From the NCBI RefSeq assembly GCF_025056915.1, contig NZ_JANWVH010000018.1, positions 1 through 38,129 on the forward strand: a stretch of 38,129 bases of DNA, read 5' to 3'. Below the pieces are notes generated by a model. The model was not told the DNA's origin and ran no database searches. It saw only the letters and a program-made list of their open reading frames with translations. The DNA is from Meiothermus sp. Its GTDB lineage: Bacteria > Deinococcota > Deinococci > Deinococcales > Thermaceae. Both the position numbers and the translations under genes were made by a program. Each line of letters opens with the position of its first letter. Positions within the stretch are counted from its first letter, which is position 1. This document shows, piece by piece, positions 1 through 38,129 of the stretch.

Positions 1-81
1 CCATTCGACTATAAGAAAGCTTTGTCCTGGACAGAACAGTGGCCGCCTAACCAGGCGGCCACGACTGTGAAGGGCGCGATA
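1..81 (-). repeat. Family A dispersed repeat, short form, cut by the window edge
   Basis: Read on the minus strand this begins ATCGCGCCCTTCACAG, runs into a perfect 10-bp hairpin (arms 39-48 and 53-62, loop of 4), and continues with the same tail found at 3983-4017. It lacks the middle part of the full element at 3850-4047, and the window starts before its far end is reached. It is the compact version of family A. Confidence 0.8.
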
Positions 82-261
82 ATGTCAAGTTTGGGATGAG
101 GCTTTCTCCCCTGATAACCGGAGTTAAATGGGCTTCGCAAGAATAGTCTCTGGAGACGAATGTCAACAATCTTTGTGAATCCGAGGTCTGTGCAACCCCG
201 GATTCTTGCGTCCCTGCGGTAAAAGCGGCTGTAAAGGCTATTCGGAAAAAGCGTTTTGAAC

Positions 262-337
262 TGGCGCGCCCGGGAGGACTCGAACCCCCGACCTACCGCT
301 TAGAAGGCGGCTGCTCTATCCACTGAGCTACGGGCGC
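262..337 (-). tRNA. tRNA-Arg (UCU)
   Basis: The minus strand folds as a 76-base cloverleaf. The acceptor stem is GCGCCCG paired with CGGGCGC, followed by discriminator G and an encoded CCA (262-264). The anticodon stem is GCCGC/GCGGT around loop CTTCTAA, giving anticodon TCT, and the T loop carries GGTTCGAGTC. It reads AGA and AGG, which are rare in this GC-rich genome. No clear terminator follows; an imperfect inverted repeat lies at 177-205. Confidence 0.96.
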
Positions 338-407
338 AAGCAACCCCAACATCGGGGCAATCGCTAGTTTAGCAAACTTATGGACATAGCAAAGCGCATC
401 CAACAAG

Positions 408-432
408 CAAAAAACCGCTCTTCGGCGGTTTT
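408..432 (-). terminator. Intrinsic terminator after tRNA-Gly
   Basis: Arms AAAACCGC (411-418) and GCGGTTTT (425-432) form an 8-bp stem with a 6-base loop. On the minus strand it is followed by a T run. It starts directly at the 3' end of the tRNA-Gly gene and separates it from tRNA-Arg, so Pro-Gly looks like one transcript and Arg another. Confidence 0.8.
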
Positions 433-508
433 TGGAGCGGGAGACGGGATTCGAACCCGCGACATTCAGCTTGGAAGGCTGACGCTCTACCAACTGAGCT
501 ACTCCCGC
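433..508 (-). tRNA. tRNA-Gly (UCC)
   Basis: The 76-base cloverleaf on the minus strand has acceptor GCGGGAG/CTCCCGC, anticodon stem TCAGC/GCTGA around CTTCCAA (anticodon TCC), T arm GGGTTCGAATCCC, and encoded CCA at 433-435. It lies 33 bases downstream of tRNA-Pro and is probably co-transcribed with it. Confidence 0.97.
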
Positions 509-541
509 ACAATACCTCTGAGGCTGGGTGGCCGCTGGTGC

Positions 542-618
542 TGGTCGGGGAGACTGGATTCGAACCAGCGACCCTCTGCTCCCAAAGCAGATGCGCTACC
601 AGACTGCGCTACTCCCCG
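542..618 (-). tRNA. tRNA-Pro (UGG)
   Basis: The 77-base cloverleaf on the minus strand has acceptor CGGGGAG/CTCCCCG, anticodon stem TCTGC/GCAGA around TTTGGGA (anticodon TGG), T arm CTGGTTCGAATCCAG, and encoded CCA at 542-544. It is the first gene of a Pro-Gly tRNA transcript driven from the promoter at 656-685. Confidence 0.97.
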
Positions 619-655
619 GTTGTACGTCTGGCCTCCTGACCAGCGCGCAGGTTCA

Positions 656-685
656 AAGATAGCACAGCAGAGCAAAAACGGTCAA
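656..685 (-). promoter_or_regulatory. Promoter for tRNA-Pro/tRNA-Gly
   Basis: On the minus strand TTGACC (685-680) is separated by 18 bases from TATCTT (661-656). The predicted transcript start lies about 30 bases before the tRNA-Pro 5' end. Confidence 0.6.
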
Positions 686-847
686 ACGCCGAACCGGATT
701 TTTTCGTTTTCCGGCGTACTGGTATGGCATAAGGGCTTACCGGGCTTTCATGCAAGCGCTGTGGGCTGCTTGCACCCGATTCAGGGCAAAAGAAAGCCTC
801 GACCGGTTCCGCCAGGCATGGGGCTGCGCAACACGTGTTTGACCATA

Positions 848-876
848 TTGACAAGTCGCCTGGCAATCCCTATATT
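848..876 (+). promoter_or_regulatory. Strong promoter for tRNA-Lys
   Basis: A consensus TTGACA (848-853), a 17-base spacer and TATATT (871-876) precede the tRNA by 12 bases, so the primary transcript has only a few extra 5' bases. Confidence 0.85.
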
Positions 877-888
877 TATGTGTTGCTT

Positions 889-964
<76 letters not shown>

Positions 965-989
965 GGCAAAGCAAGGAGCAGTGCAGGTA

Positions 990-1020
990 AACCAGGGTCG
1001 GACGCCCTGGTTCTTCCTTT
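990..1020 (+). terminator. Intrinsic terminator after tRNA-Lys
   Basis: AACCAGGG (990-997) and CCCTGGTT (1005-1012) form an 8-bp stem with a 7-base loop, followed by the pyrimidine-rich CTTCCTTT. Confidence 0.7.
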
Positions 1021-1107
1021 GCATTCCCGGTGGAGGTATCGCCGACCACTTTGGCACCCAAGCTTACGCCTGGAGGCGGCAAATAACCCATCGGCTTTCA
1101 ACCCCGG

Positions 1108-1116
1108 TGCTACATT
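1108..1116 (+). promoter_or_regulatory. Extended -10 promoter of the HD-GYP gene
   Basis: TG-C-TACATT lies 9 bases before the GTG start, predicting a leaderless or nearly leaderless mRNA. No good -35 box is visible, as is usual for extended -10 promoters. The same TGCTAC core precedes clpS and clpA. Confidence 0.5.
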
Positions 1117-1125
1117 TAGGGCAAC

Positions 1126-2550
1126 GTGCGGACTATGGGAGTTAGCAACCGAAAGATATCAAACAAGCAAAACCTTCTGAGCCTGCTGGGGTTGCTGATC
1201 TGGGGCGTGGTTTCGTTCCTCTACCTACCCGATAGCTACCAGGCCTTCAGCTTTCTCTTCTTGATCCCCTGGGTCTGGAAAGACGGCCCCCAGAGCATGC
1301 GCTGGGTGGTACCGCTGGTTTTCATCTATACCATCGTGCAACACCTGTACCCCAAATCCAATCTGAACCTGGACAGTTTGCTGGTTACGATGCTTCCGGG
1401 TTTGGCAGCGCTGGGTTTTGTGGCCTGGCTGCGCGAGCGGGATCGGCGTTCGCAGAAGGAACTCGAGGACTCCCTGCGCTTCATGCACCTGCTCGAGGAG
1501 GGCAGCCTGAACATCAGCACCGCCAACGACCCACTGGAGCTAACGGAAAACGCCATGACCTCGCTGCATAACCTGAACATTGCGCCCCACCTGGCCTTTG
1601 TGCGTTTCCGAGAGGGCAAGCCGGTGGTGGTGAGCGCCCGCGGCGCGCTGGAGCGCTACCGGGGGCGGCACCTGCCCCAGCAAAAGCTGAGCACCCACGC
1701 CAGCCTGACCGACACCTTTGTGGTGGGCAACTACCTCGAGGGCATCCCCGAAAGCGCGGGCTGGTCTACCGCAGCGGTGCCGGTTTCGGCGCGCCAGAAG
1801 CGCCCCCTGGGGGTGGTGATTCTGGCCCGGGAGGGCAATAAGCCCTTCCAGTCCGACGAAAAGGCCATGGCCAACTCGCTGGCCAGGGTGATGGGAGCCC
1901 AGCTGGGGCAGATGGAAGCCCTCAAGCACCTCGAGGATGCCTACGACGGTACGCTGCGGGCCTTAGGTCTGGCCCTGGAATTCCGCGACCACGAAACCCA
2001 GGGCCATACCAAGCGGGTGGTGGCCTGGGCCGACCAGCTCGCCCAGGATTTGAACCTGGATGCCACCATGCGCAAGTTCCTTCGCTGGGGCGCCTACTTG
2101 CACGATATCGGAAAGCTGTCCATCTCCGATCACATCCTCCGCAAGCCCGACAAGCTCGACGAGGAAGAATGGGAGATCATGAAAAGCCACGTCATCAAGG
2201 GCTGGGAAATGCTTTCGCGGGTGCCGTTTTTACCCCAGGAGACCCTGGAAGTGGTGCGCTACCACCATGAAAACTGGGATGGCAGCGGCTATCCCGACGG
2301 CCTCAAAGGCCAGGACATCCCCATCCTGGCTCGCATCTTTGCAGTGGTGGACACTTTCGACGCCCTCTACAGCCCTCGCCCCTACAAGCGGGCCTGGAAA
2401 CCGGCAGAAATAATCGAGGAGCTGCATCGCCTGCGCGGAAAGAAGCTCGATCCCAAGCTGGTGGATATCTTCATCAAACGCATCACCTCGCCTTCCGGCA
2501 AGGAGACCATGGAGATGGCCAACCCCAGCAAAACCAACGTAAAAGCCTGA
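1126..2550 (+). CDS. Membrane-anchored GAF/HD-GYP c-di-GMP phosphodiesterase
   Basis: This 474-residue protein should hydrolyse cyclic di-GMP at the inner membrane face. Residues about 15-100 hold hydrophobic segments that look like three or four membrane helices. A charged linker and a GAF-like region (about 105-255) follow, then an HD-GYP domain (about 265-455). The HD-GYP domain keeps the full metal and catalytic signature: GHTKRV, LHDIGK with H326-D327, HVIKGWEML, and HHENWDGSGYP with G388-Y389-P390, so it looks active. No GGDEF domain is present. GTG at 1126 was chosen because of the close -10 box; an in-frame ATG at 1135 is the alternative. The DUF815 ATPase gene follows 189 bases downstream from its own -10 box. 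The GAF ligand cannot be told from sequence. Confidence 0.9.
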   Translation: MRTMGVSNRKISNKQNLLSLLGLLIWGVVSFLYLPDSYQAFSFLFLIPWVWKDGPQSMRWVVPLVFIYTIVQHLYPKSNLNLDSLLVTMLPGLAALGFVAWLRERDRRSQKELEDSLRFMHLLEEGSLNISTANDPLELTENAMTSLHNLNIAPHLAFVRFREGKPVVVSARGALERYRGRHLPQQKLSTHASLTDTFVVGNYLEGIPESAGWSTAAVPVSARQKRPLGVVILAREGNKPFQSDEKAMANSLARVMGAQLGQMEALKHLEDAYDGTLRALGLALEFRDHETQGHTKRVVAWADQLAQDLNLDATMRKFLRWGAYLHDIGKLSISDHILRKPDKLDEEEWEIMKSHVIKGWEMLSRVPFLPQETLEVVRYHHENWDGSGYPDGLKGQDIPILARIFAVVDTFDALYSPRPYKRAWKPAEIIEELHRLRGKKLDPKLVDIFIKRITSPSGKETMEMANPSKTNVKA

Positions 2551-2725
2551 TGGAGCCCGGGGCCAAAGGTCAGATTTGGGCGAAGTCCAAAATATACTGC
2601 CCCTGGCCGGCAGACCGAATCAAAGCATCGCTGACCGCTGCGGGGGGAGCTCTTTATGGGAATCAAAGGGGTTTCCCAGAACACAGCCCTCGGCAATTCC
2701 CCAAACACCAGCAGCTGCTCCACGA

Positions 2726-2731
2726 TAAAAT
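2726..2731 (+). promoter_or_regulatory. -10 box of the DUF815 gene
   Basis: TAAAAT ends 8 bases before the ATG at 2740, consistent with a leaderless transcript. No recognisable -35 box is present. Confidence 0.4.
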
Positions 2732-2739
2732 AGCTGACC

Positions 2740-3810
2740 ATGCAGCTATTTCCACCGCTCTACGACACCCCTCTGGCCGAGCTTTTTCACACTCGAGTCC
2801 CTGCGGGAGAGCCCTGGGCCTGGGTGCTGTGCCAGCGCATTCTGGCGGACGAGACCCTGGCCAGACGCCTGCTAAGTGAGCCGCTGAGCCCCGGAATGGC
2901 CGACTGGATCGGCCAGGAGTTGGGGCACCTGCGACGCGAGTTAGAGCACCTCAAAAAACAATACCCCTTTTCGGAGTTCGGCAATCGAACACCCAGCGCT
3001 GCCGAGAGCGCCCTGCTGAAGGTGCTGCTGGAAGGTTCGCCCGCCTCCTTGCAACACTTCTATCGGACCTTTGGCTATGGGATTTATGTTCACCATACGG
3101 CCTTCCTGTTTAGCCGCCAGATGCAGGCCATCGAAAAACCCGACCCGGCCAGCTTTGACGACCTGGTCGGCTATTCCCGCCAAATTCACTCCCTGCGCAC
3201 CAACGTGGAGCGCTTCTTGGCCGGAAAGCCTGCCGTTCCCATGCTCCTCTATGGGGCCAGGGGTTCTGGCAAATCCACCTCGGTCAAGGCCCTGCGCACC
3301 CACTATGCCGATCGGGGGCTGAGGCTGGTCGAAGTGCTTTCGGAGGGTCTGGAACAACTTCCAGCCCTACTGGAACTGCTGTCGCCCCTGCCTTACAAGT
3401 TCGTGCTCTACATGGACGACCTGGCCTTTGCCAGCGACGACGAACGGTTCCACAAGCTCAAGGCCCTGCTGGAAGGGGCGGTCTATGAGCGGCCCGCCAA
3501 TGTGCTGGCCGTGGCCACCTCCAACCGCCGCAACCTGGTTGCCCAGCACTGGTCAGACCGGCCCGCCCCCGATGCCAGCGACCCCGCCTCCTGGGACACC
3601 TTACAGGACAAGCTGGCCCTGGCCGACCGCTTCGGTCTGGTGCTCACCTTTCCCCCTTTCGACCAGCAGCTCTACCTGGAAGCCGTGGCCCACATCCTGG
3701 GGCATGAACTCAACGAGGCCACCCGCAAAGCTGCCCTGCAATTTGCCCTGGATGGCCGGGGCTTCTCGGGCCGAACTGCACGGCATTTTGCGCAACAGCA
3801 CATGGGCTGA
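2740..3810 (+). CDS. DUF815-family AAA-type ATPase
   Basis: This 356-residue P-loop ATPase matches the architecture of the DUF815 family. A helical N-terminal half (about 1-130) precedes the ATPase core. Walker A is GARGSGKS at residues 172-179, and Walker B ends MDD at 225-227 after a hydrophobic strand. An asparagine- and arginine-rich sensor region follows (ATSNRRNLV). No membrane segment or signal peptide is seen. The cellular role of DUF815 proteins is not established to my knowledge. The gene has its own -10 box, shows no leader, and is followed by a family A repeat that separates it from the convergent pyrG gene. Assignment to DUF815 is fairly firm, but function is open. Confidence 0.8.
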   Translation: MQLFPPLYDTPLAELFHTRVPAGEPWAWVLCQRILADETLARRLLSEPLSPGMADWIGQELGHLRRELEHLKKQYPFSEFGNRTPSAAESALLKVLLEGSPASLQHFYRTFGYGIYVHHTAFLFSRQMQAIEKPDPASFDDLVGYSRQIHSLRTNVERFLAGKPAVPMLLYGARGSGKSTSVKALRTHYADRGLRLVEVLSEGLEQLPALLELLSPLPYKFVLYMDDLAFASDDERFHKLKALLEGAVYERPANVLAVATSNRRNLVAQHWSDRPAPDASDPASWDTLQDKLALADRFGLVLTFPPFDQQLYLEAVAHILGHELNEATRKAALQFALDGRGFSGRTARHFAQQHMG

Positions 3811-3849
3811 GGCTCAGGCGCTCAAGACGACCAGATTTCAGCAAACGAC

Positions 3850-4047
3850 TATCGCGCTCTTCACAGACGTGGCCGCCCCCGAAAACGAGAAGGGACAAAG
3901 AGACGTGCCTCACCGAGGTGAGGCACGCTTGTCTGCGTTGCGTCTGGGCCAAAACGCATGTTTTCGAGTTTCCAGGCGACCACTGTTCTGTTCAGGACAA
4001 AGCTTTCTTATAGTCGAAATAGGTCTAAATATGTGAAGAGCGCTCTA
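3850..4047 (+). repeat. Family A dispersed repeat, full-length copy
   Basis: This 198-bp non-coding element is the reference copy. It has terminal inverted repeats (TATCGCGCTCTTCACA at the left; TAGAGCGCTCTTCACA read inward from the right), a GTGGCCGCC arm, an 11-bp hairpin at 3904-3927 (2-base loop GA), a second hairpin around 3938-3959, and a conserved tail at 3983-4017. Both ends are flanked by TA. It lies between the convergent DUF815 and pyrG genes, and its last three bases form the pyrG stop codon. Confidence 0.9.
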
Positions 4048-5694
4048 AGCGAATCGCTCGTCGGGCTTGAGCAGAATCTGGCGCTTGCGCTCGAGGGCCG
4101 CCCCAATAAATCCGGCAAAAGGCGGCGAAACCCGCATGGGGCGGCTGGAAAGCTCGGGGTGGGCTTGCAGGCCAATAAAGAAGGGGTGATTGGGCAGCTC
4201 GATGGCCTCCACCAGCCCCTCTCCTCGCCCCTGCACCCCCGGCGTCACCGCCGAAACCGTCAGGCCGCCCTCGATGAGACGCTGGACATACACCGGGTTT
4301 ACCTCGTACCGGTGGCGGTGCCGTTCGAAGACCAGTTCCTTGCCGTAAAGCTTGTAAAGCAAAGTTTCGGGGTGGATGCGCATGGGCCAGTTGCCGAGCC
4401 GCATGGTGCCCCCCATGCCTTCGACCTCCAACTGCTCGGGCATCAGGTCTATCACCGGGTGGGGGGTGTACGGGTCGAACTCGGTGCTGTTGGCCCCCTC
4501 GAGGCCCAGCACATTCCGAGCGTATTCAATCACCGCAATTTGCAGCCCCAGGCAGATACCAAAGTAGGGCACCCGGTTCTCCCGGGCATAGCGGGCCGCC
4601 CAAATCTTGCCTTCCACCCCCCGGATGCCAAACCCCGGCCCCACCAGCACCCCATCCACATCGCCCAACAATTCGGCAGCCTTGCCCAGGTCGGTGATGT
4701 CCTCGGCGTTAACCCACTTCACGTTGACCCGCGCATCGTGGGCAATGCCCGCGTGGCGAAAGCCTTCCAGAATGCTCAGGTAGGCATCGGGCATCTTGAC
4801 GTATTTGCCCACAAAGGCCACCGAGACCTCATCGGCAGGCTGCTTGAGTTTGCGTACAGCATTCTGCCAGAAGGTCAGGTTGGGCTGAATTGGCTCCAGG
4901 CCCAGCTTTTTCTCCACCACCCGTCCCAGGCCCTGCTCCTCCAGCACCAGCGGCATCTCGTAGAGAAACTGCACGGTGGGGCTGCTGAAAACCTCTCCTG
5001 CATGCACGTTGGTAAAGAGGGCCACCTTTTTACGCACATCCTCCGGCACCATCTTCTCCGAACGCAGCACCAGCACATCAGGCTGGATGCCCACCCCCCG
5101 CAGGGTAGAGACCGAGTGCTGGGTGGGCTTGGTCTTAAACTCCTCCGAGGTCGCCAGGTAGGGCACCAGGGTCAGGTGCAGGTACATGAGGTCCTGGTCT
5201 TCTTCATCGAACTGAAACTGCCGGATGGCCTCCAGGAAAGGCAGGCTCTCGATGTCGCCCACTGTGCCGCCCACCTCCACCACCACGATATCGGCGTTTT
5301 GCTCGTGGGCGGTGCGGCGGATGCGCTCTTTGATCTCGTCGGTGATGTGGGGAATCACCTGCACGGTCTGGGAGAGGTACTCCCCGCGCCGCTCTTTTTG
5401 GATGACCGAGAGGTAGACCTGCCCGGTGGTGATGTTGTTGGCGCGGGACAGGTCAATGTCCAGGAAGCGCTCGTAGTGGCCGATGTCCAGGTCGGTTTCG
5501 GCCCCATCACCGGTGACAAACACCTCGCCGTGCTCGTAGGGCCGCATGGTGCCCGCGTCCACGTTGACGTAGGGGTCAATCTTGATGGCGGTCACCCGGT
5601 AGCCGCGCCCCCGCAGGATGGCCCCCAGGCTCGAGGTGAGGATACCCTTGCCCAAACTGCTGACCACACCGCCCGTAACAAAAATGTATTTCAC
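4045..5694 (-). CDS. pyrG: CTP synthase
   Basis: This 549-residue enzyme converts UTP, glutamine and ATP to CTP, the last step of de novo pyrimidine nucleotide synthesis. The N-terminal synthetase domain opens with the hallmark P-loop (GGVVSSLGKG, near residues 8-17). The C-terminal class I glutamine amidotransferase domain carries the nucleophile elbow GICLGLQ with C381, and a histidine/glutamate pair in HPELSSRP. Length is normal for the family. The start is GTG at 5694, which overlaps the stop of a 14-codon leader ORF (GTGA). The stop codon TAG (4047-4045) is supplied by the end of a family A repeat, so the C-terminus (ending PDERFA) may have been reset by insertion of that element. Confidence 0.98.
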   Translation of the reverse strand: MKYIFVTGGVVSSLGKGILTSSLGAILRGRGYRVTAIKIDPYVNVDAGTMRPYEHGEVFVTGDGAETDLDIGHYERFLDIDLSRANNITTGQVYLSVIQKERRGEYLSQTVQVIPHITDEIKERIRRTAHEQNADIVVVEVGGTVGDIESLPFLEAIRQFQFDEEDQDLMYLHLTLVPYLATSEEFKTKPTQHSVSTLRGVGIQPDVLVLRSEKMVPEDVRKKVALFTNVHAGEVFSSPTVQFLYEMPLVLEEQGLGRVVEKKLGLEPIQPNLTFWQNAVRKLKQPADEVSVAFVGKYVKMPDAYLSILEGFRHAGIAHDARVNVKWVNAEDITDLGKAAELLGDVDGVLVGPGFGIRGVEGKIWAARYARENRVPYFGICLGLQIAVIEYARNVLGLEGANSTEFDPYTPHPVIDLMPEQLEVEGMGGTMRLGNWPMRIHPETLLYKLYGKELVFERHRHRYEVNPVYVQRLIEGGLTVSAVTPGVQGRGEGLVEAIELPNHPFFIGLQAHPELSSRPMRVSPPFAGFIGAALERKRQILLKPDERFA

Positions 5695-5735
5695 AACAAA
5701 CCCCCGTCCTGCGCCGGAGCCTGTCCAGCGCTCAT
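5691..5735 (-). CDS. Short leader ORF coupled to pyrG
   Basis: A 14-codon ORF (MSAGQAPAQDGGLL) starts at ATG 5735 and has the best Shine-Dalgarno sequence in the region, AAGGAG at 5746-5741, 5 bases upstream. Its TGA (5693-5691) overlaps the pyrG GTG start in the tetranucleotide GTGA, the classic layout for translational coupling. The pyrG start itself has only a G-run upstream, which is inside this ORF. It could be a regulatory leader peptide or simply a ribosome-loading device. Whether it is translated is inferred. Confidence 0.55.
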   Translation of the reverse strand: MSAGQAPAQDGGLL

Positions 5736-5854
5736 AAAGCTCCTTTTCAAACGCTCAACCGGTACGGTGGAGCCGCCTAACTATCACGGGACTTGATCGT
5801 ACCACGACCTGCCCCCCCTGTGTCCAGCCGCGCGCGCACAGTTAGCCCCTGGGC

Positions 5855-5882
5855 TTTGCAAAAAAGTTTGACTTGGTACAAT
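5855..5882 (+). promoter_or_regulatory. Promoter of the MBL-fold hydrolase gene
   Basis: TTTGCA (5855-5860), a 16-base spacer and TACAAT (5877-5882) end 6 bases before the ATG at 5889, so the mRNA should be leaderless. This fixes the start codon. Confidence 0.6.
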
Positions 5883-5888
5883 CTGGGT

Positions 5889-6881
5889 ATGGCCGGGGCC
5901 ATTCAACTCTCGCACCAGGTTGCGCCGGGCATTTTTGCCATTCCGGTGCCCATCCCCTACCCCTTCAGGTACGTGAACTGCTACCTGCTGATGCCCAGTC
6001 CCGGTTCCTCCGATGGCCCGGCCCTGCTGGACTGTGCCCTGGACACCACCGAGGCGAGGGCCGGTCTGGAGGCGGCCCTGCGCGAGCACGGGCTGGAATT
6101 CGGCGACCTCGAGCGCCTGATCGTCACCCACCACCACCCCGACCACTACGGCCTGGCCGGGCTGATTGAAGCCAAAGGCCCCAGGGTGTGGATGCTGGAC
6201 GTGGAGCTAAGGCGCGGCCACATCTTCTGGACCGAACCCGAGCGCATGAACCAGATGGGGCAGGCGCTTTTCCACCAGCACGGCGTTGCCGATGAATACC
6301 TGGCCGACCTTAGCCAGGAGATGGCCAAAACCCGCAGCCGGGTGCATCCGGCACAGAACCCACAGACCTTCCGCGATGCCGAAACCCTTACGCTGGCCGG
6401 TATGCACTACCGGGTGGTCTGGACCCCCGGCCATGCCGACGGCCACGCCATGTTGCTGCGCGAGGCGGACGGAGTGCTTTTGGCCGGGGATCAGATCCTG
6501 GAGCGCATCTCCCCCAACATTGGCCTCTGGGCTTACTCCTACCCCAACCCCCTGAAGCACTACTTCGAGTCGCTGGAAAAAACCGCTGCTCTGGGGGCCT
6601 CACAGGCTTTGCCGGGGCACTACCGGCCCATCCTGGACATTGCGGGCCGCACCGCCGAGCTGAAAGCCCATCACCACGAACGCCTGGGCTATCTGCTGAA
6701 CCTTCTGAAGCCCACCCCACAGACCTGCTGGCAGGTATCGCTCGAGCTTTTCCCCGGCAACCTCAACCTGGCCCAAAGGCGTTTTGCCTGGTCGGAGACC
6801 CTGGCCCACCTGGAGTACCTGGTGGCCGAAGGGAAGATAAAGAGGCTCGATCTAGACGGGATTGTCCACTACTGCCGCTAA
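5889..6881 (+). CDS. MBL-fold metallo-hydrolase
   Basis: This 330-residue cytoplasmic metallo-beta-lactamase-fold hydrolase carries the zinc motif HxHxDH at residues 81-86 (H81, H83, D85, H86), with G-H182 in the TPGHADGH stretch, an acidic residue in LLAGDQIL, and a late LPGHYRP histidine. This places it in the broad glyoxalase II-like group. The C-terminal 80 residues look like the winged-helix tail seen in some such proteins (related to human LACTB2/MBLAC families). The reading frame is open for 32 more codons upstream, but the promoter ends at 5882, so ATG 5889 was chosen. The substrate cannot be predicted. It is transcribed divergently from pyrG. Confidence 0.85.
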   Translation: MAGAIQLSHQVAPGIFAIPVPIPYPFRYVNCYLLMPSPGSSDGPALLDCALDTTEARAGLEAALREHGLEFGDLERLIVTHHHPDHYGLAGLIEAKGPRVWMLDVELRRGHIFWTEPERMNQMGQALFHQHGVADEYLADLSQEMAKTRSRVHPAQNPQTFRDAETLTLAGMHYRVVWTPGHADGHAMLLREADGVLLAGDQILERISPNIGLWAYSYPNPLKHYFESLEKTAALGASQALPGHYRPILDIAGRTAELKAHHHERLGYLLNLLKPTPQTCWQVSLELFPGNLNLAQRRFAWSETLAHLEYLVAEGKIKRLDLDGIVHYCR

Positions 6882-6968
6882 CCCCAACCCTCCCCCGCCC
6901 CAGGCTCGACCCTTCAGGCCATTTATCCCCGCTTTGGGGCGCTAACCTGGGAACACAGGAGGAGAGCC

Positions 6969-7178
6969 ATGAGCAAGGTCTACAAGAAAGTGGAGCTGGT
7001 CGGCAGCAGTGCGGAAAGCCTCGAGGACGCCATCAAAGTGGCGCTGGAACGGGCCCGCAAAACCCTGCGCAACCTGGACTGGTTCGAGGTCAAGGAGATT
7101 CGCGGTAGCCTGACCGATGGCTACGTAAATACCTACCAGGTGACACTTTTGGTGGGGTTCCGGCTCGAGGAGGCCTAG
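6969..7178 (+). CDS. Dodecin, flavin-binding protein
   Basis: This 69-residue protein belongs to the dodecin family, small beta-alpha-beta-beta proteins that form hollow 12-mers storing flavins and, in Thermus, also coenzyme A. The key flavin-stacking tryptophan is W38 in LDWFEVKEIRG, with R45 nearby, at the same positions as in the Thermus protein. A strong AGGAGGAG ribosome site lies at 6958-6965, before ATG 6969. Its stop codon ends one base before the stop of the convergent ggt gene, with no terminator between them. Confidence 0.93.
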   Translation: MSKVYKKVELVGSSAESLEDAIKVALERARKTLRNLDWFEVKEIRGSLTDGYVNTYQVTLLVGFRLEEA

Positions 7179-7179
7179 T

Positions 7180-8769
7180 TCACCAGGCCAGGGCCATACC
7201 GTCGGCGCGGGGCTCGGTGGCCGCCAGGAAGGCATCCGCCGGTTTCAGAATGACCTGACCCCGGCCAAACGAGGCCCACTCGCTCTGCAAGACCACCTCG
7301 TGCCCGCGCTCTTTGAGGCCAAAGACCAGGTGGGCGGGCAGGCTGGGCTCGAGCTCCACCTGCTGGCCCCGCGTCCACTGCCAGCGGGGCGCGTCCAGGG
7401 CTGCCTGGGGGTTCATCCCATAGTCTTCCAGGTTTACCACCACCTGCAGATGCCCCTGGGGCTGCATGTGCCCCCCCATCACGCCAAAAGGCCCCAGGGG
7501 CTTGCCATCGCGGGTCAGGAAACCGGGGATGATGGTGTGGAAGGGCTTCTTGGCGGGGGCATACTGGTTGGGGTGCCCGTCCTCGAGCACAAAACAGGCC
7601 CCCCGGTTCTGGAGCGAGATACCGGTTCCGTCCACCACAATGCCCGCCCCAAAGCCCATGTAGTTGGACTGAATCAGGGAAACCTGTAGCTCCCCATCGG
7701 CAGCAGCCAGATACACGGTGCCCCCTTGGGGCGCACCAGCCTGCACCGGCAAGGCCCGCTCGCCAATCAGCCTGCGGCGCTGGGTCAGGTAGTCCGCTGC
7801 CAACAGTTCGTCGGGCGAAACGGTCATGAAGCGCGGGTCGGCCACGTACTTTTGCACATCGGCAAAAGCCAGCTTCATAGCCTCTATCTGGAGGTGAAAG
7901 CCCTCCACCGAGTCGCGTGGATACCGCCCCAGCTCAAAGCCCTCCAGGATTTTCAGGGCCATCAGGGCGGCCATGCCCTGCCCGGCAGGAGGAATCTCGT
8001 GCACTTCCAGCCCCCGGTAGCGCACCGAGAGGGGCTTCACCCACTCCGAACGGTAAGCAGCCAGGTCGGCCCGGGTCAGGTAGCCTCCGGTGGCGGCGGC
8101 AAAATCGGCCATCTGGGCGGCCAGCTTACCCCGGTAGAAACTCTCGGCGCCGGTACGGGCAATCTCCCGCAGGGTTTCGGCGTGGCGCGGGCTGCGCCAG
8201 ACCTCGCCAGGCCGGGGCGCACGGCCTCCCGGCATGAACACGTCCTTGAAGGGCTGGAAACAGGGGTCGTTCAGGGGGCCATAGATGGCCTCGATGCGGG
8301 GCCAGGTGCGCCCGACCTCGGGGGTAACCGCAAAACCCTCCTCGGCGTAGCGGATGGCCGGGGCGAAGAGTCGCTCGAAGGGCAGCCGGCCAAACTTTTC
8401 GTGCAGCGCCCGCCAGGCCGAAGGCGCGCCGGGTACCGTGACCGGCAGCCAGCCCCGGATGGGTACCTGCCCGCTACCGGCAAAAGTGGCCAGGTCGAGA
8501 CCTGCCGGGCTCGCACCATAGGCGCTCAGGCCGTGGAGGTTCTGGCCGTCGTGTACCAGGGCAAAAGCATCGGAGCCAATGCCGTTGGAGGTGGGCTCGA
8601 GCACCGTCAGGGCAATGGCCATCGCCACCGCAGCGTCCACCGCATTGCCCCCGGCCAAGAGCATCTCCATACCGGCCAAAGCGGCCTGGGGCTGGCTGGT
8701 CGCCACTGCGCCCCGCTTGCCGGCCACCACATTGCGACGGGAGGGATAGGGGTACTGGTTGAGGTTCAT
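7180..8769 (-). CDS. Gamma-glutamyltransferase family protein (cytoplasmic type)
   Basis: This 529-residue Ntn-hydrolase of the gamma-glutamyltranspeptidase family should process itself and act on gamma-glutamyl compounds. The likely catalytic threonine is T351 in GGTVYLAAADG, which would leave a small subunit of about 179 residues. The large subunit shows the family stretch GGNAVDAAVAMAIALTVLEP near the N-terminus, and GGHMQPQGHLQ lies near the C-terminus. Unlike the well-known periplasmic enzymes it has no signal peptide, so it is probably cytosolic and may be a hydrolase rather than a transpeptidase. The frame stays open upstream to 9072, but ATG 8769 (MNLNQYPYPSRR) fits the family start and a GAAAGG site lies just before it. 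The 5' leader is foldable (8842-8878). Confidence 0.88.
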   Translation of the reverse strand: MNLNQYPYPSRRNVVAGKRGAVATSQPQAALAGMEMLLAGGNAVDAAVAMAIALTVLEPTSNGIGSDAFALVHDGQNLHGLSAYGASPAGLDLATFAGSGQVPIRGWLPVTVPGAPSAWRALHEKFGRLPFERLFAPAIRYAEEGFAVTPEVGRTWPRIEAIYGPLNDPCFQPFKDVFMPGGRAPRPGEVWRSPRHAETLREIARTGAESFYRGKLAAQMADFAAATGGYLTRADLAAYRSEWVKPLSVRYRGLEVHEIPPAGQGMAALMALKILEGFELGRYPRDSVEGFHLQIEAMKLAFADVQKYVADPRFMTVSPDELLAADYLTQRRRLIGERALPVQAGAPQGGTVYLAAADGELQVSLIQSNYMGFGAGIVVDGTGISLQNRGACFVLEDGHPNQYAPAKKPFHTIIPGFLTRDGKPLGPFGVMGGHMQPQGHLQVVVNLEDYGMNPQAALDAPRWQWTRGQQVELEPSLPAHLVFGLKERGHEVVLQSEWASFGRGQVILKPADAFLAATEPRADGMALAW

Positions 8770-8841
8770 CACAGAAGACCTTTCTTTACAAAAAGAAATA
8801 TCGGGAGCCCTTCCGAAACAACCCAGCCCTGTAGATAAGGC

Positions 8842-8878
8842 GAAAACTCCGTGGCTTCCACAGTCGCGACGAGTTTTC
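8842..8878 (-). promoter_or_regulatory. Structured 5' leader of ggt, candidate regulatory RNA
   Basis: On the minus strand GAAAACTC pairs perfectly with GAGTTTTC (8 bp) and encloses a second perfect hairpin GTGG-AAG-CCAC (8861-8851) and the palindrome GTCGCGAC. It sits at the very 5' end of the predicted transcript (start near 8885) and about 70 bases before the ggt start codon. No riboswitch class is recognised. Confidence 0.4.
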
Positions 8879-8889
8879 CTGCCATTGAA

Positions 8890-8895
8890 ATTATA
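8890..8895 (-). promoter_or_regulatory. -10 box upstream of ggt
   Basis: A perfect TATAAT on the minus strand predicts a start near 8885 and a leader of about 115 bases. The -35 region is poor (TTGCCT at 20 bases), so the promoter may need an activator. Confidence 0.45.
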
Positions 8896-9029
8896 CGGTG
8901 AGTTCCGATGACTGAAGGCAAATGCCTGACAAAGACGTGTACACTTGTGCTCTATCGGGACATACCTGAAGCTTGCTTTGTTTCGCCCGGCACTGACCAA
9001 GGGGCTCGGACTTTCAGCTCGGTTGGTCT

Positions 9030-9794
9030 TCACTCCGGCTCTTCCCACCGCATGGGCCGAATCTGCACACACTTACCGCCCTCCAGCACGAGTTCGGTGG
9101 CACAGAACATGGCCCGTCCTGTGGCGGCCTTGAAGGGCGTGGGCCGCTGGGTGATGAAGCGCCCCAGAAAGCTCTCTATTTCACCGCCAATAATCGAGTG
9201 GATGGGGCCGGTCATACCCACATCACACTGAATGGCCGTTCCATTGGCCAAAAAACCCGCATCGGCGGTCTGGACGTGGGTGTGGGTACCCAGCAGGGCC
9301 GCTATCTTGCCGCCCAGGTAGTGCCCCAGGGCGTATTTCTCGCTGGTGGCCTCGGCGTGCACCTCGAGCAAGGCGTAATCGTGCGGCACCTCAGCCAGCA
9401 GGGCCTCGGTGGTGCGGAAAGGGTCGTAGAGGTTCAGGCCCATGTCCACCTGCCCCATCACCTGCATCACCAGCAACCGCTCTTTGCCCGCTTCCAGTAC
9501 CCAGTGGCCCTGGCCAGGGGTGCCGGGCGGGTAGTTGAGGGCGCGGATGATGGGCTCGGTTCGGATGAGTTCATAGATGTCTTTGTGGTCCCAGGCATGG
9601 TTGCCCAGGGTGATGAGGTCAGCCCCCGCCTCCCGCAGTTTTTTATAGGCAGGTTTGGACAAACCTTTGCCGTGGTGGGCGTTTTCTCCATTGACAATCA
9701 CCAGGTCGTAGTGGGGGCGCAGGTCGGGCAGGTGCATCGCCACCGCACGTAAACCAGGGTCGCCAAAAACATCCCCAACAAACAAAACACGCAT
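9030..9794 (-). CDS. YmdB-type metallophosphoesterase
   Basis: This 254-residue protein belongs to the TIGR00282/YmdB family of calcineurin-like phosphoesterases; the Bacillus member hydrolyses 2',3'-cyclic nucleotides. The dinuclear metal site motifs appear in order: GDVFGDPG at residues 7-14, VNGENAHHGKG (about 34-44), TLGNHAWDHKD (about 62-72), HAEATSEK, and LLGTHTHVQTAD. Length matches the family. The ATG at 9794 has no ribosome site, and a TAAGCT box lies about 10 bases upstream on the minus strand, so a leaderless mRNA is likely. In many bacteria this gene follows the RNase Y gene, but here no RNase Y gene is adjacent. Confidence 0.93.
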   Translation of the reverse strand: MRVLFVGDVFGDPGLRAVAMHLPDLRPHYDLVIVNGENAHHGKGLSKPAYKKLREAGADLITLGNHAWDHKDIYELIRTEPIIRALNYPPGTPGQGHWVLEAGKERLLVMQVMGQVDMGLNLYDPFRTTEALLAEVPHDYALLEVHAEATSEKYALGHYLGGKIAALLGTHTHVQTADAGFLANGTAIQCDVGMTGPIHSIIGGEIESFLGRFITQRPTPFKAATGRAMFCATELVLEGGKCVQIRPMRWEEPE

Positions 9795-9956
9795 GGGCCT
9801 AGCTTATCGTGCAGGCGAAGCTGGTGAGGTGTAAAAAACCACGCCCGTCGGGTGCGGGTTGGCATGAATAGCCGGGTGGCCGAGGGTCTGTGGCCGATGG
9901 CAGGGGGCCGGTGGTGGTCACGCAAGGATACCCGTACACTCCATAAGAGCAAAAGC

Positions 9957-10100
9957 CCCCGTGCCCTCTCGAAGGGTGGGTTGGGGTTTCGGACTAGACC
10001 CCCCATCGGCTGGTTGCTTGGAGGGCCAGCCACCACACAGGCCAGGGCTGAACTCGCTCGCCCTTAGGCAGGGTTGCACGGGCTTTTGTGCGGCAACTAG
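9957..10100 (+). repeat. Family B dispersed repeat, divergent copy
   Basis: This stretch shares with 24015-24250 and 12850-13075 the core CCCATCGGCTG and CTTG(c/g)..GGGCCAG, then CTCGC, and a GGGCTTTTGTGCGGCA end matching CGGCTTTTATGCGCCA in the best copy. It fills most of the 302-base gap between the ymdB-like and yyaL-like genes; bases 9795-9956 hold nothing I recognise. The repeat end reaches the stop codon of the gene at 10097. Confidence 0.6.
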
Positions 10101-12121
10101 GTTTTGCGCTGGTCGGCGGTACCGGGATAGAGGGCCTTTAGCTCCCCCCACAGCCGTTCTGGGTTATCCACGGGGAGCCGACAAGCCCCCTGCCGGCAGA
10201 GATAGGCCAGCCCCGGCGAGCGGTTTCGCAAGACCGGCAGCGAGCTCGGCGGCCCGAAGGCCAGGGTGGTCAGGGGCAAGAACCATTGGCGAACCGGAAG
10301 GGCGAGTTCTGAAGGCGTGACCAGGGCCAGCTCGCTGCCCTGGGTGCCCACCAGATGCGCCTGGAGCAGCGCCGGGAAGCCAAAAGCGTTGTGTAGCAGA
10401 TTCTGGGCGTAAAACTGCACCGCCGACAAAGCGGCCTGGTGCCAGTCGGGGCGTTCGTACAGCGCCGCCAGGCGGAACAAGAGCTCGGCTGCGGAGGCAT
10501 TCCCCGATGGGTAGGGCCCATCGTAGGCGTCCCGCACCTTGACCGGCAGGGTCGGGTCGAGCGAGTCGCGGAAGCTTCCCTCGGGCTCCTTGAAGTGGGT
10601 CAGGATGGCCTCGGCCAGATGCCGCGCTGTCTCGAGCCACTCCATCTCCCCCGTAGCCTCGAAAAGCGCCAGCAGGCCCAGCCCATAGTGGGCCTGGTCG
10701 CTCAGATAGGCCTGGGGCTGGAGCCGCCCCCCCCGCCAGGCGTGCCGCAAAAGACCTTCCTGGTACATTGCCTTCAAGACAAACTCAGCATTTTTTCGGG
10801 CTGCCTCAATGTACCCAGGTTCCCCCAACCAGCGGCCCGCATCGGCGAGGGCCCGCAGCATCAGGCCGTTCCAGTCGGCCAGCACCTTGTCGTCGGTCAG
10901 GGGTGGGGTGCGCTGTCGGCGGGCCTCGTAAAGCCTCTGCCGCACGCGCGCAACCCAGTTTTCAAAGGCTTCGGGCCCCAGGCCCAGGTGTTGCATCAGG
11001 GCCTCATCGGGGATGCGCCGCTCGAGGACGTTGGTGTGCTCCCAGTTTCCGGTTTCCGAAGCCCCAAAAAGCAGGAGGGCCGCCTCGGCCTCAGGCCCCA
11101 GGATTTCGCGGATTTCGGCCTCCTGCCAGACGTAATACTTGCCCTCCACGCCCTCCGAGTCGGCATCCTGGGCCGAGTAGAAGCCCCCTTCCGGCCCGGT
11201 CATCTCGCGCAGCACATAGTCCAGGGTCTCTTTGGCAATCCGCCGGTAGCGGCGGCGCTCAGCCGCACCGGCCTGGCCCAACAGGCTCGCCCCCGCATAG
11301 ATGCGGGCCAGCTGCGCGTTGTCGTAAAGCATCTTCTCGAAGTGAGGCACCCGCCAGATGTGGTCTACTGCATAGCGGTGGAAACCGCCCCCCACCTGGT
11401 CGTAGAGGCCCCCTTCCGCCATGCGGCTCAGGGTCAGTTGCAGATGCTTCCAGGCCGCATCGTCACCCAACCAGGCCTTAGACAGCAGGTACGCGAGGGC
11501 GGGCGACTGGGGAAACTTGGGCGCCCCGCCAAACCCCCCGTAGGCCGGGTCGAAGGCCCTTGATAAACCCGCCAGGGCTGCCTGATGCAGGTTCTCGGGC
11601 AACTCACCGGCTCTGGGCTTTAGCTGACCCTGCAGGAAGGCCGTAAGCTGCTCGGCATTCTCCAGCACATCTTTTTGCTGATGCTGCCAGGCGTTGTGAA
11701 CCCCCATCAACACCCGACGGAAGCCCGGCATGCCCGGGCGGTCCTGGGGAGGCCAGTAGGTGCCACCAAAAAAGGGCCGCAGGTCGGGCATCAGGAACAT
11801 ATTCATGGGCCAGCCACCCGCGCCGGTCATGGCTTGCAGAGCCGACATGTACACATGGTCCACGTCGGGCCGCTCCTCCCGGTCTACCTTGATGGGCACG
11901 AAGTGCGTATTGAGAAAGGAAGCTATTTCCGCGTCTTCAAAACTTTCTCGTTCCATCACATGACACCAGTGGCAGGTGGCATAGCCCACCGAGAGAAAGA
12001 TGGGCTTGTTCTCGGCCCTGGCTTTGGTAAAGGCTTCCTCGCCCCAGGGGTACCAGTCCACCGGATTATGGGCGTGTTGCAGCAAATAGGGGCTGCTCTC
12101 TTGGGCAAGACGGTTCGGCAC
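10097..12121 (-). CDS. Thioredoxin-domain protein, YyaL/SPATA20 (DUF255) family
   Basis: This 674-residue protein has a DUF255 thioredoxin-like domain at residues about 1-165, with the redox-type motif C50-H-W-C53 inside [10 protein letters not shown], and the family signature [17 protein letters not shown] at about 10-26. A long alpha/alpha-barrel region like the six-hairpin glycosidase/AGE fold follows (about 185-674). Members are near 680 residues, so it is full length. The enzymatic function of this widespread family is not known to me. The frame is open far upstream, but GTG 12121 ([10 protein letters not shown]) begins exactly at the family N-terminus, and the region above is the divergent promoter of the RDD gene. 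It is cytoplasmic, with no signal peptide. Confidence 0.9.
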
Positions 12122-12145
12122 TCGCTCAGGGTAGCCCCGGGTGAC

Positions 12146-12151
12146 TAAACT
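12146..12151 (+). promoter_or_regulatory. -10 box of the RDD gene
   Basis: TAAACT ends 9 bases before the GTG start at 12161, giving a leader of at most a few bases. Confidence 0.4.
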
Positions 12152-12160
12152 GAAAGTAGT

Positions 12161-12628
12161 GTGACTCGCCTGGCGCCCTCGCTTCAAATCCTCCGGTACC
12201 TGAGCCACCGGCTGCTGGCCGGCCTGATTGACCTCGGGGTGATGACGGGGTTGCAGTTTGGTATTGCAGGTTCGGCCAATGCCCTGTTTCCCCCCACTCA
12301 TCCGGGCCACCACTTTTCCGCCGAGGGCCTGATTCTTTTTGGGGTGTTCTCGCCGCTGGCCTGGTTCTTGTACGCTGTGCTACCCCTAACCCGCACGGGG
12401 GCCACCCTGGGCAAGGAGATTGTGGGGATTCGGGTGGTGGGGCGGAACGGCCAGAAGCCATCGCTGCTACAAGCCTTCATGCGCGAAAGCGCCGGGCGCT
12501 GGTTGAATGCAATGGTGCTGAATTTGGGACTATTGTTTGTTTTTTGGGACAGGGACCGGCAAGCCCTGCACGACATGGTGGCCGATACCTTCGTGGTCTG
12601 GCGAAAAAACCGGGGGCATTTTTCCTGA
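12161..12628 (+). CDS. RDD-family membrane protein
   Basis: This 155-residue inner-membrane protein has the RDD-domain pattern. R and D residues sit in the first helix ([16 protein letters not shown], about 11-26), and a second hydrophobic segment follows near residues 63-80. The conserved [14 protein letters not shown] loop (about 85-98) comes next, and a last membrane helix precedes the [14 protein letters not shown] tail typical of the family. Members are often of unknown function; some act in ion transport or salt tolerance. It is divergently transcribed from the DUF255 gene (39 bases between the two start codons). A family A repeat begins 10 bases after its stop. Confidence 0.85.
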
Positions 12629-12638
12629 GCCAGTGAGT

Positions 12639-12804
12639 TAGAGCGCTCTACACATATTCTGAGCCATTCGAGTTCGACAAAGCCCGGTTCTGAACCGAAC
12701 AGTGGCGGCCTGGAAACTCGAAAACATGCGTCCCGGCCCAGACGCAACGCAGACACTTGTCCCTTCTCGTCTTCGTGGGCGGCCACGTCTGTGAAGAGCG
12801 CGAT
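12639..12804 (-). repeat. Family A dispersed repeat, copy lacking the inner hairpin
   Basis: This is an inverted copy of the element at 3850-4047. It starts TAGAGCGCTCTACACATAT and ends GTGAAGAGCGCGAT. At 166 bp it is shorter because the roughly 30-base module with the 11-bp hairpin is absent: GGGACAA joins almost directly to GTCTGCG. The rest of the element is well conserved. Confidence 0.88.
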
Positions 12805-12849
12805 GGTGCGCTTCGAGGAACAATACCAGCCTTGCTTGAACGCTTTGCA

Positions 12850-13075
12850 TACGGTTAAATCCTGTGTCGCATTAAAGCCCAAAAAAACCACCCGCACGGT
12901 GAGCGAAATAAGTCAATCCTGGCCTGGACTCGCTCTGTTCCTCCCAAGGGAGGCCAGGTGGGGTGGCTGACCTGGCCCTTCACGCAAGCAGCCGATGGGG
13001 GGTCTTTCCGATACCCTCCCAAACCCTACCTGTGCAGGGCTATCACTCTTTGGAATCTGTGGGCGTGGATGGGTT
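12850..13075 (-). repeat. Family B dispersed repeat, inverted copy
   Basis: Read on the minus strand it matches 24015-24250 closely. Shared words are GATTCCAA, GGGAGGGTATCGGA, CCCATCGGCTGCTTGCGTGA, AGGGCCAGG, GGGAGGAACAGAGCGAGTCC, AGGCCAGGATTGACTT and TTCGCTCACCGTGCGGGTGG. It ends with a GGGCTTTAATGCGACACAG tail. Confidence 0.88.
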
Positions 13076-13233
13076 TCTTTACGACCGTGTATTGAAGCGG
13101 TGCGTCGAAATAGGGGTTAGGGCGTAGAAGGCGGGTGTCGGAGGCCCACCCCTCACCACCGACCACCTGCTCCCATCCTGTGTTTCCTTAAAAGTTGCTT
13201 GTACGCCGAAAGGTGGTTCCGGGTGCAGCCGTT

Positions 13234-13263
13234 TTGACTGAGCGGGGTGCGTGAGGCTATAGG
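13234..13263 (+). promoter_or_regulatory. Possible upstream clpS promoter
   Basis: TTGACT (13234-13239), an 18-base spacer and TATAGG (13258-13263) would give a leader of about 55 bases for clpS. Confidence 0.4.
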
Positions 13264-13305
13264 TTTAGTAGATACCGGCGCACTTTTCAAGACGTGCCTG
13301 ACGTT

Positions 13306-13314
13306 TGCTACACT
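13306..13314 (+). promoter_or_regulatory. Extended -10 promoter of clpS
   Basis: TG-C-TACACT ends 8 bases before the GTG start, predicting a leaderless transcript. The 12-base word TTGCTACACTGG is identical at the clpA promoter. Confidence 0.65.
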
Positions 13315-13322
13315 GGTAGGTT

Positions 13323-13622
13323 GTGAGCAGCAACACCAAGACCCGCAGCCAAAGCAAGCCTGCTACCCGCACGCCGGCCATGTACAAGGTCTTGTTGCTG
13401 AACGACGACTACACCCCCATGGACTTTGTGGTGTTTGTCCTGATGCGCTTTTTCAAGAAAAGCGAACTCGAGGCCACCCGCATTATGCTTCAGGTACACC
13501 ACGCGGGGGTGGGAATCGCAGGCGTTTATCCCTTTGAAATCGCCGAAACCAAGGCCAATCAGGTCATGGAGCTGGCGCGCGCCGAGGGGCATCCGCTGCA
13601 ATGCACCATCGAACCGGAGTAG
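13323..13622 (+). CDS. clpS: ATP-dependent Clp protease adaptor ClpS
   Basis: This 99-residue adaptor delivers proteins with N-terminal degron residues to ClpA. After a polar tail of about 20 residues, the core shows the degron-binding [16 protein letters not shown] (about 25-40), [14 protein letters not shown], and [20 protein letters not shown] (about 60-78), all diagnostic for ClpS. The start is GTG at 13323, 8 bases after an extended -10 box. Its partner ClpA is encoded 1.4 kb downstream on the same strand, separated by a transporter gene but carrying a copy of the same promoter word, so the two may be co-regulated without being an operon. Confidence 0.96.
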
Positions 13623-13789
13623 CACGCCTGGGCTCTTGCCCTGAGATGCGCCCGATGGCGTATGGTCTATGGTTCGGGCCAAAAGCCAGTCGCCAAGGCC
13701 TTTACATCGGTCATATTTGATGCTGGCTTCTCAGTATCCAAGGTGTGAAAAGCACAAACGAGCGCCCCCGGCCAGGGTAGGGTTGTGCT

Positions 13790-14431
13790 GTGTTTGTCGC
13801 TCCTCATGCAAACCGCTGGTACAGGCTCGCCTTCTGGCTGGCAGTTCTGACCATTATTTACAACCTGCTCGAGGGCCTGGTCTCGGTCTGGTTTGGCCTG
13901 TCGGACGAGTCGCTGACCCTGTTTGGCTTTGGCCTGGACAGCTTTATCGAGATGATTTCAGGCATGGGCATTCTGGCCATGGTGCTGCGCATCTGGAAGC
14001 ATCCCGGCACCCCCAAGGGCCACTTCGAGAAAACCGCCCTCCAGATCACCGGCACGGGCTTCTACGGGTTGGTGGGAATCCTAACGGCCATGGGGCTTTA
14101 CAATCTGGCCACCCAGCACAAGCCCGAGACCACCCTGGCCGGCGTCGTCATTGCCATCATCTCGATTTCGTTGATGTGGGCGCTGATTCACTACAAAACC
14201 CAGGCTGGCGTGGCCCTGGGCTCGGAGGCCATCCTGGCCGATGCCAAATGCGCACGGGTCTGCATGTACATGTCGGGGCTGCTGCTGGCTTCCAGCCTGA
14301 TTTATGCCGTTAGCGGCATCTGGTTTGTGGACAGCCTGGGGGCTTTGGGGCTGGCTTACCTGTCCTTCACCGAGGGCCGCGAAGCCTTTGCAAAGGCCAA
14401 CGGGGTCGAGTGTGGGTGTCATGTCCGCTGA
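13790..14431 (+). CDS. CDF-like cation transporter (short form)
   Basis: This 213-residue integral membrane protein has about six hydrophobic segments. It carries cation-diffusion-facilitator-like signatures: GFGLDSFIEMISG in the second helix (about 43-55) and SEAILADAKCARVCMYMSG (about 145-163). A zinc/cobalt/iron efflux role is possible, but the usual cytoplasmic C-terminal domain of CDF proteins is absent. The protein ends with a Cys/His cluster, VECGCH, that could bind metal. The start is uncertain: GTG 13790 has no clear ribosome site, though the hydrophobic core begins soon after it. It sits between clpS and clpA, and no promoter is obvious. Confidence 0.75.
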   Translation: MFVAPHANRWYRLAFWLAVLTIIYNLLEGLVSVWFGLSDESLTLFGFGLDSFIEMISGMGILAMVLRIWKHPGTPKGHFEKTALQITGTGFYGLVGILTAMGLYNLATQHKPETTLAGVVIAIISISLMWALIHYKTQAGVALGSEAILADAKCARVCMYMSGLLLASSLIYAVSGIWFVDSLGALGLAYLSFTEGREAFAKANGVECGCHVR

Positions 14432-14984
14432 AGGGCCGGTAGCGGGTTCACAGCAAACGGCTTTGACCCTGGCGCAACGCCCATCACGACCGTACCTCGG
14501 TCGGGCCTCGGATTGCTCGCCGCGCTCGGAAAGAGGCATCTGAGCAGGTTTCTGACTGCCATCCAGGTTTCTGCGCCCAGTATTTTTTTACCCTGGGGGT
14601 GACCGGGCTGGCACCGGCATCCGAACGGTTGAGGTGACTACCTGGCTTATCCGTCAGCTGTTGCGCTCCTCAAGACGTGACCGCCCACCCAGGCGGACCT
14701 TGTTCCGTCGGGGACAAAGCATTCTCGAAGTCAAACGGCTCAGGATATGACTCTCTGGATACTCAAGCTGTGCGCGGGCAGCAGGAGCTTGGCATCCGCC
14801 CCCTGTCCCCTAATCCCAAACCCCTGCTCCACCCGTCTTCGACCAAAGCAGTTTGCGAGGTGTTTTAGGAAGGGCGGTATCAGGTGTCCAACACAACATG
14901 TAACCCTCAAACAAGGTTCGGCGGGTCAGGCGCTGGGGTTCCCGGTTCGGAAATGCATAATGGCACAATCTAGCGTCACCTCCT
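14432..14984. other. Intergenic region before clpA
   Basis: This 550-base stretch has no supported gene. It holds a decayed short family A copy (14664-14755). The rest shows no recognised feature apart from the clpA promoter at its end. Confidence 0.6.
14664..14755 (+). repeat. Decayed short family A repeat
   Basis: The order of words follows the short form at 1-81 (read inverted): GCGCTCCTCAAGACGTGACC, CGCCCACCCAGGCGG, TTGTTCCGTCGGGGACAAAG, CATTCTCGAAGTCAAA, then GGATATGACTCTCT where the intact element has ATATGTGAAGAGCGCTCTA. The hairpin and right terminal repeat are mutated. Confidence 0.6.
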
Positions 14985-14993
14985 TGCTACACT
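14985..14993 (+). promoter_or_regulatory. Extended -10 promoter of clpA
   Basis: TG-C-TACACT lies 13 bases before the ATG at 15007, in the word TTGCTACACTGG shared with clpS. No good -35 box is visible. Confidence 0.65.
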
Positions 14994-15006
14994 GGGCAAT
15001 GGAAAT

Positions 15007-17271
15007 ATGGAAGCACCGCTGACCCCCGCTTTGGAGCAGTCTATTCGTCGCGCGCTTCAGATGGCCCTCGAGCGCGGGCATGAATACGCCGGTCTGGAAC
15101 ATTTGCTCCTTGCTTTGCTCGACGACCCCGATGCCAGCCGGGTTCTGCGCCAGACCCGGGTTAACCTGGAACACCTGCGAATGCTGCTGGAGGAATCGCT
15201 CAGACAGTTCGAGAGCAATCCGGGTCAGGAGCCCGAACCCACCACGGCCTTCCAGCGGGTCATCCAGCGCGCGGTGTTGCAGATGCGCTCCGCTGGGCGC
15301 GACCAGGCCAACGGGGCCAATGTGCTGGTCGCCATCATGGACGAGCGGCAGTCGGCGGTCTATGCCTTGCTGGAGGAACTGGGCCTGAGCCGGCTTGACC
15401 TGACGGCAGCCATCTCCCGGGGTGCCCTGCCCAAGGGCACCTCACCGCAGATAGAGCCGGTCAGAGCCGGCGAGGAAAGCGAAGGGGTGGCCGATAACCC
15501 GCTCGAGGCCTACTGCACCAACCTGACCGAACGCGCCCGCCGGGGCGAACTCGACCCGCTGATTGGGCGGGAACGGGAACTCGAGCGCATCCTGACCACC
15601 CTGGCCCGCCGCCAGAAGAACAACCCCCTCTTAGTCGGCGACCCCGGCGTGGGCAAGACCGCTTTGGTGGAGGGGCTGGCCCAGCTCATTGTGAAGCCCG
15701 ACCAAAGCCCTATGCCCCTGCTGCCCGAGCGCATCCAGGGGGCCGAGGTTTTTGCCCTGGACATGGGCAGCCTGCTGGCCGGAACCCGCTACCGGGGCGA
15801 CTTCGAGGAGCGGGTCAAGGCCGTCATGAAGGCCCTCGAGGCCCACCCCAACGCCATTTTGTTCATTGACGAAATTCACACCATTGTGGGCGCAGGCTCG
15901 ACCACCGGCTCCACCGTGGACGCCAGCAACCTGCTCAAGCCCGCCCTCACCGGAAGGCTCAAGTGCATCGGCGCGACCACCTTTGCCGAGTACAAGCACT
16001 TCGAGAAAGACCGGGCCATTGCCCGGCGCTTCCAGAAAATTGACATCGGTGAGCCCTCCCCTGACGACGCAGTCAAGATTCTGGAGGGGCTCAGGCCCCG
16101 GCTGGAGGCCCATCACCGGCTGACCTACACCAAGCAGGCCCTGGAGCGTGCGGTGGAGCTGGCCGCCCGCCACCTTTCCGAGCGGCGCCTGCCCGACTCG
16201 GCCCTGGACGTGCTCGACGAGGCCGGGGCCGCCCAGGCCCTGCTGCCACCCAGCCGGCGCAAAAGCCGGATTGGGGTGGCCGAGGTGGAGGCCACGGTCG
16301 CCCGCATGGCCCGCATTCCAGCCAAGAACCTGAGCCGCGACGACGAGGCGGTGCTGGCCAACCTCGAGCAAGAGCTGAAGGGCGCAGTGTTTGGCCAGGA
16401 GAGGGCCGTCGAGGAAGTGGCCAGCGCCATCAAGCTCGCGCGGGCCGGGCTGCGGGACCCGCAAAAGCCCATGGGGGCCTATCTGTTCGCCGGCCCCACC
16501 GGCGTGGGCAAGACCGAGCTGGCCCGCCAGCTGGCTGCTTCGCTGGGAGTGCCGCTTTTGCGCTTCGATATGTCGGAGTACATGGAAAAGCACTCGGTCT
16601 CGAGGCTCATCGGCGCCCCGCCCGGCTACGTGGGCTTCGACCAGGGCGGCCTGCTGACCGATGCGGTGCTGCAAAACCCCCACTGTGTGCTGCTGCTGGA
16701 CGAAATCGAGAAGGCCCACCCCGACCTTTACGCCATCCTGTTGCAGGTCATGGACTACGGCAAGCTCACCGACCACAACGGCAAGACCGTGGACTTCCGC
16801 AGCGCAGTGCTAATCATGACCACCAACGCCGGGGCCGCTGAGGCCAGCGAGCGGCGGGTGGGCTTCCTGGGCGGCACCAAGGCCGAGGCCAGCGACGAAG
16901 CCCTCAAGCGCCTGTTCACCCCGGAGTTTCGCAACCGGCTGGATGCGATTGTGCACTTCAACCCGCTTTCCCCGGCCATCATGCAGCAGATTGTGGGCAA
17001 GTTTCTGCGTCAGCTCGAGGCCCAGCTCAAAGAGCGCAAGGTCACGCTGGAAGTCTCCCCCGAGGCCCTGGCCTGGCTGGCCCAAAAGGGCTACGACCCG
17101 CTGATGGGCGCCCGCCCCCTGGCCCGACTGATCCAGGAAAAAATCAAAAAGCCCCTGGCCGACCTGCTTTTGTTTGGCCCGCTCAAGAATGGGGGGCGCC
17201 TGTGGGTGGTGGGCCAGGGTGAGGAAATCACCCTGAAAACCCATCCCTCCGACACCGTCCACCGTGCGTGA
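15007..17271 (+). CDS. clpA: ClpA-type AAA+ unfoldase of the Clp protease
   Basis: This 754-residue double-ring unfoldase feeds substrates to ClpP. The Clp N domain spans residues 1-145, and D1 AAA+ has Walker A GDPGVGKT at 211-218. D2 has GPTGVGKT at 496-503, followed by [20 protein letters not shown] and DEIEKAHP. There is no long middle domain, and the length (754) and D2 wording fit ClpA rather than ClpC (usually 810 or more) or ClpB. The ClpP-docking loop is VGFLGG near 620, a variant of IG(F/L). The presence of clpS nearby supports ClpA. ATG 15007 was used; an out-of-frame ATG at 14999 leads nowhere. A family A repeat follows the gene and faces the convergent VWA gene. Confidence 0.94.
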
Positions 17272-17352
17272 ACCCCGCCTGAGCAACAGCGGCTGGCTGC
17301 TTCTGTGTCGGAGGGCGCTGGCAAGAGCGGCGCGAGCGGACATCCGTGCTCC

Positions 17353-17539
17353 ATCGCGCTCTTCTCAGACGTGGCCGCCCACGAAAACGAGAGACAAAGA
17401 GACGTGCCTCACCTCGGTGAGGCACGCTTGTCTGCGTTGCGTCTGGGCCGAGACGCATGTTTTCGAGTTTCCAGGCCGCCACTGTTCAGAACAGGCTTTC
17501 TCAAACTCGAATGGCCCATAATGTGTGAAGAGCGCTCTA
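17353..17539 (+). repeat. Family A dispersed repeat with inverted inner hairpin
   Basis: This 187-bp copy lies in the same orientation as 3850-4047. Its left end is ATCGCGCTCTTCTCAG, and its right end TGTGAAGAGCGCTCTA closes at 17539. The inner 24-base hairpin (17403-17426) has loop TC where the other copy has GA, so the module is inverted. A second hairpin here is a perfect 7-bp TGCGTCT/AGACGCA. The element separates convergent clpA and the VWA gene, and its last bases provide the VWA stop codon. Confidence 0.9.
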
Positions 17540-18727
17540 ACGACCGGTGCGGGCGTTGCGGGGTTTGCGGTGGGTGGAGTTGAGGCTATCGGCCTCGGTC
17601 AGAAAGGCCTTGGCAAACCAGATGGCCTCACGCTGCTCAAAGGCGCGGGTGAGTCGCTCGAGTCGGGCCTCGAGTTGGCCAAGCTGGGCGAGCAACTGGG
17701 GTGTCCGGGGGTCTCTATGGCCCTCCAGGGTCGCCCGAATGGTTAGGGCAGCTTCCAGCAAGGCCTGGGCCTGCTCTGGCCCCTCCAGGTCGCTTAGCCT
17801 GGCGTAGAGTTGCCTTAGCTGGGCGACGCCCCGCTCAAAGGCCACCTGCTGGTAATCGGGGCCTGCGGCCACAGGTTCCGGCAGGGTTAGCCGATAGCGC
17901 TCCCGGCCCCGGGGTCCAAGCACCTCTGCTTCCAGTACGGGAGCCTCCACAGGAGCCTCCGAAAGGGGCTCGAGCCGCAGCAGCAGGGTTCGCACCTCAC
18001 CAGGAGCCATCGGGCCCAGTCGGCCCTGCGCCCTTTCCCACACCCCCAAAAGCGGGGTAGCCCTTGCCCCAAGCAGCCGGAGTTCCACCCCATCCAGCAC
18101 TGCCCCACGCAAAAAGGAGAGCTCTTCCAGCAGGGCTTCGGTCAGCTCTGGGGCCGCCTCGTCGGGCAAGAACAGATGGGTACCCCCACCCACCTCGGCC
18201 ATGTAGGAGAGGAGGGCCTCGTTGTAGCCCAGGCCAATTCCGACCGTGCTGGTGTAGACCCCTTGCTGCGCCGCGCGGAGCACCTCGGCCGCGATGGCCT
18301 CGGGCCGGGTCAGGCCCTGGTTGGCCTGCCCATCGGTGAGCAGCAGCACCACGCGCAGCCGCCCCTGTTCTGAAAGCATCTGGCAGCCCACCCGCCAGCC
18401 CTGGAAGAGGTTGGTGCTACCCTGCGCGTCCAGGGTAGCCATGAAAAAGCGAGCCTCGCCCGCACCCACCCAGCCCTCGGAGCGCATCACCTCATCGTTG
18501 AAGGCCACCAACCCCAGGCGTACCTCGTGGCCGGCAAGGGTTTTGAGGATTCCTTCGGTGGCCTCCTTGGCGGCCTGCAAGCGGGTACCGGCCATGCTGC
18601 CCGAACGATCTATTACCAGCGCCAGGTCCAGCCGCCGGGCCTGCAAGCCCTCGCGTGGGGCCTGAATCTCCAACCGCAAGAGGTCTTCGCCGTTTATCCA
18701 AGCTCGTTGTGCCCGAATCTGTGTCAC
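17537..18727 (-). CDS. von Willebrand factor A (VWA) domain protein
   Basis: This 396-residue soluble protein has a VWA domain at about 30-205 with an intact metal-ion adhesion site, D40-R-S-G-S44, plus a GSTNLFQG threonine and LLTDGQANQG aspartate. The C-terminal half is beta-rich, then helical and Leu/Glu-rich (possible coiled coil near 320-390). There is no signal peptide or transmembrane helix. Related bacterial proteins include YfbK-like and TerY-like VWA proteins, but no partner ATPase is adjacent. GTG 18727 is preferred over the upstream TTG at 18739 because GGAGG (18737-18733) lies 5 bases before it. The stop TAG (17539-17537) comes from the family A repeat, so the C-terminal end may have been altered by the insertion. 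Confidence 0.85.
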   Translation of the reverse strand: MTQIRAQRAWINGEDLLRLEIQAPREGLQARRLDLALVIDRSGSMAGTRLQAAKEATEGILKTLAGHEVRLGLVAFNDEVMRSEGWVGAGEARFFMATLDAQGSTNLFQGWRVGCQMLSEQGRLRVVLLLTDGQANQGLTRPEAIAAEVLRAAQQGVYTSTVGIGLGYNEALLSYMAEVGGGTHLFLPDEAAPELTEALLEELSFLRGAVLDGVELRLLGARATPLLGVWERAQGRLGPMAPGEVRTLLLRLEPLSEAPVEAPVLEAEVLGPRGRERYRLTLPEPVAAGPDYQQVAFERGVAQLRQLYARLSDLEGPEQAQALLEAALTIRATLEGHRDPRTPQLLAQLGQLEARLERLTRAFEQREAIWFAKAFLTEADSLNSTHRKPRNARTGR

Positions 18728-18816
18728 ATTATCCTCCAAAGCCAGTATCCCGATGCCTGTTTTTTCGCTCGACGGAATGGGGGCGTTTCGCCTGTTTTTG
18801 CAAGGGGCTTTACAGT

Positions 18817-19815
18817 TCAGTCTGATTGAACACGTTTTAGGCCCACGAAAATGCTCCAGTCCTCCTCGCCATCCTCCGAAACGGCCAGGTGGTAGTGAAG
18901 GGGCTCGAGGTTCTTCTCGCTCAACAGGTTTTCCAGCGGGGCCACAAAGGTCCAGCGGAGCAGGCCGTCGCGGCGGATGAGGCTGCGGGGCTTGTGCTCA
19001 GGCCGCACAATCAAGACCAGCCGCCCCCCCGGCTTGAGCACCGGCAGCGCATCCCCAAGGTGACCCGAGAGCCAGTTGGCGTACTCGAACTCGGGGGGTT
19101 CGTCGTGTTCGGGGTCGAAGACGTGCTGCACGTACCAGGCGAAGGTCGGCGGGTGCAGCACCAGCAGGTCGGCCACCTCTTGGCCCACAGCCTCCACCAG
19201 GTCTGCAATGTCGAGCCGCTTGACCAGGCGGTTGTCCCCCTTCAGGTCGCTGCCCCAGGCCCGCCGGCCCAGCTCCAGGGCTTTTTGCACCACCGTCCCC
19301 TCACCGGCCATGGGATCCACCACCCATTCCCCTGGCAGGCTGTACCGCTCCACCAGCACCTCGGCGATGGCGGGGTTCAGGCCCTCGAGCCGACGAAGGC
19401 GCATATCGGTGGGAAAAATCCAGACAGGCCGGCGGGCCCAGTCGGGCTGGGCCCTGCGCCGGGCCAGCAGGCTGCGCCAGGCGCGCGCCTGGGCAGCTTG
19501 CTGGAGCTGGGCCAGCTCCAGTTCGCGCCGGTGATACCGGCTTTGGAGCTTGTGCAGTTCGGCAAAACTGGCCCCTGCCGCCAGCAGTTCCCGCAGAATG
19601 GGCCCCAGCGGCGGCTCGGCGCAGGCCAGGGGCAGCACCGTGTAGCGCAGGTGCTTGGAGCTGCTCAGCCCCAGCCGGTGGGTAAAGTGGGCAAAGGACT
19701 TGTGGTCGAGGCCCAGCAACGCCTGGGCGGTCTCTGGGTCGCTGGCTTTGGGCCGGCCCAGGTAGGCCCGGCCCTCCTGTAAAACCCTCTGGTAAACCTG
19801 ATACGCCTTTGGCAT
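18817..19815 (-). CDS. SAM-dependent methyltransferase, DNA-methylase-like
   Basis: This 332-residue protein has a basic, helical N-terminal region (about 1-145) and a Rossmann methyltransferase core. Motif I is VVDPMAGEGT (about 178-187), a D-L acceptor (GSDL) follows, and GDALPVLKPGGRLVLIV lies in the C-terminal half. The motif expected as (D/N)PP(Y/F) reads HPPT in LLVLHPPTFAW (about 228-238). The wording PMAGEGT is typical of DNA or tRNA amino-methyltransferases. No restriction enzyme gene is adjacent, so it could be an orphan DNA or RNA modification enzyme, or a diverged non-nucleic-acid enzyme. The VWA gene follows 89 bases downstream with its own ribosome site. Confidence 0.75.
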   Translation of the reverse strand: MPKAYQVYQRVLQEGRAYLGRPKASDPETAQALLGLDHKSFAHFTHRLGLSSSKHLRYTVLPLACAEPPLGPILRELLAAGASFAELHKLQSRYHRRELELAQLQQAAQARAWRSLLARRRAQPDWARRPVWIFPTDMRLRRLEGLNPAIAEVLVERYSLPGEWVVDPMAGEGTVVQKALELGRRAWGSDLKGDNRLVKRLDIADLVEAVGQEVADLLVLHPPTFAWYVQHVFDPEHDEPPEFEYANWLSGHLGDALPVLKPGGRLVLIVRPEHKPRSLIRRDGLLRWTFVAPLENLLSEKNLEPLHYHLAVSEDGEEDWSIFVGLKRVQSD

Positions 19816-19882
19816 ACAGCTTCATTTTGCCGCTCGAGCGATTTCCGCTCGACGGAAGAACCCACACGTCTATGCTCCGCTC

Positions 19883-19926
19883 CAGGAAGGCCAGAGACCA
19901 GGAAAACGTGTGAAGCGGCCTTCCTG
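19883..19926. repeat. Perfect 10-bp inverted repeat
   Basis: CAGGAAGGCC (19883-19892) and GGCCTTCCTG (19917-19926) pair perfectly across a 24-base loop in the divergent gap between the methyltransferase gene and the 107-residue ORF. It has no T run. It could be a binding site pair or an RNA hairpin. Confidence 0.5.
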
Positions 19927-19998
19927 CGCTCGCTACCCCGGTTCGCTGGGCCGGTACACCAGGTCTGACCGTGGGCGGCGCGATGAGTGGAGGTGAGC

Positions 19999-20322
19999 AT
20001 GTCCCAACCCAAGCCCCCCAGGTTCATCTGGCGCGACTGGATTCTCTCGGACCCCCTCGACCCAGACGGCTGCCGGCGATTTGGCTTGAGACCGGATGCC
20101 GTGACCTATTACTGGCACGGCTGGCTTTGGTTGTTCGATGGCCGTCGGATGCGGGCCCTCGCCCCGGTAAACCCCCAGGACCTGGCCCTCGACGTACAAC
20201 AGCGCATCGCCCGCTGGCTCGAGCTTGGCCTGATGCCCCACGACGAAGACGACCCCGAACAGGTGCGTAAAGCCCAGCAAACCTGGCAGGATCTGGTTTA
20301 CTCGGCCCCGAACCCCTGGTAG
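19999..20322 (+). CDS. Conserved-looking hypothetical protein, 107 residues
   Basis: I do not recognise a family. The protein is small, acidic and tryptophan-rich: FIWRDWIL, YYWHGWLWLFDGRRM and a WQDL motif near the C-terminus. It has no membrane segment, signal or Cys motif. A strong GGAGGTGAG ribosome site at 19989-19997 precedes ATG 19999, and third codon positions are G/C-rich, so it is probably real. It is divergent from the methyltransferase gene, and its stop lies 10 bases before the convergent stop of ppk2. The WxxGWLWLFDGR stretch looks like a beta-hairpin, but this is only an impression. Confidence 0.7.
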   Translation: MSQPKPPRFIWRDWILSDPLDPDGCRRFGLRPDAVTYYWHGWLWLFDGRRMRALAPVNPQDLALDVQQRIARWLELGLMPHDEDDPEQVRKAQQTWQDLVYSAPNPW

Positions 20323-20332
20323 CAGCCCCAGC

Positions 20333-21136
20333 TCACTCGATGACGATTTTCTCCAGGCCAATCTCCGGCCTGGGGTACTCCATCTTCAAGCCTTCCAGGG
20401 TTTCGACCAGGATGCTGCTGACCAGCCAGTTGCGGTACCAGTTCTTGTTGGCCGGTATCACGAACCAGGGCGCGTACTCGGTGCTGGTCTCGCGGATGGC
20501 GTCTTCGAAGGCTTGCTGGTACTGGTTCCACAGTTTGCGGTCCTCGAGGTCGCCCTTACGAAACTTCCAGCGCTTCTCGGGGTTGTCCAGACGCTCCTGC
20601 AGGCGTTCGCGCTGCTCGTCTTTGGAGATGTGCAAGAAGAACTTGAGAATGGTGGTGCCCTCCTCGGCCAGCATCCGCTCAAACTCGCGGATGTGACGGT
20701 AGCGCCTTTGCCAGACCTCCTTGGGCACCAGGTTCTTGACCCGCACCACCAGCACATCCTCGTAGTGCGAGCGGTTGAAGATGACCAGTTCACCCTTGCG
20801 GGGCACCTGCTGGTGCACGCGCCAGAGGTAGTCGCGGGCCAGCTCGTGCTCGGTGGGTACGCCGAAGCTGGCCACCCGCACCCCGCTGGGGTCCACCCCG
20901 TCGAAGACCACCCGGATGGTGCCGTCCTTGCCCCCGGCGTCCATGGCCTGCAAGACCACCAGCACCTTGTGCTTGCCTTCGGCAAAAAGCAGCTCTTGCA
21001 GCTTTTCCAGGCGCTTGTTAAGCCCTTGGAGCGCGGCCAGGGCCTCCTCTTTGCCGCCTTTGAACCGGCTGGTGTCGTCGGGGTCGAAATGCTTGAGGCT
21101 GAATGAAGCGTTGGGTTCGATGCGGTAGGGTTTCAT
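20333..21136 (-). CDS. ppk2: Polyphosphate kinase 2, class III
   Basis: This 267-residue enzyme uses polyphosphate to phosphorylate nucleotides. The sequence is strongly reminiscent of the biochemically characterised Meiothermus ruber PPK2 (class III, acts on both AMP and ADP) over its whole length, including identical length. Walker A is D66-AGGKDG-T73, Walker B is FNRSHYED ending at D127, and the lid module KFRKGDLEDRKLW lies near 195-207. ATG 21136 follows a TAAAAT box by 7 bases, giving a leaderless mRNA; the frame is open upstream but without support. With a class III enzyme the cell can regenerate ADP and ATP from AMP and polyphosphate. It stands alone, with no ppk1 or ppx gene nearby. 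Confidence 0.96.
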   Translation of the reverse strand: MKPYRIEPNASFSLKHFDPDDTSRFKGGKEEALAALQGLNKRLEKLQELLFAEGKHKVLVVLQAMDAGGKDGTIRVVFDGVDPSGVRVASFGVPTEHELARDYLWRVHQQVPRKGELVIFNRSHYEDVLVVRVKNLVPKEVWQRRYRHIREFERMLAEEGTTILKFFLHISKDEQRERLQERLDNPEKRWKFRKGDLEDRKLWNQYQQAFEDAIRETSTEYAPWFVIPANKNWYRNWLVSSILVETLEGLKMEYPRPEIGLEKIVIE

Positions 21137-21461
21137 GCAGGGGATTTTATGCCAGGGGGTGATGGGGGTGCAAAGCGCCCGCCGCCCTACACGGAATCTC
21201 CCACCCTGCGGCAACGCCCGCTGGGGCAAAGCGGGCCAAATGACCTGTGCGGAGCCCAATCTTGGCAGCGGTGGTTTCAAGGAAGCATCTACCGACGGGA
21301 TGTCCAACTTTAGATGCGCCAACAACCTTCAAGGGAACGCCAAGTGGGAGTGGAGGGTGGGTCTTCAACAGCGGCCTCCTGCACCCTGACTCCTGCTTGG
21401 GCACAGCGGTTTGCAAAGGGTTCAAGCGAGGGAGGTCTCGGCGGTCAAAGCTGACCTGGTT
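21137..21461. other. Intergenic region between ppk2 and the DUF1800 gene
   Basis: This 325-base divergent gap has no supported ORF. It contains the ppk2 promoter at its left end and the DUF1800 promoter just beyond its right end. The middle (about 21180-21440) shows no match to repeat families A or B and no clear structure. Confidence 0.6.
21144..21173 (-). promoter_or_regulatory. Promoter of ppk2
   Basis: On the minus strand TTGCAC (21173-21168), an 18-base spacer and TAAAAT (21149-21144) end 7 bases before the ATG at 21136. Confidence 0.55.
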
Positions 21462-21470
21462 TGCTATCTT
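21462..21470 (+). promoter_or_regulatory. Extended -10 promoter of the DUF1800/DUF1501 operon
   Basis: TG-C-TATCTT predicts a start near 21477 and a leader of about 45 bases with ribosome site AGAAGGAG at 21508-21515. Confidence 0.5.
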
Positions 21471-21521
21471 AAGCCTGGATTCAGCCAGGGGAGCTAGGGT
21501 TGAGGCTAGAAGGAGTTCGCG

Positions 21522-22721
21522 ATGCCTTTAGCCCTAACCTACCCCCAAGCCACCCACCTGCTGCGCCGCGCAGCCGCCAGGGGGCGCAAGGAGGAAGCCC
21601 AAAAGCTGGTGGAGATGGGCCTGGAAGCGGCTGTGGACTGGCTGCTGCAAGACCCCGCGCCAGCACCTCCCTTCAAGACCGCCGCCACCCGCAACGAGCG
21701 GGGCCAGCAACACCGCGAGATAAGTCAGCTCTGGATCAACCACTGGCTCTCCACCCCCACCCCCGCCGCCGAGCGGATGGTGCTGTTCTGGCACGGCCTC
21801 CTGACCTCGGAGTTCCGCGAGACCATGGGGGCCCAGGGCATTGACTTCTGGAACCAGTTCGCCACCTTCCGCCAACTGGGCTACGGGCCCTATGGCGAGC
21901 TGCTCAGGGCCATGGCCCGCAATCCGGTCATGCTGCTTTATTTGAACAATGCCCAGAGCCGCAAGGAACACCCCAACCAGAACTGGGCGCGGGAGCTGCT
22001 GGAACTCTTTACCCTGGGCCCCGACCACTACACCGAGCAGGACATCCTGGAAGCGGCCCGGGCCTTTACCGGCTGGACGGTGCGGCTGGCGGGAGGGCAG
22101 CGCCCCCGCGAGGCCAGCGCCAACGTGCCCTTCGAGTTCGTCTTCAACCGCAACTGGCACGACCCCGGCGAAAAAACCTTCCTGGGGCAGCGGGTCAGAA
22201 GCGGCGACGAGGTGCTGGAAATCCTGATTGCTCATCCCCAGACCTACCGCTTTGTGGGACGCAAACTGCTCAAGTTTTACCTCTGCCCAGACCCCCCCGA
22301 GGCGCTGGTGCAGGAGGGGGCGCGGGTCTTCCAGAGCGGCGGAACCCGGGCCTTTTTGCGCTGGCTCTTCACCCACGAGGCCTTCTACCGGCCCGAGTAC
22401 CGCAACGCCCTCATCAAAAGCCCCCTCGAGTACATGGTGGGGCTTTGGTACGCCGCCGGGGTGGAGCAGGTGGACTTCGAGGGGCGGGCCGGGCGGGCGC
22501 TGTACCAGGCCTTCGCGGCCATGGGCCAGATTCCCTTCGACCCCCCCAGCGTGGCGGGCTGGGACGGGGGCCTGGCCTGGCTGGCCGAGTCGCCCTTCCT
22601 GACCCGGCTCAACCTGCTGGCCGGCTTCGCTGGCCGCGAACGCCGCCTCGACCTCGAGGTCTTCATGGACGACGCCGGGGGCGCTTTGGCCCTGGTCAAG
22701 CCGGAGGCCCAACTTCTCTGA
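21522..22721 (+). CDS. DUF1800 family protein
   Basis: This 399-residue protein has the DUF1800 hallmarks: an N-terminal HLLRRA stretch, PAAERMVLFWHGLLTSEF (about 84-101), NQNWARELLELFTLG (about 152-166) and ARAFTGWTV (about 182-190), plus FNRNWHDPGEKTFLG further on. Family members almost always sit next to a DUF1501 gene, as here, and the pair is suspected to act together in the envelope, but no reaction is established. Unlike many members it has no signal peptide. AGAAGGAG lies 6 bases before the ATG. The DUF1501 gene starts 12 bases after the stop, so both are one operon. Confidence 0.9.
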   Translation: MPLALTYPQATHLLRRAAARGRKEEAQKLVEMGLEAAVDWLLQDPAPAPPFKTAATRNERGQQHREISQLWINHWLSTPTPAAERMVLFWHGLLTSEFRETMGAQGIDFWNQFATFRQLGYGPYGELLRAMARNPVMLLYLNNAQSRKEHPNQNWARELLELFTLGPDHYTEQDILEAARAFTGWTVRLAGGQRPREASANVPFEFVFNRNWHDPGEKTFLGQRVRSGDEVLEILIAHPQTYRFVGRKLLKFYLCPDPPEALVQEGARVFQSGGTRAFLRWLFTHEAFYRPEYRNALIKSPLEYMVGLWYAAGVEQVDFEGRAGRALYQAFAAMGQIPFDPPSVAGWDGGLAWLAESPFLTRLNLLAGFAGRERRLDLEVFMDDAGGALALVKPEAQLL

Positions 22722-22733
22722 GACGAGGTTTCC

Positions 22734-23906
22734 ATGAACCGACGCGACTTTATCCAGAAATCCCTGTTGACCCTGGCCCTAGGGCAGGGCGCGCCCTCGC
22801 TGCTCTCAAAAACTGCCTTAGCCGCCCAGTCCAAGGACAAAATCCTGGTGGTGGTCAACCTGTTCGGCGGCAACGACCAGCTCAACACCCTGGTTCCTTA
22901 CCGCAACGAGCTTTACTACCGCCTGCGCCCCAACATCGCCCTCAAGCGCGAGGAGGTGCTGGATCTGGGCGCCAGCGGGCAAAAGCTGGGCTTTCACCCC
23001 GAGCTAAGGCCGCTGATGCCCATGTGGAACAGCGGCGAGCTGGCCATTATTCCCCAGGTCGGCTACCCCAACCCCAACCGCAGCCACTTCATCTCCACCT
23101 CCATCTGGCACACCGCCGACCCCTCCCGACGGCTGGAGACCGGCTGGCTGGGCCGCTGGGGCGACCTGCAGGACGACCCCTTCTGCGACACCTACCTGGG
23201 CGGAGCCACCCCCCAGGCCCAGATGGGCCAGCGGCGCAGCGCCCCTGCCATCCAGAGCATTGACACCTTCAGCATAAGGCTGCCCCGGCAGTTCGAGGAG
23301 GAGTTTAACAAAGAGGCCCGCCGCACCCGCAGCGGCACCGCCGAGGAGGTTCGCCAGGCTATGCTCTCGCTGCGGGGGGCCTTGGACAAAATCGGTCGGC
23401 TGCGCGAGGTCAGGAACCGCGCCCAGTACCCCGAGAATGCCTTTGGCCGGAGCATGGGCGACATCGCCCGCATGATTGCGGGGGGGCTGGGCAGCAGCGT
23501 CTACTACACCACCCTGGGCGGCTGGGATACCCACGCCGGGCAACCCCCCCGCCAGGCCGAGCTGCTGGGCTACGTGGCCCAGGCCCTGGCCGCCTTCCGC
23601 GCCGACATGAAGGCCATTGGACGGGACAAGGACGTGATGATCCTGGTCTTCAGCGAGTTTGGGCGGCAGGTGGCCGAAAACGCCTCCTTTGGCACCGACC
23701 ACGGGGAGGGTGGGCTGATGTTCGTGCTGGGAGGGGGCGTGAAGGGCGGTCTGTTCGGCAGCGAGCCTGATTTGGAAGACCTCGAGCTCAACGCACTCAA
23801 ATACAAGACCGATTTCCGCAACGTCTACGCCACGGCTTTGCGGTGGATTGCCGCCGACCCGCGGCAGGTGCTGGGGGGCGATTTCAGTCCACTAGCCTTG
23901 CTCTGA
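22734..23906 (+). CDS. DUF1501 family protein, Tat-exported
   Basis: This 390-residue DUF1501 protein has a short twin-arginine signal (R3-R4 in MNRRDFIQKSLLTLALG), ending near residue 30. The core resembles the alkaline-phosphatase/sulfatase superfamily: LVVVNLFGGNDQLNTLVPY (about 38-56), FISTSIWHT, TLGGWDTHAGQ (about 258-268), and MILVFSEFGRQVAENASFGTDHGEGGLMFVLGG (about 302-334). It is probably secreted folded, possibly as a metal-dependent hydrolase; the substrate is unknown. GAGGT lies 5 bases before the ATG. It is the second gene of a two-gene operon with DUF1800. No terminator is seen after it. Confidence 0.9.
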   Translation: MNRRDFIQKSLLTLALGQGAPSLLSKTALAAQSKDKILVVVNLFGGNDQLNTLVPYRNELYYRLRPNIALKREEVLDLGASGQKLGFHPELRPLMPMWNSGELAIIPQVGYPNPNRSHFISTSIWHTADPSRRLETGWLGRWGDLQDDPFCDTYLGGATPQAQMGQRRSAPAIQSIDTFSIRLPRQFEEEFNKEARRTRSGTAEEVRQAMLSLRGALDKIGRLREVRNRAQYPENAFGRSMGDIARMIAGGLGSSVYYTTLGGWDTHAGQPPRQAELLGYVAQALAAFRADMKAIGRDKDVMILVFSEFGRQVAENASFGTDHGEGGLMFVLGGGVKGGLFGSEPDLEDLELNALKYKTDFRNVYATALRWIAADPRQVLGGDFSPLALL

Positions 23907-24014
23907 CCCCAAGCGCAAACCGCCATTGAAATCAAGGTCTGGCCTGAACCTTTCTGCGGCTATGGCCGGATTGCTCGGGGAAGATTGGCACCAGCCCCCT
24001 CGAACACTTCTGCA

Positions 24015-24250
24015 CACGCGCCCACCGATTCCAAGGAACGATGCCCCTCGAGCCCCTCCCGAGCGCGCAGGGATGGTTGGGGAGGGTATCGGACAGGACC
24101 TCCCATCGGCTGCTTGCGTGAAGGGCCAGGCCCGCAACCCCACCCGGTCTCCCCTTCGAGGTTGGGGAGGAACAGAGCGAGTCCAGGCCAGGATTGACTT
24201 GATTCGCTCACCGTGCGGGTGGGGTTGTACGGCTTTTATGCGCCACAGTA
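24015..24250 (+). repeat. Family B dispersed repeat, best copy
   Basis: This reference copy of family B shares almost continuous similarity with the inverted copy at 12850-13075 and a weaker match with 9957-10100. Key words include GGGAGGGTATCGGA, CCCATCGGCTGCTTGCGTGA, GGGAGGAACAGAGCGAGTCC, TTCGCTCACCGTGCGGGTGG and a CGGCTTTTATGCGCCACAG end. It has no long ORF and no family A terminal repeat. It lies in the 637-base gap before gyrA; 23907-24014 holds nothing I recognise. Confidence 0.85.
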
Positions 24251-24287
24251 TTGAGCTTTTCTAGTATGGTCGCCTGTGCGCCTGAAG

Positions 24288-24455
24288 ATGTCAAAACTTG
24301 TTGTGCTCGGCTACGAGGGAAGGGTTGACGAGACTCAGGGGGTGCTTGGTTCAAGGGCGGTCTCGATGCGGTGTGGCCGGTTGCCAGGGCTCCAATCCAG
24401 GTTCAATGGCAGCATGCCTGGAGCCCGGGCTAGAAACATTATGTTTTTGACATAA
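24288..24455 (+). pseudogene. 55-codon ORF, possibly a remnant of a DUF1269-like gene
   Basis: An ATG ORF begins MSKLVVLGYEGRVDETQGVLG, which resembles the N-terminus of DUF1269-type proteins as I remember them, then turns into a low-complexity Arg/Gly/Met tail and stops inside the gyrA promoter. A normal member would be about 150 residues or more, so this would be a 5' fragment. There is no clear ribosome site. The resemblance rests on about 20 residues. Confidence 0.25.
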
Positions 24456-24456
24456 T
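24438..24456. promoter_or_regulatory. Candidate operator over the gyrA -35 box
   Basis: A perfect inverted repeat, ATTATGT-TTTTG-ACATAAT, overlaps the TTGACA box at 24447-24452. A repressor bound here would block gyrA transcription. Confidence 0.5.
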
Positions 24457-24475
24457 ACCCCCGATGAGGTATAAT
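24447..24475 (+). promoter_or_regulatory. Perfect consensus promoter of gyrA
   Basis: TTGACA (24447-24452), exactly 17 bases, then TATAAT (24470-24475). The predicted start is near 24482. It is the only fully consensus promoter in the window. Confidence 0.9.
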
Positions 24476-24490
24476 GCCTATTTAGGATAG

Positions 24491-24515
24491 AAAGCGCACA
24501 CGTGGCGCTTTTTTT
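24491..24515 (+). terminator. Terminator-like hairpin in the gyrA leader
   Basis: AAAGCGC (24491-24497) and GCGCTTT (24505-24511) form a 7-bp stem with a 7-base loop and run into seven T bases (24509-24515). It begins only about 10 bases after the predicted transcript start and about 30 bases before the gyrA start codon, so it could attenuate gyrA. Confidence 0.6.
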
Positions 24516-24543
24516 GTGCCCAGAACGCTACAGGAGATATTGA

Positions 24544-26964
24544 ATGTCCCAGGTCCTACCCGTTGAAATCACCGACGAAGTCAAACAAAGCTTCATCAAT
24601 TACGCCATGTCGGTCATCGTAGACCGGGCTTTGCCCGATGTGCGCGATGGCCTCAAGCCAGTTCAGCGGCGCATCCTCTACGGAGCCTACCAGGACGGCG
24701 TGCTGCCCAACCGCAAGCACGTCAAGAGCGCCAAAATTGTGGGCGAGGTGATGGGCAAGTACCACCCCCACGGCGATGCGGCCATCTACGACACCATGGT
24801 GCGCATGGCCCAGGAGTGGAGCCTGCGCTATCCGCTGATTGATGGGCAGGGCAACTTTGGCTCCATTGACAACGACCCCCCCGCGGCCCCGCGCTACACC
24901 GAGGCCCGCCTCTCCAACCTGGGCTACGAGATGCTCCAAGACCTCGACAAAGAGACCGTGCCCATGGTGCCCAACTACGACGGCACCCAGGAACAGCCCG
25001 AGGTCTTGCCTTCGGCCCTGCCCAACCTGCTGGTCAACGGTGCAGCCGGTATCGCGGTGGGCATGGCCACCAGCCTCCCACCGCACAACCTCTCCGAGAC
25101 CATTGATGCCCTGGCCCTGATGATTGACAACCCCGAGGTCACCCTGGAGGAAGTCATGAAGGTGCTGCCGGGGCCGGATTTCCCGACCGGGGCCAAGCTC
25201 TCCCGCCGGGGCATCAAGGAGGCCTACGCCACCGGACGCGGCAGCCTCAAGGTGCGGGCCCGGGTGCGCAACGAGGAAAAAAACGGGCGGGCCATGCTGG
25301 TCTTTACCGAGATTCCCTACCAGGTCAACAAGGCCGACCTCATCGCCCAGATTGCCAGCCTGGTGCGCAACAAGGTGATTGACGAGATTGCCGCCCTGCG
25401 CGACGAGTCCGACCGGCAGGGTATGCGTATTGCTGTTGAACTCAAGCGCGGCACCAACCCTCAGGTGGTGCTCAACAAGCTTTACAAGCACTCGCGCCTG
25501 CAAACCAGCTTCACCGTGAACCTGCTGGCGATTGTGAACGGCGAGCCCAGGGTGCTCTCGCTGTTGGAAATGATGCGCCACTACCTCGACCACCGGGGCG
25601 AGGTGGTGCGCAAGCGCACCGAGTACGAGCTGCGCAAGGCCAAAGAACGCGCCCACGTGCTGGAAGGGCTGCTGATTGCCCTCGACCACATTGACGAGGT
25701 CATCGCCCTCATCCGCGCCTCGCAGGACGCTGCGGAAGCCCGCGCCGGGCTGGTGAGCCGCTTCAACCTGACCGAGATTCAGGCCCAGGCCATCCTGGAC
25801 ATGCGCTTGCAGCGGCTGGTGGGTTTGGAGCGCGACAAGCTGCAAGAGGAGTACCGCGAACTGATGGAGGAGATTGGCCGCCTCGAGGCCATTCTGGGTG
25901 ACCCCAAGCGGCTGTGGCGGGTGGTCAAAAACGAGTTGCTGGAAATCAAGAAGAAATACGGCGACCAGCGCCGCACCCAGATTACCGAGTTCGAGGAGGG
26001 CTTTAGCCTGGAGGATCTCATCGAAGACGAGCCGATGGTGATCACCCTGACCAGCCAGGGCTTCATGAAACGCACCCCGCTCGAGGCCTACCGCTCCCAG
26101 GGCCGTGGCGGCACGGGCGCCCAGGCCGGCAAGACCAAGGAAGAAGACGAGGCCATCTCGGTCTTTGTGGCCTCGATGCACGACACCCTGCTCATCTTCA
26201 CCAACCGGGGCCGGGTTTACGGCGAGAAGGTGCACGAGCTGCCCGAGGCGGGCCGCCAGGCCCGGGGTACCCATGTGGTGAGCCTCTTGCCCTTGCAGGA
26301 GGGCGAGGAGGTGGCGGCCCTTCTGAATGTGCGCGACCTGACCCAGGAGGGCTACTTTGTATTCGCCACCAAGGGCGGCCTCATCAAGCGCACCGAGATT
26401 AAGGAGTACCAAAACCTCAGCAGCGCCGGCCTCATCGCCATCAATCTGGTTGAAAACGATGCCCTGATTGGCGTGGCCATTGCCCACGAGGGTGACCAGG
26501 CCATGCTGGCCACCCAGAGCGGCCAGGCCATCCGCTTCGAGCTTTCCGATGTGCGGGCGACCGGGCGGGCCAGCCAGGGCGTAACCGGCATCCGCTTCAA
26601 AGAGGGCCGCGATGACCGGGTGGTCTCGCTGGTTATCCTGCCCAAAGGTGAGGAGAGCGAAGTGCTGGCGGTGGGCACTCACGGCTACGGCAAGCGCACC
26701 CCGGTCTCGGAGTACCCCTTGCAGGGCCGGGGTGGCATGGGTGTAATCACCTTCAACACCAACGAAAAAGTGGGCCAGCTGGCGGCCCTGATGCGCGTGC
26801 AGGGCAACGAAGACCTGCTGGTGCTCTCGCGCCGGGGCATTGCCATCCGTACTCCGGTTTCCAGCATCGCGCAGTACGGACGGGCTACCAGCGGCGTGAA
26901 GGTGATGAACCTGAGCGAAAAGGACGAGATTGCCTCGGCCTTCGTGATTGCCCCCCAAGACTAG
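24544..26964 (+). CDS. gyrA: DNA gyrase subunit A
   Basis: This 806-residue protein cuts and rejoins DNA in the A2B2 gyrase complex, introducing negative supercoils. The breakage-reunion domain begins with [33 protein letters not shown]. The catalytic tyrosine is Y118 in PRYTEARLS, and the [10 protein letters not shown] loop follows. The coiled-coil region spans about 355-500. The C-terminal beta-pinwheel starts with the GyrA box, here Q519-GRGGTG-525 rather than the usual Q(R/K)RGGKG. A second box-like LQGRGGMG occurs near residue 727. AGGAG lies 7 bases before the ATG. The gene is preceded by a perfect promoter, an overlapping inverted repeat and a terminator-like hairpin. No gyrB is in the window. 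Confidence 0.98.
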
Positions 26965-26983
26965 GCCCAAGGCCCCTGCGGCG

Positions 26984-26989
26984 TAGAAT
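26984..26989 (+). promoter_or_regulatory. -10 box of moaB
   Basis: TAGAAT ends 7 bases before the ATG at 26997, so moaB is probably leaderless and has its own start just after gyrA. Confidence 0.5.
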
Positions 26990-26996
26990 TGAGTTT

Positions 26997-27509
26997 ATGT
27001 CCGAGAGCACCGAGAAGCACAAGGCCATTGCCCGGGCCAGGGGCCCCGTGAACATCGCCATCGTGACCGCCTCCGACACCCGCACCCCTGAGACCGACAC
27101 CAACTATCACTACCTGAAGCCCGAAATCGAGGCCCTGGGCCACCGAATCGTGGGCTACCGCATTATCAAAGACGAGCCCGACCAGGTTGCCGAGGCCCTC
27201 GACGAGATGGTGGAGGCCGGGGCGCAGATTATTCTGTTCAACGGTGGCACCGGCATTGCCCCCCGCGACACCACCTACGACGTGCTGGCCCGCAAGATCG
27301 AAAAGCCCATGCCCGGTTTTGGTGAGTTGTTTCGGATGCTCTCCTACAACGAGGTGGGGGCCGCGGCCATGCTCTCCAGGGCCATTGCCGGAACCTACCG
27401 CCAGAGGGTGGTCTTCTCCACCCCAGGTTCGCCCAACGCGGTGATGGTGGCCTGGACCAAGCTCATCAAGCCCGAACTCGAGCACCTGGCCTGGGAAGTT
27501 GCGAGATAG
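26997..27509 (+). CDS. moaB: MoaB/Mog-type molybdenum cofactor biosynthesis protein
   Basis: This 170-residue protein belongs to the MogA/MoaB family, which adenylylates molybdopterin before molybdenum insertion. The nucleotide-binding motif is G83-GTG-I-APRD near the centre, preceded by [18 protein letters not shown] stretch near residues 22-33 and a [10 protein letters not shown] stretch near the C-terminus are typical of MoaB. The length matches MoaB. It starts 32 bases after the gyrA stop, with its own -10 box. A molybdoenzyme (sulfite oxidase type) and a MOSC protein are encoded 5-7 kb downstream, so cofactor supply and use are close together, though not in one operon. Confidence 0.93.
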
Positions 27510-27660
27510 TGCAGTCCTTGACGAGGCCCCAGTGTATCGGGGTTTTGAAGTTCTTGGCCCCCCTGAAGCAACCCGGCGCATTTTCCTGAGCGTCGGGCGT
27601 CGTTCGCTCGACACAGAAAGGGGAAGCGGTAAAACCTGAGCCACATCCCTGAGCGGTTCT

Positions 27661-27687
27661 TTGCATGTGCGTCTCAGAGGGTATCAT
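27661..27687 (+). promoter_or_regulatory. Promoter of mutS
   Basis: TTGCAT (27661-27666), a 15-base spacer and TATCAT (27682-27687) end 6 bases before the ATG at 27694. The short spacer is less than ideal; TTTGCA at 27660 gives 16. Confidence 0.45.
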
Positions 27688-27693
27688 GGTCGC

Positions 27694-30234
27694 ATGACCC
27701 TCAAGGGCCAGGGGCCGGGCCCCTTACCGCCTTTGCTCGAGCAGTACGTCGAACTGCGGGATGCCTATCCCGACTATTTGCTGCTCTTCCAGGTGGGCGA
27801 TTTTTACGAGGCCTTCGGTGAGGATGCCGAGCGGCTTTCGCGGGCTTTGAACCTTACGCTCACCCACAAAACCGCAAAAGACTTCACCACCCCCATGGCC
27901 GGGATTCCGGTTCGCTCGGTGGACGTGCACCTGGAAAAGCTCCTGAAGCAGGGCTTTCGGGTCGCCGTTGCCGACCAGGTGGAACTGGCCGAGGAGGCCG
28001 ACAAGCTGGTGCGGCGCGAGGTGACCCAACTGCTTACGCCCGGCACGGTGATGCGGGAAAACCTGCTGAAGCCGGAGGCCAACTACCTGGCCGCCATCAG
28101 CACCGGCGATGGCTATGGGCTGGCCTTGCTCGAGGTGTCCACCGGCGAGTTTCGCGGCAGCGTCCTGTATAGCAAAAGTGCGCTTTACGACGAGCTTTTT
28201 CGCTTCCGTCCTGCGGAGGTGCTGCTGGCGCCGGAGCTTTACCACCAGCCCGAGTTTTTGCACGAGTTCCAGCGACGTTTTCCGGTCATGCTTTCGGAGG
28301 CGGGCTTTGAGGGGGAGGTGGGTCGGGCCGCGCTACAGGCCCAGTTTGACCCATTGCCCCCCGGCCTGGAGCACCCCGCGCTGCTGCGCTCGGCGGGGGC
28401 GGTGCTGGCCTATGCCCTGCGGGTGCAGGAAAATGGGCTGCCCCAGGTGCGGAGCTTTGTGCGCTACGACCCCGGCGCCTTCATGCAGTTGAGTGAGTCC
28501 ACGCTGCGGACGCTGGAGGTCTTTGAGCCGAGTTTTGTGGGAGACCGAAGCGAGGAACGCACCCTGCTGGGGGTGCTGGGCCTGACCCGCACCGCTCCTG
28601 GGCGGCGCTTGCTAAGGGCCTGGTTGCGGCATCCGCTGGTCGAGGAGGCCCCCTTGCAGGCCCGGCTGGATGCAGTGGAGGCGCTGGTGCGCGACGGCGT
28701 ACTGCGCGGGGCGGTGCGCAAGGTTTTGTACCGGATGCACGACCTCGAGCGCCTCGCCGCCCGCCTGATGGCCCACCGGTCCAGCCCTCGCGACCTTTGG
28801 GCCTTGCAGCGCAGTTTGGCGCTTTTGCCCGAGTTGTCGGGGCTGCTGGGCGCAGGGCCTCTGGCGGGCCTGGCCGAGCGGCTGCCCGACCTGAGACACG
28901 TGGCCGAGCAGATTGCGGCTTCCCTGGTCGAAGACCCCCCCCTGAAGATGACCGAGGGCGGCCTGATCCGCGAGGGCTTCGACCCCGAGCTGGACGAACT
29001 GCGCCACCGGGCCGAGGCAGGGCGGGCCTGGATTGCCCGGCTGGAGGCTGAGCAACGCGAAGAGACCGGCATTCCCAACCTTAAGGTGGGCTACAACGCG
29101 GTGTTTGGGTACTACCTCGAGGTCACCCGTCCCCATTACGCCCTGGTGCCCAGGGAGTGGCGGGCCCTCCAGACCCTCAAGGACCGGATGCGCTTCAGCA
29201 CCCCCGAACTCAAGGAGCAGGAGCGCAAAATCCTGCAAGCCGAGACCGAGGCCACCAAACGCGAGTACACGGTGTTTTTGGCCTTGCGCGAGCAGGTGGC
29301 CGGGGCTTCCGACGAGGTGCGCCAGGCCGCTCAGATTCTGGCCGAGCTGGACGTGTACGCCGCGCTGGCCGAAGCCGCAGCGGAGTACGGCTACAGCCGC
29401 CCCCGCTTCTCCAAGGATGGAACCCTCTTCATCAAGGCGGGGCGGCACCCGGTGGTGGAGCAGAGCAGCCTGTTCATCCCCAACGACCTTTCCATGAGCC
29501 AGGAGGCCCGGCTTTTGATTCTGACCGGGCCCAACATGGCCGGGAAGTCAACCTATCTGCGCCAGACCGCCCTGATTGCGCTGCTGGCCCAGATTGGCGC
29601 CTTCGTGCCCGCCGAGTCGGCCACCCTGCCCCTCTTTGACCGCATCTACACCCGCATCGGGGCCTCGGACGACATCGCCGGGGGGCGCAGCACCTTCATG
29701 GTGGAGATGGACGAGCTGGCCGCCATTCTGCACCAGGCCACGCCCCGCAGCCTGGTGCTTTTGGACGAGGTAGGGCGGGGCACCAGCACCTACGACGGCC
29801 TGGCTTTGGCCTGGGCCGCCTGCGAACACCTGCACCATGAGGTGCGGGCCTACACCCTCTTCGCCACCCACTACTTCGAACTCACGGCCCTGCCCGAACG
29901 CCTGCCAGCAGCCCGCAACGCGCACGTGGCCGCCCGGGAAGAAGCCGGTGGGCTGGTGTTTTACCACCAGGTTCTGCCCGGGCCGGCCAGCAAAAGCTAC
30001 GGCCTGGAGGTGGCCCGTCTGGCGGGCCTGCCCGCTGTGGTTCTGCGCCGGGCCCAGGGCATTCTGGCCGGGCTGGAAGCCAGCCAGAAGGGGTTGTCCA
30101 GGGAGGTGCTGGACGAACTTTTAGAGCTCGACCTGGCCCGCACCAGCCCTTTGGAGGCCCTGCTCTTTTTGCAAAAGATGCAGGCCATGCTCAAGGGCCT
30201 TGACCCGGAGGTCGTCGAGGCGCGAACTGCGTAG
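27694..30234 (+). CDS. mutS: DNA mismatch repair protein MutS
   Basis: This 846-residue mismatch recognition protein has the mismatch-wedge motif F37-Y-E39 in GDFYEAF, connector and lever domains (about 130-510), and the ABC-type ATPase with Walker A GPNMAGKS (612-619) and Walker B LVLLDEVGRGTST. The C-terminal helix-turn-helix dimerisation region includes SYGLEVARLAGLP. The wording is MutS1, close to Thermus MutS. The frame extends 11 codons upstream to a GTG-like start at 27661, but the -10 box at 27682 makes ATG 27694 the start, giving a leaderless mRNA. It is the first gene of a mutS-mutL operon. Confidence 0.98.
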   Translation: MTLKGQGPGPLPPLLEQYVELRDAYPDYLLLFQVGDFYEAFGEDAERLSRALNLTLTHKTAKDFTTPMAGIPVRSVDVHLEKLLKQGFRVAVADQVELAEEADKLVRREVTQLLTPGTVMRENLLKPEANYLAAISTGDGYGLALLEVSTGEFRGSVLYSKSALYDELFRFRPAEVLLAPELYHQPEFLHEFQRRFPVMLSEAGFEGEVGRAALQAQFDPLPPGLEHPALLRSAGAVLAYALRVQENGLPQVRSFVRYDPGAFMQLSESTLRTLEVFEPSFVGDRSEERTLLGVLGLTRTAPGRRLLRAWLRHPLVEEAPLQARLDAVEALVRDGVLRGAVRKVLYRMHDLERLAARLMAHRSSPRDLWALQRSLALLPELSGLLGAGPLAGLAERLPDLRHVAEQIAASLVEDPPLKMTEGGLIREGFDPELDELRHRAEAGRAWIARLEAEQREETGIPNLKVGYNAVFGYYLEVTRPHYALVPREWRALQTLKDRMRFSTPELKEQERKILQAETEATKREYTVFLALREQVAGASDEVRQAAQILAELDVYAALAEAAAEYGYSRPRFSKDGTLFIKAGRHPVVEQSSLFIPNDLSMSQEARLLILTGPNMAGKSTYLRQTALIALLAQIGAFVPAESATLPLFDRIYTRIGASDDIAGGRSTFMVEMDELAAILHQATPRSLVLLDEVGRGTSTYDGLALAWAACEHLHHEVRAYTLFATHYFELTALPERLPAARNAHVAAREEAGGLVFYHQVLPGPASKSYGLEVARLAGLPAVVLRRAQGILAGLEASQKGLSREVLDELLELDLARTSPLEALLFLQKMQAMLKGLDPEVVEARTA

Positions 30235-30238
30235 CGCT

Positions 30239-31870
30239 ATGATTCGCAAGCTGCCACCTGAACTGATCCGCGAGATTGCGGCGGGCGAGGTGGTCTCGAG
30301 CCCCGCCGATGTGGTGCGGGAACTGCTAGAGAACGCCCTCGACGCCGGGGCAACCCGGCTTCAGCTCGAGCTGTGGGGCGGCGGCTTAGACAAGATTGTG
30401 GTGAGCGACAACGGCTGTGGCATCCCCAAGGAAGAGCTGGCCTTGGCCCTGGAGCACCACACCACCAGCAAGCTCACCGACCTGCAAAAAATCTGCACCC
30501 TGGGCTTCCGCGGGGAGGGGCTGTGGGCCATCCGCCAGGCCGCGCGGGTGCGGCTCACCTCGAGGCCCCCCCACCAGCTCGGCGGCGTCACCCTGACCGC
30601 CTTCCAGGAGGAAGCCGAGCTACAAGAACACCCGGCCCCCGCCGGAACCCGGGTCGAGGTCAGCCACCTCTTCCACCACCTGCCCGCCCGCAAAAACGCC
30701 CTGGAAGCCCCCGCTGCCGAGGGGCGCAAGGTGGTGCAGCTGGTCGCGCGCTACCTGCTGCACCGCCCGGAAATCGCCTTGCAGCTTTGGCTCGAGGGCG
30801 AGGCGAAAATCGTCCACGCCGGGGGTGGTTTCACCGAGGCCGCCAAGCTGCTCTGGGGTTCGGTGGTCGCCAACCGGCTCCTGCCGCTCGAGGCCAGCGA
30901 TGGCCCATTCCGGCTCAGCGGCCTGCTTTCCCGCCCGGAGCTTTCGCGCCCGCGCCGCGACCGGCTGCTTCTGGCCCTGAATGGCCGCCCGGTGGAGTGG
31001 CCTGAGCCGCTCTTGCAGACCGTGCTGGCTGCCTACAAAGAGCTGCTGCCCACCGGGCAGTTTCCCGTGGGCGTGCTGAACCTGGAACTCCCCCCCGAGT
31101 ACCTGTTGGTCAATACCTCACCCGACAAATCCCGGGTGAAGCTGATCCGGCCCGAGCCTGTGCTTGGTTTTGTCTCGCTGGCGGTTCAGAGTCTGCTCTC
31201 GGCCCATCCCCTGGCCCGAACCCTCCCCGACCCCGTTCCCATGACCGGCCCCACCCCGGTTCGGCGGGCCCACTTTCCCCACCTGCGCTACCTGGGCCGC
31301 TTCCGCGAACTCTACCTGCTGGCCGAGGCGGAGGACGAGCTTTATGTGGTGGATCAGCACGCCGCCCACGAGCGCATTCTTTACGAGGAGCTGTCCCGCC
31401 GCTACCGCACAGAGCCACCCCTAGAGCTGCCCCACCCCGAGCTGGTCTCGCTTTCCTTGGGCGAAGAACTCAGCCTGGCCGAGCGCGCCCATGAGCTCGA
31501 GCAGGCCGGATTGCTGCTGGAGCCCTTTGGCTCGGGCAAATATCGCATTCGGGCCATTCCCGCTTTCCTGGCCGGGCACCCCTCGCTCATTCCTGAGGTG
31601 CTGAAAGGTAGCCTGGGAGCGGCCAGTTTTGCCGAGGCCTGGCGCAGCGTGCTGGCCCGGCTGGCCTGTTTGCCTGCCCTCAAGGCCGGGCATCCGCTGG
31701 CCGCAGCCTCTGCCCAGGCCCTGCTGGATTGCCTGGCCGAGTGCGAGCTGCCCTGGGTCTGCCCCCACGGGCGGCCCACCGCGCTGGTGATGAGCGAACT
31801 GGAGCTGGCCCGGCGTTTTGGGCGTCGGGGCGTTCGCGCCGTGGAGCGTTCCAAGGTAGAGAAAACATAG
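30239..31870 (+). CDS. mutL: DNA mismatch repair protein MutL with endonuclease motif
   Basis: This 543-residue GHKL ATPase couples mismatch recognition to strand removal. N-terminal motifs are IAAGEVVSSPADVVRELLENALDAGAT (E28, N32), DNGCGI and GFRGEGLWAI (usual GFRGEAL). The C-terminal domain has the metal-binding nuclease motif DQHAxxExxxxE, D372 to E383, and the supporting C508-P-H-G-R-P motif, so this is the nicking type of MutL used by bacteria without MutH. It begins 4 bases after the mutS stop with no good ribosome site, so translation probably depends on coupling to mutS. ATG 30239 was chosen because MIRKLPPELIREIAAGEVV is the family N-terminus. Confidence 0.97.
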   Translation: MIRKLPPELIREIAAGEVVSSPADVVRELLENALDAGATRLQLELWGGGLDKIVVSDNGCGIPKEELALALEHHTTSKLTDLQKICTLGFRGEGLWAIRQAARVRLTSRPPHQLGGVTLTAFQEEAELQEHPAPAGTRVEVSHLFHHLPARKNALEAPAAEGRKVVQLVARYLLHRPEIALQLWLEGEAKIVHAGGGFTEAAKLLWGSVVANRLLPLEASDGPFRLSGLLSRPELSRPRRDRLLLALNGRPVEWPEPLLQTVLAAYKELLPTGQFPVGVLNLELPPEYLLVNTSPDKSRVKLIRPEPVLGFVSLAVQSLLSAHPLARTLPDPVPMTGPTPVRRAHFPHLRYLGRFRELYLLAEAEDELYVVDQHAAHERILYEELSRRYRTEPPLELPHPELVSLSLGEELSLAERAHELEQAGLLLEPFGSGKYRIRAIPAFLAGHPSLIPEVLKGSLGAASFAEAWRSVLARLACLPALKAGHPLAAASAQALLDCLAECELPWVCPHGRPTALVMSELELARRFGRRGVRAVERSKVEKT

Positions 31871-32054
31871 GGCTGTTTTCAAACATCTCAACCTGTACTG
31901 AAATGCTTTGCAGCGGCAACCGAGAAGCGGGAAGCTGAGTTCGAGGGTCGGGGCGGCCCACCATCTCCGACTCCCTACGCCCAGCAGATGCACCAATGAG
32001 GTTGCCTGGGGGCCTCGAGGCTGCGACTAGATACCTGTGCTGGGTATGGCCGTA

Positions 32055-32067
32055 GTTACACTGTAAC
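32055..32067. promoter_or_regulatory. Palindrome upstream of the sulfite oxidase gene
   Basis: GTTACA-C-TGTAAC is a perfect 6-bp inverted repeat with a one-base centre, 79 bases before the start codon. It lies in a 275-base region with no gene. A dimeric regulator site is the likely reading; which family binds is unknown. Confidence 0.4.
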
Positions 32068-32113
32068 GTTGATGCATCTCACAAATCTCAGCCGCTGGGG
32101 CTGACAAAATACT

Positions 32114-32129
32114 AAAAATCACGATTTTT
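32114..32129. repeat. AT-rich inverted repeat before the sulfite oxidase ribosome site
   Basis: AAAAATC-AC-GATTTTT ends 5 bases before the AGGAGG ribosome site. The loop is too short for a stable RNA hairpin of full length, so a DNA-binding site or cruciform is as likely. Confidence 0.4.
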
Positions 32130-32145
32130 GCAGTAGGAGGCTTGC

Positions 32146-33420
32146 ATGAATGAGCAAGAACAGGATGTGATGTCTCAAGAAGATGCGATTTCCCCTGAAG
32201 CCATGGATCGCCGCACGTTTTTGAAAAAAAGCGCTGCCGCAGGCGCAGCGATGGGCATGATGGGCCTGGGAATGGCCCAACAACAGCCCACTGCCGACCA
32301 GGTGGTGCGCGGCAAAAACCCCAAGCTGGTGGTGCTCTCCTCGCGCCCGGTGGTGCTGGAGTCTACGCTCGAGGTGCTGGGCTCCGAGCGAATCACCAGC
32401 AAGGCCAACCTTTTCATCCGCAACAACATTGACCTGCCCGGCCTCAATACCACCGAGCCCAACGTGCAACCGGGCTGGGTGGTGGAGGTTGGTGGGCTGA
32501 TAGACGCTCCCTTCCGCATCACCGTGGAAGAGCTTTCCCGGCTGCCCCAGACCGAGGTCACCAGCGTACTTCAGTGCTCCGGCAATGGCCGCTCCTTTTT
32601 CAACCCCCGTCCCTCGGGCAACCCCTGGACCTACGGCGGGGTGGGCCAGGTGACCTGGCGGGGCGTGCTCCTCAAGACCCTGCTCGAGGCCAGGGGAGCC
32701 AAGCTGCGCGAGAACGCCCGCTTCATCACCATGAACGCCTCCACCCAGGGTGGGGCCCAGCCTTACGAGAAAAGCTTCCCCATCAGCGTGATGGACTTCA
32801 ACAGCGCCATGCTGGCCCTGGGCATGAACGGCGAACCCCTGCCTGCCGTGCACGGTGGCCCGGTGCGGCTGGTGGCCGCCGGCACCTTTGGCACCGCCAA
32901 CGTCAAGTGGCTTGCCAAGCTCGACTTTACCGCCAGCGAGAGCCCCGGCAACGAGCAGGTGCCCCGCTACCGGGTGCCGGTGCTCCCGGGCTGGAACACC
33001 CCCATCCTGCCCACCCAGCCCGGCAGTCGCTACAACTACACGCTGGACAACTCCCGCTCCAACTGGGGCGCCAACATCAACTCCTTCATCCTCTCCCCTC
33101 TGGCCGGGGCCAGCGTCCGGGGCCGCCGGGTGGAAATTCGTGGGGTGGCCTGGAACGATGGCCTGGCGCCTATCGAGTCGGTAGAGGTCTCGGTCAATGG
33201 CGGAACCACCTGGCGCAAGGCCTTATTCGAGGGCAACGACGGCAAATTCGGCTGGTACCGCTGGATTTCGCCCCAACTTCTGGCCCCCGGCGACTACGAG
33301 GTCATGGCCCGGGCCACCGACGCCCTGGGCCGTACCCAGCCCCTCGATGGCAACGTCTGGTGGAACGAACGCGGCTACGAGTGGAACGGGGTGATGCGGG
33401 TCAAGTTTAAGGTCACCTGA
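32146..33420 (+). CDS. Sulfite oxidase-type molybdenum enzyme, Tat-exported
   Basis: This 424-residue protein is probably the molybdenum subunit of a periplasmic sulfite:cytochrome c oxidoreductase (SorA/SoxC-like). A Tat signal (R22-R23 in MDRRTFLKKSAAAG, then a hydrophobic run to about 45) precedes the molybdopterin domain. The cofactor cysteine is C144 in LQCSGNGRSFF, and HGGPVRLVAAGTFGTANVKW follows near 245-265. An Ig-like dimerisation domain spans about 310-424 and ends with WNGVMRVKFKV. AGGAGG lies 6 bases before ATG 32146. The next gene encodes a diheme cytochrome c, the natural electron acceptor, as described for a sulfite pathway in Thermus thermophilus. A terminator follows. No heme-binding cytochrome b5 domain is present. 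Confidence 0.9.
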   Translation: MNEQEQDVMSQEDAISPEAMDRRTFLKKSAAAGAAMGMMGLGMAQQQPTADQVVRGKNPKLVVLSSRPVVLESTLEVLGSERITSKANLFIRNNIDLPGLNTTEPNVQPGWVVEVGGLIDAPFRITVEELSRLPQTEVTSVLQCSGNGRSFFNPRPSGNPWTYGGVGQVTWRGVLLKTLLEARGAKLRENARFITMNASTQGGAQPYEKSFPISVMDFNSAMLALGMNGEPLPAVHGGPVRLVAAGTFGTANVKWLAKLDFTASESPGNEQVPRYRVPVLPGWNTPILPTQPGSRYNYTLDNSRSNWGANINSFILSPLAGASVRGRRVEIRGVAWNDGLAPIESVEVSVNGGTTWRKALFEGNDGKFGWYRWISPQLLAPGDYEVMARATDALGRTQPLDGNVWWNERGYEWNGVMRVKFKVT

Positions 33421-33435
33421 ACCCTTTGCAACGCG

Positions 33436-33475
33436 AACCGGCAGCCCGATACCCCCGGTTGCCGGTTTGTTTTTT
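33436..33475 (+). terminator. Intrinsic terminator after the sulfite oxidase gene
   Basis: AACCGGCA (33436-33443) pairs with TGCCGGTT (33460-33467), followed by TGTTTTTT. The molybdoenzyme and cytochrome genes are therefore at least partly separate transcripts. Confidence 0.8.
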
Positions 33476-33534
33476 AGAATTTCTTTAGCTTGGCCCGGAA
33501 TCCAGCCGTTGCGCACAAAAACGTTCTTCAAAAC

Positions 33535-33543
33535 TGTTATGCT
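33535..33543 (+). promoter_or_regulatory. Extended -10 promoter of the cytochrome c gene
   Basis: TG-T-TATGCT lies between the terminator and the cytochrome start, 25 bases before the ATG. The -35 is not clear. Confidence 0.45.
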
Positions 33544-33568
33544 CTTGAATCAGGGAGGAACAACACAC

Positions 33569-34273
33569 ATGAAAGCGAGATACCTAGTATGGGTAACACT
33601 CCTGGCCGCGATTGGTTTTTGGATGGGCCTCGGACAGAATGCACTGCCTGAAGGGCCTGGCCGCGAATTGGTTTTGCAGAAGTGCCAGACCTGCCACGAA
33701 ATTGGCTTTGTCACCCGCGAGCGGCAGACCCGCGAACGCTGGGACAGCCTGATTACCGAAATGCAGGGCTATGGGCTAAGGCTAACTCCAGAAGAACGCA
33801 GCACCATTCTGGACTACCTGGCCACCCGCCTGGCCCCCGGCGCAACGGCGCCGGCACCCACTCAAACCCAGGCTGCCCCCCCTGCCGGTGGGGCCCAGGT
33901 CTACAACAACTGCATCGGCTGCCACCAGGCCAACGGCGCTGGCATTCCTGGGGCTTTCCCACCCCTGGCCGGCCATGTTCCGGATATTCTGGCGGCCCGG
34001 GGGGGGCGTGAGTGGTTGATTCAGGTTATGCTTTACGGCCTGCAAGGGCAGATTAGCGTCAAGGGGGCCAGTTTCAACGGGGTCATGCCGGGATACGCTC
34101 AGCTCAGCAATGCTGAACTGGCCGCCGTGCTCAATCACATTGCAACCCAGTGGGGCAATGCCCTGCCCTCCGGCCAGACCCCTTTTACCGAGGCCGAGGT
34201 TCAGGCCCAGCGCGGCAAGAACCTGACCGTGCAGCAGGTGCTGGCCGCCCGCCAACAGCTCGGTTTACGATGA
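33569..34273 (+). CDS. Diheme cytochrome c, probable electron acceptor of the sulfite oxidase
   Basis: This 234-residue exported cytochrome has an N-terminal signal or anchor helix (residues 4-22). Two heme c sites are C39-QTC-H43 and C115-IGC-H119, joined by an Ala/Pro/Thr-rich linker (about 92-108). A likely axial methionine for the second heme is in NGVMPGYAQLS. Each half resembles a class I cytochrome c. It follows the molybdoenzyme gene and is the best candidate for taking electrons from sulfite to a terminal oxidase. ATG 33569 follows AGGGAGGA by 9 bases. Its stop overlaps the next start (ATGA), so it is translationally coupled to the MOSC gene. Confidence 0.92.
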   Translation: MKARYLVWVTLLAAIGFWMGLGQNALPEGPGRELVLQKCQTCHEIGFVTRERQTRERWDSLITEMQGYGLRLTPEERSTILDYLATRLAPGATAPAPTQTQAAPPAGGAQVYNNCIGCHQANGAGIPGAFPPLAGHVPDILAARGGREWLIQVMLYGLQGQISVKGASFNGVMPGYAQLSNAELAAVLNHIATQWGNALPSGQTPFTEAEVQAQRGKNLTVQQVLAARQQLGLR

Positions 34274-34713
34274 GCTTGGTCATTTCCCTCCACGCCGGAC
34301 AGGGCAGTACCCTGCCCAAGCCCGCCGTCGCTCAGGCGGTGCTGGTCGTGGGCAAAGGGGTGGAGGGGGATCGGCACTTTGGCAAGCACCCCGACCGGGC
34401 CGTGCTGATTACGGGACGCGCCAGCTACCAGCTGGCTGAACGGGCTGGAATCAGGCTTCCTCTGGGGGCCCTGGGCGAAAACATCCTGTCGGACTTAGAC
34501 CCCCACCTGCTTGGCCCTGGGGCTCGCCTCCAGGTTGGAACCGCGCTGCTCGAGCTCACCACTGTCTGCACCGTTTGCAGTGCCCTCTCGGTGTTTGACC
34601 TGCGCTTGCCCAGGGTGCTTCTGGGCGGGCGGGGTCTGTACGCCCGGGTGCTTCAGGGCGGGGCGGTGCGGGTGGGCGATGCGGTGCAGGTTCTCTCAGC
34701 CCAAACCGCATAG
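34270..34713 (+). CDS. MOSC-domain protein
   Basis: This 147-residue stand-alone MOSC domain belongs to the superfamily of the C-terminal part of molybdenum cofactor sulfurases. Supporting stretches are VVGKGVEGDRHFGKHPDRAVLI (about 27-48), GALGENIL (about 71-78) and the cysteine pair in TTVCTVCSALSVF (about 97-109), where one cysteine could carry sulfur. Its ATG overlaps the cytochrome stop by four bases. The context (molybdoenzyme, cytochrome, MOSC) suggests a role in maturing or handling the cofactor or sulfur of the sulfite oxidase. That role is inferred, because small MOSC proteins such as YiiM act on N-hydroxylated compounds instead. Confidence 0.85.
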   Translation: MSLVISLHAGQGSTLPKPAVAQAVLVVGKGVEGDRHFGKHPDRAVLITGRASYQLAERAGIRLPLGALGENILSDLDPHLLGPGARLQVGTALLELTTVCTVCSALSVFDLRLPRVLLGGRGLYARVLQGGAVRVGDAVQVLSAQTA

Positions 34714-34741
34714 TTGCACCGGCGACGTTTTCAGGTAGGCT
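34714..34741 (+). promoter_or_regulatory. Promoter of the ornithine-cyclodeaminase-family gene
   Basis: TTGCAC (34714-34719) directly after the MOSC stop, a 16-base spacer, and TAGGCT (34736-34741) ending 6 bases before ATG 34748: a leaderless arrangement. Confidence 0.45.
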
Positions 34742-34747
34742 GGGTTC

Positions 34748-35641
34748 ATGCGAATTCTCTCGGCAGAGGAGACAGCCGCCCTGCTGCCCTACCCGGCCCT
34801 GGCCAAGTCCGTTGTGGAAGTGCTGGCCGACCACGCCAGGGGCCAGACGGTTGCACCCGAACGCCTGGTGGTGCCGCTGCCAGGCGGTGCAACCCTGTTG
34901 TTGATGCCCGCTGCCGACCCCTCCATCACCGTGACCAAAGTGGTCACGGTGCACCCCCAGCAGCACCCCAGCGTGCGAGCCGAGGTCTGGATGATGCGCA
35001 CCCAGACCGGTGAACGCCTGGCGCTGCTCGAGGGTTCGGTGGTCACAGCCCGCCGCACCGCGGCGGTCTCGCTGCTGGCCGCACAAACCCTGGCCGCCCA
35101 CCCTTCCGGCCCGCTGCTCATCATTGGCGCGGGCACCCAGGGCCAAAGCCACCTGGAAGCCTTCCAGGAGGGTCTGGGCACCGACAAGGTGTATGTGTAT
35201 TCACGCAGCCTCGAGCGGGCCGAGGCGCTGGCCTCCTACGCCCGACAGCGCCGAATGCTGGCCCAGGCGGTGCGCCACCTCGAGCCCGCCCTGGACGAGG
35301 CCAGCCTGATCGTCTGTGCCACCACCAGCCCGACCCCCGTTTTGTTCAAAGCCGCCCCCGAAGCCTTCATCGCGGCGGTGGGGGCCTACCGGCCCGAGAT
35401 GGCCGAGGTCGCACCCGAAGTTGTGCGGCAGGCCCACATCTTTGTGGATACGCTCGAGGGGGCCCGTGCGGAAGCGGGCGACCTGTTGCAGGCCGGGGTG
35501 GATTGGGGCCAGGTGCAGCCGCTCGAGGCGGCGCTGCATCAACCCAGGCCCAGCTCGGGCATCGTGCTGTTCAAGAGCGTGGGCCATGCGCTGTGGGATC
35601 TGGCAGCGGCCCGTTTGGCCGCGCAGGCGCTGGGCTGCTAA
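34748..35641 (+). CDS. Ornithine cyclodeaminase/mu-crystallin family protein
   Basis: This 297-residue NAD(P)-dependent protein has the family layout: an N-terminal substrate domain with RLVVPLPGGATLLLMPAA and VTKVVTVHP (about 40-77), then a Rossmann fold with IIGAGTQGQSHLEAF (about 125-139). LIVCATTSPTPVLF and AVGAYRPEMAEV (about 190-222) follow. Possible reactions are ornithine to proline, or reduction of cyclic imino acids such as 1-pyrroline-2-carboxylate; which one applies cannot be decided. It has its own promoter, so it is probably not part of the sulfite unit. cutA begins 9 bases after its stop. Confidence 0.85.
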   Translation: MRILSAEETAALLPYPALAKSVVEVLADHARGQTVAPERLVVPLPGGATLLLMPAADPSITVTKVVTVHPQQHPSVRAEVWMMRTQTGERLALLEGSVVTARRTAAVSLLAAQTLAAHPSGPLLIIGAGTQGQSHLEAFQEGLGTDKVYVYSRSLERAEALASYARQRRMLAQAVRHLEPALDEASLIVCATTSPTPVLFKAAPEAFIAAVGAYRPEMAEVAPEVVRQAHIFVDTLEGARAEAGDLLQAGVDWGQVQPLEAALHQPRPSSGIVLFKSVGHALWDLAAARLAAQALGC

Positions 35642-35650
35642 CCTGGAGCT

Positions 35651-35959
35651 ATGTACCTGGTTGTGCTCTGTACCGTGCCCGATGCCCCCACCGGGCAAAA
35701 GCTGGCCCGCACCCTCGTGCAGGAAGGACTGGCGGCCTGCGTCAACCTGCTGCCGGGCCTCACCTCGGTCTACCGCTGGCAGGGAGAGGTTCAGGAAAAC
35801 CCCGAGCTTCTGCTCCTGTGCAAAACCCGGCAGGAGCGCTACCCAGCCCTGGAGCACCGAATCAGGGAACTGCACCCCTACCAGGTGCCCGAGATTGTTG
35901 CGCTCAGGATTGAGTCCGGCTCGCAGAGCTACCTCGACTGGATTGGGCAAAACACCTGA
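35651..35959 (+). CDS. cutA: CutA1 divalent-cation tolerance protein
   Basis: This 102-residue trimeric small protein has the family order of motifs: VVLCTVPDAPTGQKLARTLVQEGLAACVN (about 4-32), SVYRWQGEVQENPELLLLCKT (about 39-59) and HPYQVPEIVALRI (about 75-87; more often YPYEVPEI). CutA proteins bind copper and are very thermostable; the in vivo role is disputed. Its start lies 9 bases after the preceding stop, with GGAG just before, so it is co-transcribed with the cyclodeaminase-like gene. CorA, another metal-related gene, follows from a separate promoter. Confidence 0.95.
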   Translation: MYLVVLCTVPDAPTGQKLARTLVQEGLAACVNLLPGLTSVYRWQGEVQENPELLLLCKTRQERYPALEHRIRELHPYQVPEIVALRIESGSQSYLDWIGQNT

Positions 35960-35978
35960 CCGGGCCACCGAAAGTTTT

Positions 35979-36007
35979 TTGGAGCCCCGGTGCCCAAGCG
36001 ATAAGCT
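35979..36007 (+). promoter_or_regulatory. Promoter of corA
   Basis: TTGGAG (35979-35984), exactly 17 bases, and TAAGCT (36002-36007) end 7 bases before ATG 36015: a leaderless arrangement. Confidence 0.5.
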
Positions 36008-36014
36008 ATAGGCC

Positions 36015-36923
36015 ATGATTCGGGCCAAGCAACTCGCCGACGGTATGGTCTGTGGCCCCCTGCCGGCCCAGGTCTGGGTAGATGTCGAGACCCCCACCCC
36101 CGAGGAAGTGGCCCTGATCCAGCAATTGTATCCCCTGAACCCCCTGGCCCTGGCCGACGCCCAGGAGATTGGACACTGGAGCCGCTTCGAGGAGTACCCC
36201 CGGCACTTCTTTCTGATTTTTCGCACCCTCGAGACCCCCGACAACGCCCACAGCCGCACCGAGCGGGTCTCGTATTTCTACTTCCCCGAAAGCCAGGTGC
36301 TGCTCACCTACCGAAACGAGCCGGTAGAATACCTCGAGCAAATCTGGAACAGCTTTCGCGGCGGCTCCTGCTTGCGGTTGTGGCAGCGCCTGCTCGACCA
36401 GGGCGTACAGACCTTTTTCGAGTACACCGACGCTCTCACCGACCGGGTGGAAGACCTCGAGGAGCTGGCCATGAACGGCGACAACACCCCCGATACGCCC
36501 CGCAAGGTATTTGCAGCCCGGCGAGAGGTGCTCCGGGTGCGGCGCCTGGTCTCGCAGGCCCGCGAGGCTCTGCTGCACCTCGAGCGCCTGCCCTTGCTGG
36601 GCACCGAGGCCTATCTGTTCCGCGACCTTACCGACCGCATGGGCCGGGTGTATGAGGGTCTCGATGCGGCCAGGGACGAGCTGTCCAATGTGCTGGAAGT
36701 GCATCTCTCGGCCCAAAACAACCGGCTCAACCGGGTGGTACAGGCCCTCACGGTCATTTCGGTGCTGTTTTTGCCCATGACCCTCTGGGCCGGCATTTAC
36801 GGCACCAATTTTGAAGCCTTCTCCGAGTACCAGTGGACCTACGGACGGGTTTATTTCTGGGGAGGGCTGCTCCTTATTGGCGGGGGACTGGCCCTCTGGA
36901 TGAAACGCCGGGGCTGGTGGTAA
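36015..36923 (+). CDS. corA: CorA-family magnesium/divalent cation transporter
   Basis: This 302-residue homopentameric channel subunit has a large cytoplasmic alpha/beta and helical domain (about 1-240) followed by two membrane helices at the C-terminus (about 245-262 and 275-295). The signature loop between them reads Y-G263-T-N265-F where almost all CorA proteins have GMN. This is a GxN variant, possibly changing ion preference (Zn or Co rather than Mg). The tail ends MKRRGWW, with the usual positive charges. It has its own leaderless promoter. The following region has no gene for 340 bases. Confidence 0.9.
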   Translation: MIRAKQLADGMVCGPLPAQVWVDVETPTPEEVALIQQLYPLNPLALADAQEIGHWSRFEEYPRHFFLIFRTLETPDNAHSRTERVSYFYFPESQVLLTYRNEPVEYLEQIWNSFRGGSCLRLWQRLLDQGVQTFFEYTDALTDRVEDLEELAMNGDNTPDTPRKVFAARREVLRVRRLVSQAREALLHLERLPLLGTEAYLFRDLTDRMGRVYEGLDAARDELSNVLEVHLSAQNNRLNRVVQALTVISVLFLPMTLWAGIYGTNFEAFSEYQWTYGRVYFWGGLLLIGGGLALWMKRRGWW

Positions 36924-37211
36924 CCGCTGGTTTTTTGCCAAATGAAGCTCAGAGACGAACCGGATGCGCTGTTCGATAAATCGGCGCAATATTGGGCTCC
37001 CAAATACCTAGCGCTCTTCTTCCACCCTCGAGCCTCTTCTTTGGAACAGCAGCGGTCAAAGGCAGACTGCGCCAATTGCATGGTTTTCTGTCCGCTCACG
37101 GGTATGGCGACATCCAAATCAGGCGTTTTTGGCGTATAGACGGATACCGAGCCCAGGTCACACATCTTTCCAAATGTGTCCTCACTCACTTCAAATAAAT
37201 CAACACGAATG
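36924..37211. other. AT-richer intergenic region between corA and the regulator gene
   Basis: This stretch is visibly richer in A+T than its surroundings. Short ORFs on both strands (65, 68 and 112 codons) lack ribosome sites, biased third positions or recognisable families. It may be a decayed gene or acquired DNA. A TAGCGCTCTTCTTCACC-like word near 37009 slightly resembles a family A end, but nothing around it matches. Confidence 0.5.
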
Positions 37212-37240
37212 TTTACAAAATCATCCGGGCCTGCTATAGT
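37212..37240 (+). promoter_or_regulatory. Promoter of the SdrP-like regulator
   Basis: TTTACA (37212-37217), a 17-base spacer and TATAGT (37235-37240) with an upstream TG (extended -10). The start is near 37247 and the leader about 17 bases. Confidence 0.75.
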
Positions 37241-37263
37241 CGGTCTCGAGGAGTGATGAACGA

Positions 37264-37872
37264 ATGCAAACCAGCATCCTAGACACCCTAACCTTCGATC
37301 CGGGCGAGATCATCCTCTACCCTGGAGAGCCCAGCCCCAAGGATCAGCTCTACCGGGTTCGGGAGGGTCTGGTTCGGCTCCAGAGCGTAGACGACGAGGG
37401 CAATGCCCTGACCCTGCGTTTTGTGCGCCCTGGCGAGTATTTCGGCGAGGAGGTCATCTCCGGTGGCGAGCGCACCTATTTTGCCGAAGCGGTCACCGAA
37501 ACCAAGGTGGACGCCCTGGCCCCCGCTCAGCTATCCGCTCAGGAGATGGCCAGCCTGGTGCAGGGCCTGGTCAAAGCCCTGGCTCAAACCTACCAGACCA
37601 TCCAGCGCATCTCCGGACAGCGCCTCAAGAACCGCATTGCTGCCACCCTGCTCGACCTCTCCCGCACGCCCGTGGCCTTCACCGAGAAGAACGGACGGGT
37701 CGGGGTCAGGGCTACCCACGACGAAATTGCCTCCGCCGTGGGCTCGGTACGGGAGACGGTCACCAAGGTGATCGGCGAACTCACCCGGGAGGGCTACATC
37801 CGCTCCGGCTATGGCAAGCTGGTGCTTGAGAACCCCGGTGGCCTGGAACGCCTCTCCAAGGAAGCCGCGTAA
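37264..37872 (+). CDS. sdrP: CRP/FNR-family transcription activator, SdrP type
   Basis: This 202-residue regulator has an N-terminal cyclic-nucleotide-binding-like beta-roll (about 10-100), a dimerisation helix (about 100-130) and a winged helix-turn-helix. The recognition region is ATHDEIASAVGSVRETVTKVIGEL (about 143-166). Length and wording closely recall Thermus thermophilus SdrP, which activates stress and stationary-phase genes without needing cAMP. The cAMP-contacting residues of CRP are not evident here either. GAGGAG (37248-37253) lies 10 bases before the ATG, and an upstream ATG at 37256 opens only an 8-codon frame. A perfect terminator follows. Its own promoter is strong, so expression may be high or self-controlled. 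Confidence 0.9.
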   Translation: MQTSILDTLTFDPGEIILYPGEPSPKDQLYRVREGLVRLQSVDDEGNALTLRFVRPGEYFGEEVISGGERTYFAEAVTETKVDALAPAQLSAQEMASLVQGLVKALAQTYQTIQRISGQRLKNRIAATLLDLSRTPVAFTEKNGRVGVRATHDEIASAVGSVRETVTKVIGELTREGYIRSGYGKLVLENPGGLERLSKEAA

Positions 37873-37891
37873 AGCAACCTGTCGCACCCCC

Positions 37892-37927
37892 AAAATAAAC
37901 CTCCGCATGCGGAGGTTTATTTTTTTG
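37892..37927 (+). terminator. Bidirectional terminator after the SdrP-like gene
   Basis: A 30-base perfect palindrome (37893-37922), centre CCGCATGCGG, carries A runs on the left and T runs on the right. It should terminate transcripts from both sides. Confidence 0.9.
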
Positions 37928-38020
37928 CCTCAGCGTTCGAAGGTTCTGCACCCGGCTAGAAACCACTCCCCCTGCGAACAGGGGAAGGTTGTAATACCAA
38001 ATCTACGACGAGGTAACACA

Positions 38021-38129
38021 TAGAGCGCTCTTCACCTATTGTGAGCCACTCGAGTTCGAGTCTGAACAGAACAGTGGCCGCCCGGAAACTCGAAAACATG
38101 CGTCCCGGCCCAGACGCAACGCAGACAAG
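38021..38129 (-). repeat. Family A dispersed repeat, cut by the window end
   Basis: It starts TAGAGCGCTCTTCACC and follows the inverted element through GTGGCCGCCCGGAAACTCG, AACATGCGTCCCGGCCCAGA and CGCAACGCAGACAAG up to the window edge. The final AAG matches the copies that contain the inner hairpin, so the missing part probably includes it. Confidence 0.9.

Follow-up and report, generated by a model that had tools for sequence, protein, structure and literature searches.

The stretch of DNA analyzed here (the window) is one whole contig of 38,129 nucleotides from a Meiothermus sp., in which a short repeat, family A, lies next to pyrG and at five other places. The features on which the argument turns are as follows.

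1-81, minus strand: core-form copy of family A, truncated at the beginning of the contig.
3850-4047, plus strand: the copy under study, measured from TA to TA, with its right end within the pyrG stop codon.
3852-3865, plus strand: left terminal repeat of this copy, TCGCGCTCTTCACA.
3903-3928, no strand assigned: internal hairpin ACGTGCCTCACCGAGGTGAGGCACGC, which belongs to the unit absent from the copy at 12639-12804.
4032-4045, minus strand: right terminal repeat of this copy, GAGCGCTCTTCACA (minus strand), with TA at 4046-4047 on its outer side.
4045-4047, minus strand: TAG stop codon of pyrG, made of the flanking TA and the first G of the right end.
4045-5694, minus strand: pyrG, whose stop codon holds the right end of the copy under study.
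12639-12804, minus strand: copy without the GTGCCTCACC hairpin.
14663-14749, plus strand: degenerate core-form copy without a right terminal repeat.
17353-17539, plus strand: full copy, its right end serving as the stop codon of a VWA-domain gene.
17537-18739, minus strand: VWA-domain gene, with its stop formed by the right end of the copy at 17353-17539.
37995-38022, plus strand: remnant of an IS630-type terminal repeat, TACCAAATCTACGACGAGGTAACACATA.
38021-38129, minus strand: copy truncated by the contig end and located at the TA of that remnant.

Six copies in both orientations had been described in an earlier note on this DNA, and BLAST searches with the consensus and with the short core form returned these six and no seventh. 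All of the listed copies are real, but those at 1-81 and 14663-14749 belong to a shorter core form (~106 bp when complete), and the copy at 12639-12804 lacks an internal hairpin that is present in the other aligned copies of the same genome. Where a window copy has the end in question, right ends do finish in TA and left ends in TA or CA, as the note states. With up to two mismatches allowed, GCGCTCTTCACA has 11 matches against 3.76 expected, a count that 0 of 100 shuffles reached, and repeat pairs agree at 96% over 67 nt and at 91% over 106 nt. Two copies are cut by the contig ends and, because the window is one whole contig, each end of the contig is a break within the repeat. The copy at 38021 and another in the same genome (L026) occupy the same TA of the IS630-type terminal repeat in opposite orientations.

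Family A is small, protein-less mobile DNA of Meiothermus that inserts at TA. The consensus for the window's own genome is ~197 bp long and reads TA, TCGCGCTCTTCACA, internal hairpins, TGTGAAGAGCGCTC, and TA; the ends are near-inverted over 14 bp, and in a young subfamily of a finished congeneric genome, G011, the two ends are identical for 13 bases, beginning with the second one. Sizes cluster near 106, 150, 165, 190-197, and 260-280 bp, giving a range of ~106-280 bp when nested repeats are excluded; the larger G011 copies carry other repeats inside. The number of internal hairpins varies among copies, which may reflect either gain or loss of hairpins. At the tip of the GTGCCTCACC hairpin, copies from the same genome have either of two bases, GA or TC (the reverse complement), as if the tip had been inverted.

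The family is abundant in its own genome, where at least 52 matches are listed, at least 40 of them long (143-198 bp, 85-100% identity) and at least 12 short, the short ones being reverse readings of the inner palindrome; of 285 first-look candidates, 40 were scored. The 14-mer GAGCGCTCTTCACA occurs 86 times there, against 0 for the backwards control, and the flanks of 28 aligned copies are distinct when compared by eye. Across the genus, 11 of 18 genomes (the window's own included) match family A, and a stricter pattern for one left-end form was found in 4 of 50 genomes of the taxonomic family, all within the genus. An exact 22-mer retrieved four stretches from a genome collection, all from one uncultured Meiothermus assembly, in a search from which records of the window's own genome were possibly excluded; the genome collections hold one genome per species.

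The target site was examined in 89 distinct insertions with both ends present, 29 from the window's own genome and the rest mostly from G011. (A first pass had given 91, from which we removed one element counted on both strands and L003, which joins the ends of different copies.) TA stands at 73 left ends and 75 right ends, and at both in 60 insertions; outside the flanking TA, a pyrimidine precedes in 73 and a purine follows in 66, for a consensus of Y-TA-R. At lengths of 3 to 9 bp the two flanks agree no better than shuffled pairs do, and the same is true of the 2-bp flank match (0.809 versus 0.820), which is uninformative because TA is nearly constant. A 7-base duplication, AGCTTTG, was considered as a rule and rejected, since it was seen at one copy, L014, and is not general over the 89 insertions.

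The case for a TA duplication therefore rests on a clean empty site. The earlier note had held that empty sites with a single TA would support transposition, and one orthologous site provides such a case: L025 of the window's own genome reads ATCC-TA-element-TA-AGGG, and G011 C1 near 454,220 reads ATCC-TA-CGGG, with a single TA when empty. Of 71 entries, which include some duplicates, no other passed a strict filter on the flanks, because spacers have diverged between species. The G003/G014 genome pair gave no clean family A site, both genomes being rearranged at one copy, and at three candidates for sites shared between G000 and G011 (L007, L023, and L030) the alignment was too poor to tell a shared insertion. 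At the pyrG site itself, 15 pyrG loci of relatives have no match to the element, and the copy is absent from the orthologous spacer in the eight relatives read, the boundary there being approximate. The pyrG spacer of G014 (L046, ~1260-1500) carries an unrelated insertion of ~170 bp with a possible flanking repeat, GGTAGAA, which is missing from the otherwise similar G003 spacer.

No transposase-bearing element with family A ends was found in the sequence searched, which covers base by base a minor part of the genomes other than G011, and we infer a partner acting in trans. The full-length IS with the same terminal repeats that the earlier note had proposed to look for did not appear in 30 IS630-type loci, the long repeats of 1.64 Mb of G011, or three IS5-type loci. 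The DDE_3 domain has matches in 14 of 18 genomes and none in the window's own, and GCGCTCTTCACA is absent at up to one mismatch from the 30 DDE_3 loci read. About 2.16 of the 3.2 Mb of G011 was fetched and 1.64 Mb of it (C1) was searched for long repeats, among which none of 500 bp or more has family A ends; likewise, inspection by eye of the exact 13-mer ends in G011 (at least 107) showed no two facing ends 0.9-3.5 kb apart that lacked a further end in the interval. G011 does contain an IS630-type element of 1107 bp (L082:1355-2461, that is, C1 753976-755082) with a 100% identical copy on C2 (L093) and likewise identical 503-bp internal derivatives. Its transposase is split over two frames and its ends are TACCAACTCTACGACGAGGTGACACATA and TACCAAATCTCCCTCGAGGTGACAC; these and the other IS630-type ends read differ from those of family A. 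Because no transposase with these ends was found, the assignment to IS630/Tc1 is one by target behavior only.

An IS5-type (IS427-like) parent is an alternative to an IS630-type one. IS5-type elements are associated with YTAR targets, and DUF4096, which we take to be a domain of IS5-type transposases, has matches in 17 of 18 genomes, the window's own included, where DDE_3 has none. Searches with DUF4096 (18 genomes) and DDE_Tnp_1 (6 genomes) led to three loci that were read, a minority of such loci, two in the window's own genome and one in G011; none of the three has family A ends, the only resemblance being one 12-mer with 2 mismatches. Since, in addition, a duplication longer than TA was not seen among the 89 insertions, we consider an IS5-type parent unlikely.

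The two ends of family A are not equivalent in their first base inside the TA, which is G at 74 of 75 right ends and C or T at 70 of 73 left ends (G at the other 3). Gene context could be assigned for 80 insertions, after 9 of the 89 were dropped for want of a neighboring gene in the locus, using gene calls from a codon-usage script trained on G011 rather than a standard gene finder. Of these 80, 69 fall between genes, 10 run over the end of a gene, and 1 is inside a frame. In 16 of 80 insertions TA plus the right end forms the stop codon of the neighboring gene, and in 0 of 80 the left end does so. These stops read TAG, except that of the mutated copy L025, which reads TAA. Single ends in G011 behave in the same way: at up to two mismatches a gene stop coincides with 11 of 56 right ends versus 0 of 48 left ends (Fisher p = 7.7e-4), at three mismatches the counts are 12 of 63 and 0 of 56, and in the set with up to two mismatches no gene continues into a right or a left end. 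The left end of the own-genome consensus, read in the stop-codon frame, would add 23 residues to a protein.

Most of these stops appear to have been present before the element arrived. When the flanks are rejoined with one TA, 9 of the 16 cases regain TAG or TAA at that very codon, the pyrG copy included; in L014, L020, and L025 the G011 orthologs stop at the same residue with TAG. With L025 supported in both ways, an original stop is supported in 11 of 16. The pyrG case rests on the rejoined site because ortholog tails vary in length and stop codon, none of those aligned ending at the same residue. The 5 cases without support for an original TAG or TAA are L006, L017, the window copy at 17353-17539, whose far side is no longer TA and whose original stop is unconfirmed, and two in G011. 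For one of the latter (993338) the ortholog in G000 also stops at that residue, with TGA as the codon, and one unsupported case restores TAT on rejoining.

These five, and the restored TAT in particular, are what might be expected if the right-end stops were mostly truncations, in which the element hit coding sequence and its TAG ended the frame. Restoration of an in-frame TAA or TAG, however, would be impossible inside a gene, and it accounts for nine cases; the three orthologs that stop at the same residue and the lack of any gene running on into a left end (0 of 48) also speak against truncation, which is quite improbable as the general explanation.

The orientation bias of the stop-codon insertions is clear: 16 to 0 (p = 3.1e-5), and the supported cases alone give 11 to 0 (p = 9.8e-4). 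The same clarity does not extend to an excess over what is expected. Under random orientation, weighting the four target bases gives an expected share of 4.5% (p = 4.9e-7 for 16/80 and 9.1e-4 for 11/80), and a plain Y-TA-R target gives 7.6% (p = 3.0e-4 and 0.039). If left-facing insertions were always lost, the expected shares rise to 9.0% with weighted bases (p = 0.0019 for 16/80 and 0.10 for 11/80) and 15.2% with plain Y-TA-R (p = 0.15 and 0.69). All of these shares were derived from G011 C1 and applied to copies from several genomes, and the weights behind the 4.5% and 9.0% were computed on the set of 91 insertions. Because the supported cases exceed neither survivor expectation (p = 0.10 and 0.69), survival of silent insertions may suffice to explain the stop-codon share, without targeting. 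A tentative further idea, which we hold to be possible though somewhat less probable than its converse, is that the asymmetric ends are an adaptation to the stop-codon niche, with selection keeping the G so that insertion into TAA or TAG rebuilds TAG.

A second repeat family in G011, with TAGTGGTCTGGTAAC at both ends, is present, in the stretches scanned, in 116 copies that have both ends, a count made without the duplicate filtering used for family A. It also lies at Y-TA-R, and 19 gene stops fall at the edges of its copies, of which 13 restore TAG or TAA. No gene stop was found among 119 ends of a family whose ends begin with TAC, which is a weak control, since many copies of that family are embedded in other repeats. 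In the window, a second repeat family occurs in inverted orientation at 12858-13035 and 24065-24252 and also at 9996-10029; its interior resembles, by eye, the TAGTGGTCTGGTAAC family of G011. A third family, of ~95-104 bp with ends TATCGCGTTTCCCAC and TAGAGCGGCCTCCCAC, was seen at L144:17257-17360 (compared with L147 near 950-1050), L150:11804-11898, and L152:8675-8769. It has two hairpins whose stem sequences differ among copies with pairing kept, and a duplication of up to four bases (CTCA) is compatible with an empty site in G014.

The possibility that family A is a REP/ERIC-like repeat with a host function, as a two-way terminator or a stabilizer of mRNA 3' ends between convergent genes, draws on its folding and its distribution. 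The copy under study folds strongly as a single strand relative to shuffles (DNA z = -4.8; RNA z = -5.2 and -6.2) and has one terminator-like hairpin on its minus strand, and 29 of 72 family A copies lie between convergent genes versus 17.7% of the intergenic bases of G011 C1 (p = 6.6e-6). Yet the terminator scan yields 0.6 such sites on average in shuffles, a convergent bias is also expected from silent insertion at gene ends, and the copy is absent from orthologous spacers. Among 28 aligned copies of the window's own genome, most of the predicted pairs are either unaltered or disrupted, and 1 of 45 has changed on both sides, so that the pairs break freely and hardly covary. This breakage fits decay after insertion, not upkeep as an RNA. 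At the gathering score, Rfam matched four tRNAs alone in the window and no RNA family for family A; the tRNA genes, for Arg(TCT), Gly(TCC), Pro(TGG), and Lys(CTT), lie at 262-964. With hardly any covariation and no Rfam family, a host RNA function was rejected, and a host-function repeat more broadly is very improbable.

An origin in plasmids or phages was rejected, as a search of 72,556 plasmid and 50,697 phage records gave no match. As a raw count, the 14-mer GAGCGCTCTTCACA is contained in 42 viral-contig stretches, once in each and never paired within a stretch.

Our preferred reading, to which we give a probability of about 0.77, is that family A is a nonautonomous, TA-targeted DNA transposon, that is, a MITE, moved in trans by an IS630/Tc1-like transposase, with a right end that spares stop codons. 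It is short, multicopy, and without a transposase gene; it has terminal inverted repeats, and a target-site duplication is seen at one orthologous empty site. It shares a TA target with a 2-bp duplication with IS630/Tc1/mariner elements; ends matching an IS630-type element were found neither in the 30 DDE_3 loci nor among the IS ends read. The earlier note's description of a MITE-like, TA-targeted, nonautonomous element thus holds, given the distinct flanks, the terminal repeats, the Y-TA-R consensus, the single-TA empty site, and the absence of the copy from the pyrG site of relatives, while its "IS630/Tc1 type" stands as a statement about target behavior only. Its REP/ERIC-like alternative is weaker as a claim of membership, although ERIC is similar in architecture.

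As a mechanism, we propose that a Tc1/mariner-like (IS630-type) cut-and-paste transposase, absent from or unrecognized in the sequence searched, would act in trans on the ends of family A. Since the right end begins with G, TA plus G reads TAG, and an element that lands in the TA of a stop codon (TAA or TAG), its right end facing the gene, rebuilds the stop at the same codon. Such insertions would be silent and hence presumably kept, and stop codons at gene 3' ends would thereby become part of the niche of the element. After insertion, copies decay and hardly covary.

ISY100, of the IS630 family, inserts at TA with TA duplication, and the same article cites a reference whose title states that IS630 prefers CTAG (PMC2170065). 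TA insertion with TA duplication is common to family A and to the IS630/Tc1/mariner elements ISY100 and the 1107-bp IS of G011, from which family A differs in having no transposase and in ends unlike those of the G011 IS and the other IS630-type ends read. The RUP elements of Streptococcus pneumoniae are linked to an IS630-type element. They are ~107 bp long, with 108 copies, intergenic, bounded by terminal inverted repeats, and thought to be moved in trans (PMC2229807). Family A is like RUP in all of these respects, movement in trans being supposed for both, but RUP has a proposed partner IS and family A has none found; unlike RUP, family A has an end that rebuilds stop codons and internal hairpins that vary in number.

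The ERIC (RU-1 and RU-2) elements of enterobacteria, at 103-168 bp, have stable stem-loops, TA ends, and TA duplications; their transfer mechanism is described as not known, and at one gene 3' end an ERIC insertion removed the stop and extended the protein (PMC2759123). The likeness to family A in size, stem-loops, TA ends, and TA duplications is one of description, and family A keeps the stop where that ERIC case lost it. Correia elements have a TA duplication. In Neisseria, these elements (NEMIS) come in two size classes and give stem-loop transcripts, with reported fusions of the 107-bp form to open frames (PMC2229807). Family A shares the two size classes, the stem-loops, and the TA duplication, whereas it is mainly intergenic (69/80). 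REP sequences have a GTAG-type end and a RAYT gene. They are palindromes of 20-40 bp (PMC3733652), so that, on the published description, size and terminal repeats already separate REP/RAYT from family A. In titles and abstract openings, with subscription papers mostly outside the search, we found no account of the family A repeat in Meiothermus and none of a MITE whose end rebuilds a stop codon. By analogy with RUP, ERIC, and Correia, family A appears to work as TA-targeted MITEs do, an ordinary kind of element in an unusual insertion niche.

For this Meiothermus, family A puts a name to the repeat class at which the contig breaks. More generally, it offers a countable case in which the end of a mobile element preserves a host stop codon and thereby makes the 3' ends of genes safe places to land, and the same stop-codon count is applicable to any TA-targeting element with A or G after the TA.
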